A stretch of DNA of 64,000 nt, from contig JAAFGT010000016.1 of the NCBI GenBank assembly GCA_010365215.1, positions 6,349 through 70,348 of the forward strand, in the 5' to 3' direction. The position numbers and the translations under genes were made by a program. Below the pieces are notes generated by a model. The model was not told the origin of the DNA. It was given only the letters and a program-made list of their open reading frames with translations, and did no database searches. This DNA comes from Acidipila sp. GTDB taxonomy: Bacteria > Acidobacteriota > Terriglobia > Acidiferrales > UBA7541. This document shows, piece by piece, positions 1-64,000 of the stretch. Positions within the stretch are counted from its first letter, which is position 1, and the number at the start of each line of letters is the position of its first letter.

Positions 1-23
1 AATCAGGAAATTCTTCAATCCAG

Positions 24-530
24 CTAGGCGCCCGCGGGCATCTGCATCGGCTCGTCAAAACTGCCGCCGTAGATGTTCGGGCACTTGCCTCCCATCGGGC
101 GCAGATAGGAGGAAAGCTGGCCGCGATGGTGAATGCAATGGTTGCTGACGAATCCCAGATAAGCGGCCGCCGGCAGGTTGAAAACACCGAAAAAGGGAAT
201 GGGCTTGGCCAGCTTTTCCGCAGGCAGAGCCTTCACTCTGGCCAGCGCGGCCGGATATTCCTTGTCGTAGTAGGCCACGATTTCCGCGACGCTAGCGAAC
301 TTCTTGTCCGGTTCCGGGTTGAACTCGCCCTTGGCGATGCCGTTCAGGAACCATACGTCGGAGCTGGCGATGTGCCCGGCCAGCTCAAACGCGCTGCGCG
401 CGTTGGGGTCGGGGCGATGATCTTTCTTACCCTCAGGTACGGCGGCGAGAACTTTTCTGGTAGTGGCGTGTTCTCTCTCGAGGCCGTCAACGAGCATATG
501 GGCGGTGAATGTAGCCTGTTCGTTAGTCAT
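24..530 (-). CDS. DinB-family four-helix protein
   Basis: A 168-residue protein with the pattern of DinB/DUF664 metal-binding four-helix proteins. His53 lies in an AGHIASSD segment and His131, His134 and His135 in the NHCIHHRGQL segment followed by RPMGG; two of the latter plus His53 would form the usual three-His metal site. Members include thiol-dependent transferases and damage-induced proteins of unknown role, so the substrate cannot be named. The ATG at 530 has an AAGGAG ribosome site about 9 nt upstream. It stands alone, separated from trpD by 182 nt. Confidence 0.85.
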   Translation of the reverse strand: MTNEQATFTAHMLVDGLEREHATTRKVLAAVPEGKKDHRPDPNARSAFELAGHIASSDVWFLNGIAKGEFNPEPDKKFASVAEIVAYYDKEYPAALARVKALPAEKLAKPIPFFGVFNLPAAAYLGFVSNHCIHHRGQLSSYLRPMGGKCPNIYGGSFDEPMQMPAGA

Positions 531-712
531 GGAATTGTTCTCCTTTTATGATGAACGCTCTGCACCGGCAATTCAGCCGGAGATCTCCCAAAAGCATACG
601 AAGTAGTAAAACGGGAAGGCGATTCTAGCGCGAAATGAAAGAGGGAGCAAGCCGGCGATCACCGGACAGCATGTGGCCGGCCCGAAGGCTGCTCGCTGCG
701 CCTCTGGCGCGA

Positions 713-1771
713 TTAATGTGTTGCCACGCCGGCCGAATGTTCGTTGGTAAACTTCACCAGGGCGTCCAATTTGGCTTGCGCGGCGCCCGAATCGATTGCC
801 TGCGCGCCCAGTCGCGCCCCAGCCGCAAAATCTTCAGCGAGTCCCACCGCCACCAGCGCTGCGGAAGCGTTTGCCAGCACAATATCGCGCCGCGGCCCAG
901 CGTCGCCTCCCAGAATGCTGCGGATGGTTTGGGCATTGGCCTGCGCACCGCCGCCTGCCAGCGCGGAGAGCGGCGCCCGGCCGAGCTCGAAGGTTTCCGG
1001 CGCCACGGAATAGAGCCGCACCGTGCCGTCGCGCACTTCGCCCACGCGGGTCTCGCCGCTCAGGGAAATTTCGTCCAGGCCGCCCGCGCCGTGCACCACG
1101 AATGCTCGCGTGGATCCCAGCTCGGCCAGCGCGTGGGCCAGCGTCTCCACCAGGCTCGAGTCATACACCCCCACCACCTGCGCCGCCGCGCCCGCTGGAT
1201 TGGTAAGCGGCCCAAGAAGATTGAACACCGTCCGCATTTTTAATTCCGTGCGTGCGCGCATGGCGTGGCGCATCGCCGGGTGCAGCGCTGGCGCAAACAG
1301 GAACCCGATGCCCACCTGCTCGATGGCCTGGCCCATGCGCTGCGGTGGCAGATCCAGGCGCACCCCCAGGGCTTCCATTACGTCGGCCGAGGCGGACCCG
1401 GCGCGCGAACTGATAGAACGATTGCCGTGCTTGGCTACGCGCGCGCCCGCCCCCGCGGCAACGAATGCTGCGGCCGTCGAAACGTTGAAGGTTGCCGCGG
1501 CGTCTCCGCCCGTGCCGCAAGTGTCCACCAGCATCTGCTGCGCTAGACGGTGCTCCCCGTCGCCAAATATCGGGGTGACGTGCTGCCGCATCACGCTGGC
1601 GAAACCCACCAGCTCTTCGACGGTTTCGCCCCGGACGCGCAGCGCGGTCAGCAGCCCGCCGATCTGCGCATCGGTTGCGCGTCCAGAGAGAATCTCTTCC
1701 ATCGCCTCCCCAGCTTCCTGGCGCGTAAGGTCTTCTCCACCGACAATCTTCTGGAGTGCTTGCAGGATCAC
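713..1771 (-). CDS. trpD: Anthranilate phosphoribosyltransferase
   Basis: Transfers the phosphoribosyl group of PRPP to anthranilate, the second step of tryptophan synthesis, in the cytoplasm. The GTGGD PRPP loop is at residues 86-90 and KHGNR at 114-118, followed by the LGPLTNP segment. The start chosen is GTG at 1771: it gives 352 residues, the normal family length, has GAGG 5 nt upstream, and begins 29 nt after the preceding zinc-protein gene ends. A longer reading from 1900 would overlap that gene and add residues without family resemblance. No other trp gene is in the window, so the pathway is not clustered here. Confidence 0.93.
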
Positions 1772-1800
1772 GCCTTCCTCACACCCATTACGATTCGCTT

Positions 1801-1971
1801 TCACGCCGCGGGCTTTCGCCGCGGACGCCGCACCAGTTCGCCCCCGCAATTCGGGCAGGTGTTGCGCATCTGTGCCGCACAGGCGCTGCAGAACGTGCAT
1901 TCATAGGTGCAGATGAACGCTTCGCCGCCCGCCTCTAACGCCTGCCGGCATTTCTCACATTCCGGTTTCAT
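1801..1971 (-). CDS. DUF1272-family small zinc protein
   Basis: A 56-residue cysteine-rich protein. Cysteines at 5, 8, 21, 25, 28, 31, 39 and 42 form CxxC-type pairs, and the [14 protein letters not shown] ending is typical of the DUF1272 family, thought to bind zinc; its function is unknown. It lies directly upstream of trpD on the same strand with a 29-nt gap, so the two are probably co-transcribed, and it is divergent from sucC. The ATG at 1971 begins the conserved MKPECEKC segment. Confidence 0.8.
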
Positions 1972-1996
1972 GGCTAACGTCACGAGTTCCTTTTTG

Positions 1997-2025
1997 TTGC
2001 TCCGTCCCGGCGTTGCGGGTACACT
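1997..2025 (+). promoter_or_regulatory. Possible sigma-70 promoter for sucCD-ndk
   Basis: TTGCTC (1997-2002) and TACACT (2020-2025) are separated by exactly 17 nt in the divergent gap between the DUF1272 gene and sucC. It would place transcription start about 70 nt upstream of the sucC ATG. Prediction by eye only. Confidence 0.4.
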
Positions 2026-2100
2026 GACGTGTTTTCTTCGGGCACAAATTCTATCACCAGTATCGCCGCTGCGGCGGGCGGCTCCGAAAATGGTCAAGCG

Positions 2101-3270
2101 ATGAAGATTCACGAATATCAGGCTAAGGCTATTCTTGCGCGCTATGGGGTGCCCACGCCGCGCGGCGAAGTTGCCTTCACCAAAGACGAAGCGCGCGCCG
2201 CGGCCGTGCGCCTGGGTACTCCCGTAGTGGTGGTCAAGGCGCAAATCCACGCGGGAGGCCGCGGCAAGGCCGGCGGCGTGAAGCTGGCACGCTCCGCCGA
2301 CGAAGCCGCGGAGCACGCCTCACGCATTCTGGGCATGAAGCTGGTAACCCCGCAAACCGGCGCGGAAGGCCGCATCGTCCACCGCCTGCTGGTGGAAGAG
2401 GGCCTGGACATCAAGCGTGAGCTGTACCTCAGCGTCCTGGTGGACCGCGCCGTGGAAGCGCCCGTGCTGATGGCGAGCGCGTCCGGCGGCATGGAAATTG
2501 AAGAGGTGGCGCGCGAAAATCCCGCGGCCATACTTCGCGAGACCATTCATCCCGCCGTGGGACTCCAGCCCTACCAGGCTCGCAAGATCGCCTTTGGCCT
2601 GGGCCTGGCCCCCGAAGTGGCCGGCGCCTCCGTGGCTTTTTTCCAGTCGCTCTATCGCGCGTTTATGGAAACGGATGCGTCGCTGGTGGAGATCAATCCC
2701 CTGGTAGTCACCGGCGAGGGCAAGCTCGTGGCCCTCGATGCCAAAATGACCTTCGACGATAACGCGCTCTATCGCCACAAGGAGCTTCGCGAGCTGCGCG
2801 ACCTCGATGAAGAAGATCCCCTGGAGATCGAGGCCTCCAAGTTTGGTCTCAACTACATCAAGCTCGAAGGCAGCGTAGCGTGCATGGTGAATGGCGCAGG
2901 CCTGGCCATGTCCACCATGGACATCATTAAACTCTCCGGCGGCTCCCCGGCGAATTTTCTCGACGTCGGCGGCGGCGCTTCCGCCGAGCAGGTAAAAAAC
3001 GCTTTCAAGATTCTGCTCAGCGACAAAAATGTTCGCGCTGTTTTCATTAACATCTTCGGTGGCATCCTGCGATGCGATGTGTTGGCCACCGGCGTGGTGA
3101 ACGCTGCCAAAGAGCTGCAGATCAAAGTTCCCGTGGTGGTGCGCATGGAAGGCACCAACGTCGATCAGGGCAAGCAGATTTTGCGCGATTCCGGCCTGGG
3201 CTTCACCGTGGCCGCCGGAATGAAAGACGGCGCGGAAAAAGTGGTTGCGCTGGCGGGGAGCTCGCGATGA
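2101..3270 (+). CDS. sucC: Succinyl-CoA synthetase beta subunit (ADP-forming)
   Basis: Beta subunit of the TCA-cycle enzyme that makes ATP/GTP and succinate from succinyl-CoA. The ATP-grasp start MKIHEYQAK at 2101 is canonical and gives 389 residues, the normal length. Visible landmarks are the nucleotide-binding [12 protein letters not shown] segment (about residues 50-60), the metal-binding EINPL segment and the C-terminal [10 protein letters not shown] flavodoxin-like part. An in-frame extension back to 2029 has no family resemblance. The TGA overlaps the sucD ATG (ATGA), so the subunits are translationally coupled. Confidence 0.96.
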
Positions 3271-4145
3271 GCATCCTGGTCGATCAGCACACCCGCGTTC
3301 TGGTGCAGGGCTTTACCGGCCGCGAAGGCACCTTTCACGCCACCCAGATGATTGCTTACGGCACCGAGGTGGTGGGAGGAGTTACGCCGGGGAAGGGTGG
3401 CACCACGCATCTGGATCGCCCCGTATTCAACACCGTGAACGAAGCGGCGAGGGCCACTGGTGCCAATGCCGCGGTGATTTTTGTGCCGCCGCCGTTTGCA
3501 GCGGACGCCATTCTTGAAGCTGCTGACGCCGCATTACCTCTGGTCATCTGCATCACCGAAGGAATTCCGGCCCTCGACATGGTGCGCGTGGCCAGCGTTC
3601 TGCGTGCAGGGCCCACGCGCCTGATCGGACCCAACTGCCCGGGGATCATATCGCCCGGCAAATGCAAAATTGGCATCATGCCCGGCAGCATCCACAAGCA
3701 GGGCCATGTCGGAGTGGTCAGCCGTAGCGGCACCTTAACTTACGAAGCTGTGGATCAACTGACCCGCCTGGGCATCGGCCAGTCCACTTGCATCGGCATC
3801 GGCGGGGACCCCATCATCGGCACATCGTTTCTCGACGCCATCACCATGTTTGGCAATGACCCGGACACCCATGCCATCGTGATGATTGGCGAGATTGGCG
3901 GCAACGCTGAAGAGATCGCCGCGGAATACATTCGCGCGCATGTTAAGAAACCGGTGGTGGGTTTCGTCGCCGGCCAGACCGCGCCGCCGGGGCGCCGCAT
4001 GGGTCATGCCGGCGCAATCATCAGCGGCGGCGCCGGCACCGCCAAGGACAAGTACGCGGCCATGGCTGCCGCGGGAATTCTGTGCGTGCAGAGCCCCGCC
4101 GATATCGGCGCCACCATGGCCAAAGCGCTCGGCGCGGCTCGTTAA
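3267..4145 (+). CDS. sucD: Succinyl-CoA synthetase alpha subunit
   Basis: Alpha subunit, 292 residues, starting at the ATG that overlaps the sucC stop. It carries the CoA-binding fold ([12 protein letters not shown], residues 13-24; GGVTPGKGG, 37-45) and the phosphorylated catalytic histidine His247 in GRRMGHAGA. The GPNCPG segment near 121 is also conserved. With sucC it forms the heteromeric synthetase; ndk follows after 36 nt, which fits a unit for substrate-level phosphorylation and nucleotide balancing. Confidence 0.96.
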
Positions 4146-4181
4146 CCCTGCTTCCACCGAACCAAATCAAGGAGCAAACCT

Positions 4182-4601
4182 GTGGCTATCGAAAAGACCT
4201 TGGCAATTATCAAGCCCGATGCATTCGGCCGCGGAATTTCTGGCGAAATTCTTTCGCGCGTCCATAAGGCCGGATTCAAAATTGTTGCCGCGAAATCCCT
4301 GCGTTTGACCGCAGCCCAGGCCGAGGGTTTCTACGCCGTGCACCGCGAGCGCTCATTCTTCAAGGAGCTCACTGAATTCATGAGCTCCGGCAAAGTGATC
4401 GCGCTGGTGCTTGAGGCGGAGAAGGGAATTGCCCTGTGGCGCGACACCATGGGCGCTACCGATCCCGCCAAGGCCGCTCCGGGAACCATACGTCGCGATC
4501 TTGGCGCCAGCATCCAGAACAATTGCACCCATGGATCGGATGCCCCCGAGACTGCGGCATTTGAAATCGGGTATTTTTTCGCCGGGCATGAGCTGGTCTG
4601 A
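4182..4601 (+). CDS. ndk: Nucleoside diphosphate kinase
   Basis: Transfers the gamma phosphate from ATP to other NDPs through a phosphohistidine. The protein is 139 residues. Lys11 lies in the IIKPDA start motif and the active-site His117 in [14 protein letters not shown] ends the core. Translation begins at GTG 4182 with AAGGAG about 9 nt upstream. It follows sucD closely on the same strand, so GTP or ATP made by SucCD could be equilibrated by this enzyme. Confidence 0.96.
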
Positions 4602-4639
4602 AGCCGTAGCGCCCGCCATTCCCAGCCGGCGCTCGGAAG

Positions 4640-4665
4640 GAGGCCGCAACGAGGCCGCAATGAGG
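4640..4665. repeat. 11-bp tandem duplication
   Basis: GAGGCCGCAAC (4640-4650) is followed by GAGGCCGCAAT (4651-4661) and a partial third copy GAGG. It lies between ndk and the next gene and is one of several short tandem duplications at gene junctions in this window. Confidence 0.75.
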
Positions 4666-4752
4666 AACACTCGGGAAAAATTCTTGTATACCGCCAGCCC
4701 ATCACGCGCATCTCATGGTGGTATGTTTAAGCGGGAAGCTTACGGATCGACG

Positions 4753-5901
4753 ATGCCCCTTCGCCATTTCGCCATTCTGGCGCTGGTCATTCTGGGCGTA
4801 ATGGTCATGCTGTCCGGCCTGGGCGCTGCGCCGGATCCATTGCCCGCGCCCCGAGGGGAAGAGTCCCGCTATCCCGCACCGGAATTCCCCGCGCCTGGCC
4901 CGGAAGTTTCCGGCACAACCTGGATCAATTCTCCGGCGCTCACTATGTCCAGTTTGCGGGGCAAAGTGGTCCTGATCGACTTCTGGGAATACACCTGCAT
5001 CAATTGCATCCGTACTTTCGCGCAGAACAAAACCTGGTACGAGCGCTACAAGAAATACGGTTTCGAAATTGTCGGCGTTCACGATCCCGAATTCGATATC
5101 GCCTATCCCGTCGAAAATGTCCGCGCGGCCACCAAGCGTTTCGGGCTGCCCTACCCCGTCGTGGCCGACCACTGGTTCACGATATGGAAATCGTACAAAA
5201 ACCAGTCCTGGCCCAGCCGCTTTCTGGTCGATGCCAAGGGGCAGGTGCGTCTCCATCTGGATGGAGAAGGCGCGGACGATCAGTTCGAGCGCCTGATTCA
5301 GAAATTGCTCCTCGAGGCGCACCCCGACCTGAAGTTTCCGGACTCCTACCAGGTTGCCACGGAAACCCCCGCCTTCGGGCCGCGTTGCGGACGGGATACC
5401 AGAGAAATGTATGTTGGAAACTGGTTCGATTCGGGAGCGCTGGCCAATCGCGAGCATTACCACAACGGGAAGACCATCGCGTATCAGCTTCCGGAAAACG
5501 TCAGCGAGGGTCACGTAATCGTTGGCGGGCGCTGGGAGTCCGACAAAAACGGAATGATCTACCGCGGCAAGCAGGCTGGCGCGGACTCCAAGGACCGCAT
5601 GGTCATGCGCTATAGCGCGCGCGAGATGTATTCGGTGATGAACGTGGCGCGCGGCAAGCCCTCACGCGTTTATATCCAGCAGGACGGCAAAGATCTGACC
5701 GCCGCGGATAAGGGCGTGGATGTGCAGCTCGACGCACAAGGGCGCTCGTACCTGGAAATCAAGGAGCCGCGCATGTATTACCTGGTGCAGAATGCGGCGT
5801 TGGGAAGCCACAGCGTCACGCTGATTCCCACCGAACCCGGCGTCGCGGTAAATTCTTTTGTGTTCGGCAACAACTGCCAGACGGAATTTCCGCACCTGTA
5901 A
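4753..5901 (+). CDS. Exported thioredoxin-fold protein (DipZ C-terminus-like)
   Basis: From the ATG at 4753 the protein has 382 residues: an N-terminal hydrophobic segment (about 6-26, signal or anchor), a proline-rich linker, then a TlpA-like thioredoxin domain with the redox pair Cys82/Cys85 in WEYTCINC. The C-terminal 150 residues resemble the beta-rich domain found in soluble DipZ relatives. It probably acts on disulfides outside the cytoplasm; the substrate is unknown. An in-frame ATG at 4723 would add 10 residues and cannot be excluded. There is no membrane CcdA domain, so an external electron donor is needed. Confidence 0.82.
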   Translation: MPLRHFAILALVILGVMVMLSGLGAAPDPLPAPRGEESRYPAPEFPAPGPEVSGTTWINSPALTMSSLRGKVVLIDFWEYTCINCIRTFAQNKTWYERYKKYGFEIVGVHDPEFDIAYPVENVRAATKRFGLPYPVVADHWFTIWKSYKNQSWPSRFLVDAKGQVRLHLDGEGADDQFERLIQKLLLEAHPDLKFPDSYQVATETPAFGPRCGRDTREMYVGNWFDSGALANREHYHNGKTIAYQLPENVSEGHVIVGGRWESDKNGMIYRGKQAGADSKDRMVMRYSAREMYSVMNVARGKPSRVYIQQDGKDLTAADKGVDVQLDAQGRSYLEIKEPRMYYLVQNAALGSHSVTLIPTEPGVAVNSFVFGNNCQTEFPHL

Positions 5902-5991
5902 TGGCCATAGCATGTCTTCATTGGCTGGCTCCAGCTGCGCCCGCCTCGCCTTTGTCCTCATCGCCTCCATCTTGAGATAGAATCCCCTTCC

Positions 5992-6225
5992 ATGGACCCG
6001 CTGCGCGAAGCCGGTAAGTTGCTCTTCATCCTCGGGGCGGTTTTGGCGGTCGTTGGCGGAATGCTGCTGCTCGGAGTGAAATTGCCCTTCCGGCTAGGGC
6101 GGCTTCCCGGCGACATCGTTTACCAGCAGCCAAATTTCTCGTTTTACTTTCCCATTGTCACTTGCCTGATCTTGAGCGCGGCACTGACGGCGATATTCTG
6201 GTTGATATCGCTTTTCAAGAGATGA
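5992..6225 (+). CDS. DUF2905 small membrane protein
   Basis: A 77-residue protein with two membrane helices (about 9-29 and 52-73) separated by the conserved LPFRLGRLPGDI segment that marks DUF2905. Its function is unknown. Its stop overlaps the proposed xseA ATG by 4 nt (ATGA), indicating coupled translation. Confidence 0.85.
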   Translation: MDPLREAGKLLFILGAVLAVVGGMLLLGVKLPFRLGRLPGDIVYQQPNFSFYFPIVTCLILSAALTAIFWLISLFKR

Positions 6226-7598
6226 CCGGCACAAGTATGAGCCAACTGCAATTTAATCTGGTGCCGGAGCGGAAGATATGGTCGGTCAGCGAGCTGACCG
6301 CGCAGATTCGCATTCTTGTGGAGACCAGGTTTCAGGAGTTGCTGGTTCAGGGCGAAATCTCCAACTGCCGCGCAGCGCAATCCGGCCACATCTATTTCAC
6401 GCTGAAGGACGCGCACGCGCAGATCCGCTGCGTCTGCTTTCGCGATCAGGCGCGCCTCCTGAAGTTTCGCCCCGAGGATGGCTTGCACGTCACCGTGCGT
6501 GGCGCGCTGGGAATCTACGAGCAGCGCGGGGAATATCAGATTTACGTGAGCACCATCGAGCCGGTGGGCTTCGGCGCGCTGCAGCTGGCCTTCGAGCAGT
6601 TGAAGCAGCGCCTGGCGGCCGAGGGCCTGTTCGACCAAGCGCGCAAGAAACCCCTGCCCATGTTGCCGCAGCGCATCGGCTTGATTACTTCTTCCACCGG
6701 CGCCGCGCTGCATGACGTGCTGCGCATTCTCCGCCGGCGCTTTCCCAACGTTTATATCCTGCTGCACCCGGTGCGCGTGCAGGGCGACTCTGCCGCCGCG
6801 GAAATTGCCGCGGCCATCGCCTACTTCACTCGCGAGCAGGCCGCCGACGTGCTGCTGCTGGTGCGCGGCGGTGGCTCGCTCGAAGATCTTTGGGCGTTCA
6901 ACGAAGAGGTGGTGGTGCGGGCCATCGTGGCCTCGCGCATTGCGGTTATCTCCGGCATCGGCCACGAGAGCGACTTCACCATGGCCGATTTCGTGGCCGA
7001 CGTTCGCGCCTCCACGCCTTCCAACGCCGCGGAAATCGTGGTGCGCACGCGCGACGAATTCGACCGCCACATCGCCCAGCTGGCCGAGCAGCTCTCGCAA
7101 AAAATTCGCTACCTGCTGCTGGTCCGCCGCCATCGGGTGCAGGAACTGGCCGCGCATCGCGGCTTTCGCCGGCTGGAAGGAATCGTGCGCCAGGGACGCC
7201 AGCGCGCTGACGAACTTTCCGCGCGGCTGGGCGACCTGCTGGCGCGGCGCCTGGAGACTTCGCGGCGGCGGTTTGCCGTGGCCCAGGCGCGCATTGTTGC
7301 GTTCGATCTGCGCGCCCGCATTGCCGCGCTCAGCGCGCGCCTCAACCAGCGCTCCGCCGAGCTCCACGCGCACATCGGGCGCTCGCTCACGGCGCGCCTC
7401 GAGCGCGTTAAGCGCCTGCGCATGCAGCTCGACGAGCGCAGCCCGCTGCGCGTCCTCGAACGCGGCTATGCCATCGTTTATGACCACGCCGGCAACGTTG
7501 TTCGTTCTGCCGACCAGGTTATGATCGGGGATTCACTTTCCTTGCAACTTGCCCGGGGCCGGTTGATCACCGAAGTAAAGAAGAAGAATGGGGGCTGA
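6222..7598 (+). CDS. xseA: Exodeoxyribonuclease VII large subunit
   Basis: Catalytic subunit of exonuclease VII, which degrades single-stranded DNA to oligonucleotides. From ATG 6222 it has 458 residues: an N-terminal OB fold (about 15-110), then the catalytic core with GLITSSTGAALHD, LVRGGGSLEDLWAFN and GIGHESDFT, then a coiled-coil Arg-rich C-terminal half. ATG 6237 is an alternative start. The start overlaps the DUF2905 stop. The small subunit gene xseB, often directly downstream, is not seen in this window. Confidence 0.94.
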   Translation: MTGTSMSQLQFNLVPERKIWSVSELTAQIRILVETRFQELLVQGEISNCRAAQSGHIYFTLKDAHAQIRCVCFRDQARLLKFRPEDGLHVTVRGALGIYEQRGEYQIYVSTIEPVGFGALQLAFEQLKQRLAAEGLFDQARKKPLPMLPQRIGLITSSTGAALHDVLRILRRRFPNVYILLHPVRVQGDSAAAEIAAAIAYFTREQAADVLLLVRGGGSLEDLWAFNEEVVVRAIVASRIAVISGIGHESDFTMADFVADVRASTPSNAAEIVVRTRDEFDRHIAQLAEQLSQKIRYLLLVRRHRVQELAAHRGFRRLEGIVRQGRQRADELSARLGDLLARRLETSRRRFAVAQARIVAFDLRARIAALSARLNQRSAELHAHIGRSLTARLERVKRLRMQLDERSPLRVLERGYAIVYDHAGNVVRSADQVMIGDSLSLQLARGRLITEVKKKNGG

Positions 7599-7620
7599 GT
7601 TTATCTGCTGAGTTTATCTG
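7595..7620. repeat. Perfect 13-bp tandem duplication at the xseA stop
   Basis: CTGAGTTTATCTG occurs twice in direct succession (7595-7607, 7608-7620). The first copy contains the xseA TGA, and the second reaches the end of the convergent toxin remnant, whose TAA (minus strand) is at 7614-7616. Confidence 0.9.
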
Positions 7621-7765
7621 TAAACATAGCTCCTGTGACCGATTTTGATTACGATGACCGTGCTCGCGTCGTCATCGATCTCATAGAGAACGCGATAAAT
7701 GAGGGGGTAGAAATCGCCTCCAGTTGCCGTTGTGCCCTGCGCACAACGCTGACCGAGTAGCTCAC
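7614..7765 (-). pseudogene. RelE/ParE-type toxin remnant with internal deletion
   Basis: Directly downstream of the antitoxin, a GTG at 7765 overlaps its stop (GTGA) and reads MSYSVSVVRRAQRQLEAI, a normal RelE-family N-terminus. After about 18 codons the family sequence stops; in a different frame it resumes with YRVLYEIDDDASTVIVIKIG and ends HRSYVYR, the normal C-terminus. The interval is 152 nt, not a multiple of three, whereas an intact toxin needs roughly 250-270 nt. The central part, around 35 codons, is therefore missing and the halves are out of frame. No active toxin can be made. Confidence 0.75.
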
Positions 7766-7962
7766 TTGCGGTGACTGCGGATCTCCGAGAGCGCTTGTTC
7801 CAGAGGGATTGCCGTCTCGCCTGAAGCCTTCGCTTCCTCATATTCCTGGATCGCCTGAAGATCATCCAGGTCTTCGAGTAATTTTTCGTACTCTGCGATG
7901 TCCAGAACCACGGCCACTTTAACGCCGCGTTCGTCGATCACGAATTGGCGCACTTTTGCCAT
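7762..7962 (-). CDS. Antitoxin of a type II RelBE-like pair
   Basis: A 66-residue acidic protein starting MAKVRQFVIDERG, with a Phd/YefM-type beginning and a C-terminal helix rich in Glu and Asp (DIAEYEKLLEDLDDLQAIQEY in two pieces). Such antitoxins bind DNA with the N-terminus and the toxin with the C-terminus. Its partner is a deleted remnant immediately downstream, so the protein is an orphan antitoxin. It may be a decaying relic or still neutralise related toxins. Confidence 0.72.
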   Translation of the reverse strand: MAKVRQFVIDERGVKVAVVLDIAEYEKLLEDLDDLQAIQEYEEAKASGETAIPLEQALSEIRSHRK

Positions 7963-8056
7963 TAGCTGACTCCTGGCCCAGTGTAGCCCACAGCAACAGC
8001 CTCCGGCAATAGCATGCCACTGAAGAAATATCCAGGCAGTATAAACCAAGCGCGGT

Positions 8057-9862
8057 TTACTCGGTTGAGCTGGCCACCTTTAATACGGCCAGGAAAGCTT
8101 CCTGCGGGATATCCACTTTGCCCACACGCTTCATGCGCTTTTTGCCTTCCTTCTGTTTTTCCAGCAGTTTACGCTTGCGCGAAATGTCTCCACCGTAGCA
8201 TTTCGCGATCACGTTTTTACGCATGGCGCTGATGGTCTCGCGGGCGATGACCCGGCTGCCGATAGCCGCCTGAATCGGCACCTCAAACATTTGCCGGGGA
8301 ATCAGCTTGCGCAGCCGCGACACCAGATCGCGGCCGCGGTCGTAGGACTGGTCTTCGTGGCACACCAGCGTCAGCGCGTCCACCGGCTCGCCGCCCACCA
8401 GCACGTCCAGCTTCACCAGGTCGGCTTCGCGATAACCCGCCAGGTGATAATCGAGCGACGCGTAGCCGCGCGAGGCGCTCTTCAGCCGGTCGTAAAAATC
8501 GAGAACAATTTCATTGAGCGGCATCTCGTAGGTCAGCATCACCCGCGTGGGCGAAAGATATTCAAACGCTTTCTGCGTGCCGCGCTTTTCCTCGCACAGC
8601 TTCAGGATGGCCCCCACCGATTCTTCCGAAGTGATGATCATCGCGATGATGTAGGGTTCCTCAATGGTAGCGATCTGGCCTGGCGGGGGAAATTTGGTGG
8701 GATTATCTACTTCCACCAGGTCGCCCGCGGTGGTCAGGATGCGGTAACGCACGCTGGGCGCCGTGGTGATCAGGTTGATGTTGAACTCGCGCTCCAGGCG
8801 CTCCTGCACGATCTCCATGTGCAGCAGCCCCAAAAATCCGCAGCGGAATCCAAAGCCCAGCGCCGCGGAGGTTTCCGGCTCGTAGAAAAAAGCCGCGTCG
8901 TTCAACCGCAATTTTCCCAGCGCGTCGCGCAGCGGCTCGTAATCGCTGGCCGAGACGGGATACAGCCCGGCGAATACCATCGGCTTGATGGCCTCGAACC
9001 CGGGCAGCGGCGCAGCCGGACGGGCCACTTCGGTTACCGTATCGCCCACGCGCGCGTCGGCCACGTCCTTGATGTTGGCGACCACAAATCCCACCTCGCC
9101 CGCGCAGAGTTCGTTTACGACCACGGGTTTGGGGGTGAACACGCCAATGCTCTCCACCTCAAACTCCTGGTTGTTGTAGCACAGCCGGATTTTCGTGCGC
9201 GGCGCCATGCGCCCTTCCATAACGCGTACCTGGATCACTGCGCCGCGGTAGGGATCGAACCAGGAATCAAAAATCAGCGCGCGCAGCGGCGCCTCCGCTG
9301 TTCCCGCCGGGGGAGGGATCCGCGCAACGATAGCTTCGAGTACATCTTCCACGCCCAACCCGCTTTTCGCGCTGATCAAAAGCGCGTCCGCGGCAGCGAT
9401 GGCCAGCACGTTCTCGATCTGTTCCTTCACCCGCTCCGGCTCCGCCGCCGGCAGATCGATCTTGTTAATCACCGGCACCACGGTCAGGTTGCTCTTCGAC
9501 GCCAGGAACGCATTGGCCACGGTTTGCGCTTCCACTCCCTGGCTCGCGTCCACCACCAGCAGCGCGCCCTCACAGGCCGACAGCGCGCGCGAAACCTCGT
9601 AGGAAAAATCCACGTGGCCCGGGGTGTCGATCAGGTGCAGGCGGTAGGTATGGCCGTTCTTGGCGGTGTACTGCAGGCGGATGCTTTTGGCCTTGATGGT
9701 AATTCCGCGCTCGCGCTCCAGGTCCATGGAGTCCAGCACCTGTTCGCTCATCTCGCGATGCGTAAGCGCGCCGGTTAACTCCAGCAGCCGATCGGCCAGC
9801 GTGGATTTGCCGTGGTCGATATGCGCAATAATGCAGAAGTTGCGGATGAATTGCGGTTCCAT
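8057..9862 (-). CDS. lepA: Elongation factor 4 (LepA)
   Basis: Ribosome-associated translational GTPase, 601 residues, the usual length. The G1 loop AHIDHGKST is at about 13-21; DTPGHVDF and NKIDLP follow; the C-terminus has the LepA-specific [20 protein letters not shown] segment (about 550-570) that distinguishes it from EF-G. It probably helps mistranslocated or stalled ribosomes. The ATG at 9862 has only a weak ribosome site. No signal peptidase gene (lepB) adjoins it, unlike the Escherichia arrangement. Confidence 0.96.
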
Positions 9863-10276
9863 GAATCCGTTGGGCCTATTTTTTTCTCGTAGACTGTGGC
9901 TCGAGCAAAATTGCCGCTATCTTGCGCGGCCTATCTTGCGCAGTCTGTTTTGCACGGCATTACTGCGGCGGTTGGTAATCGCCATCCGCGCGCACCAGCA
10001 AACAGGTCAGTTTGCCACATCCGCGCAGTTCCGGCCAGCAGCGCGCCACGGCTGTGGTTGCGATGTTCAGGCTGGAGGGCTCGCTGTCAAGGCTGCAGGC
10101 GGCACGGCGATCGCGCGCGGGGAGTATCGCGCGGGACAATTTGATTTTGGCGGAACCCGCGCGCCCAGTATATAGTGTTTACTTTCGGCAGCTATCCGCA
10201 GCCGCTTCCAGATGTTGGCTTTCAAGTCTTGCGTAGTGGCTCTGTTGGCAGGGGCGCCGCACCCACGGTCTGTTGC
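9863..10276. other. Divergent intergenic region, lepA / TPR gene
   Basis: 414 nt without a convincing gene. It holds a 14-bp tandem pair, TATCTTGCGC plus four variable bases, at 9918-9931 and 9932-9945. Open frames across it have no start signals or recognisable protein pattern. It should contain promoters for both flanking genes, but I cannot place one with confidence. Confidence 0.5.
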
Positions 10277-12826
10277 ATGGCATTCGACCTCGATAAAAAC
10301 CTAACCCGCGCCAAGCGAAGCCTCGAAAAGAATCGCATCGACGATGCCGTCGAAGCTTATCGCGAGATTCTGGAGGCTTTGCCCACCCATCAGGAATCCA
10401 TGCAGGGCCTGGGCGACCTCTATACCCGCAAGAACGACCCCGAAAATAGCGCCCGCTATTACGGAATGCTCTTCGACCGGATGGTCGATAACAAGGAAAC
10501 CGTTAAAGCCGCGGCCATCTATACCCGCTTTTTAAAGGGCTCCACGCAGCCCCCCGAGCGCGTCCTGCGCTACGCCGGCCTGCTGCAGAAGCAGAACCGC
10601 CGCGATGAAGCCATCGAGCAATACGAGAATTCCGCCGAGCTTTATCTTTTTCAGCGCAAGACCGCCGAAGCGCTGGGCTGCTGGGAAAAGGTCGCCGTCC
10701 TCGATCCCGAAAATCCTGAGCGCCATTACCTGATCGGCGAAGTGGGAGAACGGCTGAACTACACCGATACCGCGGTGCGCGGCTATCTCCGCGCCGGGCA
10801 GTTGCGCCTGGGCCAGAACGATGTCGACTCCGCAATGAATATTCTTGCCCGCGGCTACAAGCTCGCTCCAACCGACCGCGGGGTCGCCGTCACTTATGCC
10901 GAGGCCATGATTCGCAAGGGCCAGGCGCACGCCGCCGTCAAGCTTCTCGATCCGCTGATCACCGAGGCCGCCGACACGCCTTTGCTGTTGCTTTTCGGCG
11001 GCGCCCTCATTGAAGACGGCCAGCGCGAGCGCGCCTACGACGTCTTTGAAGGCCTCAGCCGCCGCACCCACGAAAATTTTGACCGGCTCTTCGATGTCGT
11101 GCTGCGCCAGCTCGAGGCAGGCGATGAGGCCAAGGCGGCGCAATCGCTCGCCAGGACGTGCGTCCTGATGACCTCTTCGCCCAACGGCGACGACGCGTTT
11201 GCCGCGGCGTGCGAAAGCCTGATTGCGGCCAACGGCAATTCGCCCGCCATTCTCGAAATCGTAAGCCGGTTCTACAACGAGCACAATCGCGAGACCAAAT
11301 ACTTCAGCACCCTCGGCCGCCTGTTCGATCTCTATCTGGCTGCGAACAATCCAAAGTCCGCCTCGGAGACCCTGGAACGCCTCGTGGATGTGGATCCCTA
11401 CGATCTCCGCCACGATGAGCGGCTCACGCAACTGGAGGGCAAGGCGGATCCCGCTCAACTGCGGGGCATCCGCGGCCGCCTGGCCAAATCCGCCACCGTC
11501 GCCGGCCAGAGTGGCCGCGTCGTGCAGTTCGGCGAGGTTTCCGCTCCGGCGGGCCAAGCCACGGAGCAGAAGGGCGGGCAGAGCCTGGACGACATGATCG
11601 TGCAGGCGGAAATTTTCCTGCAGTATTCTCTCGAAGCCAAAGCACGCGACCGCCTCCAGAAAATCGCCGAAGAATATCCTGGCGAAGAGCAAAACAATCC
11701 TCGCCTTCGCGCGCTCTATGAGCAGGCCAAATGGTCGCCGCCCAGCTCCAAGCCCGTTCCTCCACCGGCCGCGGCGGTAGACGTAACCGGCACCAGCGGT
11801 TCGGCGGCGCGCAGCGGCGTTTACAATGCCGACACGCTGCGTGACCTCACCAAGATTTCCGAAATCACAAAACTTATTTATCGCCAGCCTACCCCTAAAG
11901 GCATTCTTTCCTCAGCGGTCAATGAAGCGGGCAAGTACTTGCGTGCCTCGCGTTGTGTGGCGGTAGTGGGAACGCCTGGCCAGCCGCCGCAGATGGCCTC
12001 GGAATTCTGCATGGCCGGTTTCGATCCCTCGCCTCCGGCGGTGTTGGTGAAACTTCTCGCGTTTCTGGCCGGGTTGCCGCCCGACGCGCTGGGCTGCTGG
12101 ACGCTGGACGCGGAGACCGCGCCGGTGCTGAAGACCATGGGGCTGGAGAGCGCCTGCGCCGTACAGTTGTTGGATAAGGAGACGCAGTCGCAGGCCGGCC
12201 TCGTGCTGGTGGGCATGAATGCCCCGCGCAAATGGAAACCCAACGAAAACTATTTTCTGCAGGCGGTTGGCGACCAGGCACTGATGGCTGTCAGCCATTC
12301 CAAGCTGCGCTCGCTGATGCGCACGCTCGCTGTGGCCGACGAAAAAACCGGCCTGCTCAGTCCCGCCGCCTATCTGGACTGTCTGCTGGCGGAAACCGCT
12401 CGCGCCCGCGTGCAGTCCACGGCGCTTTCCGTGGTGATCCTGCAGGTGGATCGCGCGCGTGAGTTTGCCCGCCAGCATGGCGAAGCCCAGATCGAAGAAT
12501 ACATGGACCAGCTCGCCCGCCTCCTGCTGACCGGCGTCCGCCAGACCGACATCGGCGTAAAATATGCCGGCTGGTCGGTAGCGTTTATCATGCCGGATAC
12601 TACCGGCGCGCTGGCTCTACCCGTGGCTGAAAAACTGCGCCGCCTGGGCACTTCGGTGAAGCCGGCCTGGAATAGCACTTCCGTGACGCTCAGCGCCGCG
12701 GTCACCGAGGCAGGAATGGAGACGCAGTTCGAGAATGAAGACATTGTCACCTTGCTGATTAACCGCGCGGAATTTGCGCTCGAGGAAGTGCGCAAAAGCG
12801 GCGGGGATTCAGTGGTATCCCGGTGA
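10277..12826 (+). CDS. TPR-GAF protein with degenerate GGDEF-like domain
   Basis: From ATG 10277 the protein has 849 residues. About 5-400 are tetratricopeptide-like helical repeats; 430-540 is a low-complexity linker region; about 555-690 looks like a GAF-type sensor domain; 700-849 has the diguanylate cyclase fold, opening with ADEKTGLLSPAAY, the counterpart of the family's D.LTGL.N element. Where the catalytic GGDEF should stand the sequence reads KYAGWSVAF, so cyclase activity is very unlikely. A scaffold or signal-sensing role is probable. No signal peptide is present. The gene is followed by a 13-bp tandem repeat and the thiolase gene. Confidence 0.75.
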   Translation: MAFDLDKNLTRAKRSLEKNRIDDAVEAYREILEALPTHQESMQGLGDLYTRKNDPENSARYYGMLFDRMVDNKETVKAAAIYTRFLKGSTQPPERVLRYAGLLQKQNRRDEAIEQYENSAELYLFQRKTAEALGCWEKVAVLDPENPERHYLIGEVGERLNYTDTAVRGYLRAGQLRLGQNDVDSAMNILARGYKLAPTDRGVAVTYAEAMIRKGQAHAAVKLLDPLITEAADTPLLLLFGGALIEDGQRERAYDVFEGLSRRTHENFDRLFDVVLRQLEAGDEAKAAQSLARTCVLMTSSPNGDDAFAAACESLIAANGNSPAILEIVSRFYNEHNRETKYFSTLGRLFDLYLAANNPKSASETLERLVDVDPYDLRHDERLTQLEGKADPAQLRGIRGRLAKSATVAGQSGRVVQFGEVSAPAGQATEQKGGQSLDDMIVQAEIFLQYSLEAKARDRLQKIAEEYPGEEQNNPRLRALYEQAKWSPPSSKPVPPPAAAVDVTGTSGSAARSGVYNADTLRDLTKISEITKLIYRQPTPKGILSSAVNEAGKYLRASRCVAVVGTPGQPPQMASEFCMAGFDPSPPAVLVKLLAFLAGLPPDALGCWTLDAETAPVLKTMGLESACAVQLLDKETQSQAGLVLVGMNAPRKWKPNENYFLQAVGDQALMAVSHSKLRSLMRTLAVADEKTGLLSPAAYLDCLLAETARARVQSTALSVVILQVDRAREFARQHGEAQIEEYMDQLARLLLTGVRQTDIGVKYAGWSVAFIMPDTTGALALPVAEKLRRLGTSVKPAWNSTSVTLSAAVTEAGMETQFENEDIVTLLINRAEFALEEVRKSGGDSVVSR

Positions 12827-12837
12827 GCGCCCCCGAT

Positions 12838-12863
12838 TAGCGTCAAAGAATAGCGTCAAAGTT
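12838..12863. repeat. 13-bp tandem duplication
   Basis: TAGCGTCAAAGAA (12838-12850) is followed by TAGCGTCAAAGTT (12851-12863), 11 of 13 identical, between the TPR gene stop and the thiolase ribosome site. Confidence 0.8.
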
Positions 12864-12877
12864 AGGGAAGGAGAACA

Positions 12878-14059
12878 ATGTTTCCCACGGATGTTGTCAT
12901 CATCGCTGGCGCGCGCACGCCGATGGCGCGTTACACCGGAGCGTTCAAGGATACTTCTGCGCTCGAGCTCGGCGCCGCCGCCTCGCGCGAGGCCATCCGC
13001 CGTTCCGGCGTCGATCCCGCGGAGTTCGACCAGGCAATTTTTGGAAATGTGATGCAGACCAGCGGCGATGCCATCTACGGCGCGCGGCATGTGGCGCTCA
13101 AGGCCGGCCTGCGCGTGGAAACGCCGGCGGTTACGGTGAACCGTCTATGCGGCTCCGGCATGGAGTCCATCGCCCAGGCCGCGCAGCAGATTCTTTTCGG
13201 CGAAGCCAAGCTGGTGCTGGCCGGTGGCATGGAAAATATGACTCAGGCGCCGCACGTCGTCCGTGGAGCGCGCACCGGCTTGCGGCTCGGCGAAGGCAAG
13301 CTCGAAGATTCGCTGACCGTAGCGCTCTTTGACCCCTACTGCGGTTTCGACATGGCTGGCACCGCGGAAAACGTGGCCGCCGAGCACGGCATTACGCGCC
13401 CCGATTGCGACCTCTACGCCCTGCGCAGCCAGCAGCTGGCCGAGATTGCATTCCGCGCCTGCCACTTGAAGGAAGAGATCGTTCCCGTGGAAGTAAAAAG
13501 CGGCCGCAAGACGCAACTCGTCAGCGAGGACGACCACCGCCGCCCGGAGACCACACTCGATAAGGCGCTGGCCCCGGCGTTTCGCAAAGATGGCATCGTC
13601 ACCGCGGGCAATGCCAGCGGCATCGTGGATGGCGCCGCCGCCGTTGTGGTCACTCAGCAAAAAACAGCCCGCGAACGCGGCTGGAAGCCTCTGGGCCGCA
13701 TCGTTGCCTGGGCTACCGCCGGCGTTGAGCCCCGGGTCATGGGCATTGGCCCGGTGCCCGCCAGCCGCAAGGCCCTCCAGCGCGCCGGCCTTACCCTCGA
13801 ACAGATGGACTTGATAGAAGTGAACGAAGCCTTCGCCGCGCAGTACCTCGCCGTCGAAAAGGCCCTGGGACTCAACCGCGATAAGACCAACGTAAATGGC
13901 GGCGCCATTGCGCTGGGCCATCCCCTTGGCGCTACCGGCACGCGTCTGGTGATCACTTTGTTGAACGAATTGCGCCGCCGCGGCGGCCGCTACGGCTTGG
14001 CTACCGCCTGCATCGGCGGCGGGCAGGGAATCGCCATGATCGTCGAGTCGCTGGCTTGA
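12878..14059 (+). CDS. Acetyl-CoA C-acetyltransferase (thiolase)
   Basis: Condenses two acetyl-CoA to acetoacetyl-CoA or thiolyses 3-ketoacyl-CoA. It has 393 residues, the usual length, with the acyl-carrying Cys91 in NRLCGSG, His348 in GHPLGATG and the second Cys378 in ACIGGGQG. NEAFAAQ near 316 is also conserved. The ATG at 12878 has AAGGAG about 6 nt upstream. It heads a same-strand run with a 3-hydroxyacyl-CoA dehydrogenase and a crotonase, together interconverting acetyl-CoA and crotonyl-CoA. Confidence 0.93.
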   Translation: MFPTDVVIIAGARTPMARYTGAFKDTSALELGAAASREAIRRSGVDPAEFDQAIFGNVMQTSGDAIYGARHVALKAGLRVETPAVTVNRLCGSGMESIAQAAQQILFGEAKLVLAGGMENMTQAPHVVRGARTGLRLGEGKLEDSLTVALFDPYCGFDMAGTAENVAAEHGITRPDCDLYALRSQQLAEIAFRACHLKEEIVPVEVKSGRKTQLVSEDDHRRPETTLDKALAPAFRKDGIVTAGNASGIVDGAAAVVVTQQKTARERGWKPLGRIVAWATAGVEPRVMGIGPVPASRKALQRAGLTLEQMDLIEVNEAFAAQYLAVEKALGLNRDKTNVNGGAIALGHPLGATGTRLVITLLNELRRRGGRYGLATACIGGGQGIAMIVESLA

Positions 14060-14120
14060 TTCTTTCCTGGCGAAAAAATACGTAAAAATACCGCCCCCGG
14101 AATTTTAGAGGAGACCAGCA

Positions 14121-15005
14121 ATGCCGATCACGAAAATTGGAGTAGTGGGTTGCGGTCTGATGGGTGCCGGAATCGCCCAGACCGCCGCGCAGTCGGGTTT
14201 TCCCGTGGTAGTCTGCGAAACCAGCCTGGAGCTGCTGCAAAAAGGATTTAAGTCCATCGAAAAAAATCTCGACCGGCTGGTGGAGAAAGGCTCGCTCAGC
14301 GCCGCGGAACGCGAAATCATTCGCGGCCGGCTGCACGGCACCACGAACCTCGAGGACTTTCGCGACGCCGATTTGGTCATCGAGGCCATCATCGAACAGC
14401 TTCCCGCCAAGCGCGAGTTGTTCACCGCGCTCGATAAGATCTGCACCAAAAACGCCATTTTCGCCAGCAACACTTCGTCGCTTTCGATTACCGAGATGGC
14501 CGTCACCACCGCGCGCCCCGATCGCTTCGTGGGCCTGCACTTTTTCAATCCGGTTCCGGTGATGAAACTGGTGGAAGTGGTGCGCACCATTGCCACCAAT
14601 CCCGCGGCCTACGAAGTCGTCTTTACCTTCGCGCAAAAACTGGGGAAAACCGCCGTGCGCACCAGCGACCGCACAGGCTTCATCGTCAACCGCTTGCTGG
14701 TGCCCTACATGCTGGACTGCATTCGCGCCCTGGAAGAGGGTGTGGCTTCCATCGAGGACATCGATAACTCCATGAAGCTGGGCTGCGGCTACCCGATGGG
14801 GCCGTTTACCCTGCTCGATTTTGTGGGTCTGGACACCACCTACTACATCGCCAATGTGATGTTCGATGAGTTCAAGGAAAAACGCTTTGCCCCGCCGGCG
14901 CTCCTGAAACGCATGGTGCTTTCCGGCTGGAACGGCCGCAAGGCCGGCAAAGGCTTCTATGATTACGCCGACCCCAAGAATCCCAAGGCCATGAAGCTGG
15001 TGTAA
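14121..15005 (+). CDS. 3-hydroxyacyl-CoA (3-hydroxybutyryl-CoA) dehydrogenase
   Basis: NAD(P)-dependent oxidoreductase of 294 residues. The Rossmann motif GCGLMGAG is at 10-17, the NTSS segment at 117-120, the catalytic His140 in LHFFNPVPVMK and its partner Glu nearby in LVEVV; the C-terminal domain contains YPMGPF. The length fits the single-function Hbd/PaaH type, not the fused FadB type. An AGAGGAG ribosome site precedes the ATG. It is the middle gene of the C4 acyl-CoA module. Confidence 0.93.
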   Translation: MPITKIGVVGCGLMGAGIAQTAAQSGFPVVVCETSLELLQKGFKSIEKNLDRLVEKGSLSAAEREIIRGRLHGTTNLEDFRDADLVIEAIIEQLPAKRELFTALDKICTKNAIFASNTSSLSITEMAVTTARPDRFVGLHFFNPVPVMKLVEVVRTIATNPAAYEVVFTFAQKLGKTAVRTSDRTGFIVNRLLVPYMLDCIRALEEGVASIEDIDNSMKLGCGYPMGPFTLLDFVGLDTTYYIANVMFDEFKEKRFAPPALLKRMVLSGWNGRKAGKGFYDYADPKNPKAMKLV

Positions 15006-15064
15006 CAAAAAATAATCTGCTAGAGAAAAGTTTACAAAGCTGCGAAAAACGGAGCGAGCGGTAG

Positions 15065-15847
15065 ATGAGCTACGAAAACATTCTTTACGAAAAGAAAGAC
15101 CACATCGGCCTGATCACGTTTAACCGGCCAAAAGTTCTCAACGCGCTGAACCATAAGACCATGGTGGAGCTTGGCGCCTGCCTCGCCGCCGCGAAAAACG
15201 ATGCCGATGTGCGCGTGCTCATCCTCACCGGCGCGGGAGAGAAAGCCTTCATCGCCGGTGCCGACATCAACGAGCTGGCCCAGAGCACTCCGGTCACCGG
15301 AAAAGAGACCGCGCTTTTTGGCCAGGCCGTTTTACGCCAGCTCGAAACCCTGGGCAAACCCTCCATCGCCGCCATCAATGGGTTTGCGCTGGGCGGCGGC
15401 TGTGAGATGGCCCTGGCCTGTTCCATGCGCATCGCCAGCAAAACCGCCCGCATCGGCCAGCCTGAGGTGAAGCTGGGCATTCTTCCCGGATACGGCGGCT
15501 CGCAGCGCCTTCCCCGCCTGTGCGGCAAAGGCATGGCCCACGAGCTGATTCTGGGCGGCGAAATGATTTCCGCCGAAGAAGCCTTGCGCATCGGGCTGGT
15601 CAATCACCTCACCGAGCCCGCCGAGCTGCTTGCCACCTGCCAGGCGCTGGCCAGGAAAATTATTGCCAACGCGCCGCTGGCCGTTCAGTACGCCATGGAA
15701 GCCGTCGAACACGGCATGGACGTTTCCCAGGAAGAAGGACTCTTCCTCGAAGCCACGCTGTTTGGCCTGTGTTGCGCCACCGAAGATATGCGCGAGGGCA
15801 CGCGCGCCTTCCTCGAAAAGCGCCCGGCGCAATTCAAGGCTAAATGA
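15065..15847 (+). CDS. Enoyl-CoA hydratase (crotonase family)
   Basis: Hydrates 2-enoyl-CoA to 3-hydroxyacyl-CoA. In its 260 residues the oxyanion-hole segments AGADI (about 64-68) and FALGGGCEMA (108-117) are intact, and both catalytic glutamates, Glu114 and Glu134 (GQPEVKLG), are present, so it is a true hydratase and not a divergent family member. It closes the thiolase-dehydrogenase-crotonase run. No acyl-CoA dehydrogenase is nearby, so the direction (butyrate-like synthesis or beta-oxidation) is undecided. Confidence 0.92.
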   Translation: MSYENILYEKKDHIGLITFNRPKVLNALNHKTMVELGACLAAAKNDADVRVLILTGAGEKAFIAGADINELAQSTPVTGKETALFGQAVLRQLETLGKPSIAAINGFALGGGCEMALACSMRIASKTARIGQPEVKLGILPGYGGSQRLPRLCGKGMAHELILGGEMISAEEALRIGLVNHLTEPAELLATCQALARKIIANAPLAVQYAMEAVEHGMDVSQEEGLFLEATLFGLCCATEDMREGTRAFLEKRPAQFKAK

Positions 15848-15856
15848 TGATCGTGA

Positions 15857-15901
15857 GGGAAACGCCAACCGCCGGTCTGCGAAACAAGCTGGGCGTCTCC
15901 C
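15857..15901 (+). promoter_or_regulatory. Stem-loop in the ribH leader
   Basis: GGGAAACGCC (15857-15866) can pair with GGCGTCTCCC (15892-15901) except for one mismatch, closing a 25-nt loop. No T-run follows, so it is not a clear terminator. It lacks the conserved layout of an FMN riboswitch. It may separate ribH-nusB expression from the acyl-CoA genes. Confidence 0.4.
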
Positions 15902-15921
15902 GGTACTGGGTCTGTTAATTT

Positions 15922-16440
15922 ATGGCCGAGCCGATCAAGGGCGCAGAAACGCGCGGCCCACTGAGCGCCCAAGACTTTCGCTTCGCCATTGTGGTCAGCC
16001 GCTTTAACGGTTTTATCACCGAGCGGCTGCTGGCCGGTGCGCTCCAGGCTCTCGAAGGCGCTGGCGCCGGCAAGGATCAGATGGAAGTGTTTCAGGTTCC
16101 CGGCGCGTTTGAAATTCCCATCGCCGCAAAAAAAGTTGCTGCTACCGGCGCGTTTGATGCCGTCATTTGTATCGGCTGCGTCCTGCGCGGCGAGACGTCT
16201 CATTACGACTACGTTTGCAGCGAGGCGGCGCGCGGTATAATGCTCGCGCAGATGGATTCCGGCGTGCCCATGGCTTTTTGCGTGCTCACTTGCGACACAC
16301 TGGAACAGGCCGTCGACCGCGCCGGTCTGAAGGGTGGCGACAAGAGTTTCAAGGGTTCCAAGGGTTTCGAGTGCGGCCTGGCGGCCATTGAAATGGCTGG
16401 CTTGGCGCGGCAGCTCGAACTTCGTAAAAAAGACGCGTAA
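15922..16440 (+). CDS. ribH: 6,7-dimethyl-8-ribityllumazine synthase
   Basis: Penultimate enzyme of riboflavin synthesis, joining the pyrimidinedione to dihydroxybutanone phosphate; family members form icosahedral shells or pentamers. In 172 residues it has SRFNGFITE (about 26-34), VPGAFEIP (54-61) and GCVLRGETSHYDYV with the catalytic His. Near the C-terminus, KSF-KGS-KGF interrupts the usual GNKGFE segment and is encoded by a 9-bp duplication. The stop lies inside a 13-bp tandem repeat shared with the nusB leader. The rest of the rib pathway is not in the window. Confidence 0.95.
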   Translation: MAEPIKGAETRGPLSAQDFRFAIVVSRFNGFITERLLAGALQALEGAGAGKDQMEVFQVPGAFEIPIAAKKVAATGAFDAVICIGCVLRGETSHYDYVCSEAARGIMLAQMDSGVPMAFCVLTCDTLEQAVDRAGLKGGDKSFKGSKGFECGLAAIEMAGLARQLELRKKDA

Positions 16441-16470
16441 AAAAGGCGCGTAAAAAAGCCTGTAAAAAAC
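16423..16470. repeat. 13-bp tandem array at the ribH end and nusB start
   Basis: Units CGTAAAAAAGACG, CGTAAAAAAGGCG and CGTAAAAAAGCCT (16423-16461) plus a partial GTAAAAAAC fill the ribH end and the whole gap to nusB. Each full copy carries a TAA. The ribH stop uses the one in the second copy. Confidence 0.9.
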
Positions 16471-16471
16471 A

Positions 16472-17026
16472 ATGACTCTCCGCCGCAAATCCCGCGAATT
16501 CGCACTGCAGCTCCTCTATCAATGGGACCAGCGCCGCGAAGCCCCCGAAATCATCGAAGAGCATTTCTGGGCAGAGGCGCGCGCCACCGGCGAAACGCGC
16601 AAGTTTGCCCACGAGCTTTTTATGGGCGCGGTGGTCGCCGCGCCCGAGCTCGACAAGCTCATCACCGCTCACGCCGCCAACTGGCGCCTCGAGCGCATGG
16701 GCGCGATCGACCGCAGCCTGCTGCGCCTCGGCGCCTATGAGCTGCGCTTCGGCACCGCCCCGGCCAAGGTTGTCCTCGACGAAGCCGTCGAGCTGGCCAA
16801 GTCGTTTTCAGACGCTGCGGCGCCGGCTTTCGTCAACGGGATTCTCGATGCCATTCACAAAGCGTCCCCTCCCACCGCGGAGATTGCTGAGGAAAAAGGT
16901 GAGCCCGCGGAAAAAAGTGCGCACCCGGAAAAATTTGAGCACGCGAAAAAAGGTGACCCCGCGAAACAAGTTGCCACAGCGCACACCAAGGCACCGAAAA
17001 CAAAAAGAAGAAAAAAGAAAGAATAG
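16472..17026 (+). CDS. nusB: Transcription antitermination factor NusB
   Basis: RNA-binding helical protein that with NusE/S10 binds boxA in rRNA operons. The core (1-135) matches the family: RRKSREFALQLLYQWD at the start, AIDRSLLRLGAYEL and the KVVLDEAVELAKSF segment. The last 45 residues are an extra Lys/Glu-rich tail made of six-residue repeats (EKSAHP, EKFEHA, KKGDPA), ending in a basic run. It follows ribH, the common bacterial pairing. No clear Shine-Dalgarno precedes the ATG because a tandem repeat occupies the gap. Confidence 0.93.
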   Translation: MTLRRKSREFALQLLYQWDQRREAPEIIEEHFWAEARATGETRKFAHELFMGAVVAAPELDKLITAHAANWRLERMGAIDRSLLRLGAYELRFGTAPAKVVLDEAVELAKSFSDAAAPAFVNGILDAIHKASPPTAEIAEEKGEPAEKSAHPEKFEHAKKGDPAKQVATAHTKAPKTKRRKKKE

Positions 17027-17094
17027 CCGCGAAGGAACTTCTCGTCTAATTTCCAGCCATCTCGCCGGCTTTCCGCGTCACCTGATCGCGCTCA

Positions 17095-18555
17095 TTACTC
17101 CAAACTATAGTTCGGCGCTTCACGAGTAATGATCACATCGTGAACGTGGCTTTCGCGCAGTCCCGCCGAAGTAATGCGCACAAACTTGGCGCGCTCGTGC
17201 AGCTCCTGAATGGTCCCCACGCCGCAATATCCCATGCCGCTGCGCAGTCCGCCCACCAGCTGTTCGATCAGCCCTGAGACCGGCCCCTTATACGGCACGC
17301 GGCCCTCCACGCCCTCGGGCACGGATTTGCCTCGCTCCGCGCGTTCTTGCGCGTAGCGGTCGGCTGACCCTGCTTCCATCGCTCCCAGCGAGCCCATGCC
17401 GCGGTACGACTTGAAAGTCCGGCCCTGAAAAAGAATCGTCTCGCCCGGCGCTTCCTCGGTCCCCGCGAACAGGCTGCCGATCATCACCGACGACGCGCCG
17501 GCCGCGATGGCCTTGGAAATGTCGCCCGAAAATTTTATGCCCCCGTCGGCAATCACCGGGATGTCGGTTCCGCGGGCCGCCCGCGCCGCTTCCATGATCG
17601 CGGTGATCTGCGGCATGCCGGCGCCGGTCACCACCCGCGTCGTGCAGATCGAGCCCGGTCCGATGCCCACCTTGATGCCGTCGATCCCCAGCGCAATCAG
17701 GTCGCGCGCGCCTTCAAACGTGCCCACATTTCCCGCCAGCAGCGGCACCTCCGGCAGGCGGCGCTTCACCGCTTGGATCGCTTCCATCACCCGAGTGGTG
17801 TGCCCGTGCGCCGTGTCAATGGTGAGCGCGTCCACCTTCACTTGCGCCAGCTCCACCGCGCGCTCCAGAAAATCCGCGGTAGCACCGATGGCCGCTCCCA
17901 CGCGCAGGCGGCCTTGCAGGTCTTTGGCGGCGATGGGATATTGCTGCTTTTTCTGGATGTCTTTTACCGTGATCAGGCCCTTGAGGTTGAACTGGTCGTC
18001 CACTACCAGAAGTTTTTCGATGCGGTGCTGCTGTAGTTCGCGCTCAGCCTGTTCGAGCGTGGTGCCCACCGGCACGGTCACCAGGTTCTTGCTGGTCATC
18101 ACCGCGCTCACCGGCTGGTCCAGATTGCGCTCGAAGCGCAGGTCGCGATTGGTGAGGATGCCGATCAGCCGCGCCCCGCGCGTCACCGGAAGCCCGGAGA
18201 CTTTGTACTTGTTCATGATTTCCAGCGCCTGGCGGATGGAAATTTCCGGCGAGATGGTTACGGGATCGACGATCATCCCGCTCTCCGAGCGCTTGACGCG
18301 GTCCACCTCTTCCCGCTGCCGCGCCACGCTCATGTTGCGGTGGATAAAACCCATGCCCCCTTGCCGCGCGATGGCAATGGCCAGCCGCGACTCGGTCACC
18401 GTATCCATGGCCGCCGAACAGATCGGCACGTTGATGGAAATCTGCCGCGTGATGCAGGTGCGTGTGTCCACTTCGGTGGGCATCACCGCCGAGTAGCCGG
18501 GCACCAGCAACACATCATCAAAAGTAAGCGCTTCGAAAATGGGTCCTTCAATCAT
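17095..18555 (-). CDS. guaB: IMP dehydrogenase
   Basis: Oxidises IMP to XMP, the committed step of GMP synthesis. From ATG 18555 it has 486 residues, the normal length. A tandem CBS pair lies at about 95-205; the catalytic Cys304 is in GPGSICTTR; the flap segment [11 protein letters not shown] is present. An in-frame ATG at 18582 would add nine unrelated residues. It is convergent with nusB. Just upstream lie two C-rich near-repeats (about 18571-18605). Confidence 0.96.
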
Positions 18556-18736
18556 TGTTTTCGCGCAAAAACCCGCCCCCAAAAAACTGCCCCCAGAAAC
18601 TCAGCAGCCCAGCAAGGTCGCTGGGCGCGTGGTCCCCTAAACTGTTCGCCAAACTCTCATCGAAGTAGCTTCCGATTTTAGGCTCCCCACGCGCAACCGT
18701 CAAGGCAGCTCTTGCCGCGGACTGCAGTAACTTTCA

Positions 18737-19456
18737 TTACTTCATCAAATCGAGGCAGGGAATGCGGAAACTCAAGGTGACGGAAAATCTGGTTGGCTGG
18801 CCTCCGGGTGAGACTTTGAACCTCCATGTGCGAACAGTTTCCACGGCCGGCTTGTCGAGAAGATCGTCGAGTGGTTTCACAATTCGCACATCGGTCACCG
18901 TGCCATCTGGATTGACAACGACGGAGAGGCAAAGCTGCCCTCGTCGCCGCTCCGCCCTTGCCGCCTCTGGATACGGAGGCTGAGGCTGATATAGCTCGCC
19001 AATAATCTTTAAATCTCCAGCTTTCTCGTCGGTGGGCACAATGGTCGTGATGATTTCGCCCGTGTCACTGCCTTTACCTTCCGGGCACGCTTTCGTCAGG
19101 CTGTAACGCATTTCGATTTTGCTCGACGCCGGGGCCTTGGGAGGCGCTTCAAACTGCCATTGTCTTGCCGCATCCATGGACGGCTGCAGAAGCCCGGACG
19201 GACCGCTAATGGGGCTGACGCCTATTACCTTTCCATGAGCATCCACCGTCACACACAGAACAACCGTTCCTTCGAGATTTTCCTTTATGGCTTCTTCCGC
19301 ATACGTACCAGTAACTGTCTTTGTGGCCTTTAGGTCAGTGACCGCGCATTCATTTCGTTGGGAATTTGCACTTTGACAAAGTGCCACCTGCGGCTTGGCT
19401 AGACTCAACGCACAAGCAGAAAAGATGACAAAAATAACGGCTCGCATAACCGTCAT
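18737..19456 (-). CDS. Exported protein with two TonB C-terminal domains
   Basis: A 239-residue protein with an N-terminal hydrophobic signal (about 4-25). Two successive TonB_C-type domains follow: GTVVLCVTVDAHGKV to AARQWQFEAP (about 65-105), and PPYPEAARAERRRGQL to TVRTWRFKV (about 160-225). There is no Pro-rich TonB spacer, so it is not a standard energiser of outer-membrane receptors. Tandem TonB_C proteins of this type are known as periplasmic or outer-membrane proteins of unclear role. The start is at MTV 19456 or MRA 19447. Confidence 0.72.
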   Translation of the reverse strand: MTVMRAVIFVIFSACALSLAKPQVALCQSANSQRNECAVTDLKATKTVTGTYAEEAIKENLEGTVVLCVTVDAHGKVIGVSPISGPSGLLQPSMDAARQWQFEAPPKAPASSKIEMRYSLTKACPEGKGSDTGEIITTIVPTDEKAGDLKIIGELYQPQPPYPEAARAERRRGQLCLSVVVNPDGTVTDVRIVKPLDDLLDKPAVETVRTWRFKVSPGGQPTRFSVTLSFRIPCLDLMK

Positions 19457-19514
19457 GGAATGCTGGGCGTCATACCATTGCGTCCACTCTACACCGATGA
19501 GCCGTGAAAATGCC

Positions 19515-19555
19515 CACCGATCAATCCAACGCATTGCGCCGCAGTACCCGCTCCA
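19515..19555 (+). repeat. Left copy of 41-bp direct repeat
   Basis: Matches 25381-25421 at 37 of 41 positions, with the last 25 bases identical (19531-19555). It lies just upstream of the TonB-like gene start and marks the left edge of the AT-richer block. Confidence 0.85.
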
Positions 19556-19680
19556 CGGACAACTCTCCTGCGCAATGGGCCTTCATGCGAGCGTTTCAGG
19601 GTTTGGGCAGGCTGTCAAAAACTATTATTGAAGACGATTTGTACGGTGCCGAAATACAGCAACCACGGAACTCGTTTTAA

Positions 19681-19896
19681 CTACCACCACATCCAGCTCT
19701 TCATGGACGTCCAGCCGGCGGGCAGAAACAGCACTGCGGCGATGATCACGCCGGCGAAGGCCACCGCGCACAAAACTGTTAATGCGATGGGAACATGCTT
19801 TTTGGTGATGGCCGCGGCGATGGAGACATCGAAGCCGTTGGCCGCTTCGATGAACAGCGGCGGCCTGACGAGCACGGTACCCACGAGAATTCTCAT
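19681..19896 (-). CDS. Small membrane protein, unknown function
   Basis: A 71-residue protein with one strongly hydrophobic segment (about 38-62, IALTVLCAVAFAGVIIAAVLF) and an aromatic C-terminus (SWMWW). The ATG at 19896 is preceded by AAGGTGG at a suitable distance, which supports translation. I recognise no family. It lies alone inside the direct-repeat-bounded block. Confidence 0.5.
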   Translation of the reverse strand: MRILVGTVLVRPPLFIEAANGFDVSIAAAITKKHVPIALTVLCAVAFAGVIIAAVLFLPAGWTSMKSWMWW

Positions 19897-20057
19897 GGTT
19901 CCACCTTCTTTACTAGTTCTCGGAGTTTACCATATTTTTAATACTTTTGGGCTCTAATATCGCACCCGGCTTATACCCTATATGTGCTGCGCGCGGTAGG
20001 CGGCGCTGCGATTCGGCCAGGCAGGCCCAAGTCGCTTAATCACTTTTGCACCCCAAT

Positions 20058-20088
20058 AGAAAAAACTCTCCGGGATTTCCCAGAGAGC
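20058..20088 (-). terminator. Rho-independent terminator, minus strand
   Basis: Read on the minus strand, CTCTCTGGGA pairs with TCCCGGAGAG around a 2-3 nt loop and is followed by six T residues. No minus-strand gene ends right here; it would stop read-through antisense to the next gene. Confidence 0.55.
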
Positions 20089-20170
20089 CTCTGAGATATT
20101 GGGGGAAATGGGTGTAGAGTTGTCGCTGTTTTGGAAGTCAAAAAACAGATTCGGGAAAAGGGGGATTCAC

Positions 20171-20914
20171 GTGAAAAGATGTGCGGTTTTGTGTGCTTTT
20201 GTCCTCTGGAGTGTTTCGGCTTTTGCCCAGACACCTCAAGTCGTCTCCGAGGTTAGCGTTGCAACACCCAAACCTGGCATGACTGCTCAGTGGGAAGAGG
20301 GTCGCGTACGTCATTCGAAGTTCCATGCCACGCAAAAGGACACATGGAGCATCTACGTCTGGGAAATTACCACCGGCGAGCGGTCTGGCAGCTACATCAT
20401 GGCTTCACCGGGACACAACTGGAAGGACTTCGATGCTCGGGAGGCCTTTATCAAACTCGACGTCCCCGACGTAGCCAAGAACATGGGTCCGTCCACGGCG
20501 GGCACCTCGACCGCTTACTATGTGTTTCGTGATGACCTGAGCCTGACCAAGCCGCCGACGTCTCCGGCCAAGATGCGGACCAGCGCATACTACTGGGTCA
20601 TCCCTTCCGAACTCAACAATTTCACTGACGCCATCAAGAAGATCAACGATGCCATTCGCAAGACGAACTTCCCGTTGAAGCCTTCGCGGTGGTATGCGCT
20701 GGCTAACGGAGGCGAGGCACCGAATTTTGTTTTCATTGGTGATCGGGCTTCCTGGGGCGACATGGAGCCGCCGGATAAGAAGCTGGAAGACGCTCTGAAG
20801 GAAGCTTACGGCGACAGCGGTCCCCAGGTTCTCGACCAGCTTCGCAAGAGCACGAGAAAAATCATAAGCGAAATGTCAGTTTTCCGGCCTGACCTCAGCT
20901 ACATGCCCAAGTAG
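20171..20914 (+). CDS. Secreted protein of unknown function
   Basis: From GTG 20171, with a GGGGG ribosome site about 8 nt upstream, the protein has 247 residues. The first 20 form a classical signal peptide ending SAFAQ, with cleavage likely after AFA. The mature part is a soluble alpha/beta-looking protein without cysteines. I recognise no motif. A strong bidirectional terminator follows. The reading frame extends upstream to 20099, but those residues do not look like protein. Confidence 0.7.
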   Translation: MKRCAVLCAFVLWSVSAFAQTPQVVSEVSVATPKPGMTAQWEEGRVRHSKFHATQKDTWSIYVWEITTGERSGSYIMASPGHNWKDFDAREAFIKLDVPDVAKNMGPSTAGTSTAYYVFRDDLSLTKPPTSPAKMRTSAYYWVIPSELNNFTDAIKKINDAIRKTNFPLKPSRWYALANGGEAPNFVFIGDRASWGDMEPPDKKLEDALKEAYGDSGPQVLDQLRKSTRKIISEMSVFRPDLSYMPK

Positions 20915-20963
20915 TGCGTAATCGCGGAAACGACGAGGGAGCGCAACGTTTCCTTCACAAAAC

Positions 20964-21005
20964 AAAAAGGTGCCCGAAATCCTTTGGGATAACGGGCACC
21001 TTTTT
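20964..21005. terminator. Bidirectional Rho-independent terminator
   Basis: AAAAAGGTGCCCG (from 20964) pairs perfectly with CGGGCACCTTTTT (to 21005). The stem has a T-run on both strands and serves the convergent secreted-protein and beta-helix genes. Confidence 0.9.
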
Positions 21006-21034
21006 CATTGGCGCTGGAAAACTTCGGCGCCCCT

Positions 21035-22339
21035 TCAACGCTGGGGCGCGACCTGCACGATGAGCGCCGGCACGGAGATGTGACCAGGCATGGGATTCTG
21101 CACGGAAATCAAAGTGTCGAAAAATAAATTGCCAGAAACAGCGTTTCCGAATATGCCGGAGAATTCTAGAATCCCAATCGGCGCTTCGGTGATGTCGTTG
21201 CCTAGCACCTCATTTTGATTGCCCCCAATAAGGATGGCAGCTTGACCGCTGTTGGTGACGTCATTGTCGTTGGCAAGGTTGTTGTCACCGGCCAAGTCAA
21301 TCCCTACGAGAACCAGAGAATTAGAGATACTGTTGGACTCGATTTTATTGTGTCCTCCGCCTGCGTAGACACCGATTTGGTTTGTCGCCACCGAATTGTT
21401 CTCGACACGAACATCGTCGGACTCAAATATCAGTATGCCAGCTGCGCTATACACGCAGTTTGTGATTGAAACGCAGGGAGACCACACATTGTCCGTCACG
21501 GTATTGCCCAAGACTTCGCCCTTCCCACCGTAGCCGATTTGAATACCATTTTGTGCCGCGCCGATTACGGAACCAAGACCAGTAACAACGTTTTTGGTGA
21601 TGGTAACTTCGGTGCCCAATTCGTTGCCGGTGATTCCGTTCTTCTGATAATTGTGGACGCTGTTGTCATTGATGCTGACTTTGGAGGTTCCGCCGCCGAG
21701 GCTTTGCACGACAATGGCACCACCGCTTTGGCAACCAATTAGCCTAGCAGTGTGGAGTTTGGTGTTACGCACAGCATTGTGTTCGATGGTGCCCGATGCG
21801 TTCTGGTACAGAATGCCCATGAGGGTCGGAGCGCACCCTGTTATGCCATTGTTGTCACTATCCACGATGAGCCCATCGATTTCGACATTTGCGGAATTCT
21901 TGACGAGGATCGCCGCGGCTATAGGAGTGCCGGAAGGACTGGCGGTGTTTGGCAACATATTGCTAGGCAACACGATCGCGCCGTTGTCGCCTTCGATGCT
22001 GAGTGATTTGTTGATGGAAAGCTGTTCACGATAAGTCCCGGGACAAACGCGGATCAGATCGCCAGGACTGGCAGCGTTGATGGCAGCCTGAATGGATGTG
22101 AACGTTGCGGCGGGGCATTGGACCTTATCGTCGTCTACGACCAAGTTGGGCGTTTGATTGGGATCCTGCGCTGCAGCAGTCAGATTCGATACCAGAAAGG
22201 AAAGCGACAGCAGAAGAAAAACAGACAAAGCAGGCTTCGTCATCGCGATTCTGCAACCTAGAGGTCGCGATAAGGAGGCAGCTTGAGAATACGGCACGGC
22301 GGTACCGCCGGAAAAACCATTAATCAAAACGTTATGCAT
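21035..22339 (-). CDS. Exported right-handed beta-helix (PbH1/NosD-like) protein
   Basis: Mature part: an opening segment (VVDDDKVQCPAATFTSIQAA and IRVCPGTYREQL) typical of pectate-lyase-like folds, then many short repeats with Asn ladders (for example IESNSISNS, VLGNDITEAP), as in parallel beta-helix proteins. ATG 22339 has GAGGAG 7 nt upstream and gives 434 residues with a long n-region before the signal; ATG 22243 begins directly at the hydrophobic signal peptide and gives 402 but has a poor ribosome site. No pectate lyase catalytic residues could be assigned; a carbohydrate-binding or surface role is possible. Confidence 0.75.
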   Translation of the reverse strand: MHNVLINGFSGGTAVPYSQAASLSRPLGCRIAMTKPALSVFLLLSLSFLVSNLTAAAQDPNQTPNLVVDDDKVQCPAATFTSIQAAINAASPGDLIRVCPGTYREQLSINKSLSIEGDNGAIVLPSNMLPNTASPSGTPIAAAILVKNSANVEIDGLIVDSDNNGITGCAPTLMGILYQNASGTIEHNAVRNTKLHTARLIGCQSGGAIVVQSLGGGTSKVSINDNSVHNYQKNGITGNELGTEVTITKNVVTGLGSVIGAAQNGIQIGYGGKGEVLGNTVTDNVWSPCVSITNCVYSAAGILIFESDDVRVENNSVATNQIGVYAGGGHNKIESNSISNSLVLVGIDLAGDNNLANDNDVTNSGQAAILIGGNQNEVLGNDITEAPIGILEFSGIFGNAVSGNLFFDTLISVQNPMPGHISVPALIVQVAPQR

Positions 22340-22514
22340 ATGACTGCTCCTCGGAGCGATGGAGTTTGCCAACCACGATCGCCAGAACCCACCACGTCCT
22401 TAACTCTTCGCATTGCGATTCCACCCTGAAACGGATAGTTAAAAAGCGGCCGACATCGGGCGCCACTGAGCGAGGAAGCAATCTGGTGACCAAAGCTCTA
22501 AGCATTAATGAGCT

Positions 22515-22550
22515 GTTAAACTTAATTATTTAATACAACTAAAGTTTAAC
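22515..22550. promoter_or_regulatory. 9-bp perfect inverted repeat, possible operator
   Basis: GTTAAACTT (22515-22523) and AAGTTTAAC (22542-22550) are exact inverted copies with an AT-rich 18-nt spacer. The place, between two divergent genes, suits a regulator site. An RNA stem is the alternative. Confidence 0.4.
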
Positions 22551-22845
22551 GACGGATAGTCGCTAGTACGCGCACCTGCCCAGAATGGATTCTGACTCCC
22601 AAAACGAACCTCCACGCAAACGCCATGGATGTCTTATTTTTAGACGTGTCCGCATCGCTTGAAGGTCTAGGGTGATCTATCTCGCCGTGTGAGATGCGTC
22701 GCTCCGGGCCAAAGACAACCTCATTGTGGGAATGGATGCCGAATTGGGCCGTCCGATTCAAAGCCCAGTGTTTCAATCGCGTATCGTTACCAACGTAAAT
22801 TACTGAAAGAACAGTAAAATCTAGAACCAGTTATGAACTCGATAA

Positions 22846-22862
22846 TTGGCACACCCCTTGCT
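22846..22862 (+). promoter_or_regulatory. Sigma-54 (-24/-12) promoter
   Basis: TTGGCACACCCCTTGCT carries the GG and GC dinucleotides exactly 10 nt apart and matches the TGGCAC and TTGCW boxes. It lies 68 nt upstream of the GTG of the lipoprotein gene, and a sigma-54 activator gene lies 1.2 kb downstream. Confidence 0.65.
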
Positions 22863-22930
22863 CTACGTGGACCTCGAGGTATCAAGACTTTCGATCTTAC
22901 GGTTAGGACCCCTTCCGAACTGGAGTCGAA

Positions 22931-23776
22931 GTGCAAACCCAAGGATTGGGTGCGAAATCGATTGGTGTGTTCGCTGGGGTCATGGCGGCATGTGTCGCTT
23001 TCTTCGGCTGCGCCTCCGGAGCACCCTTCACAGATCCTCCAACGCCATTAAGTCTCACCAACGGGCAGCCAACGATGTCGCAGTCTCAAATTGCCGTCGT
23101 TCAACAGACGTTTCCTAACTTCATCCCTTCCGAAATTGCACCGGGGACAGTCCTGGGAGATGGGTCTGGTCTTGTGCCCAGCAACTTTCTTCCTGCAAAG
23201 TTTTTTGGAGAGCCGTCCATTACCGGTGCCGAGACAACTCCGTTGGGAGTGTCAGTTCAAACCAATGGATACGATGGAGGTGTGCAACCCGTCTTCGTCG
23301 CGGATCACGGCACTTTCTTCGATTTTCAGAATAATTCCTTTCAGTTCCAACTGGGTCCGCTTGACTTGGTCCCGCTGAATAAACTCGAGAGCCGGATGCA
23401 CGTTTCATTCACACCAAATTCTCCAATTCTTACCGTGAATCGCAGAAGTGAACGCGTGGACCTCGCCGAGGTCGACCGCATATTGCTTTCCGTTCAGTCT
23501 TCGTTGGCATTGCAACTCCCTGCCGTTGCACAGGTGGATGTCCGCAACTGTCGGATCACGCTAGAGCCTACGATTTTCTACGTCCAGGACAGCAATTTTG
23601 GTTCTAGCTGGGCAGGTGGCAGCACACACGCGGATGGGAACGGCAAGTATTCCCTCAGACTGGCAGTCTTCTACATCAGCAACGGCAGGGTAATCGCCAA
23701 CTGGCAAATGTTGCTGGTCGATGAAGCGATAAACTTCTTCGTCCTGTCCGTAGGCAGACCCGACCTAGGTATCTAG
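22931..23776 (+). CDS. Putative lipoprotein of unknown function
   Basis: A 281-residue protein from GTG 22931. A hydrophobic segment (about 10-25) ends in FFGC, a weak lipobox with Cys27 as candidate lipidation site. The rest is beta-rich and hydrophobic-patterned, with a central VPLNKLESRMHVSF segment and no recognised motif. It is the first gene after the sigma-54 promoter. Codon use is less GC-biased than the core genes. Confidence 0.55.
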   Translation: MQTQGLGAKSIGVFAGVMAACVAFFGCASGAPFTDPPTPLSLTNGQPTMSQSQIAVVQQTFPNFIPSEIAPGTVLGDGSGLVPSNFLPAKFFGEPSITGAETTPLGVSVQTNGYDGGVQPVFVADHGTFFDFQNNSFQFQLGPLDLVPLNKLESRMHVSFTPNSPILTVNRRSERVDLAEVDRILLSVQSSLALQLPAVAQVDVRNCRITLEPTIFYVQDSNFGSSWAGGSTHADGNGKYSLRLAVFYISNGRVIANWQMLLVDEAINFFVLSVGRPDLGI

Positions 23777-24120
23777 AGGAAAAAGTGATCACACTCCAGG
23801 GCGGGTGGCCCGGCCCGCCAGCTAAGGGTCGAATGTGGGTGCCCCACACGTCGTTACTACGTTTGGAGGTTTTTCTTCGTCCTTGAATTTATTCCTCATT
23901 TTGTTGGATCTACGGCGATCAACCCGGGTTCACCCTTCGCATAGAAAGACCAACTCCTCCACGGCTCAACGTGGAGATGCTCCACCAGTTTCCTCGCCAC
24001 CGGACGGCGTTATATTAGAATAATATAATATAAAATACATGGTACCCGTAACCCCTAAGGACCATGATTGTGCCCAACCGAGCTATCGAAAATCACACAC
24101 AAAACTAAGGAAGGTGACCG
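23777..24120. other. Intergenic region before the sigma-54 activator
   Basis: 344 nt without a gene. TGTGGG-TGC-CCCACA (about 23834-23848) is a short perfect hairpin; GGCGGG and CCCGCC at 23801-23820 form another without a T-run. TTATATTA (24010-24017) and TAATATAA (24021-24028) make an AT-only palindrome. Confidence 0.5.
24010..24028. promoter_or_regulatory. AT-only 8-bp palindrome
   Basis: TTATATTA and TAATATAA flank GAA, followed by TATAAAAT. It could be an operator or an AT-rich promoter core for the activator gene about 90 nt downstream. Confidence 0.35.
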
Positions 24121-25377
24121 ATGGGCGCTTCCCAGCCCCCAATCGCGCCTGGGGTTAACCCTCGACGCCGTACGGTTTTAATCATCGATGACGAAGCCAC
24201 GTTTCTTGATCTCTGTAGGGAATCGGCATCGACTTCGGACTGTGACGTACGAACAGCGATAACCGCAGCAGAAGCCCTGCACATCATTGATCGTCGTTAT
24301 GTGGATTTAATTTTTGCCAGCGCTGCGGTTTGTGGTTTGCAGCTCATAAGGATCATTCAAGAAAACCATCCTGGAATTAAGCTCGTTGCCTTCACGGTCC
24401 AAGGCGTACCTGAAATGGCTGCCCATGCTCTTCATGAAGGTGCTATCGACTTTATCGAGAGGCCTTTCGCGGTCGGGGACTTTCAGGAAAAGCTGAAACA
24501 ATGGCTTGGCCCCGATAGTCCGTGCAGCCCAAGTGGTCTCGTGGGTCGATCTCAGAGCATGCAAAAGATCTATAACTTGATCCAAACGGTTGCTGACCGA
24601 GAATTTCCAGTAGTTATATTGGGTGAGACTGGTACGGGTAAAGAGCTTGTTGCTCAGGCAATCCACTTGTCAGGGCCTCGTAAAGATGGTCCATTCATGC
24701 CCGTAGATTGCTCGGCTCTGCCCCCGACACTCGTCGAATCTGAGTTGTTTGGCTACGTCAGGGGGGCTTTTACAGGAGCGGAGCAAGATCGAAAAGGGTT
24801 GTTTGAAGCCGCCCATCGAGGAAGTTTGTTTTTGGACGAAATAGGAGAGATGCCCACGGACCTCCAATCAAGACTCCTCAGGGTAATTCAGGAAGGAGAA
24901 GTGCGGAGAATTGGCTCCAATAAGGCAGTGCCCGTCGATGTGCGAATTATCGCGGCGACGCACCGGGATCTGAACCAAGCCGTTACCGAAGGTAGCTTTC
25001 GCATGGACCTCTACTACAGATTAAATGTCTTCCAAATGGTTTTGCCTCCGTTACGACAACGAAAATCTGACATTCCACTCCTAGTTGCCGCCTTTTTGAA
25101 AAAGCATGCTAACGAAATTCGAAGGATCACACACGTCTCCCCCAAATTTTGGACAAGGGCCATGGCTTACGACTGGCCGGGAAACGTCCGAGAGCTGGAA
25201 AATATGGTGGAACGTTCTCTGGCCCTTGGTTCGGGAACAGTATTGACAGACGAAGAAGAAAGTCTTCCTCAGGAAGTGCAAGCAGGCCGTTCTCAACGGT
25301 TAGCGACAGAGCGATTGGGTGTGCTTGAGAAACAGACAATCCTGAAGGCGACACAGAGAGCGAGGGACTCAAGCTGA
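24121..25377 (+). CDS. Truncated sigma-54 activator with atypical receiver
   Basis: An NtrC-type response regulator of 418 residues. The receiver domain (17-130) keeps the acidic pair Asp23/Asp24, but the phospho-acceptor position (DLIFAS, residue 67) is Ser, so ordinary phosphorylation is impossible. The AAA+ domain (138-365) is complete: Walker A GETGTGKE (168-175), GAFTGA sigma-54 contact (215-220), Walker [11 protein letters not shown], and DWPGNVREL. The Fis-type helix-turn-helix is missing: the usual final EK..I..A helix is followed by a stop, and a 41-bp direct repeat begins 3 nt later. A good AAGGAAGG site precedes the ATG. Confidence 0.85.
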
Positions 25378-25380
25378 CCG

Positions 25381-25421
25381 CATCGATTAATCCACTGCAT
25401 TGCGCCGCAGTACCCGCTCCA
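25381..25421 (+). repeat. Right copy of 41-bp direct repeat
   Basis: Matches 19515-19555 at 37 of 41 positions. It starts 3 nt after the truncated activator stop and ends 13 nt before the hydrolase start, so it marks a sharp junction back to GC-rich core sequence. Confidence 0.85.
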
Positions 25422-25434
25422 GTAAAGTTAAGGA

Positions 25435-26421
25435 GTGATTCCCTTTGATCCCCATCCCTTCCTGAAGAGTGCGCACCGCATGACCCTGGCGGGCCGCTTC
25501 TGGCGCCGCGGCTTGCAACGATTGCCGCACCCATCCGAGCGGCTGTTCCAGGTCGCTGCCGACACGCAGATTCTGGCGCACTGCCACTGGAAGCCGGAGC
25601 CGCAGCGCCATCCCACGCTGGTGGTGGTGCATGGCCTGGAAGGCTCAAGCGCTTCGCGCTACGTGCAGGGCACTGCGGAAAAAGCCTGGGTGGCCGGTTT
25701 CAACGTCCTGCGCATGAACCAGCGCAACTGCGGCGGCACCGAGCGTCTCACCCCCACGCTCTACAACTCGGGACTTTCCGGCGACTACTGCGCCGTGGTC
25801 AGGGAACTGGCCGGGCGCGACGCCCTGCCGGAGATTTTTCTGGCCGGTTTTTCCATGGGCGGGAATCTGGTTCTGAAAGCGGCGGCAGAGTTGAGCGATG
25901 AAAAGCTGGCGGCATTTCGCGGCGCCGCCGTGGTCTGCCCCACCATGCACCTGGCCGCCTGCTCCGATGCCATTCACCAGCGGCGCAACATTGTTTACGA
26001 GCGCTATTTCGTCCGCAACATGAAGCGGCGCTACCAGCACAAGATGGAGCTGTTCCCGGAGCTGTTCCCGCGCAACGGCCTGGAGCGCGTGCGCTCCATT
26101 CGCGAATTTGACGATGCCGTCACCGCGCCGCTGTGCGGGTACGGCAATGCCGTGAACTACTACGATCGCGCCAGCGCCATGAACGTCCTCGAGAAAATAC
26201 GCGTGCCCACGCTGGTGATCACCGCGCAGGACGATCCCATGGTGCCTTACCAATCGGTCCGGCAGCCCGCCCTGCTGGCCAACCCCGACATCACCCTGCT
26301 CGCCCCTGAGCACGGCGGCCACTGCGCCTTTGTCGCGCGCAGCGGAGGCGAAGAACGCTTCTGGGCGGAATCCCGCATCGTGGAATTTTGCCGGTTTCAA
26401 TCACATCTGCTGAGCGCTTAG
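25435..26421 (+). CDS. Alpha/beta hydrolase, YheT family
   Basis: A 328-residue hydrolase with HGLEGSS (66-72, oxyanion loop), nucleophile Ser140 in GFSMGGN, an acidic residue in TAQDDPMVP (about 263) and His296 in HGGHCAF. The N-terminal PFDPHPFLKSAH matches the YheT/EMB8-type family, esterases of poorly known substrate. GTG 25435 is the first possible start after an in-frame stop at 25429; AAGGA directly adjoins it, so ATG 25480 is an alternative, but it would drop the conserved N-terminus. Confidence 0.85.
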   Translation: MIPFDPHPFLKSAHRMTLAGRFWRRGLQRLPHPSERLFQVAADTQILAHCHWKPEPQRHPTLVVVHGLEGSSASRYVQGTAEKAWVAGFNVLRMNQRNCGGTERLTPTLYNSGLSGDYCAVVRELAGRDALPEIFLAGFSMGGNLVLKAAAELSDEKLAAFRGAAVVCPTMHLAACSDAIHQRRNIVYERYFVRNMKRRYQHKMELFPELFPRNGLERVRSIREFDDAVTAPLCGYGNAVNYYDRASAMNVLEKIRVPTLVITAQDDPMVPYQSVRQPALLANPDITLLAPEHGGHCAFVARSGGEERFWAESRIVEFCRFQSHLLSA

Positions 26422-26689
26422 TTCCGCTCCTGCGCGTGTAATTCCCCTGTCTCGTGTTTAGTCGTCGCGCGTTTAGTTCCCAAATTTACGCGTTTAACCG
26501 TCGCGCCTCCCTTTACAAAGGCCGCCAATTGTGGTACTCTATCTCTAGTTGTTCCCTCGTAATTCCCGAGTTTCCATCCTCAAAAAAGCCACTGTGTAAT
26601 AATCGTTATGTTTACTAGAAATGAGCTATCTCATTTTAGATGTGTAACTTACAACGCCGGCCATGCAAAAGTCGGACCCTGGCTTCCCC

Positions 26690-28012
26690 CTAACCACAAG
26701 GTCTCTCTAGCGACATACTGAATCCAGGAGTGAGCAGCCGCGCCGCTCCGTTTTCTTCCACCGACATAACGTCTTCCAGGCGCAGCCCAAAATCTCCGCG
26801 CAGATAAATTCCCGGCTCATCGGAAAAAGTCATCCCCGTCTCCAGCACCGTGCGGCTTCCGCGAACCAGGTAGGGATGCTCGTGACCATCGAGTCCGATG
26901 CCGTGTCCCACACGGTGCGTGAAGACGGAGTAGTCCTTTCCATATCCCGCGTCCGTAATCACCGCGCGCGCCGCGTCGTCCACCGAACCGCTCAGCTTTC
27001 CGCGTTGCGCCGCCGCCAGCGCTGCGTCCTGCGCGCGCCGCACCGTATAGAACGCGCGGCGATGCTTATCCGCGGGCTTGCCGAGGATGCCGGTGCGCGT
27101 CACGTCGGCAGGGTAGCCTTCCACCGAACAGCCGCCGTCGATTAGCACCACGTCTCCTTCACGCAGGTTCTGCGGCTTGATGGTTCCGTGCGGCAGCGCA
27201 GCCCACTGGCCAAAGAGCACCAGGCCGTCGCCGCGCAGTCCCATGGCTTCAAAACCTCTCTCCACCAGCGCGGCTACATCCAACTGCGTCATGCCTTCCC
27301 GCAGCGAGGCGAAGACCGCGCGATAGCAGTCCACCGTGGCGTGATTGGCGAGCCGCATCAGCTCCAGCTCGGCGGGCGACTTGCGCGCGCGACACCCGAT
27401 GGTCACCGCGTCCGCGCTCTCATAGCGCAGCGCAGGCGCGGCGGTGCGGAAGCCATCGTAGAACATGAACCGCGTAGTTTCCTCGATGCCCACGGTGCCC
27501 GCGCGTACTCCGTGGTCGGCCAAAATTCCCGCGACTACCTGGTAGGGGCTTTCGTCTTCCTGCCACACGCGCACTTCCATCGGCCAGCGCAACTGTTCGC
27601 GCGCGCGGCCCTCCTCGAACGCAGGACACACCAGCGCAGCTTCCCCCTTGCGAGGCACCAGCAAACCGAACAGCCGCTCGCTGGGCCACCAGCGTATGCC
27701 GGTGAAGTAATAAAGCGACGTTCCCGGCGTCACGAAAATCGCCGCCATCTCGGGATCGGCTTCCATCTCGCTCATCAGCCGCTGCGCATGCTCCACGCGC
27801 CCGTGAAATTCCTCAGTGGAAATGGGGCGCGCGGCGATAGGCCGCAGCTTGCCGAATGCCGGCGGCAACGGCGCGGAAGCTTGAGCAGTGTCTCCGGCAG
27901 CAACCTCTGCCACCACGCGCGGCGCAAGCGCGCCGGCAGCCGTAGCGGCTAGACCTGTGGCCAAGCTGGTTCCTAGGCCAGTACCCAGAAAAGTGCGACG
28001 TGAAATTTCCAT
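26690..28012 (-). CDS. Tat-exported M24 family metallopeptidase
   Basis: A 440-residue aminopeptidase-P/prolidase-like protein. It opens with a twin-arginine signal (SRRTFLG, 4-10) and a hydrophobic stretch, so it is folded in the cytoplasm and exported. The pita-bread catalytic domain (about 210-435) has all five metal ligands: Asp in LIDGG, Asp in ADVTRTG, His in GHGIGLDGHEHP, Glu in SDEPGIY and Glu in LRLEDV. The N-terminal domain is creatinase-like. It probably cleaves Xaa-Pro peptides in the periplasm. GAGG precedes the ATG. Confidence 0.9.
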   Translation of the reverse strand: MEISRRTFLGTGLGTSLATGLAATAAGALAPRVVAEVAAGDTAQASAPLPPAFGKLRPIAARPISTEEFHGRVEHAQRLMSEMEADPEMAAIFVTPGTSLYYFTGIRWWPSERLFGLLVPRKGEAALVCPAFEEGRAREQLRWPMEVRVWQEDESPYQVVAGILADHGVRAGTVGIEETTRFMFYDGFRTAAPALRYESADAVTIGCRARKSPAELELMRLANHATVDCYRAVFASLREGMTQLDVAALVERGFEAMGLRGDGLVLFGQWAALPHGTIKPQNLREGDVVLIDGGCSVEGYPADVTRTGILGKPADKHRRAFYTVRRAQDAALAAAQRGKLSGSVDDAARAVITDAGYGKDYSVFTHRVGHGIGLDGHEHPYLVRGSRTVLETGMTFSDEPGIYLRGDFGLRLEDVMSVEENGAARLLTPGFSMSLERPCG

Positions 28013-28154
28013 AATCAGCCTCTCTGCATTGTGGTTGAAACTTGTTCAGTCTTTCGTAGAGGTGTTTGTATCGAGTGGCGAAAGGCAAGTCAAGCCTGGC
28101 AAGTTTCAAACACGAGGTCAGGCGGGGGCAGATCGTTCGCGCTGCTTAAAGAGC

Positions 28155-28871
28155 CTATTCGGAACGCGTGGCCACCAGGCTGCCTTTCTGGACGAGAATC
28201 TCCACGGCCAACGGCGGCCGCATCCCTGGCCCCTTTACGACTTGGCCGCGCGCCAGCCTGCCGTGGGCGCGGCCGTAGCTCAGCGGGTCGTAGACGATTT
28301 GTGCGCAAGAATCGACGACCATGGGATGTCGCGCGCGAAAGCCGTAGTCGCTTTCTATTTTTGCCACGTCCGTCACCAACGCCAGTTCGCACTGGCCGTA
28401 TTGCGCCACGCTCAGCAGTCCCCAGTAGGCGCTCGAACCGGAGCCGCCGGGCAGGCGAATCACCATGGCGGGCGCCCGCTCGCCGGTGGGCAAGCTAATC
28501 TGAAATTTCGCCAGCGACCACGGTTTTCCCATATCTTGCGACAAAGCCACTGGACCCGGCGCCAGCGGCAGATCACCCGGGAGAGCGGAGCCTGCCAGCG
28601 CGGCCGTTCCAACAGCGGCCGGGCTATCGAGGATGAGCGCGGCCGGGAGCGGCTCTTTCTTCAGCACGCGAAAAGCTACCAGCACCAGGCATAACAGAAC
28701 CAGCAGCGCCGCCGCTGCGCGAATCTGCAAGTTGCGATCGGTCCACAAGGCTATATGGCTCGAATTTACTTTTTCGAAGCCCGCAGGAATTTCGTCCGCA
28801 GGCAAGGGAACCCCCGGAATGATCGGCATCGCCGGCTTGAAACGGTTCATCTTGGTTGAGGAGTCGGTCAT
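28155..28871 (-). CDS. Single-pass membrane protein, unknown function
   Basis: From ATG 28871 the protein has 238 residues: a Pro-rich cytoplasmic N-terminus, one membrane helix (about 51-69, AAALLVLLCLVLVAF) and a soluble C-terminal domain of about 160 residues with paired Cys (QYGQCELAL, VVDSCAQIVYD). I recognise no family. The next gene upstream on the same strand is an RsbW-like ATPase, 53 nt away, so they may be co-transcribed. Confidence 0.6.
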   Translation of the reverse strand: MTDSSTKMNRFKPAMPIIPGVPLPADEIPAGFEKVNSSHIALWTDRNLQIRAAAALLVLLCLVLVAFRVLKKEPLPAALILDSPAAVGTAALAGSALPGDLPLAPGPVALSQDMGKPWSLAKFQISLPTGERAPAMVIRLPGGSGSSAYWGLLSVAQYGQCELALVTDVAKIESDYGFRARHPMVVDSCAQIVYDPLSYGRAHGRLARGQVVKGPGMRPPLAVEILVQKGSLVATRSE

Positions 28872-28923
28872 AACTTTTATCCCGGTGGCAGACATCGCGG
28901 AGTCATACGCATCCGCTTGTCTC

Positions 28924-29370
28924 CTAGAATTTTCGCATGCGAATCTCTGCGCCTCCGCGCTCGTAGCTGACCGTGTCCATAAGCTGGTTGATCAGGAAAA
29001 TTCCCCGGCCATGCGTGGCGAATACGTTCTCGCCCTCGAGCGGACTGGGCAAAGTGTCGGGGTCATAGCCCTGTCCAGGATCGCGTACCACGATATACAT
29101 CCCGCCTTGATCGTCGCAGGCCACGTAGCATTCCACCTGCTTCCCCGGATCGGACTTGCATCCGTGAAGCACGGCATTGGCCAGCGCCTCGCGCAGGGCC
29201 ATTTCCATTCCAAACTCCTTGCCCTCGGCGCAGTTCATCTCGCGCACCAGTTCCATCACCTGGTCGGTAAAGAGGCTCACCGCCGCCACATCGGAAGCGA
29301 TCGCGGCGTGCAGGCGAAGTTTCAGTTTGCTGGGATCGAAACCGTCGTGGTGAGGAATATCCGTGCTCAT
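28924..29370 (-). CDS. RsbW-like anti-sigma factor / serine kinase ATPase
   Basis: A 148-residue GHKL ATPase of the HATPase_c_2 type. The N box is ALREALANAVLHG (about 60-72), the G1 box VRDPGQGYDPD, and the G2 box THGRGIFLI. Relatives phosphorylate anti-anti-sigma proteins and sequester sigma factors; no RsbV-like partner or sigma factor gene adjoins it. ATG 29370 starts the family-like sequence; upstream residues to 29445 do not fit. Confidence 0.85.
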   Translation of the reverse strand: MSTDIPHHDGFDPSKLKLRLHAAIASDVAAVSLFTDQVMELVREMNCAEGKEFGMEMALREALANAVLHGCKSDPGKQVECYVACDDQGGMYIVVRDPGQGYDPDTLPSPLEGENVFATHGRGIFLINQLMDTVSYERGGAEIRMRKF

Positions 29371-29568
29371 TATCACGTCCCGAGGCTCGGAACGCGCTGC
29401 GTGCCGAGCAGCAGCAATATTAACTGGCGGCAGTATTCGGAACAATTGCCGCGCGGCGAATGCGTGGCCAATGTGATATTCCCGTACGATGGTACTACGC
29501 GGCGGGTGCGCTGGGACGGCTCCCCAATGAGGCAGAGAAGCTAAAAATCCAAAAAATTACGCGACTGA

Positions 29569-29970
29569 TTAGACCAGACGGCTTCCGGCCTGCGCGGCGG
29601 CAGAGACCTCGTCCGTAGCTGCAGCACTCTCTTTCGCGCGCAGGTTGTGCGTCGTGTTGTAGCGTACAAACTCATGCAAGTTGGCGATGCAGATCATCAA
29701 TTCAGAAAGACCCTCGCGGTAGGGTCGATCACTGGAGCGCAGCAGAGCCATCAGGGAAAATTTTGCGTCTTCGAACATCCACTCCACCGCGTCCAGGCGG
29801 AACGGCAGGTCTTGCTGGTAACTTTCCACGGCGTGTTCCGCGCGCGCGTAGGTGTGTTCCACAAAATGTTCCAGGCACAAATGGTCCTGCGAAAGCTGGT
29901 CGGGCACAGCTTGGCCGCATGCGGCCATCCTGCAAACCTTAGCAACCTTGGCTGGCTGGGGGTGCATCAT
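29569..29970 (-). CDS. Hypothetical protein with N-terminal Cys/His segment
   Basis: A 133-residue, mainly helical protein. Residues 13-37 hold Cys13, Cys18, Cys32 and His30/His35 (CRMAACG, HLCLEHF), which could bind a metal. The centre has an EDAKFSLMALLRSSDR helix. GGAGGAA adjoins the first ATG, so the second ATG (29967) may be used. Function unknown. It lies 198 nt upstream of the RsbW-like gene on the same strand. Confidence 0.6.
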   Translation of the reverse strand: MMHPQPAKVAKVCRMAACGQAVPDQLSQDHLCLEHFVEHTYARAEHAVESYQQDLPFRLDAVEWMFEDAKFSLMALLRSSDRPYREGLSELMICIANLHEFVRYNTTHNLRAKESAAATDEVSAAAQAGSRLV

Positions 29971-30239
29971 TTCCTCCGCGTACAGCGGGTACCAGTACTA
30001 ACAGGCAATCAGCCAGCCGAGTTCATCCTTCCACTAACCTACTGTAAATAGGTGTTTTATTCTTATGGCAGGGGGCGAATTTCAAAAGGGTTGCTAGTCG
30101 TGGGGTAAAAATGTGACGGTTTAAGAACGGCGATGCGCGACCGGCTTTCCCAGCTGCCGTCGCGCAGGTTCGTCTTTATACTAATCAACTGGGAAAGCAT
30201 ATCTTTTCGATGACCAGCTCGTGTGCCCTTCCAGTGAAT

Positions 30240-31241
30240 CTATTCGATACGAATCGAGCCGGAAGACGTGCTCAGATCCAACAACGGTCCGCCTGCGCCG
30301 ACTTTTCCGCGCAGTTCATGCTTCCCGATTGTCCCCTGCACTGTGATTGGGCGAGCGGTGTGAATATCTCCTGAACTCGTTTGCGCCTGCAGGTCGAAGG
30401 CGGCATTTTGCGGCAATTTAACCGTGACGTTGCCAGAGCCGGTGTGCAGGCGCCATTCGCCGGTCTGCTCCCCGCGAGCTTCGATATTGCCGCTGCCGGT
30501 GCGCGCGCGGAGGGAACCCTTGACGCCGGAAACCTCGATCGTGCCGGAGCCCGTGTGTACATCAAAATCCCCCGCGCCGTTGTCTTCGATGCGAATGCTG
30601 CCGCTGCCTGTGCCTGCTGTGACCGCGCCGCCCAAGCCGCTGCCGCTTATGCTGCCGCTGCCCGTGCTCGCGTGAAGATTCCCCTTGATGTTGTGCAGAT
30701 CGATGCCGCCCGAGCCGGTGGAGGCGGTGACTTCGGCGCCAGTGTTCTCAATGGACATGCCGCCTGACCCGGTAGAAGCTTCGATTGGACCGCGAATTCC
30801 CGCAATGGTGGTGCCGCCGGATCCGGTTTCACTGCGCAACCTGGTTTCCTCCGGCGTGGTGATTTCATAGCTGATGGAGATATTGCGTTGCAGGTCGCTA
30901 TCGCCCACGTTGCCGATACGGATCACATCACCTTCCTGGCTGATGGGCGGGTTCTGCTCGAGAGCGCGCACCTTCTGCTCGGCTTCCTGGTCGCTCAGGT
31001 GACCGTGCGAGGCGCGAATGATTCCGTGGATGCTGACCGCTCCCGCCGAGCCCTTACGCACCGTAATATGACCCGAACCTGTCGACACGCTCAAGTTCAC
31101 TTCGCCGGTCACTTTGAGCGCGCGGTCGAATGAGCCTTCAGCGGTGGCGCGCGCAGCCGCTCCCCATGCCGTGATGATCACCAGCGTCCCCAGCGTCACT
31201 GCCTGTAAAAACCGGAATGATCCTGTTTTTGAGCGATTCAT
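30240..31241 (-). CDS. DUF4097 repeat protein, exported
   Basis: From ATG 31241, with AAGGGAG at a good distance, the protein has 333 residues: a signal peptide (about 1-33), then an extended beta-solenoid-like region in which TGSG or STGSG recurs about every 18-20 residues (for example STGSGGI, GTGSGSI, HTGSGTI, RTGSGNI). This is the DUF4097/DUF2807 pattern of bacterial putative adhesins. It probably sits in the periplasm or on the surface. Its regulators are not visible. Confidence 0.85.
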   Translation of the reverse strand: MNRSKTGSFRFLQAVTLGTLVIITAWGAAARATAEGSFDRALKVTGEVNLSVSTGSGHITVRKGSAGAVSIHGIIRASHGHLSDQEAEQKVRALEQNPPISQEGDVIRIGNVGDSDLQRNISISYEITTPEETRLRSETGSGGTTIAGIRGPIEASTGSGGMSIENTGAEVTASTGSGGIDLHNIKGNLHASTGSGSISGSGLGGAVTAGTGSGSIRIEDNGAGDFDVHTGSGTIEVSGVKGSLRARTGSGNIEARGEQTGEWRLHTGSGNVTVKLPQNAAFDLQAQTSSGDIHTARPITVQGTIGKHELRGKVGAGGPLLDLSTSSGSIRIE

Positions 31242-31350
31242 AATTATTTCTCCCTTCTCCCCGATTTCTCCCTGCTCCCCATCGATCTGCATGCTTCCGT
31301 GATGTACGCGCCGCCCCGCCAAAAGGTTCCCACCCCACTCCTGTGCACCT

Positions 31351-31420
31351 GTCATTCCGGGCGCAGCGAGGAATCTGTTCAACTTGCTCGTTCGGAACTC
31401 TCTGCTCGTTCGTAACCCCA
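31351..31420. repeat. Dispersed GTCATTCC repeat plus 18-bp tandem
   Basis: GTCATTCCGGGCGCAGCGAG begins at 31351, continues GAATCTG, and is related to copies at 36245 and 42628. It is followed by an 18-bp tandem pair starting TGCTCGTTCG (31385-31402, 31403-31420). It lies in the 281-nt gap between secA and the DUF4097 gene, where nothing else is seen. Confidence 0.65.
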
Positions 31421-31522
31421 ACAGGCGGCCAGCCCCGATCATTTGCGGTTATTCGAATATTTAGACGTGCGGCTACGCCTTCGGGGAGCAGGGAATAGCG
31501 GAGAATTTGAACGGCCTGTAGC

Positions 31523-34363
<2,841 letters not shown>

Positions 34364-34730
34364 GCAGTCCTTTTCGGCGCCCCACTCCCCATGGTTTCAC
34401 TACCGGGAGAAGTTTCAGGGCAATCCGCTTTGCTGGCGTTGCTGGCTTTGCTGGGAAAATCCGACGGCGGCAGCTACAGCCGTAAAGAGCCCGTACTCGC
34501 CGTCATTTTGCGAACCCTATTTGGATGCCGCAACTCATTGTAACGTTTTTCCGCGTTTCTTCGTAGGGGCACGGCATGCCGTGCCCGTGCAGGCGGGCCG
34601 GGGCGCAAGCGCCCAGCCACACGCGGTGCTGAGAGACGGTCTCCGTCCGGGCAGTGTGCGATCGGCCTGCCTTGCCGATCTTCATTCCGCCATCTATCAT
34701 AAGAAGCTAACGAAAAGAGAGGCTCTTCGC
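34364..34730. other. Divergent intergenic region, secA / mrp
   Basis: 367 nt without a gene. It contains a palindromic dispersed repeat (34563-34586) and further GC-rich half-palindromes to about 34680. No clear promoter could be placed. Confidence 0.5.
34563..34586. repeat. Dispersed palindromic repeat GTAGGGGCACGGC
   Basis: GTAGG is followed by a perfect 20-bp palindrome (34567-34586) centred on GGCATGCC. Related copies are at 35597, 37865 and 59400. Confidence 0.85.
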
Positions 34731-35594
34731 ATGGCTCCAAATGATCCCGGTCAAAAAGCGCCGCCGCAGGGCGCTGCCAATCCGCCCAAGTTACCCATCC
34801 CAGGAATAAAAAATATCATTGCTGTGGCCAGCGGCAAGGGGGGAGTCGGCAAGACGACGCTCGCCGTGAACCTGGCGCTGGCGCTGGCCAGCACGGGTGC
34901 CGCCGTGGGTTTGCTCGATGCCGACATCTACGGTCCCAACGTGCCGCTGATGCTCGGCACCACCGAGCAGCCGCGCGCCGATGCCGACCGCCGCCTCCAT
35001 CCCGTCGAAGCCTATGGATTGAAAATGATCTCCATGGGATTGCTGGTGCCCGAAGACCGTCCCATGATTTGGCGCGGGCCGATGCTGCACAGCGCGGTGA
35101 CGCAATTTCTGCGCGGCGTGATCTGGGGTCCGCTGGACTACCTGGTTGTGGACCTTCCGCCCGGCACAGGCGATGTGCAGTTGACGCTGATCCAGAACGT
35201 GGCGGTGTCCGGCGCGCTGATCGTCACCACGCCATCGCTCGTGGCGCTGGCCGACGTGAAGAAAGCGATCGAAATGTTTCGCCAGGTGAATGTGGAAGTT
35301 CTGGGCGTGGTCGAAAACATGAGTTACTTCGCCTGCCCGCATTGCCAGGCGCGCATCGACGTCTTTGGCCACGGCGAGGGAGCGCGCATCGCCGAAATGT
35401 TTAAGGTGCCTTTCCTCGGCGAAGTGGAAATCGATCCGCGCATCCGCATCGGCGGCGATACCGGCAAGCCGGTTACGGCATTCGGCGAAAATCATCCCGG
35501 GGCGAAGAGCCTCTTTGCCGTAGCGCGCAAGGTCGCCGAGCGGCTCGCCGCCGTCAGCCAGGCATCCACCGGCCCTGTGGTCGAGATTTTATAA
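34731..35594 (+). CDS. mrp: Mrp/ApbC P-loop iron-sulfur carrier
   Basis: A 287-residue MRP-type NTPase: deviant Walker A SGKGGVGKTT (about 34-43), LLDADIYGPN, VVDLPPGTGD and a C-terminal CPHC pair (about 200-203) for cluster binding at a dimer interface. It lacks the N-terminal DUF59/MIP18 domain seen in many bacterial Mrp proteins. It probably carries or inserts Fe-S clusters. ATG 34731 is chosen because the family-like sequence begins there; the upstream frame is antisense to secA and a repeat. Confidence 0.92.
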   Translation: MAPNDPGQKAPPQGAANPPKLPIPGIKNIIAVASGKGGVGKTTLAVNLALALASTGAAVGLLDADIYGPNVPLMLGTTEQPRADADRRLHPVEAYGLKMISMGLLVPEDRPMIWRGPMLHSAVTQFLRGVIWGPLDYLVVDLPPGTGDVQLTLIQNVAVSGALIVTTPSLVALADVKKAIEMFRQVNVEVLGVVENMSYFACPHCQARIDVFGHGEGARIAEMFKVPFLGEVEIDPRIRIGGDTGKPVTAFGENHPGAKSLFAVARKVAERLAAVSQASTGPVVEIL

Positions 35595-35596
35595 GC

Positions 35597-35612
35597 GCAC
35601 GGCATGCCGTGC
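35597..35612. repeat. Dispersed palindromic repeat copy
   Basis: GCACGGCATGCCGTGC is a perfect 16-bp palindrome 3 nt after the mrp stop, sharing the core of the repeat at 34563. It could act as a transcript-end hairpin. Confidence 0.75.
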
Positions 35613-35694
35613 CCGCCTCGCCTTGTGAGTCCCGCGCCCGTGTGCTAATTTTCATTGTCTCCATTTTTGCATCCGCATTGGACTGGGGGAAGGT

Positions 35695-36207
35695 TTGCTC
35701 CGCACGTATCGCGGCCGAGCGCCGCAAATCGCGGCCACGGCGTATATCGATCCCGCCGCGGTGATCATCGGCGACGTGACCATTGGCGAGGACTCCAGCC
35801 TGTGGCCATGCGTGGTGGCTCGCGGCGACGTGCATTACATCCGCATCGGCGCGCGCACCAATATTCAGGATGGCTCGGTGCTGCACGTCATGAAGGACCA
35901 GTATCCGCTCGTGCTGGGCGACGATGTCACCGTGGGCCACGGCGTCTTGCTCCACGGCTGCACGATAGAATCGCGCTGCCTGATCGGCATGGGGTCCATA
36001 CTCCTGAACAATTCGAAAATCGGCTCAGGCAGCATCATCGCTGCGGGCACGCTGATTCCGGAGGGTATGGTCGTCCCGCCCAGCTCGCTGGTCATGGGAC
36101 ATCCCGGCAAAGTCCGCCGCGCGCTAAGCGCTGAGGATTTGGCCAGCATCGACGCCTACGCCGCGCGTTACGTCGAGTATAAGAATATTTACAAGCTCGA
36201 GTCGTAG
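35695..36207 (+). CDS. Gamma-class carbonic anhydrase-like hexapeptide protein
   Basis: A 170-residue left-handed beta-helix protein. Three metal ligands are in place: His64 (SVLHV), His82 (VGHG) and His87 (LLHGC), and the RGDVHYIRIGARTNIQDGS segment is typical of gamma-CA/YrdA/PaaY proteins. It probably binds zinc or iron and forms trimers; carbonic anhydrase activity is not certain. The start is TTG 35695 behind GGGGGAAGG. Confidence 0.88.
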   Translation: MLRTYRGRAPQIAATAYIDPAAVIIGDVTIGEDSSLWPCVVARGDVHYIRIGARTNIQDGSVLHVMKDQYPLVLGDDVTVGHGVLLHGCTIESRCLIGMGSILLNNSKIGSGSIIAAGTLIPEGMVVPPSSLVMGHPGKVRRALSAEDLASIDAYAARYVEYKNIYKLES

Positions 36208-36244
36208 ACGCTGCGCTCGTGCGGTGTGTTCCAGTCGAGCATTT

Positions 36245-36292
36245 GTCATTCCCCTGCGCTGAGCTACGCGCAGGGAGGAGCGAAGCGAGGAG
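36245..36292. repeat. Dispersed GTCATTCC repeat forming the hisS leader
   Basis: GTCATTCC (36245) is followed by an 8-bp perfect hairpin, CCCTGCGC (36252-36259) with GCGCAGGG (36268-36275), then GGAGCGAAGCGAGGAGTCT, the end of the repeat family. Its GAGGAG at 36287-36292 is the Shine-Dalgarno of hisS. Confidence 0.75.
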
Positions 36293-36299
36293 TCTGCTT

Positions 36300-37868
36300 T
36301 TGGCACAGCAAGGAAAATTTCAGGCAATAAAAGGCGTCCGCGACATCCTCCCGCCGGAATCCGCCTTGTGGAATCGCGTCGAACAGGCCGCCCGCGACGT
36401 CTTCGCCACGTATGGCTTCGCCGAGATTCGCCTGCCAGCGTTTGAAGCAACTCAGGTATTTGAACGTTCACTCGGCCTCAATACCGATGTCGTCTCGAAG
36501 GAGATGTATACATTTGAGGACCACGATCTACAGTTTTTAGAATGGTTGCGTGCCGAGGTCGTCGCGCGAGCCAGGACGGCTGCATCGGAGAAAGACAAAG
36601 GTGCTCTTATTGCGCGCCTCAACACGTTCTTGATCCAGACCAGAGAACAGATAAAAAACGGGATGATGCCGCAGACAGCGCCTAATGCGATCGCCTTGAC
36701 GCGGTTAGAATGCGATCTGAATTTCTTTGCAGCAGTGTCGGACAGGACGCCTCGCGAAGAAATCGAGAGCATGGCGCAAAACGTTCGGGACACAGTGGAG
36801 GATATCCAGTTCGGTGTCAGCGTTACCCTTCGTCCAGAGGCGACAGCTTCGGTCGCTCGGGCATACATCGAGCACGGGATGCACACACTGCCCGGCGACG
36901 TGAAGCTCTACTACATGGGCCCGATGTTCCGCCGCGAGCGCCCGCAGAAGGGACGCTACCGCCAGTTCTACCAGATCGGCGCGGAAGTTCTCGGCCAGTC
37001 GGACAATCCCGGTATTGATGCCGAAGTCATTGAGATGCTTCTCGCGTTCCTCGATCTCAGCGGTCTCACCGAGCGCAAGGTTTACGTCAACTCCATCGGC
37101 TGCCGCGAATGCCGGCCGAAATACGTCGAGCTGCTGCGCGGCGAGCTGCAAAAAGTGAAGGACCAGCTCGGCGCGGACAGCCAGCGCCGCATCGACACCA
37201 ATCCGCTGCGCGTCCTGGATTCAAAACTGCCCGAAGAACAGCCGCTCATTGAAACTCTTCCGCGCATCGCCGAGCATCTTTGCGAAGATTGCCGCAAACA
37301 TTACGCCGCGCTGAAGGAGCAACTGAAACTGCGCGGCATTGTCTATGAAGAAAACTGGCGACTGGTCCGCGGCCTCGACTACTACATGCGCACCACGTTT
37401 GAAATCACCGCGCCGGGTCTGGGCTCGCAGAACGCCGTCTGCGGCGGCGGGCGTTACGACGGCCTTGTCGAGCTTCTTGGCGGCCCGCCCACCAAAGGCA
37501 TCGGCTTCGCGCTTGGCACTGACCGCCTGATCCTTGCGCTGCAGGAAGCAGGGAAGGGAGAGGCCAAGCCGCAGCTCGACGTTTACGTCGCCTGGCTCGG
37601 CGCCGCGGCGTATCCCATGGCCGTGCGCGTCGCTCGCACTCTGCGGGGCGCTGGCTTTGCCGTGGAGTTGCCGCACGAGGAAATGAAATTCAAAAAATCC
37701 CTGGGCCTGGCGGATCGCCTCGGCGCTCGATATGCCGTAATTCTTGGCGACGACGAAGTCGCCGCGAGCACTTGCACGGTCAAGCGCCTGGCGGATGCCC
37801 ACCAGGAGAAAATCGCGGAGGCGGCTCTAGTGGAGCATTTGCGTCGGCATTCGTCCGAGCTTTTGTAG
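36300..37868 (+). CDS. hisS: Histidyl-tRNA synthetase with 98-residue insertion
   Basis: Charges tRNA-His. From TTG 36300 (GAGGAG 7 nt upstream) it has 522 residues, about 100 more than usual. Class II motif 1 region (KGVRDILPPE, 11-20), motif 2 (VTLRPEATAS, 175-184, then FRRERPQKGRYRQFYQ), the histidine-A loop (LVRGLDYYMRTTFEI) and motif 3 (GIGFALGTDRL) are all present, then an anticodon domain. Between TFEDHD (71-76) and VTLRPE an extra segment, residues 77-174 (36528-36821), interrupts a loop that normally has only a few residues. It is in frame and uses AT-richer codons. The TAG stop falls in another dispersed repeat. Confidence 0.93.
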   Translation: MAQQGKFQAIKGVRDILPPESALWNRVEQAARDVFATYGFAEIRLPAFEATQVFERSLGLNTDVVSKEMYTFEDHDLQFLEWLRAEVVARARTAASEKDKGALIARLNTFLIQTREQIKNGMMPQTAPNAIALTRLECDLNFFAAVSDRTPREEIESMAQNVRDTVEDIQFGVSVTLRPEATASVARAYIEHGMHTLPGDVKLYYMGPMFRRERPQKGRYRQFYQIGAEVLGQSDNPGIDAEVIEMLLAFLDLSGLTERKVYVNSIGCRECRPKYVELLRGELQKVKDQLGADSQRRIDTNPLRVLDSKLPEEQPLIETLPRIAEHLCEDCRKHYAALKEQLKLRGIVYEENWRLVRGLDYYMRTTFEITAPGLGSQNAVCGGGRYDGLVELLGGPPTKGIGFALGTDRLILALQEAGKGEAKPQLDVYVAWLGAAAYPMAVRVARTLRGAGFAVELPHEEMKFKKSLGLADRLGARYAVILGDDEVAASTCTVKRLADAHQEKIAEAALVEHLRRHSSELL

Positions 37869-37917
37869 GGGCACGAGCGGACGCCGCACTGGGCGGGCGC
37901 GACATGGCCTCCCCTAC
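37865..37917. repeat. Dispersed repeat with GTAGGGG ends
   Basis: GTAGGGG (37865-37871) and its inverse CCCCTAC (37911-37917) bound a GC-rich element between hisS and aspS. The TAG in the left end is the hisS stop codon. Confidence 0.7.
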
Positions 37918-37938
37918 GAGAAGAAAGGAGCGCAACGC

Positions 37939-39714
37939 TTGTTAGATTTTCTCGGTGATCTGAAACGCACGCATCGCTGCGGTGATCTCCGCGCCGCCGA
38001 TGCCGGCACGGACGTCGTGCTCATGGGTTGGGTGCATCGCCGCCGCGATCACGGCCAGGTGATCTTCATCGACCTTCGGGACCGCGCCGGCCTCGCGCAG
38101 ATTGTCTTCAACCGCGACTCCGCGCCCCAAGCTCACGCCAAGGCCGAAGAGCTGCGCACGGAATTTGTCGCCGCCATCGAAGGCAAAGTCATCCGTCGCG
38201 AAAAGCCCAATGCGGACCTGCCCACCGGCGAGGTAGAAGTGCTGGCCACGCGCCTGCACCTCCTGAACACCGCCAAAACGCCGCCATTCGTGGTGGAAGA
38301 CGACACCACCGCCGCCGAAGAGACGCGCCTGCGCTATCGCTACCTGGACCTGCGGCGTCCGCGCGAGCATCGCAACCTGAAGCTGCGCCACCAGGTGATC
38401 CTGGAAATCAGGAAGACCCTCGACGCGCTCGGTTTCTACGAAATCGAAACGCCCATGCTCACGCGCTCGACTCCGGAGGGAGCGCGCGATTATCTGGTGC
38501 CCAGCCGCATCTACCCCGGCCAGTTCTATGCGCTGCCGCAATCGCCGCAAATCTTCAAGCAGATTCTGATGATTGGCGGCCTCGACCGCTATTTCCAGAT
38601 CGTGCGCTGTTTCCGCGACGAAGATCTTCGCGCTGACCGCCAACCGGAATTCACGCAGCTCGATCTGGAGATGTCTTTCGTGCGTCCCGACGACGTCTTC
38701 GACGTCATCGAGCGCGCCATGCAAGCGGCCTTCGCGGTGATCGGCGTCAAGATCGCGCGGCCCTTTCGCCACATGCTTTATAAGGACGCCATCCGCCGTT
38801 ACGGCAGCGACAAGCCCGACCTGCGATTTGGCATGGAACTGTCCGACTTCACCACGCATTTTGAGCCCGCGCGCGCCACCTTTGGCTTCGAAGGCTCGAT
38901 CTTCGGCCTTGTCGCTCCCGGTGCCGCCGCATGGAGCCGTAAGCAACTCGACGAGATGACCGAGCGCGGAAAAGCTGCCGGCGCGCGCGGCGTGTACACC
39001 GTGAAAGTCACCGCCGAGGGCAATTCCTCGCCGCTGGAAAAAACACTTGGCGCCGAAGGCGTAAAAAAACTGGTCGAAGCAGCGGGAGCAAAACCCGGCG
39101 ACATGATTGTCGCCGCCTCCGCTCGGGAGCAGATCAAAGGCACCGAAGCCGCCGCGCTGGTAGCCGGACAGTTGCGGCTCTTCCTCGCTGATAAACTCAG
39201 CCTCGTGCCTAAAGACCGCTGGGAGCTGCTCTGGCTCACCGGTTTTCCGCTTTTCGAATGGAGCGAGACAGACAAACAGTGGGTCAGCGCCCAGCATCCC
39301 TTCACCGGCATTGTCGAAGAAGATCTCGACAAGCTCGAATCCGCGCCGTGGGAAGTGCGCTCCAAGGGCTACGATCTGGTGCTCAACGGCACCGAGCTTG
39401 GCTCGGGCAGCGTGCGCATTCACCGTCAGGATATTCAGGCGCGGCTCTTCCGGGCGCTCGGCCTCACCGACGAACAGGCGAAGCAGCGCTTCGGATTTTT
39501 TCTCGAGGCGTTAAGCTATGGCACCCCGCCGCACGGCGGCATCGCCCTCGGCCTCGATCGCGTGGTGATGCTCCTGGCCGGCGAAAAATCCTTGCGCGAA
39601 GTCATCGCCTTCCCCAAAACCGCCAAGGCGCAAGACCTGATGGCCGAATCGCCGTCGTCCGTCCCGCCCGAACAGCTCGATGACTTGGGTATAGTATTGA
39701 AGCCGCGTGAATAG
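37939..39714 (+). CDS. aspS: Aspartyl-tRNA synthetase (bacterial type)
   Basis: Charges tRNA-Asp (in bacteria without AsnRS also tRNA-Asn). 591 residues from TTG 37939, with AAGGAG 9 nt upstream. An N-terminal OB anticodon domain (GWVHRRRDHG near 32-41) is followed by the class II core: TPMLTRSTPEGARDYLVPSR in motif 1 region, FRDEDLRADRQPEFTQLD (motif 2), a GAD insertion domain (about 290-420), and GIALGLDRVVMLL (motif 3). The GAD domain identifies the bacterial form. Confidence 0.96.
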   Translation: MLDFLGDLKRTHRCGDLRAADAGTDVVLMGWVHRRRDHGQVIFIDLRDRAGLAQIVFNRDSAPQAHAKAEELRTEFVAAIEGKVIRREKPNADLPTGEVEVLATRLHLLNTAKTPPFVVEDDTTAAEETRLRYRYLDLRRPREHRNLKLRHQVILEIRKTLDALGFYEIETPMLTRSTPEGARDYLVPSRIYPGQFYALPQSPQIFKQILMIGGLDRYFQIVRCFRDEDLRADRQPEFTQLDLEMSFVRPDDVFDVIERAMQAAFAVIGVKIARPFRHMLYKDAIRRYGSDKPDLRFGMELSDFTTHFEPARATFGFEGSIFGLVAPGAAAWSRKQLDEMTERGKAAGARGVYTVKVTAEGNSSPLEKTLGAEGVKKLVEAAGAKPGDMIVAASAREQIKGTEAAALVAGQLRLFLADKLSLVPKDRWELLWLTGFPLFEWSETDKQWVSAQHPFTGIVEEDLDKLESAPWEVRSKGYDLVLNGTELGSGSVRIHRQDIQARLFRALGLTDEQAKQRFGFFLEALSYGTPPHGGIALGLDRVVMLLAGEKSLREVIAFPKTAKAQDLMAESPSSVPPEQLDDLGIVLKPRE

Positions 39715-39769
39715 TGTTGCCGGTCGCCAAGAAACGAGACGATAGCTCGAATCCATAAAGGAGAATGGC

Positions 39770-41821
39770 CTGTCACGTATTCGCATTCTCGCTGAAAACG
39801 TCGCCAACAAGATCGCCGCAGGCGAAGTTGTGGAACGCCCCGCATCCGTGGTGAAGGAGCTGGTAGAGAATGCCATCGACGCCGGCGCGAATTCCGTGCG
39901 CGTCGAGGTGGAGGCTGGCGGGCGGCGGCTGATTCGCGTCACCGATGACGGCAGCGGCATGTCCCACGACGACGCGCTGCTCGCCTTCGAGCGCCACGCG
40001 ACCTCAAAATTGCGTACAGCCGACGATCTGCTTTCCATCTCCACGCTGGGATTTCGCGGAGAGGCCTTGCCCTCCATCGCCGCGGTCTGCCGCCTGGTGC
40101 TGGAAACCCGCGCCGCGGAAGAAGAGGACGGCACGCGCGTCGAATTTGCCGGCGGAAAGCTGCTGGGCGTAAAACCGGCGGGCCTGCCGCTGGGGACGTG
40201 CATCTCCGTCGGCGATCTTTTCTACTGCGTCCCGGCGCGCAGAAAATTCCTGAAGTCGGATACCACCGAGCTGGGCCACGTCGCTTCGGTGGTAACGCAC
40301 TACGCGCTGGCGCATCCCGGAAAGCGCTTCGAGCTGCGCACGCCCACGCAGGACATCGTCAACGTCGCGCCTGTGGAAACGCTGGCCGAGCGCGTTTACC
40401 AGGTCTTTGGCCGCCAGGCGCTCGATGAGCTGATCGAGGTACCGGTGACCAGCGGACCGATTCGCGCGGCCATCACCGAGGCGGAGCTGGCGCCCGGGGA
40501 AGAGTCGCTGGGAATTTCCGTCAGCGGCTACGTCTCGCGGCCCGAGGTGCAAAGGCCCAACCGCAACGGCATCTACATTTTTATCAACCGGCGGCTGGTG
40601 CGCGATCGCTTGATCCTGCACGCCATCACCGAAGCCTATCGCAACGTGATTCCGCCGGGCGTCTTTCCCGCCTCGCTGCTATTCCTCGATCTGCCGTGCG
40701 AAGAGGTGGACGTCAACGTGCACCCCTCGAAAATCGAGGTGCGCTTCCGCCACCAGCAGTTTGTCCACGACTTCGCGCGCGACGCGGTGCGCGCTGCGCT
40801 CACGCGAGCCCGGCCCATCGCCAGTTTCCCGTCTTCGCGCCCCGTTGTTGAGACGCTTGTCGAGACGCGAACCGCGACGGAGGCACACTCCGCCGCCGCG
40901 GCTGCTGGCACCGCGCCGGAAAGCATTGCCGCCTCGGGTAACGACGCCCACGCCGCCGCACTACCCGCACTGATTCCAGACGGCTGGGCAGGCCCGATTT
41001 CCGAAGGCGCCGCGACACAAGGCGGAAGCGAAGAGTTTGCGTTGACCGGTCACCCACTGCGCGCCGAAGCGACCAGGTTCGCGTTTCCGATGGAGCAGGT
41101 AAGCGAGAGCGACATCACCCGGCAAATTCATATCGTGCCGCCGTCCGACTTCAACCAGCATGCCGGCACCGCGCAGGAGTACCACAGCGCCGCGGGCCAC
41201 GAAGTCTTCGCCGCGCCATCGGGAACCGGTGACGGCGATCCGTTGGGCGAGCTGAAGCCGCTCGGCCAGGTGAATGCCAGTTACATCATCGCCGTGAACG
41301 GCGAAGGCTTGTGGATCGTCGACCAGCACGTGGCCCACGAGCGCGTTCTCTTCGAGCAGCACCTGCGCGCGCGCCGCGAAGGCCCGCTCACCGGCCAGCG
41401 ATTGCTGATGCCCATTGTGGTGGAGCTCTCGCCGCGGCAGCTTTCCACTGTCGAGCGCATCAGCGAGGAGTTGCTGGCCAACGGCTTCGAGGTGGCGCCC
41501 ATCGGCCCGCGCACCGTGGCCATTCACGAAGCGCCCGCCGCCATCACCGCCGCGGACGCCGAACGCCTGCTGCTGGAAATTCTTGACGGGGTCGAGCGCG
41601 AAGACCAGGCCATCTCCATCGAGACGCTGCAAGGCAAGATCGCCGCCTCCACTTCCTGCCACGCGGCCATCAAGGTGAATACGCCGCTCGATGCGCCGAA
41701 AATGGAATGGCTGCTGGCGGAACTGGCGCGCACGGAATGCCCCATGAGCTGCCCGCACGGGCGTCCCATCGTGCTGCGCTATTCGTTGCGTGAAATCGAA
41801 AAGGCTTTCAAACGGATTTGA
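39770..41821 (+). CDS. mutL: DNA mismatch repair protein MutL (endonuclease type)
   Basis: Links MutS mismatch recognition to strand incision. The conserved N-terminus SRIRILAENVANKIAAGEVV has no upstream ATG, GTG or TTG: a stop at 39743 precedes it, and the only reasonable start is CTG 39770, with AAGGAG 6 nt upstream. That gives 683 residues. GHKL motifs KELVENAIDAGA, DDGSGM and GFRGEAL are intact. The C-terminal domain has DQHVAHERVLFE (the DQHA-x2-E-x4-E nuclease motif with Val for Ala), SCHAAIK and CPHGRP, so it is a nicking MutL for MutH-less repair. cmk follows after 4 nt. Confidence 0.93.
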   Translation: MSRIRILAENVANKIAAGEVVERPASVVKELVENAIDAGANSVRVEVEAGGRRLIRVTDDGSGMSHDDALLAFERHATSKLRTADDLLSISTLGFRGEALPSIAAVCRLVLETRAAEEEDGTRVEFAGGKLLGVKPAGLPLGTCISVGDLFYCVPARRKFLKSDTTELGHVASVVTHYALAHPGKRFELRTPTQDIVNVAPVETLAERVYQVFGRQALDELIEVPVTSGPIRAAITEAELAPGEESLGISVSGYVSRPEVQRPNRNGIYIFINRRLVRDRLILHAITEAYRNVIPPGVFPASLLFLDLPCEEVDVNVHPSKIEVRFRHQQFVHDFARDAVRAALTRARPIASFPSSRPVVETLVETRTATEAHSAAAAAGTAPESIAASGNDAHAAALPALIPDGWAGPISEGAATQGGSEEFALTGHPLRAEATRFAFPMEQVSESDITRQIHIVPPSDFNQHAGTAQEYHSAAGHEVFAAPSGTGDGDPLGELKPLGQVNASYIIAVNGEGLWIVDQHVAHERVLFEQHLRARREGPLTGQRLLMPIVVELSPRQLSTVERISEELLANGFEVAPIGPRTVAIHEAPAAITAADAERLLLEILDGVEREDQAISIETLQGKIAASTSCHAAIKVNTPLDAPKMEWLLAELARTECPMSCPHGRPIVLRYSLREIEKAFKRI

Positions 41822-41825
41822 CGCT

Positions 41826-42536
41826 ATGAACAGGCTCATCATCGCCATTGACGGGCCGGTGGGCTCCGGAAAATCGAGCGTGGCGCAGCGCCTGGCCGGC
41901 TTGCTGGGCTATACGCATCTGGATACCGGCGCGATGTACCGCGCTGTGGCGCTCAAGGCCATGCGGCAGGGAATTGCGCTCGAAGATCCGGCAGCCGTAG
42001 AGGCGCTGGCCATAGAAAGCCGCATCGACTTTGCGACTTCCAACGGATCGTTGCGCATTCTTCTCGACGGTGAGGACGTCACGGATGAGATCCGCGCGCC
42101 GGAGATGTCGCAACAGGCTTCGCTGGTGGCTGTGGTGCCGGGAGTTCGCCGCGTATTGGTTGCCGAACAGCGGCGCATCGGCGCGGCGGGCGGGGTGGTG
42201 ATCGACGGGCGCGATATTGGAACGGTGGTTTTTCCCGCGGCGAGTTTGAAAATTTATCTCGACGCCCAGGTGGACATACGCGCCAGACGGCGCTGGCTCG
42301 AGTATCGAGGGAAGGGAAAGGAAGTGGACTTCGACCTTTTACTCGAAGAAGTTCGCGAGCGCGACTTCCGCGATCGCGACCGCGCGATCTCCCCGCTGCG
42401 CCGCGCCCCTGACGCCATCTACGTGGACAGCACAGCCATGGAAGCCGAGGAAGTGGCCCAGCTCATCGCGCTGCTGGCGCGCGAGCGTCAGAAGGAAATC
42501 GCCACCGCCGTAACCGCACCGCCCGCTCACCGCTAG
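41826..42536 (+). CDS. cmk: Cytidylate kinase
   Basis: Phosphorylates CMP and dCMP. 236 residues starting at ATG 41826, 4 nt after the mutL stop. The P-loop IDGPVGSGKSS is at 6-16, followed by LDTGAMYRAVAL (about 36-47), the DGRDIGTVVFP segment and the RDRDRAISPLRRAPDA lid and C-terminal region. Spacing suggests coupled translation with mutL. In many bacteria cmk precedes rpsA, which is not here. Confidence 0.95.
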   Translation: MNRLIIAIDGPVGSGKSSVAQRLAGLLGYTHLDTGAMYRAVALKAMRQGIALEDPAAVEALAIESRIDFATSNGSLRILLDGEDVTDEIRAPEMSQQASLVAVVPGVRRVLVAEQRRIGAAGGVVIDGRDIGTVVFPAASLKIYLDAQVDIRARRRWLEYRGKGKEVDFDLLLEEVRERDFRDRDRAISPLRRAPDAIYVDSTAMEAEEVAQLIALLARERQKEIATAVTAPPAHR

Positions 42537-42575
42537 AAACGATTCGGGGTCTTCATTCGTCGGTCCAAGCTCCAG

Positions 42576-42620
42576 CCAAACGCACGGCATCGTCCAAACG
42601 CACGGCATCACCCAAACGGA
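42576..42620. repeat. 18-bp tandem duplication
   Basis: CCAAACGCACGGCATCGT (42576-42593) and CCAAACGCACGGCATCAC (42594-42611) with a third partial copy CCAAACGGA, in the gap between cmk and rho. Confidence 0.85.
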
Positions 42621-42627
42621 CCAGAGC

Positions 42628-42724
42628 GTCATTCCGAGCGTAGTGAGAAATCTCTCTTGGTTGCGGTAGGGAAAAGCCTTGCCAGCGGTGAACCGCAGGG
42701 ATTCCTCGCTGCGCTCGATATGAC
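42628..42724. repeat. MITE-like inverted repeat element
   Basis: GTCATTCCGAGCG..., starting at 42628, has an inverted partner ending GCTCGATATGAC at 42724; about 21 of 27 end bases match. Inner half-palindromes (TGCGGT, ACCGCA) also pair. It is a full-length version of the GTCATTCC repeat seen singly at 31351 and 36245. No transposase is present. Confidence 0.7.
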
Positions 42725-42767
42725 GGCGTGGGGGGGGGCTTGATGCTCTAGGTTTGCGACTTCTTGC

Positions 42768-44027
42768 CTAACCCTGGCTAGCCATCGACGACAGGAATTC
42801 GCTGTTCGCTTTCGTCTTCACCAGGCGGCCGAGGAGCAGCTCCATCGCTTCCACGGTAGAAAGCGGGCTGAGCACCTTGCGCAACACCCAGATGCGGTTC
42901 AGCTCGTCGGGTGGAAGCAGCAGTTCGTCCTTTCGCGTGCCGGAGCGATTGATGTCGATGGTAGGGAAGACGCGCTTGTCGACCAGGCGGCGGTCGAGGT
43001 TGATTTCCATATTCCCGGTGCCCTTGAACTCTTCGAAAATTACGTCGTCCATGCGGCTGCCGGTATCGATCAGCGCGGTGGCGATGATGGTCAGCGAGCC
43101 GCCCTCTTCCACGTTGCGCGCCGCGGCAAAAAAGCGCCGGGGGCGCTGCAGCGCATTAGCGTCGATACCGCCGGAAAGAACTTTGCCGGAAGGCGGCGTC
43201 ACCGCGTTGTAGGCGCGCGCCAGGCGGGTCACCGAGTCGAGCAGGATGACGACGTCGCGCTTGTGCTCCACCAGGCGCTTGGCTTTTTCCAACACCATTT
43301 CCGCTACCTGGATATGCCGTTGCGGCGGCTCGTCGAAGGTCGAGCTGATGACCTCGCCCTTCACCGTGCGCTGCATGTCGGTGACTTCTTCCGGGCGCTC
43401 GTCGATCAGCAGCACGATCAAAGCGATTTCCGGATGGTTGGTGGTTACGGAATTGGCGATGGACTGCAGCATCATAGTTTTGCCGGTGCGCGGCGGGGCC
43501 ACGATCAGCCCGCGCTGGCCTTTCCCCACCGGGCAAAGCATGTCCAGCACGCGGCCCGTCAAATTTTCTTTGGTGGTTTCCAGCTTGATGCGGTCCTGCG
43601 GATAGAGCGGCGTCAGGTTATCAAAGAAAATCTTATTGCGCGCCACCTCGGGGTCTTCGAAGTTGACCGCCTCCACCTTGATCAGCGCGAAGTAGCGCTC
43701 GCCATCTTTGGGTGGACGCACCTGGCCCGAGACGGTATCGCCCGTGCGCAGGTCGAACTTGCGGATCTGCGACGGCGACACGTAGATGTCGTCCGGCCCC
43801 GGCAGATAGTTGTACTCCGGCGCGCGCAGGAAGCCGAACCCGTCCGGGAGGCATTCCAGCACGCCTTCGGAAAAGATCAGCCCGTTCTTCTCGGTCTGCG
43901 CGCGCAGGATCTGGAAAATCAGCTCCTGCTTGCGCATCCCGCTGGAGCCGGGGATGTTGAGTTCCTTGGCGATTTTTGCCAGGTCGGTAATATTTTTTTC
44001 TTTCAGTTCAGCTAGACTGATGCTCAT
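42768..44027 (-). CDS. rho: Transcription termination factor Rho
   Basis: Hexameric RNA helicase that ends untranslated transcripts. From ATG 44027 (AAGGG 9 nt upstream) it has 419 residues, the length of Escherichia Rho, and starts [13 protein letters not shown]. The RNA-binding cold-shock-like domain holds DGFGFLR (about 60-66) and [13 protein letters not shown]; the ATPase domain has PPRTGKTM (Walker A), [15 protein letters not shown] and the Q-loop region. An in-frame ATG at 44066 would add 13 residues. Confidence 0.97.
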
Positions 44028-44218
44028 CGCGATTGTCCCTTCGTAGTTTTCGTCAACTTTAGTCATGGATTCCTGCCTCAGGCGGTGTGCCCTGGCTGGA
44101 CTTCGGCGGACAGGCGGCATGGTGCCGGTCTGACCGGAGGTCTCAATTTCGGATATTGCCTTACCGTATTACGTAACCGTTGAAGCCGGCGCCGCGGTGG
44201 TCCACGCCGGGGTCTTCC

Positions 44219-46609
44219 TCAGTTGGTCAACTCCTGGTCGGTTTCCACCGTGGGTTGAAATTCGGGCGCTACCTCGGGCACTACAGGCAACGGAGCTACC
44301 ACCAGCGGACTTTCCAGGGTCAGCCGCAAAACCTCGTCCATCGTCTCCACGAATTTAATGGTCATTACCGCCAGGATCTCCGGCGCCACATCCGCCAGGT
44401 CTTTTTCATTGTCGCGCGGCAGCACTACGGTATAGATGCCGTTGCGGTGCGCGGCGAGCAGCTTTTCTTTCACGCCGCCGATGGGCAGCACCTTTCCGCG
44501 CAAGGTGATCTCGCCGGTCATGGCCACATCGCAGCGCACGGGAATTCGCGTCAGCGCGCTGGTGATCGCCGTGGCCAGGGTGATGCCGGCCGACGGGCCA
44601 TCCTTGGGAATAGCGCCTTCGGGAACGTGCACGTGAATATCCAGGTGGCGGTAGAAATCCTTGGACAGGCCGATCTGCGCGGAGCGCGAGCGCACATAAC
44701 TCATGGCCGCTTGCGCCGACTCCTGCATCACGTCGCCCAGCTTTCCGGTAAGCGTCAGGCGGCCTTTGCCGGCCATCAGCGAGACCTCCGTGCTCATGAC
44801 CTCGCCGCCCACCTCGGTCCAGGCCAGTCCGGTGGCCAGTCCAATCTCGTTGTGCTTTTCCGCGGCCAGGTCGCGGAACTTTACCACGCCGAGAAAATCC
44901 TGCACGTTGCCCGGAGTAATCTGCGTCGCGACGTCGTGCCCTTCCTTAACCACTTTGCGGGCCACTTTGCGGGAGATGTTGGCGATTTCGCGTTCCAGAT
45001 TGCGCACCCCGGCCTCACGCGTGTAGTGGCGGATGACGTAGGCCAGCGATCCTTTCTCGAATTGAATATTTTTCGGCGCCAGGCCGTTGCGTTCGCGCTG
45101 TTTGGCGACCAGAAAGCGCTGGGCAATCTCCAGCTTTTCCTGTTCCGTGTAGCCGGACAGGCGTAGCACTTCCATGCGGTCCTGCAGCGGCTGCGGCACG
45201 GTGTGCAGCACGTTGGCGGTGCAGATGAACATCACCTTGGAAAGATCGTATTCCACGTCGAGGTAGTGGTCGGTGAAGGAATGATTCAGCTCGGGATCGA
45301 GCACCTCCATCAGCGCCGCGGAAGGATCGCCGCGAAAATCCATGGACATCTTGTCCACTTCGTCCAGCAGGAACACGGGATTGATGGTGCCGGCCTTGCG
45401 CATCATCTGAATGATCTGCCCGGGCAGCGCGCCGATATAGGTGCGGCGGTGGCCGCGGATCTCCGCTTCGTCGCGCACCCCGCCGAGCGATACGCGCACG
45501 AACTTGCGGCCTGTGGCGCGCGCGATGGATTTGGCCAGAGAGGTTTTCCCGGTCCCGGGCGGCCCAAGAAAACACAGGATCGAGCCCTTGGGATTTTTCA
45601 CCAGTTGCCGCACCGCCAGATATTCCAGGATGCGGTCCTTAAGCTTTTCCAGGCCGTAGTGGTCCTGCTCGAGCGTCACCTGGGCGCGCTCGATGTCGCG
45701 AATCTCGCGCGACCTCTTCTTCCACGGCACCGCCAGCAGCCAGTCGAGGTAGTTGCGCGACACCGTGGACTCCGCCGACATGGGCGGCATCTGCTCCAGG
45801 CGCTTGAGTTCCTGGTTGGCCTTTTCCAGCGCGTCCGCGGTCATCCCGGCGGCTTCAATCTTCTTGCGCAGTTCGTCGTATTCGCTCTTCTCGCCGCGTC
45901 CCAGCTCTTTCTGAATGGCTTTGATTTTCTCGTTCAGGTAGTACTCGCGCTGCGCGCGCTCCATCTGCCGCTTCACGCGGTTATTGACGCTGCGGTCCAC
46001 GTTCAGCTTTTCAATCTCCACTTCCAGGATGTCACCGACGCGGTTCAGGCGTTCCAGCGGGTCAAACATCTCCAGCAGTTCCTGCTTTTCATCCACGCCG
46101 ATCTGCAGATTGGCGGCGATGGAATCGGAGAGCTTGACGGGATCGTCCGAACGCACGGCGGCGATCACCGTATCGTAGTTCAGGCTTTGCGAAAGTTTTA
46201 CGTACTGCTCGAATAGCGTGGTGGCGCGGCTGGAAGCCTGCTCCACTTGCGGCGAAGGCTCCAGGCGCGCCGGCACCAGCCGGATCGTCGCGCGGTAGAA
46301 ACCTTCGTCGGCGGTCACCTGCATCAGGCGCGCGCGTTCCACTCCCTCCACCAGCACGCGAATGTTGCCGTCCGGCAGCTTCACGCTCTGCACTACGTTG
46401 GCCAGCGTGCCCACCTGGTGAATCTCTTTAGGCTTGGGATCGTCAATCGAAGCATCGTGCTGCGTGGCCAGGAAAATCTTCTTGTCCCCGGCCAGCGCCT
46501 CTTCCAGCGCGCGCACCGAAGCTTCGCGCCCCACGATGAACGGGCTCATCATGTGCGGGAAGATGACCATATCGCGGACCGGCATCATAGGCACGCGTTT
46601 GAGGTCCAT
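44219..46609 (-). CDS. lon: ATP-dependent protease Lon
   Basis: Degrades misfolded and regulatory proteins. About 796 residues: N-terminal substrate-binding LAN domain ([11 protein letters not shown]), a coiled-coil middle, AAA+ domain with [11 protein letters not shown], and the protease domain with catalytic Ser in [11 protein letters not shown] and Lys in [12 protein letters not shown]. The start chosen, ATG 46609 (MDLKRV), has AAGG 5 nt upstream; ATG 46627 would add six residues but has no ribosome site. It follows clpX on the same strand, in the common tig-clpP-clpX-lon order. Confidence 0.96.
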
Positions 46610-46791
46610 TTTTTCCTTAGTGAACATGGTTGTGGGTCTGCAAGCGAACTATATTTTATCCCGATTGTGAAAGCTGTTGAGAATACCTTCGAAACCCGTC
46701 AGGAAACGGCCGCGAATGCGCTACGCCCTGAATCCTGCAGCGACCTCGTCGCGCCTACCCCGGCCCGCCGGCCCCCGAGCCGGCGCCGAAA

Positions 46792-48042
46792 CTATCCAGC
46801 CTTTTCCAGCAGGCTCCAATTGATTTCGCGATTGCGGATCATCTCCGCGGTCACCACAAAATCGCGCTGCTTGCGCTGCCCCGGCACGTGGTACATCAGG
46901 TCCAGCATCAGGTCTTCGAGGATCATGCGCAGTCCGCGCGCTCCCACTTTGCGCTTCAGCGCCTCTTCCGCAATGGTGTCCAGCGCATCATCGGCAAAGC
47001 GCAGCTTCACATTCTCGAAATCGAACAGCCGCTGGTACTGCCGCATCAACGCGTTTTTCGGCTCTGTGAGGATGCGCACCAGCGCGCTCTTGTCCAGGTC
47101 GCTCAGCACGCCCACCACCGCCAGGCGCCCCACAAACTCTGGAATCATTCCAAACTTGATCAGATCGCCCGGCTGTACCTGTTCCAGCAGTCCGATGTTT
47201 CGCCGGTTGTTGCTCACCGGCGGCGTGTCCGTGCGAAAGCCCAGCGAGCGGCGTCCCGACCTGCGCTCAATCGTTTTCTCCAGGCCCACGAAGGCCCCGC
47301 CGCAGATGAACAGGATGTTGGTTGTGTCCACGGGCGTAAACTCCTGGTGCGGGTGCTTGCGGCCGCCCTGCGGAGGAACGTTGGCGATGGTGCCTTCCAG
47401 AATCTTGAGCAGAGCCTGTTGCACGCCTTCGCCGGAAACGTCGCGAGTAATCGACGGGTTTTCGTCTTTCTTGGCAATCTTGTCGATCTCGTCGATGTAG
47501 ATGATCCCCTGTTGCGCGCGCTGCACGTCGCCGTCCGCATTTTGCAGCAGCTTCAGAATAATGTTCTCGACGTCTTCGCCCACGTAGCCCGCTTCCGTAA
47601 GCGTGGTGGCGTCGACGATGGCAAAGGGCACGTCCAGCATCCGCGACAGGGTTTGCGCCAGCAGCGTCTTGCCCGTGCCGGTGGGCCCGATCAGCAGAAT
47701 ATTCGATTTGGTCAGTTCCACGTCGCTGGGCTGCCGGTTCAAGAAGATTCGCTTGTAGTGGTTGTACACCGCCACAGCCAGTTTCTTCTTGGTCTTTTCC
47801 TGTCCGATGACGTACCCGTCCAGGAACGCCTTAATCTCCGGCGGACGCGGCAGCCGTTTGTTGAGCGGCGCCGCCTGTTCCTTCTTCTCGTCTTCCAGAA
47901 TCTGCTGGCAGACAGTGACGCACTCGTTGCAGACGTAAGCGCGGGGATACTCCGAGGGAGAGCTGATCAGCTTCTCGACCTGTTCCTGCGTCTTGTGGCA
48001 GAACGAGCAGCGCAGCGGCTCGTCGGGCGTTAATTTTTTCAC
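46792..48042 (-). CDS. clpX: ClpX unfoldase subunit
   Basis: AAA+ unfoldase that feeds ClpP. 416 residues from GTG 48042 with GGAGG 11 nt upstream. The N-terminal zinc domain has Cys12, Cys15, Cys38 and Cys41; Walker A is GPTGTGKT, Walker [11 protein letters not shown], then the ClpX-type [19 protein letters not shown] segment. It sits between clpP and lon. Confidence 0.97.
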
Positions 48043-48094
48043 CGGGTTTATTGCCTCCGGCCCTGGCTGAGTTTCCGGATCGGGCCCTGGCGAA

Positions 48095-48114
48095 GATTCT
48101 AGTCGATTCTAGCG
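48095..48114. repeat. 10-bp tandem duplication
   Basis: GATTCTAGTC followed by GATTCTAGCG in the 181-nt gap between clpP and clpX. Further upstream, GGCCCTGG also recurs at 48058 and 48083. Confidence 0.7.
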
Positions 48115-48223
48115 GTTGGGACCCACCGGCATGCAAGCCACTTCTATTCTGCTACTAACCCTTTGGAACAGCCCAACGGTGCCAACGAGTCTGCTGTTTT
48201 GTGCTTATCTCGTGTGCACCGGC

Positions 48224-48844
48224 TCAGCGGTGCTTCTCGATAATTTCGTCGACGATTCCGTAGGTCTTGGCTTCTTCCGCCGACATGATGTAATCGCGCT
48301 CCACGTCTTTCGCCAATTTCTCCAGCGGCTGCCCGGTGTGTTTGGCAATCAACTTATTAATCACCGAGCGCATGCGCAGGATTTCGCGCGCGTGGATGTC
48401 GATGTCCGTGGCCTGCCCGGATAGCCCGCTCATCCACGGCTGGTGGATCAGGATGCGCGAATTGGGAAGCGTGAAGCGCTTCTTCGGGGCGCCCGCGGTC
48501 AGCAGCAATGCCGCAATCGATGCCGCCTGACCCACGCAAATCGTTACCACGTCCGGGCGGATGAACTGCATGGTGTCGTAAATCGCCATTCCCGCGGTAA
48601 TTGAGCCGCCGGGAGAATTGATGTACACCGAAATATCCTTTTCCGGCTCCTCGGATTCAAGGAACAGCAGCTGCGCCGTCACCAGGTTGGCCACGTGGTC
48701 GTCGATGGCCGTGCCGATGAAAATGATATGTTCTTTCAGCAGGCGCGAATATATGTCGTACGCGCGTTCTCCGCGGTTGGTCTGCTCAACCACCATGGGA
48801 ACCAGAGTTGTCGCGCGGGCAATATTATCTTCGGGGAAGCTCAT
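48224..48844 (-). CDS. clpP: ClpP protease subunit
   Basis: Serine peptidase that forms the double heptamer chamber for ClpX. 206 residues with the catalytic triad Ser109 (GQAASIAA), His134 ([10 protein letters not shown]) and Asp184 ([11 protein letters not shown]). The N-terminal pro-region is short. The usual SMGA after the nucleophile reads SIAA. It is 49 nt downstream of tig and the two are probably co-transcribed. Confidence 0.96.
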
Positions 48845-48893
48845 TCCATTCCAGGGGTCGGGCCTCAGCAGGCCGGAACCGGAGCTATCTCTT

Positions 48894-50168
48894 TTATTGG
48901 GCAGTCGTCGTCCGAATGCGGGCAGTGCTGTGGAGCCATTCCAGCGTCTTGTCGCTCCTCAGCTTCGATTTCATCCTATCGAGCGACCCTTGCTTTGTCA
49001 AGCGCGCGCGCAGCGCCACCGCGGATTCGCCACTGTGCGTGGCCAGATGCTCGATCTCGTGCTCCAGTTCTTCGTCGGTCACTTCGATGTTTTCCGCCGT
49101 AGCAATGTGATCCAGCAGCAGCTCGGCCTTGACCTCGCCCTCGGCGCCGGCCCGCTGTCGTTTCCGCAAGTCCGCCCAGTCCACATTCACCGTGCGCGGG
49201 TCGAGTCCCTGCGCCGCCAGCTGCCGGACGGTTCGCTCCAGGCGCTGATCCATATGCGCCTCTACCAGCGCTTCCGGAACGGGAAATACGTGCTTCTCGA
49301 TCAGTGCAGAGAGGATCTTTTCTTTCGCCGCCTCGGCCTGCCGTTGATCCCGCGCCGATTCCATCCGCTCGCGCAGCTTGGTGCGAAGCTCGGCCAGGGT
49401 GGCCAGCTCGCTTACATCCTTTGCAAACGCGTCGTCCAATTCGGGCAGCTTCTTTTCCTTGATACCCAGCACGTCCACGGAGTAGGAAAACGTGCGCTTG
49501 GCCAAGCGCTCGTCAGGGTAGTCGTCCGGATACACCGCCTCGAAATCCCTGTGCTCGCCGGCCTTCGCGCCGTGCAGGTTTTCGTTGAATGCCGCCAGAG
49601 TTTCTTCCGCGCCGATGTGGCAGAGAATATTTTCCGCCTTGACCGGCTCAGCTCCGTCCGCCGGCGTTCCTGCCAGCGTCAACACGGCATAGTCGCCGTC
49701 GGCTAACGCGCGTCCTTCCACCGGCACATACGTCGCACCGCGTTCGCGCATCTCTTCCAGCGCCTTTTGCACGTCGGCGTCTGTAATGTCCACTGCCGGT
49801 ATTTCCACTTCGATGCTCTTGTAATCGCCCAGCGTGATTTCCGGCAGCACCTCGAAGATCGCTTTAAACTTCAGGCCGCCGCCTTCCACCCAGTCCACTT
49901 GCTCGAGTTGCGGCCGCGTGACGATCGAGAGTTTTTGCTCGCTAACCGCCTTCTCAATGCGCTCCGGAACCAGCGACTGCAGCACCTCGCCGCGAATGTC
50001 TTCGGCAAAGCGCTTGCGGATCATCGTCAACGGCGCCTTGCCCGGGCGGAACCCCGGCACGCGTGCCACGCGAGCAAACTGCCGGGCCACTTTTTCGCTG
50101 GCCTTTTCGACTTCCTCCGCCGCTATCTCCAAGTCCAGTTCCCGCCGGCATGTCGCTTCTGTGCTCAT
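48894..50168 (-). CDS. tig: Trigger factor
   Basis: Ribosome-bound chaperone. 424 residues: the ribosome-docking loop GFRPGKAP (about 39-46), a central FKBP-type prolyl isomerase domain (about 150-245), and a helical C-terminal chaperone domain. The isomerase domain is degenerate in places, but the fold outline ([31 protein letters not shown]) remains. ATG 50168 has AAGGA 7 nt upstream. First gene of the tig-clpP-clpX-lon series. Confidence 0.94.
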
Positions 50169-50484
50169 TCTGAATTCCTTATGTCCCGCTCTGGCGCCCG
50201 GACCAATCTCGCTGCTTACTTAGCACGGCCCAGCCATCCCCATGAATTCCCGCGTTGTACACCTGTTCGCAATTCCGCCCAGAATAAGGGCAGGGAGGGT
50301 GCACTACTGAAATCTGCAGAAAATTAAGTATAAGCCAGCGACATCATCGCGTCAACGAATTCGCCGTAATGGAGCGGGCAAATGAAGTGGGTCACAATGC
50401 AACAGTCCGCACTCAAAAGTTGCCTTCTATCGTGGCGAATAGTCACGCGTGAGCCAAACTACACGCACGGGTTCGCGTATTGGC
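50169..50484. other. Intergenic region upstream of tig
   Basis: 316 nt without a gene, between tig (reading left) and the end of the zinc metallopeptidase gene (also minus strand). It must carry the promoter of the protease series; no heat-shock CIRCE repeat (TTAGCACTC-N9-GAGTGCTAA) is visible. Confidence 0.5.
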
Positions 50485-51348
50485 TTACTGCTGCGTGCCG
50501 AAGGTGTTGCACGCTGAAATTGTGCCGCTCTCTAAACCAGCGCTGAACCACTGCATGCGCTGCTGCGAACTGCCATGCGTGAACGACTCCGGGCTGATAT
50601 GCCCGGTGGCCATTTTTTGCAGGCGGTCGTCACCCACAGCCGACGCGGCGCCCATGGCCGATTCCACGTCTCCCTTTTCCAGCAGGCCACGCTGTTGAGT
50701 GGAATGCGCCCAGACTCCGGCAAAACAGTCCGCTTGAAGTTCCAGTTTCACCGAGAGCGGCTTGGCCATGCGCGCATTGCTTTCCTGAAGCTGATGCACC
50801 TTGCCCTCAATTCCCAGTAACTTTTGCACGTGATGTCCCAGCTCGTGCGCCAGTACGTACGCCTCGGCGAACTGTCCAGGTGCGCCGAAACGCCGGCTCA
50901 ACTCATCGAAAAACCCCAGGTCGATATAAACTCTCTCATCCTCGGGACAATAAAAAGGACCCGTGGCCGCCCCTGCCCCACCGCAACCGGACTGCGTGGA
51001 ATCGCGAAAAAGAACCAGCTTGGCGTGCCGGTATGCGGTGCCGGTCTGCTCCGGCAATATCTGCGTCCACGCCTTCTGCGTATCGTCCAGCACAAACGAG
51101 ACGAACTCCACCAGAGGTTTCTCCGCCGAGTCGCGAGCCGGGTCCGGCTGGCTGACCGCCGTGCTGGAACCTCCTGACCCGCCACCCACCAGGCTGAACA
51201 GGTTGGTCCTGAAAACAAAACTCAGAATCATCAGGATCACCGCGCCGCCGATGCCGATATGCGGACCACCAATCTGGAATCCGCCGCCGCCGCTATCGTC
51301 TCTGCGGTCCTCAATGTCCTGGCTCTCGCCACCGGGCAGCCATTTCAT
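50485..51348 (-). CDS. Neutral zinc metallopeptidase (YpfJ-like)
   Basis: A 287-residue protein of the putative neutral zinc metallopeptidase family. The short start MKWLPGGESQDIEDRR and a single membrane helix (about 33-50) are typical; the catalytic HELGHHVQ motif lies near 167-174, followed by the ELQADCFAGVWAH segment with the third ligand. It probably faces the periplasm. GGAGG precedes the ATG. Substrate unknown. Confidence 0.9.
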   Translation of the reverse strand: MKWLPGGESQDIEDRRDDSGGGGFQIGGPHIGIGGAVILMILSFVFRTNLFSLVGGGSGGSSTAVSQPDPARDSAEKPLVEFVSFVLDDTQKAWTQILPEQTGTAYRHAKLVLFRDSTQSGCGGAGAATGPFYCPEDERVYIDLGFFDELSRRFGAPGQFAEAYVLAHELGHHVQKLLGIEGKVHQLQESNARMAKPLSVKLELQADCFAGVWAHSTQQRGLLEKGDVESAMGAASAVGDDRLQKMATGHISPESFTHGSSQQRMQWFSAGLESGTISACNTFGTQQ

Positions 51349-51600
51349 AAATTCAGTCCTCCTGCAGCCAAAAACCTCGAGGCACGCCGCGTTGCCCGCC
51401 CCGATTGCAACCTAGCACGAAGGCTATAACCCGGCAATACCGTGGTTGGGGTATGCAGGCGTCTTCGATTTGCGCGGTCCGCCCGCACGCTTTCATCACC
51501 CCGCGAGTCCCTAACGTGGAATTCCTCTGTTTCATGGCCATTCTAGTAACGGCATAGTAGAATCCGGCCCACGTCGCGCCGGCATCGCCGGTTTCCCTTC

Positions 51601-54600
51601 ATGGAAGAGATAACTTTGCTTATCGGCTTTGTGCTGCTGGTGCTGGTCAGCCCATGGTTTCTGGCCTGGCGCACAACACGCAAGCGCAGGCGCGACCGAG
51701 CGGAAGATCAATTGTGTTTGCAGGAATTGACCAATCGAGTGTTTAAGCTCGAGTTGGCGCTGAAGGATCTACGCACTCGCCCCGAACCGCTCCCTTCGCG
51801 GGAAGCAGTCACAACCCGAGAGCTGGTCGCAGAATCTCCACCCCCAGCTCCATCCAGTACTCGGCCTGATACCGCGCCTCGCTCGACGCCAGCGGTGACG
51901 CCCACGCTTCTGCCCGCCGAGACGCTGGTCACCCCAATTCGCATTGCGCAGCCAACGGCTCCTGCGCCACCGAAGGTCTTTCGCACGGTGGAAGATGCCG
52001 CCAGCAAGACCTCGTCGTTTTTCTCACAGCGCTTCAAGTCTTCGCTCGATTTCGAAGAGGCTTTCGGCACCAACTGGCTGAACAAGCTGGGCATCGTGAT
52101 TCTCGTGGTCGGGGTGGCATTCTTTTTGGCCTACCAGCTGAAGACCCTGGGGCCCGCCGGCAAGGTGTTCTCGGGATACGCGGTCGCAGGACTGCTGCTA
52201 GGCGCCGGGATTTGGTTCGAGCGGCACGACCGTTACCACGTGCTGGCGCGCGCGGGTGTGGGCGGAGGATGGGCTCTGCTCTTCTTTACCACTTACGCCA
52301 TGTACCACGTGCCGGCGGCGCAGGTCCTCACGTCGCAACTCACCGACCTGTTGCTGCTGCTGGCGGTAGCCGCTGTGATGGTCTGGCACACGTTGCGCTA
52401 TAACTCTCAGGTAGTCACCGGATTAGCCTTCTTGTTGGCATTTTTTACCGTCACCGTCAGCCACTCCAATGTGTACAGCTTGTCCGCCGGTGTAGTCCTG
52501 GCGGCGGGATTGGCGGTAGTCGCCACCCGCAGGAAATGGTTTGAGCTGGAAATTTTCGGCATTCTGGCGAGTTATCTCAATCACTACCACTGGCTGTGGC
52601 CGATTATCGAGCCCATGCGCGGCCACCGCCATCCTTTCCCGGAGTTTGCTGCCAGCGCGATAATCTTGGCGCTCTACTGGCTTATTTTTCGGGTCTCTTA
52701 TCTCTTGCGGCAGCCTCCGCCGGATGAGCGCGTCTCGACGGTTGCGGCGTTGCTGAACACGATCCTGCTTCTTTTCGTGTTGAAGTATCAATCGGTACAT
52801 CCGGAATGGGCCTTCTGGGGACTCCTGGGGATCGGCGCGGTGGAAGCTGCGCTGGGGCAGTTGCCGGTCACCAGGCGCAGGCGCACCGCCGTTGTGGTGC
52901 TGAGCACGCTGGGCGTAGTCCTTCTAATCGCCGCCTTTCCATTTCGCTATTCAGGAACGCGCCTCTCGGTGCTATGGCTGCTGGAAGCTCAAGCGCTGCT
53001 GCTGATCGGCGTCTGGACCGGCGAAATCGTCTTCCGCCGGTTGGGAGCCGTAGCGGCACTGCTTGCGGCCGGCCACATGATCACCGTGGACGCGGCGCGC
53101 GTCTACGGGATGCGCATGGACGATGCCGACCTGCGCAGCCAGCCGCAACTCGCCGTTCTTTTTGCCGTTGCCGCGATGGTGTTCTACGCCAACGCGCACT
53201 GGGTGGCTCGCCGTTGGGTAGATCTCTTCCGCCACGAGTTCGACCGCAGGCTAATGGCACGCCTCTCCTACGCGGGCGCGCTGATGGCCTTCACCGGCGC
53301 GTGGTTACTTTTTCCTGAGGCTTGGACCGCGGTGGCGTGGGCTGCGCTCGCGATGGCGCTGGCCCTTGCCGCACGCCGCTGGGCGCTCCCCGGTCTTGGA
53401 TACCAGGCAAACTTCTTTGCGGCAGCCGCTGCCCTACGAGCCTGGTCCGTCAATCTGCATGCCACTACTTCGTATTACGGCGTCACACAACGGCTGATTT
53501 CCATGGTGGCGGTGGTCGCGTTGCTCTACATCACCTCGCTGTGGAGTGGGGCCACCGCAAACGGTAGATTCCTGACGTTGGGCACGCGCCGGTTCGCCGC
53601 CGGGCAGATGGTAGCCGGGGCTTACACCTGGGCAGCCACCTGGTTGATCGGTTTGCTGGCCTGGTATGAATTGCGGCCGGTAGGCGTAGCCGTGGCCTGG
53701 ACCATGGGCGGGCTGATTTTGCTCGAAGCAGGGCTAAGCCGAAAATCTCTGCAACTGCGGCTGCAGGGCTACGCTGCGCTTGCCGCCGGCTTTTTGCGCA
53801 TCTGGTTTGTGAACTTGAATGCCGCGGGCAATCCTGGAGAGCTTAGCCCGCGCTTCTACACCGTGGTGCCGCTCACGCTGGCATTTTTCTACGCGTATTG
53901 GAGAGTGCACGACGCCGCCGCGGAGCTGGTCGAGACCGAGCGCAAATATCGCGCCTGGGACTGGTGCTGCTGGCTGGGTACCATCACCCTCGCCGCGCTT
54001 ATGCGCTTCGAGCTGCCTGCAGATTGGGTGGCCACGGCGTGGGCAGCGTTGGCCTTGGCGTTATCCGCGGTCGCGTGGAGGGGCGGCCGGCGCACCATGC
54101 TGCACCAGGCGCTGGTCCTCGGTGCGGGAGTGCTGATACGCACCATGCTGCACAATTTTTACCAGCGGAGTTATTTTCCCGCTCCCGTATTGCAAAGCCG
54201 GTGGCTTTGCGTCGGAACGACGGTGGCGCTCCTTTTTGCGTCCCTGCCTTTCATGTTTCGATTGCGGCGCAAAGATAGCGAAGTGCCGGCCCCAGCGCCG
54301 GTCAGGCGGAGGATTTTCCGCGTGTTTTCCGCGTTGAGTCGGCGCCCGGAACAGGTTTTCTTTTTCATCGCCGTAACTTTGCTCACCGTCCTTCTCGCGC
54401 TGGAAATGGCGCACGGTATGGTCACGCTGGCATGGGGCGCGGAAGGCGTGGCGATGTTTTTGCTGGCCTTATGGGTGGGCGAGCGCAGCTTCCGGCTTTC
54501 GGGGCTGGCTCTGCTGCTGCTCTGCGTGGGCAAGATTATTGTTGCCGATGTTTGGGCCCTGCAGCCGCGCGATCGCTATTTGACGTTCATCGCGCTGGGC

Positions 54601-54666
54601 ATCGCACTGTTGCTGGTCTCGTTTTTGTATACGCGTAATCGCGAAGCGTTGCGGCAATACCTATGA
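51601..54666 (+). CDS. DUF2339 multi-spanning membrane protein
   Basis: A 1021-residue protein. After one N-terminal helix comes a charged and Pro-rich cytoplasmic section (about 25-150) and then the DUF2339 hallmark WLNKLGIVILVVGVAFFLAY (about 160-179), followed by more than twenty hydrophobic helices to the C-terminus. The function of DUF2339 is unknown; a cell-envelope role is often supposed. Its TGA overlaps the ATG of the M48 protease gene (ATGA), tying the two together. Confidence 0.88.
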   Translation: MEEITLLIGFVLLVLVSPWFLAWRTTRKRRRDRAEDQLCLQELTNRVFKLELALKDLRTRPEPLPSREAVTTRELVAESPPPAPSSTRPDTAPRSTPAVTPTLLPAETLVTPIRIAQPTAPAPPKVFRTVEDAASKTSSFFSQRFKSSLDFEEAFGTNWLNKLGIVILVVGVAFFLAYQLKTLGPAGKVFSGYAVAGLLLGAGIWFERHDRYHVLARAGVGGGWALLFFTTYAMYHVPAAQVLTSQLTDLLLLLAVAAVMVWHTLRYNSQVVTGLAFLLAFFTVTVSHSNVYSLSAGVVLAAGLAVVATRRKWFELEIFGILASYLNHYHWLWPIIEPMRGHRHPFPEFAASAIILALYWLIFRVSYLLRQPPPDERVSTVAALLNTILLLFVLKYQSVHPEWAFWGLLGIGAVEAALGQLPVTRRRRTAVVVLSTLGVVLLIAAFPFRYSGTRLSVLWLLEAQALLLIGVWTGEIVFRRLGAVAALLAAGHMITVDAARVYGMRMDDADLRSQPQLAVLFAVAAMVFYANAHWVARRWVDLFRHEFDRRLMARLSYAGALMAFTGAWLLFPEAWTAVAWAALAMALALAARRWALPGLGYQANFFAAAAALRAWSVNLHATTSYYGVTQRLISMVAVVALLYITSLWSGATANGRFLTLGTRRFAAGQMVAGAYTWAATWLIGLLAWYELRPVGVAVAWTMGGLILLEAGLSRKSLQLRLQGYAALAAGFLRIWFVNLNAAGNPGELSPRFYTVVPLTLAFFYAYWRVHDAAAELVETERKYRAWDWCCWLGTITLAALMRFELPADWVATAWAALALALSAVAWRGGRRTMLHQALVLGAGVLIRTMLHNFYQRSYFPAPVLQSRWLCVGTTVALLFASLPFMFRLRRKDSEVPAPAPVRRRIFRVFSALSRRPEQVFFFIAVTLLTVLLALEMAHGMVTLAWGAEGVAMFLLALWVGERSFRLSGLALLLLCVGKIIVADVWALQPRDRYLTFIALGIALLLVSFLYTRNREALRQYL

Positions 54667-56357
54667 AACGATGGCTTACCTTGGCGGGAATAGTGGCTCT
54701 CGGCCTGGCCGCGGTCGTGGTCAGCGAACGGCGCAAAGTGGATACTGCGGCGAGCCCATCCGGCTTGTTATATCTCATTGCCGACAGCGAGCAGGAATTA
54801 ACGCGCTTGCCCATGCGTTTCACGCGCATGTCGGACGAGGATGAAATCAGCGCGGGGAACGAAATTGTTAGGGGCTATTTTTCGGGGCCACGGCCCGCTA
54901 CCGACTCGGAACGCAACGAAATTGAACCTTATCTCAAGCAAGTGGGAGCGCGGCTGGCGGCGCGTGCGCACCGCAGGCTGCCGTATAAGTTCTATTACCT
55001 TGCAGACCGCACTTTCGTGAACGCCTTCGCTCTGCCCGGCGGGCATGTTTTTATCGGCGAAGGTTTGCTGGCGTTGATGGAAAGTGAAGATGAACTGGCC
55101 GCAGTGCTCGGCCATGAGCTCGAGCATATCGATCACTATCACTGCGCGGAGCGGCTGCAGAAGGAACAGGCCCTGCGCAAGATTCCACTGGGCGGGCTGC
55201 TTGGCCTGCCGCTGGCAATTTTTCAGGCGGGATACAGCAAGGATCAGGAACTGGAAGCGGACCGCGAAGGGACGCGGCTGGCCGTGGAAGCGGGATATTC
55301 GGCGAACGGCGCGATCCGGCTGTTTGAAACGTTTCAACGCCTCTTCGACAAAATTCACGGGCGCGCAACGACTCCCCGGGACGAAGTCTCTCAAGTCGCA
55401 AGAGATGCGCTGGAAGGATATTTCCGGTCGCACCCGCTGCCTGCCGAGCGCATCGCCCAGGTAAAAACGATGATCGCCAGCGCTGGCTGGGAGCCCCGCA
55501 CCGAGCGCGATTTGACGGTAGCTTATATTTTCTGGACGGAGCGCGCGCAGCAGGCGCTGGACCGCGGAAAGTATGCCCAAGCGCAGCAGTTGGCGGGACG
55601 ATCTCTGCAGGTGCACCCCGATTCCAAGAATGCGCTTACCGTGCTGGCGCAGGCGAAATTCGCGCAGGCCGACTTTGCCGGAGCAGCGGAGTCCTATCGC
55701 CAGATCATGGACTTGCACGGGTGGAGCATTGAGTTAGCCGAGGAGTATGCACTGTCTCTATCCGCGGCGCATCGGCCCGGTGCGGCGAACGAATTTCTTC
55801 AGTGGATGGACTCGGTCAAAGGGGATACCGAGCAGCTGCGCATTCCCTCGGACGGGCTGCTAATCCTTGCCGGCGATCCCGGGCCGGCCCGAAAGGTACA
55901 AGCGCTACTTCGCGCGGATTTGGAAAACTTGGCAGCGCCGCGTGAGCTTTCCGATCTCAGTTGGTGGTGGTATCTGGCCGGTGATTACCCTGCCGCCGCG
56001 GAGCTCCAGCAAATCGCCGTACAACGCCAACCCCACAACCTGACGGCGCTGGTGAGGCTGGCTTGGATCGAAATTGAGCTGCGGCGGCTTACCGATGCCT
56101 TGCGAACAATCGACACCGCCGAAGAGATCGATACACACCTTCCCGAGAAAACTATGATGCCTGCTGTAGCGCGGTGGCAGGCCCAGGAACATGATCTGGC
56201 GTTGCGCGATTTTGAAGCAGTAGCTAAATGGCAGCCGGCCTGGACCAACCCGCATTGGGTTCAGGCGCTGTATTCCCCGCTGGTAGTGCAAAGCATGCAA
56301 GAAATGCAAATCGAACGTGAACGGCGGAGAAAAGGCGCGCCCGCCGTGAAACCGTAG
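54663..56357 (+). CDS. M48 metalloprotease with TPR domain
   Basis: A 564-residue protein with an N-terminal membrane anchor or signal (about 5-21). The M48 domain has HELEH (His151, Glu152, His155) and the third ligand in DQELEADREG (about 198-207). The C-terminal half (about 280-530) is tetratricopeptide-like, as in BepA-type periplasmic proteases that survey outer-membrane assembly. Translation is coupled to the DUF2339 gene by a 4-nt overlap, which suggests a joint envelope function. Confidence 0.88.
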   Translation: MKRWLTLAGIVALGLAAVVVSERRKVDTAASPSGLLYLIADSEQELTRLPMRFTRMSDEDEISAGNEIVRGYFSGPRPATDSERNEIEPYLKQVGARLAARAHRRLPYKFYYLADRTFVNAFALPGGHVFIGEGLLALMESEDELAAVLGHELEHIDHYHCAERLQKEQALRKIPLGGLLGLPLAIFQAGYSKDQELEADREGTRLAVEAGYSANGAIRLFETFQRLFDKIHGRATTPRDEVSQVARDALEGYFRSHPLPAERIAQVKTMIASAGWEPRTERDLTVAYIFWTERAQQALDRGKYAQAQQLAGRSLQVHPDSKNALTVLAQAKFAQADFAGAAESYRQIMDLHGWSIELAEEYALSLSAAHRPGAANEFLQWMDSVKGDTEQLRIPSDGLLILAGDPGPARKVQALLRADLENLAAPRELSDLSWWWYLAGDYPAAAELQQIAVQRQPHNLTALVRLAWIEIELRRLTDALRTIDTAEEIDTHLPEKTMMPAVARWQAQEHDLALRDFEAVAKWQPAWTNPHWVQALYSPLVVQSMQEMQIERERRRKGAPAVKP

Positions 56358-56492
56358 CGCCTCTGCAGGGCAACTTTCGTTCCAAAATCTGTGCCGGTGA
56401 ACTGGCCTCGTCTCGTTTTTGTAAGTTGACGAAGGGTTTGTCTACTCATGCTCCTCCTCCTTCAGCCGATAGAGTTGAAGAGGATTGCCCGC

Positions 56493-57341
56493 ATGACGTC
56501 TACGATCTTACGGCGCAGCGATCGCGTATCCATTGCCGTGCCTGTTCAGGTCTTCGGGACCGAGTTTACCGGCGAAGCATTCATGGAACAGACGCAGACG
56601 CAGCTTCTGAGCCGCCACGGCGCTGCGCTGGTGCTGAGCCGCAAGCTGGTACCCCAGCAGCAGATCGTCGTGCGCAACATGACCACGCGTCTGGAAGCCG
56701 CTGCGCAAATCGTCGGGCTCATTGGGGGTGAACCCGACGCGTATATTTACGGCGTCGCCTTTCTGGATCCCACCGTAAAACTGTGGGACGTTAACTTTCT
56801 ACCCCTCTCCGCGGAGGACGAGGCCAGTTTCCGGCTCGTGTTGCAATGCAAAATTTGCGCCAGCCAGGAGCAGGTTTTGCTGAAGGATTTTGAAACCGAC
56901 GTATTTGACGCCAATCGCGATCTCACCCGCGATTGCCGGCGCTGCGGGGAACCGACTCGTTGGCAAGTTGCCGCTCAAGAGGTTCTCGCCGGGCGGCCTC
57001 GTAACGCCAACGCGCGGCGCGCGCTGGCGTCATCGCCTTACGCCAATCACCCGGTAGGTCAGAATGAGCGCAAGGGTCCTCCGGTAAAACCAAACATCAG
57101 CGCCTGTGTGCGTCAACCAGGGTTCGACGGGCAGGAGATCGTGGAAGTGGAGAAGGTCTCGCCCGAGGGCCTCAGCTTCCTCAGCGCGCGCAGCTATTAT
57201 TCAGGCTCTATTCTGGACGTGGCCGCGCCTTACCAGCTCGAAGCTGCCAATGTTTTTGTGCGCTCTCGCCTGATCAAGATCCAGGACATGCCCGGCACGG
57301 TGCGCAAACGGTATGACGTAGGGTATCTCGGAAATTCCTAG
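56493..57341 (+). CDS. PilZ-like domain protein with zinc-ribbon-like insert
   Basis: From ATG 56493 (AGAGGA 9 nt upstream) the protein has 282 residues. The first 100 residues look PilZ-like: RRSDRVSIAVPVQVFG at the start, the RxxxR-type basic entry, then LVPQQQIVVRN. In the middle CKICASQEQ and CRRCGEP form two Cys pairs that could bind zinc. The last 85 residues could be a second beta-barrel. Similar proteins are frequent in Acidobacteriota. Binding of c-di-GMP is inference. Confidence 0.6.
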   Translation: MTSTILRRSDRVSIAVPVQVFGTEFTGEAFMEQTQTQLLSRHGAALVLSRKLVPQQQIVVRNMTTRLEAAAQIVGLIGGEPDAYIYGVAFLDPTVKLWDVNFLPLSAEDEASFRLVLQCKICASQEQVLLKDFETDVFDANRDLTRDCRRCGEPTRWQVAAQEVLAGRPRNANARRALASSPYANHPVGQNERKGPPVKPNISACVRQPGFDGQEIVEVEKVSPEGLSFLSARSYYSGSILDVAAPYQLEAANVFVRSRLIKIQDMPGTVRKRYDVGYLGNS

Positions 57342-57422
57342 GGCATTCCCGGAACGATTCCGCCCGGAGATGAATCTCATCTGTTTCTTTCGACGACCCT
57401 CTTCGGTGCTCCAGCTTCCCAG

Positions 57423-58022
57423 CTACGTTTTGTGGTAGAGGGATGAGTTGTAAAACGGCGCAAAAGCATTGACCACGGCGGTGCGAAAAACTTCCTGACG
57501 CGTAATCAGATTGGCGGTCAGCACGCCCCACGCACCTTGGGCGTCGCGCACCCCGGTCATTCCAGCAAACTCGTCGATCGCCTCGGCCAGCTCAACGCCC
57601 TGATCCACAACCGTTGTCGCCAGCGGCTCCGGTAGAGCGATTCCTCCGGCCTGCCCGAAGTAGCCGCGCCCCCCGCCGTCGGTGACGTAGGCCCAGGAGA
57701 CCAGGAAAACCTGTCGCTCAACGGCGCCGCCAGCGCCCTGGCCATTTACTACATCCAAGCCGCCCTCCAGCCCCACGAAATAACTCCACGGCTCGCCCCT
57801 GGTGCGGCCGATTCCCACCAGCGCATCGGCGCGTTGGCGGGCTCCGGCCATCACCTGGTCGCGCGAGAGCGGCGTATGACTCACGCCGCTGGGCACTTCG
57901 CAGCCCACCACTTCGAACTGCGCGTCCCCATCGAGTGTGGGCCCGATAACGTTCATGGCTTCCCACACCGCGTTGAGTTTGGGACGCCGCAAGCTGCCCA
58001 CGGCGATGGTGATCTTTTTCAT
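57423..58022 (-). CDS. yjjX: Inosine/xanthosine triphosphatase (DUF84)
   Basis: A 199-residue NTPase of the YjjX/DUF84 family that hydrolyses ITP and XTP to keep non-canonical purines out of nucleic acids. Visible segments: VGSLRRPKLNAVWEA (N-terminal nucleotide site), GARQRADAL, FVGLEGGLD and a C-terminal GAWGVLTANLITRQEVFRTAV. No distinct ribosome site is seen before the ATG. Confidence 0.88.
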   Translation of the reverse strand: MKKITIAVGSLRRPKLNAVWEAMNVIGPTLDGDAQFEVVGCEVPSGVSHTPLSRDQVMAGARQRADALVGIGRTRGEPWSYFVGLEGGLDVVNGQGAGGAVERQVFLVSWAYVTDGGGRGYFGQAGGIALPEPLATTVVDQGVELAEAIDEFAGMTGVRDAQGAWGVLTANLITRQEVFRTAVVNAFAPFYNSSLYHKT

Positions 58023-58177
58023 GGGAGCAACGCCCGCGAATTTAGCACGCGGCCCTGCAAATTAGTACCGCCGCGCGGCAGGCTTCGGGCCCAGTCGATT
58101 CGCAGCCGGCCAATGCTCACGCAACACCCCAAGCGAGAAGTTCGCAAAATTGATAAGTGTGCGTGGGAAATCAAGAA

Positions 58178-58251
58178 TGGAGCGACCGAGGGGAATCGAA
58201 CCCCCGCCTACAGCTTGGCAAGCTGTCGTTCAACCACTAAACTACGGTCGC
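58178..58251 (-). tRNA. tRNA-Gly (GCC)
   Basis: On the minus strand a full cloverleaf: acceptor GCGACCG pairing with CGGTCGC, anticodon arm ACAGC-TTGCCAA-GCTGT with GCC anticodon, and T arm GGGGG-TTCGATT-CCCCT. The 3' CCA is encoded (58178-58180). Discriminator base is T. Confidence 0.95.
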
Positions 58252-58375
58252 ATGGTCTGCGTACTGGGGACTGGAAATTTATAGCATGTCCCTGCGTGTC
58301 CGGACAAGGCCCCGCGAAATCCGCGGCCGCCGGCAGGACGCCGGGCGCGTGGAAGAAAACCGCTGGGATCCGCAG

Positions 58376-58576
58376 TTAATTGACTTCGAGAATCCGCGCG
58401 GAGCGCACCACCGGCGACCTTTTCTGCCGCCCGGCAAAACGCTGCGCCTTGTCGCGGTCGATATAGACGCGCGCAAACCGCTCCCCGTCATTGTAAAAAA
58501 CGGTGACCTGCCAGTGGCGGTGCTTGCGCCGCTTGTCTTTTCCCAGTTTGCTTTTGGCTCTTTTCTTTCGAGGCAT
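58376..58576 (-). CDS. Small basic protein, unknown function
   Basis: A 66-residue protein with a very basic N-terminus (MPRKKRAKSKLGKDKRRK) and a compact beta-rich rest (VTVFYNDGERFARVYIDRDKA in two pieces, then ARILEV). A weak AGGAC ribosome site lies about 12 nt before the ATG. The basic end suggests nucleic-acid or ribosome contact, but no family is recognised. Confidence 0.55.
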   Translation of the reverse strand: MPRKKRAKSKLGKDKRRKHRHWQVTVFYNDGERFARVYIDRDKAQRFAGRQKRSPVVRSARILEVN

Positions 58577-59096
58577 AGTTGTTTGAGTGTCCTTCCTGTC
58601 TTTATCGGACGAGAGACCACCAATCCTTAGTAGTGGAATAACGTTTTAGATGCAGATACCGGCCCGGCCCCGAACGGTCCGTTTCGCAGCAGCAGATCCT
58701 CACCGCGCCACTCGACCACGCGCGACCCTCTGCCAAGGCAACCGCTGGTTCCGATTGTAGAGAAAAAGTCCGCTCGCCGCCACACGTGTTTGTAACGGAG
58801 ATAACCTTGCGGTGGGAAAACACCTGCGCGGCTAGGCAGGCCATGCTCGCGGCGCAGGAGCCGTCCGGCCGCTGCGGTCCAATTTGGCGCTCAAGATTCA
58901 CGAAACATTCATCCATTTGAGGTAACTTTTTGCTCGGTTCTTCGTCTATAAAGATAAGCAGCGGCACTGGCTTTCACCCGGATCTTTGCAGGCTTGGAAA
59001 GAAGCGCGAGTCGCCAGGGAACTTTTCGGTCGGCCTGTGCGTCTCTTCAAGTGTAGCTAGTACAAAGCAGCATACTGGAAGGAAAGGAAGGTTGTC
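58577..59096. other. Region with no convincing gene
   Basis: 520 nt. One minus-strand frame (58602-58967, 121 codons, Cys-containing) could be a gene but has no ribosome site or recognisable pattern. AAGGAAAGGAAGG just before 59097 is the ribosome site of the next gene. Confidence 0.45.
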
Positions 59097-59366
59097 ATGA
59101 TCAAGCGCTTGTCTGGGAAAGTGAAAATCGAAAGTTTGCGGAATCACCCGGTAGCGGATGTTCAGGGATTGCAGCGCTTGTTGGCCTCCGGCACTGACGC
59201 TGCCACCGATCCTCATCACAAGAACTTCTACGAGGTGGAAGACGACGGCCGCGTGTTCTACCTTTACATTTCACCGGTCAATGGCGAGGTGCGGCTTATG
59301 GCCGTGTGGCAGGCCAATGCCAGCCCCGAAGTGGCGCGCGCCGCTCGCGCCTGCTGCGCCGCCTGA
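59097..59366 (+). CDS. Small hypothetical protein
   Basis: An 89-residue soluble protein with GGAAGG about 5 nt before ATG 59097. It holds an HHKNFYEVEDDGRVFYLYIS segment typical of a small beta sheet and ends in CC near the C-terminus (ARACCAA). No family recognised. Confidence 0.6.
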   Translation: MIKRLSGKVKIESLRNHPVADVQGLQRLLASGTDAATDPHHKNFYEVEDDGRVFYLYISPVNGEVRLMAVWQANASPEVARAARACCAA

Positions 59367-59399
59367 TCATTTTGCCCCATGTCGTAATGCTTCGGCTTC

Positions 59400-59422
59400 G
59401 TAGGGGCACGACATGTCGCGCC
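59400..59422. repeat. Dispersed GTAGGGGCACG repeat copy
   Basis: GTAGGGGCACGACATGTCGC, starting at 59400, contains the palindrome CGACATGTCG and shares its left part with copies at 34563 and 37865. Confidence 0.7.
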
Positions 59423-59454
59423 TGTCTTGAACGGCACCGTCGTCCGGATATCCT

Positions 59455-60810
59455 TCAGGGCGCAATTTCCGGAGCGCTAAACTTCATCTCGCTGAAAAAG
59501 ACCTTATCGATTTTGTAAACAGTTGAGCTCACATTCGTCCGCGCGTACGCCGCATCCTTTTCGCCCATCGCCGCGTTGACTTTCAGGATCTTGCCCCCCT
59601 TGTCGGTGAACTCCACCACCACTTGCGGCTTTTCGAGCTTTGCCACCAAGTCGCGGGGCGGCGTGTCCAGGAATTCAATGGCGCGAAGTCCCGACACCGC
59701 CTCAAAGATTCTCGAGGCCATAAATTCCTTGCCTTTGCGCTCGCCGGGCTCCTCGGCCAGCCATTTTCCAGCGGCATCCCTGGTCGCCGCAACGGTAACT
59801 TGCCCGTTATTCACGCGCATGTGGGCGATATCGCCTTCCTCGAAGCGCACCACGTGCTTGTCCCGCAGCTTGGCAAATGACACATCCAGCGCCTCCACAA
59901 ACGTAGAATCCACGCGAAAAATTGCCGGCCGCGAAGCATCGCGCGCAAAATATTTTTCATGGTCTTTTTTCCCGATCAACACGGTCCCTTCTTCGCCTTT
60001 ATCCGTTTTCACATGGAGAGTAATTGCCGGGCTGGCCAGGCCGTAGCGGCCCGGATCTTTCATCGTCTCGCTGGCTACATCGGCGAATTGCGCTGCAGAA
60101 ATCGTCCCAATGAGCGTGCTCAGGGCTTCGTCATCCGCTGGCGAAACTCGTGGTGAGAGCAGGTTCCACGAGCGCCCCTGTTTCTCCATGCGGAAGTCGC
60201 CGCTACTTCTGCGGATCTCTACCGTGATTAGCTCCGGCGAATGCAGGGCCAGCAGAGAACGGTCGCGAAGATCGGTGACCGATTTTGTGACGCTGGAAAG
60301 CAGGGACGCCGGCAGCAGCAGCACTTCCTTCGCGCTTCCCGGTTTCCCCCCGATCTGGCTTCCGTCCTCGAGAACGCCGTAAACGGAATCGCCGGTAAAA
60401 TCCTTTGCCCCCAAGCGCAAGCGGTGCTGGCCGCCCTTTTCTCGCACGATCGCGGTGACCGCTGCCGGTTCGAGTCCATACTCTTTCCACTGCTCCGCGC
60501 CCGCGGCAACAGTGCGGGTGGCCGTGGCGGTAGCCAGCGCTGTGGCCAGATCATCGGCGGCGCGCTGGTCGGCGCGCGCGGACAAGGGCTCGGCCAATAC
60601 CCAGTTTCCGTCGCGGCGCTCGATGGCCACATTTCCTTCGGCCCGCTCCAGCCGCACGGCGGCCACATCCGCAGCCGAAAAATGAAAAAGAGCCTGCGGG
60701 GCATTTTCTTCCGTGGCCGGAGGTTTGGGATGCCGGAACTCGGAGTAATAGACCCAGCCGCCCAGGGCTATCGCCACCAGCAGCACACCGAGAGTGCTCT
60801 TCTTCATCAT
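59455..60810 (-). CDS. DUF4340 membrane-anchored protein
   Basis: A 451-residue protein with an N-terminal membrane anchor (about 5-22) and a long soluble part of repeated DUF4340-like units, each with a VERRDG(N)W or RMEKQGRSWNL beta hairpin (about 65-75, 205-215). DUF4340 proteins regularly accompany GldF/GldG-type ABC genes. The gene lies 79 nt after the GldG-like gene on the same strand. Role unknown; probably part of the same envelope complex. Confidence 0.85.
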   Translation of the reverse strand: MMKKSTLGVLLVAIALGGWVYYSEFRHPKPPATEENAPQALFHFSAADVAAVRLERAEGNVAIERRDGNWVLAEPLSARADQRAADDLATALATATATRTVAAGAEQWKEYGLEPAAVTAIVREKGGQHRLRLGAKDFTGDSVYGVLEDGSQIGGKPGSAKEVLLLPASLLSSVTKSVTDLRDRSLLALHSPELITVEIRRSSGDFRMEKQGRSWNLLSPRVSPADDEALSTLIGTISAAQFADVASETMKDPGRYGLASPAITLHVKTDKGEEGTVLIGKKDHEKYFARDASRPAIFRVDSTFVEALDVSFAKLRDKHVVRFEEGDIAHMRVNNGQVTVAATRDAAGKWLAEEPGERKGKEFMASRIFEAVSGLRAIEFLDTPPRDLVAKLEKPQVVVEFTDKGGKILKVNAAMGEKDAAYARTNVSSTVYKIDKVFFSEMKFSAPEIAP

Positions 60811-60842
60811 TTCAGTTTTTGGATTTCTTCATTTCTGAGCGC

Positions 60843-60902
60843 GCTTAACGTGCGCCCGTTCAACCTGCGCGCGCTCAACCTGCGCCTGCTCAACGGCGGT
60901 TC
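60843..60902. repeat. 15-bp tandem array at the GldG-like gene end
   Basis: Units GCTTAACGTGCGCCC, GTTCAACCTGCGCGC, GCTCAACCTGCGCCT and a partial GCTCAACGGCGG (60843-60902). Read on the minus strand each holds a TGA or TAA; the gene's own TGA (60890-60892) is in the fourth unit. Confidence 0.85.
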
Positions 60903-62416
60903 CACCAGATCACGAATCCGGTTACCAGCGCCACTCCGGGCAGCAGCACCAGCGAGAACCAGAAAAACATGTTTTGCTGCGCCACGCTCAGTGCCAGGTG
61001 CCGGTTGGCCGGTGATTTCGGTCGAATGGAGATGAGATCCTCGTCGAGCGCCAGCCAGTCCACAGTATTAAGGAAGAGATCGCGATTCGGCACGTGGTGC
61101 AGCGCTTCGTTGGTAGCGAATCTCGAATTTCCTATCACCACCAGCCGCGCTGTTTTCCCTTCCAGTTTTTTTTCCGCCGCCACGCCCAGCGAGACCGGGC
61201 CCTGGTCGTCCACGCCAGGATCGAACTTTGGCTTGCCGCCATTCTCTTTGAGATCCGTCTCCGCCCAGCTCTCCTGCGAAGTGAGCAGCAATTCCGTGAC
61301 GGCAGGATCGCTTTTCTGCTTGTCGGCCTGCTTCACCGGACGCGCCAGCGGAAAAACAGTCATCGAGCGATCGAAATTCTTGGTGATGGGGTGCGCGCCG
61401 TACGTCGTCACCAGCGGCACCAGCGCGCCCAGGCCAATCATCTGTCCGGCGCCACTGACATCGATCACTGTTTTTTGATCCACCAAAATGTTCCAGTCTG
61501 AGAACAGTGCGTTCAGGCCGGGGTCCGTCGCGGGGTCCACCAGCACCAAAGCCTGGCCTCCGCCGTTGAGATATTTCCCCAGTGCATCAGCCTCCTGCGG
61601 AAAAAACGCGTTCTTCGGTCCGGCCACCACAACCACGGAACACTCCGCAGGCACGCTGCTTGCGCGAACCAGGTTCAGCGGCTTGACCTCAAAATTTTCT
61701 CCCTGCAACGCTTTTTGCGCGGCCGCGAATCCTGCTGCCTCGGTGTTCTCCAGCGAGGATTCTCCGTGACCTTCCACCATGCACACCGTCTTCGCTGTCT
61801 CTCTGGTAACTTTCAACACGGCGTTGGTCAGTGTCTGTTCGCTCATGTCCTCGAGGTGCTCGGTGCGGCTGCCGCTGGCCACTACGATTTCGCCCATCCT
61901 CCGCGCGCCATACTGCCGTGCCAAGTCGGGATGCTGCTGAGGGTCCACGGTTTGAAAAGTCAGGTGCCGGCTCAGGTGCTCGTATTCGCCGACCACCTCG
62001 TGCAGGGGGTCGTTGTTCCCCGTGCGGTCGAAATGGATCACGCGCACATCCTTCTGAAGTCCGGAGACCACTTTCCGCGTCTGGTCGGACAGGGTAAACA
62101 GTTTCTCCGCCGTCCAGTCGAACCGTTTTGAGTGGCGGACACCCAGAAAATTGAGCACCGCCAGAATGGCGACCACGGCCAGCAAGAGCACCGCGGTGTT
62201 CGTGCCCAGTTTTCCCGACCGCGAAGTAAAGTAACCCGCAATTTCCCGCGCGCTGCCTGCCGCCCCTGCTAGCAGCAGCGCGCCGCCGGCAATCAGGATC
62301 CACCGGGTCGGCGAGGTCACGATTTCCTGCACCGAATAGCGCACCAGGCCCGCGACCAACAGGGCCATGCCGAAGTAAGCCATGGTGCTGAAGACTTCCC
62401 GCCGGTCGAGCTTCAT
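60890..62416 (-). CDS. GldG-like ABC auxiliary protein
   Basis: A 508-residue protein of the Gldg/ABC-2 auxiliary type. Two helices lie at the N-terminus (about 13-28, 39-55) and a third at about 76-91; the large extracytoplasmic part has a sugar-binding-like DUF4350/GldG core (DVRVIHFDRTG, VVVVAGPKNAFFPQEADALG, GGQALVLVDP); a final helix is at about 480-500, followed by NRR. Its ATG overlaps the permease stop by 4 nt. Relatives in Bacteroidota serve gliding motility, but this pair is widespread in non-gliding bacteria. Confidence 0.88.
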   Translation of the reverse strand: MKLDRREVFSTMAYFGMALLVAGLVRYSVQEIVTSPTRWILIAGGALLLAGAAGSAREIAGYFTSRSGKLGTNTAVLLLAVVAILAVLNFLGVRHSKRFDWTAEKLFTLSDQTRKVVSGLQKDVRVIHFDRTGNNDPLHEVVGEYEHLSRHLTFQTVDPQQHPDLARQYGARRMGEIVVASGSRTEHLEDMSEQTLTNAVLKVTRETAKTVCMVEGHGESSLENTEAAGFAAAQKALQGENFEVKPLNLVRASSVPAECSVVVVAGPKNAFFPQEADALGKYLNGGGQALVLVDPATDPGLNALFSDWNILVDQKTVIDVSGAGQMIGLGALVPLVTTYGAHPITKNFDRSMTVFPLARPVKQADKQKSDPAVTELLLTSQESWAETDLKENGGKPKFDPGVDDQGPVSLGVAAEKKLEGKTARLVVIGNSRFATNEALHHVPNRDLFLNTVDWLALDEDLISIRPKSPANRHLALSVAQQNMFFWFSLVLLPGVALVTGFVIWWNRR

Positions 62417-63207
62417 GCCCGCCTCCAGCGCATGGAGTCCAGCGAGCGCAGCGTGAGCAGCAGGCTAAGCGCGATCAGGCTGGCATAAAAAATCAGCGCT
62501 GAGGTATCCACCACGCCGCGCGTGAAGTCCTCGAAGTGCCGCAGCACGGAAAGGTACTGCAGCACCTCGCTCACCACCGAGTTCGTGCCGCTGCGCACCA
62601 TGGCATCGATCAGCCACAGCAGCAGCGTCAGCCCGAAAGTTCCCGCCGCGGCGATAATCTGATTTTCCGTTAGCGAGGAGACAAACGTGCCGATGGCCAG
62701 CAGCGCTCCGCCCAGCAGAAACAGTCCGATATACCCGGCCAGCATCAGCCGCCACGGCGGCGCGGGATCGCTCGAGCGGTAGAGCAGCACCAGCTCCAGC
62801 GTCGTGGGCAGCAGCATCATGCCCAGCAGCGCCAGCGAAGCCATGAATTTTCCCAGCACAATTTGCAGGTCGGTGATCGGCGAGGTCATCAGCAATTCCA
62901 TGGTGCCGCGCTTGCGCTCTTCCGCGTAAACGCCCATGGTCATCATCGGTATCAGGAACAGCAGGATGGTCCCCATCAATCCAAAAAACTGCCTCATCAC
63001 CAGGCCGGGCATGTCCATCTCCATCATCCCGCCGCCGGCACGCATCGCTTGCATGGCTTGGGCCTGCGCCGCGCGGATGACGCCATCGAGCAGCACCTGG
63101 AAGAAAAACCCGGTGATAATCAAGAACACGCCCACCACCGCATAGGCAATCGGCGAAACCAGGTAGAGCTGCATCTCTTTGCGGAAGATGGCCAGAATAC
63201 TTTTCAT
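62413..63207 (-). CDS. ABC-2 type permease (GldF-like)
   Basis: A 264-residue membrane protein with six predicted helices. It opens MKSILAIFRKEMQLYLVSPI, typical of the ABC-2 permease family, and has the conserved EERKRGTMELLMTSPITD segment near 95-112. It overlaps the ATPase gene upstream and the GldG-like gene downstream by 4 nt each, so the three are translated as a unit. Confidence 0.92.
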   Translation of the reverse strand: MKSILAIFRKEMQLYLVSPIAYAVVGVFLIITGFFFQVLLDGVIRAAQAQAMQAMRAGGGMMEMDMPGLVMRQFFGLMGTILLFLIPMMTMGVYAEERKRGTMELLMTSPITDLQIVLGKFMASLALLGMMLLPTTLELVLLYRSSDPAPPWRLMLAGYIGLFLLGGALLAIGTFVSSLTENQIIAAAGTFGLTLLLWLIDAMVRSGTNSVVSEVLQYLSVLRHFEDFTRGVVDTSALIFYASLIALSLLLTLRSLDSMRWRRA

Positions 63208-64000
63208 CGCGACTCCCGCGCAACGGCTGCCGACTGCTGCGCCGGGGAAGTTTCCTCATGAGGCTCTTCCGTGGTGAGCTGCAGGAAAATATCCTCCAGG
63301 CTCAGGCGGATGGCGCGCAGCTCGCGAAGTTCATGGCCGCCACTCACCACTGCCGCGGCCAGCCTGCCGCGCACATCGCGTCCCGGCGTCGATTCAATGG
63401 TGAGGCTCAACATTCCCGCGGAATCCTGTCCCGCGGAATCCAGTGCCGCGCGGGCCATCGGTTCCATGGCCACGCGGACCACACCCTCCACGCCATCGCA
63501 GAGTGCGCGCAGCGCATCGGCTCCGCCGGCACCGGCTTTCACTTCCAGATGCACCGTCTCGCCGCCCCGCAGTTTGGAAGTGAGGTTGGCAGGTGAATCC
63601 TCGGCGACGATGCGGCCGTGGTTGATGATCACCACTCGGTCGCAGGTCACACTTACTTCCGGAAGGATGTGAGTCGATAAAATAATGGTGTGCGTTCCCG
63701 CCAGGCTCTTGATCAGGTTGCGCACCTCGATGATCTGCTTGGGGTCCAGGCCCACCGTCGGTTCATCGAGAATAATGACTTCCGGATCGTGCACCAGCGC
63801 TTGCGCCAGCCCCACGCGCTGCTTGTATCCGCGCGATAGCCGTTTGATCAACTGGTTGCGCTTGTCCGTGATATTGGCCATTTCCATCGCCCGGTTGACG
63901 CGCGCGCGGCGCACCGATGCCGGCACCTGCTTGATCCGCGCCACGAAGTCCAGGTAGCTGGCTACGCTCATTTCCGGATAGATCGGCGGAGTTTCCGGCA
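63204..64000 (-). CDS. ABC transporter ATP-binding protein (5' end outside window)
   Basis: The reading frame runs off the window edge at 64000, so the N-terminus with the Walker A motif is missing. Visible are the LSRGYKQRVGLAQAL signature, Walker B VIILDEPTVGLDP, and the LSTHIL H-loop, followed by a C-terminal accessory domain of about 120 residues. A 15-bp tandem duplication (63415-63444) encodes DSAGQDSAG. It pairs with the GldF-like permease (ATGA overlap). Confidence 0.92.
   Translation of the reverse strand, partial: PETPPIYPEMSVASYLDFVARIKQVPASVRRARVNRAMEMANITDKRNQLIKRLSRGYKQRVGLAQALVHDPEVIILDEPTVGLDPKQIIEVRNLIKSLAGTHTIILSTHILPEVSVTCDRVVIINHGRIVAEDSPANLTSKLRGGETVHLEVKAGAGGADALRALCDGVEGVVRVAMEPMARAALDSAGQDSAGMLSLTIESTPGRDVRGRLAAAVVSGGHELRELRAIRLSLEDIFLQLTTEEPHEETSPAQQSAAVARESR
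63415..63444. repeat. 15-bp in-frame tandem duplication
   Basis: CCCGCGGAATCCTGT and CCCGCGGAATCCAGT follow each other inside the ABC ATPase gene, duplicating five residues without breaking the frame. Confidence 0.85.

Follow-up and report, generated by a model that had tools for sequence, protein, structure and literature searches.

A predicted helical domain before motif 2 of histidyl-tRNA synthetase marks a probable order-wide exchange site in Acidobacteriota

The window, the whole 64,000-nucleotide stretch of DNA analysed here, derives from an Acidobacteriota genome (4.1 Mb in 91 contigs) with its closest named relatives among soil MAGs labelled Terriglobia or plain ‘Acidobacteria’. It contains a hisS gene with an additional segment in front of motif 2. 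The gene and the parts of this segment are located as follows:

36300–37868, plus strand: hisS, histidyl-tRNA synthetase with insert, 522 residues, TTG start (NCBIfam TIGR00442, 448 bits; HisRS matches in the PDB)
36507–36521, plus strand: hairpin strand 1, residues 70–74, upstream border of the insert (AlphaFold2 model, DSSP)
36528–36821, plus strand: insert, residues 77–174, assigned to the family of L-type domains (alignments; leave-one-out HMM, E = 1.4e-9)
36531–36578, plus strand: predicted insert helix 1, residues 78–93, containing the conserved L..LR (AlphaFold2 model, DSSP; conservation)
36588–36656, plus strand: predicted insert helix 2, residues 97–119, with conserved hydrophobic positions 107, 110, 111, 114, and 118 (model; conservation)
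36660–36686, plus strand: G.(I/M)P.T..N, residues 121–129, turn and start of helix 3, the best-conserved motif of the domain (conservation)
36678–36734, plus strand: predicted insert helix 3, residues 127–145 (AlphaFold2 model, DSSP)
36753–36803, plus strand: predicted insert helix 4, residues 152–168 (AlphaFold2 model, DSSP)
36816–36830, plus strand: hairpin strand 2, residues 173–177, running into LRPEATA (AlphaFold2 model, DSSP)

Apart from the insert, the enzyme is, as judged from its sequence, a normal class IIa histidyl-tRNA synthetase (HisRS), with charging of tRNA-His as its predicted role. Its TIGR00442 score (hisS equivalog) lies well above the cut-off of 286.75 bits, Pfam matches are to tRNA-synt_His and HGTP_anticodon, and a fold search retrieves HisRS (E = 2.6e-41). 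The translation carries the class II motifs, the HisRS signatures LRPE.TA, RGLDYY, and GGGRYDGL, and the anticodon domain, the same catalytic and anticodon-binding architecture with all motifs as in bacterial HisRS (TIGR00442; E. coli 1KMM/1HTT, T. thermophilus 1ADJ/4RDX). The frame is open, with zero stops, and all catalytic motifs are kept, as the initial annotation had stated. Assignment as HisZ, the regulatory subunit of ATP phosphoribosyltransferase, was rejected, with a TIGR00443 score of 145.9 bits against a cut-off of 271.65 and the anticodon domain present. The hisS leader and TTG start (36244–36303) sit within a short sequence, GGAGCGAAGCGAGGAGTCTGCTTTTGG, which seems to be the source of the ribosome-binding GAGGAG of hisS and whose end has partial copies of 26 and 24 nt, at 92%, elsewhere in the genome.

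The in-frame insert splits a β-hairpin, leaving EMYTFEDHD on one side and VTLRPEATAS on the other. Alignment of E. coli HisRS to the window enzyme falls into two blocks, 6–75 and 172–515, with almost nothing between, which confirms the ~98-residue insertion before motif 2 first noticed at residues 77–174. Strand 2 of the hairpin leads into LRPEATA, which we take to line the histidine pocket, as in class II HisRS. Known HisRS structures have a short hairpin, whereas enzymes of this order carry up to about 115 extra residues there. In an AlphaFold2 model of the whole enzyme with 47 relatives (mean pLDDT 91.8), four insert helices lie between the two hairpin strands, and the same four helices are predicted for the insert by itself (pLDDT 86.7). 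Long inserts are predicted as a four-helix bundle (pLDDT ~79–93). The models thus agree with the earlier description of a mainly helical insert, and they depict it as a genuine folded domain adjoining the active site.

Two overlapping sets, 60 relatives and 88 genomes of the order, yielded a HisRS in nearly every case. Loop length was measured from EMYTF to LRPE and classed as short (S, 8–9 residues), medium (M, 15–60), or long (L, 70–125). In the tree set of 77 HisRS from within the order, the loop is short in 17, medium in 22, and long in 38. All seven outgroup HisRS of the class are short-looped, as are the HisRS compared from other phyla. Among the matches listed for a wider sample of the class, nearly all loops are short, with medium loops in G184 and G219 (family f11), as judged from match coordinates. 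Because loops outside it are nearly all short, strong variation of this loop is in essence confined to one order.

Within this order, 53 HisRS, the window enzyme included, bear inserts of 30–125 residues at exactly the same position and all in frame, which excludes an assembly artefact or chimera, a concern raised in the initial annotation. A single foreign acquisition by the window genome, as that annotation had implied, was also rejected, since the insert is an order-wide trait. What stands of the proposal is local recombination, with the window insert as one allele of a hypervariable site that is repeatedly exchanged across the order. The competing thought, an old clade trait with matching codon use, was correct as to the clade trait, but within the clade the insert is gained, lost, and swapped.

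Several HisRS genes of these genomes are unusual in other respects. Two hisS-like second copies were left out of the tree: in G010 (contig C46), the N-terminal part of L220 is abruptly fused to unrelated sequence after GRYRF, probably reflecting a chimeric MAG contig, and in G050 (contig C81), L210 is an N-terminal HisRS fragment that runs into transposase-like sequence (IS630-like, by eye), with an intact second HisRS in the genome. In genus g7, neither protein nor Pfam model detects a HisRS in G006 or G018; completeness of G006 is 92%, tRNA-His is present in it, and the gap may reflect a missing contig or replacement by a very divergent enzyme. Further, extra inserts of 8–29 residues occur at other loops of L154, L155, L157 (after residue ~258), L158, L159, and L162, some of them resembling translated short repeats.

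The long inserts are just 14–26% identical to the window insert. Leave-one-out profiles, from which each insert and its near kin were left out, recover 37 of the 39 long inserts above all 1000 shuffles, the window insert among them at the E-value given above. On this profile evidence, the long inserts (70–125 residues) constitute one homologous family. Conservation is concentrated at hydrophobic positions with helix-like spacing, in L..LR of helix 1, and in the G.IP.T..N turn before helix 3, where N129 is kept in 31/39, G121 in 24/39, and P124 in 23/38 long inserts. Outside the hydrophobic core and the turn motif, which are retained, the sequence of the domain varies almost freely.

Searches for a relative or an origin of the insert returned nothing significant. 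Pfam and NCBIfam give no meaningful family match, PDB sequences contain no relative, and fold searches of PDB and BFVD yield generic helical bundles only, none with E ≤ 0.001. A phage or viral homologue was sought for a subset of inserts and none was found. Across 247 genomes of the phylum, the insert profile gives only weak matches, read as an MlaD-like protein, coiled coils, and other non-HisRS proteins. Both a known domain and a viral origin were rejected on these Pfam, PDB, BFVD, phage, and genome searches. The window genome contains no second copy of the insert. A literature search, with most subscription journals outside its coverage, retrieved no paper on such a HisRS domain.

The history of the insert is almost detached from that of the enzyme body. 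A quick-search tree of the body, with the loop removed, groups genera, and length class switches at least 30 times on it; for L, 12 switches are forced by well-supported branches alone. Body identity reaches at least 82% in 141 pairs, and 127 of these have different inserts. Cores that are 92% identical occur with inserts only 15–20% identical, as in G016 and G027 (body 92%, insert 15%). Conversely, G016 and G088, which belong to different genera, share 68% identity in the body and 49% in the insert. AU tests on the body data, for pairs picked post hoc, reject a clade of G016 and G088 (p = 0.0005) and one of G012 and G077 (p = 0.0003). For 36 long inserts, insert and body similarity correlate with a Spearman coefficient of 0.11, compared with 0.72 for a 98-column control segment of the core. 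Moreover, only 13 of 33 inserts have their nearest match within their own genus (9.1 expected at random), as against 33/33 for the control segment. In this comparison, which used one genome per species, alleles at the insert locus are common to several species and decoupled from the gene tree, as would be expected of a locus under diversifying or balancing selection.

One exchange is captured directly. G073 and G062 share a near-identical 43-residue insert with a dS of 0.15, compared with 1.43 in the body. Their identity is 0.87–0.97 from about −90 to +145 nt of the loop start and 0.63–0.73 further upstream, which outlines an exchanged stretch of about 250 nt. The initial annotation had proposed that a block was replaced by recombination with an insert-bearing donor; this tract demonstrates such replacement among relatives, and a corresponding event is probable for the window genome. 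The annotation had also described AT-richer codons that seem to spread slightly into the flanks. This fits a dip in synonymous identity where the two inserts of a pair differ, to 0.65–0.82 of expectation over 20 codons upstream and 10 codons downstream of the site, although part of it (10–20 codons upstream, 0.72) is present also in pairs with equal inserts.

Pairs with inserts of the same type have whole-insert dN/dS values of 0.10–0.33, from few pairs, as dS is saturated in most others. By this sequence measure, same-type inserts are clearly constrained by purifying selection, which is looser than in the body. Codon composition differs as well: GC3 is lower in the insert than in the body in 53/53 enzymes (means 0.56 and 0.73), and in the window hisS it is 0.63 in the insert and 0.72 in the core. 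Because the shift occurs in every one of these enzymes, AT-rich codons go with the site throughout this order and do not indicate a recent foreign donor, contrary to the initial reading. The excess of rare codons listed there has the right direction but is weak, with TTA, CTA, ATA, and AGA together making up 4/97 insert and 2/418 core codons (Fisher p = 0.013), CTA itself lying outside the interval tested.

AspRS, ThrRS, and SerRS from these genomes show no comparable variation. The neighbouring AspRS forms one continuous match of near-constant length across the order, contig breaks aside, with split matches in two class-level genomes; the ThrRS match is ~1695 nt in nearly all family members, and SerRS length is nearly constant. 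Whichever insert class a genome has (short, medium, or long), its tRNA-His keeps G-1, C73, and a near-invariant acceptor stem. In the enzyme body, no residue tracks the short or long insert class beyond within-genus permutation, and compensating changes in the body were rejected accordingly. Taken together, the near-constant synthetases, the near-invariant tRNA, and the lack of tracking residues characterize the insert as a plug-in module that, of the four synthetases compared, is specific for HisRS and needs no visible compensation.

Long-insert homology, decoupling from the body, the exchange tract, purifying selection, and HisRS specificity combine to make this position a domain-swap hot spot in an essential enzyme. 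We are highly confident that, in this order, the HisRS hairpin preceding motif 2 serves as an allelic cassette site. It holds the four-helix domain (70–125 residues), various shorter inserts (15–60), or none (8–9 residues), and alleles replace one another between species and between genera by recombination over short stretches of hisS, with no matching change in the rest of the enzyme. What maintains the diversity is a more delicate matter. We infer, at not quite even chances, a selective agent that binds HisRS near the active site. The domain may then be exposed to solvent and serve as a cover or decoy at the side of the active site; candidate agents would include an inhibitor (small molecule or peptide) produced by competitors, an enzyme-modifying toxin, or a phage protein. 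Under diversifying or frequency-dependent selection, rare forms would escape the agent and swapping would thereby be rewarded. A gene linked to the insert was sought as a possible agent, and none was found. Cassette site and selective agent, taken as a whole, form the best explanation, one that we judge about as likely to be right as wrong. The boldest version is an exchangeable antigen-like shield beside the histidine pocket, engaged in an order-wide arms race with a HisRS-targeting antibiotic, toxin, or phage protein; we offer it tentatively, as a possibility with the balance tilted against it.

The main rival is drift in a permissive loop. On this view the hairpin tip tolerates any insert, and inserts drift, grow, decay, and swap by homologous recombination in the flanks, with little selection on their sequence. 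Lengths that take many values between 8 and 125, heterogeneous medium inserts, one of which resembles a translated short repeat, and the small inserts at a few other HisRS loops all agree with this reading, as does the lower GC3 of all inserts, which weak codon selection would predict. Together with high recombination, a loop of this kind could yield part of the pattern without any agent. However, it accounts for length scatter and composition, not jointly for fold, constraint, and decoupling: same-type inserts show the low dN/dS range given above, a single fold and turn motif recur in 37/39 long inserts, the insert is almost wholly decoupled from the gene tree, and AspRS, ThrRS, SerRS, and almost all other HisRS at the same site behave otherwise. 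We regard it as rather unlikely to be the full explanation.

The other alternatives assign the insert a partner, a substrate, or a life of its own. A regulatory domain that docks a lineage-specific protein or ligand and tunes HisRS, comparable to some insertions in eukaryotic synthetases, would suit the predicted fold beside the histidine pocket and the purifying selection between close pairs. Yet close relatives lack the insert with no visible compensation, alleles turn over faster than species diverge, and the conserved positions belong mostly to core and turn, making this role improbable. Motif 2 handles the tRNA acceptor end, and an insert near it in the catalytic domain might contact tRNA-His and co-evolve with it, as the initial annotation had considered; G-1, C73, and the acceptor stem are nearly constant whatever the insert length, and we hold this role to be very improbable. 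Finally, a selfish element (intein remnant, RNA intron, or palindromic element) invading the site could produce the exact position, gain and loss, and interspecies spread. Against it, the inserts are always in frame and translated, with constraint at the protein level. An intein was rejected in agreement with the initial annotation, the insert having no NCBIfam match, no Pfam match above its cut-off, and neither splicing blocks nor an endonuclease domain; an RNA intron was rejected for lack of conserved RNA structure (z = −0.15) and of an Rfam match. Frame, constraint, and the missing intein, RNA, and dispersed-copy signs refute the standard forms of such an element, and we give the idea hardly any credence.

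We thus return to the exchange site, which combines features of known systems in an unfamiliar way. Insertion domains of class II synthetases, such as the HisRS insertion domain and INS of ProRS, are likewise extra folded domains within the catalytic domain. They lie between motifs 2 and 3 and are fixed in their lineages. In contrast, the insert described here lies between motifs 1 and 2, its presence varies among close species, and its sequence is nearly free. Mosaic housekeeping alleles, as in penicillin-binding proteins, and the recognition domains of type I restriction HsdS are systems in which blocks are exchanged and diversity is kept. The HisRS site resembles them in local block exchange within an otherwise vertically inherited gene and in diversity across species, but here the gene encodes an aminoacyl-tRNA synthetase and what is exchanged is a folded domain that can also be absent.

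Synthetases are the textbook case of housekeeping enzymes that evolve slowly. Because the window insert turns out to be a single allele at a site of exchange spanning the whole order, the finding gains in interest over its first description. A folded but optional domain beside the active site, almost free in sequence and passed between genera, indicates that HisRS in soil is under strong selection that has gone unrecognised. Such a domain may offer a way towards a natural inhibitor or toxin of HisRS, should one exist, with dozens of natural alleles to compare. If the domain does act as a shield, HisRS would be an unrecognised natural antibacterial target, and the exchangeable domain a new way to protect an essential enzyme.
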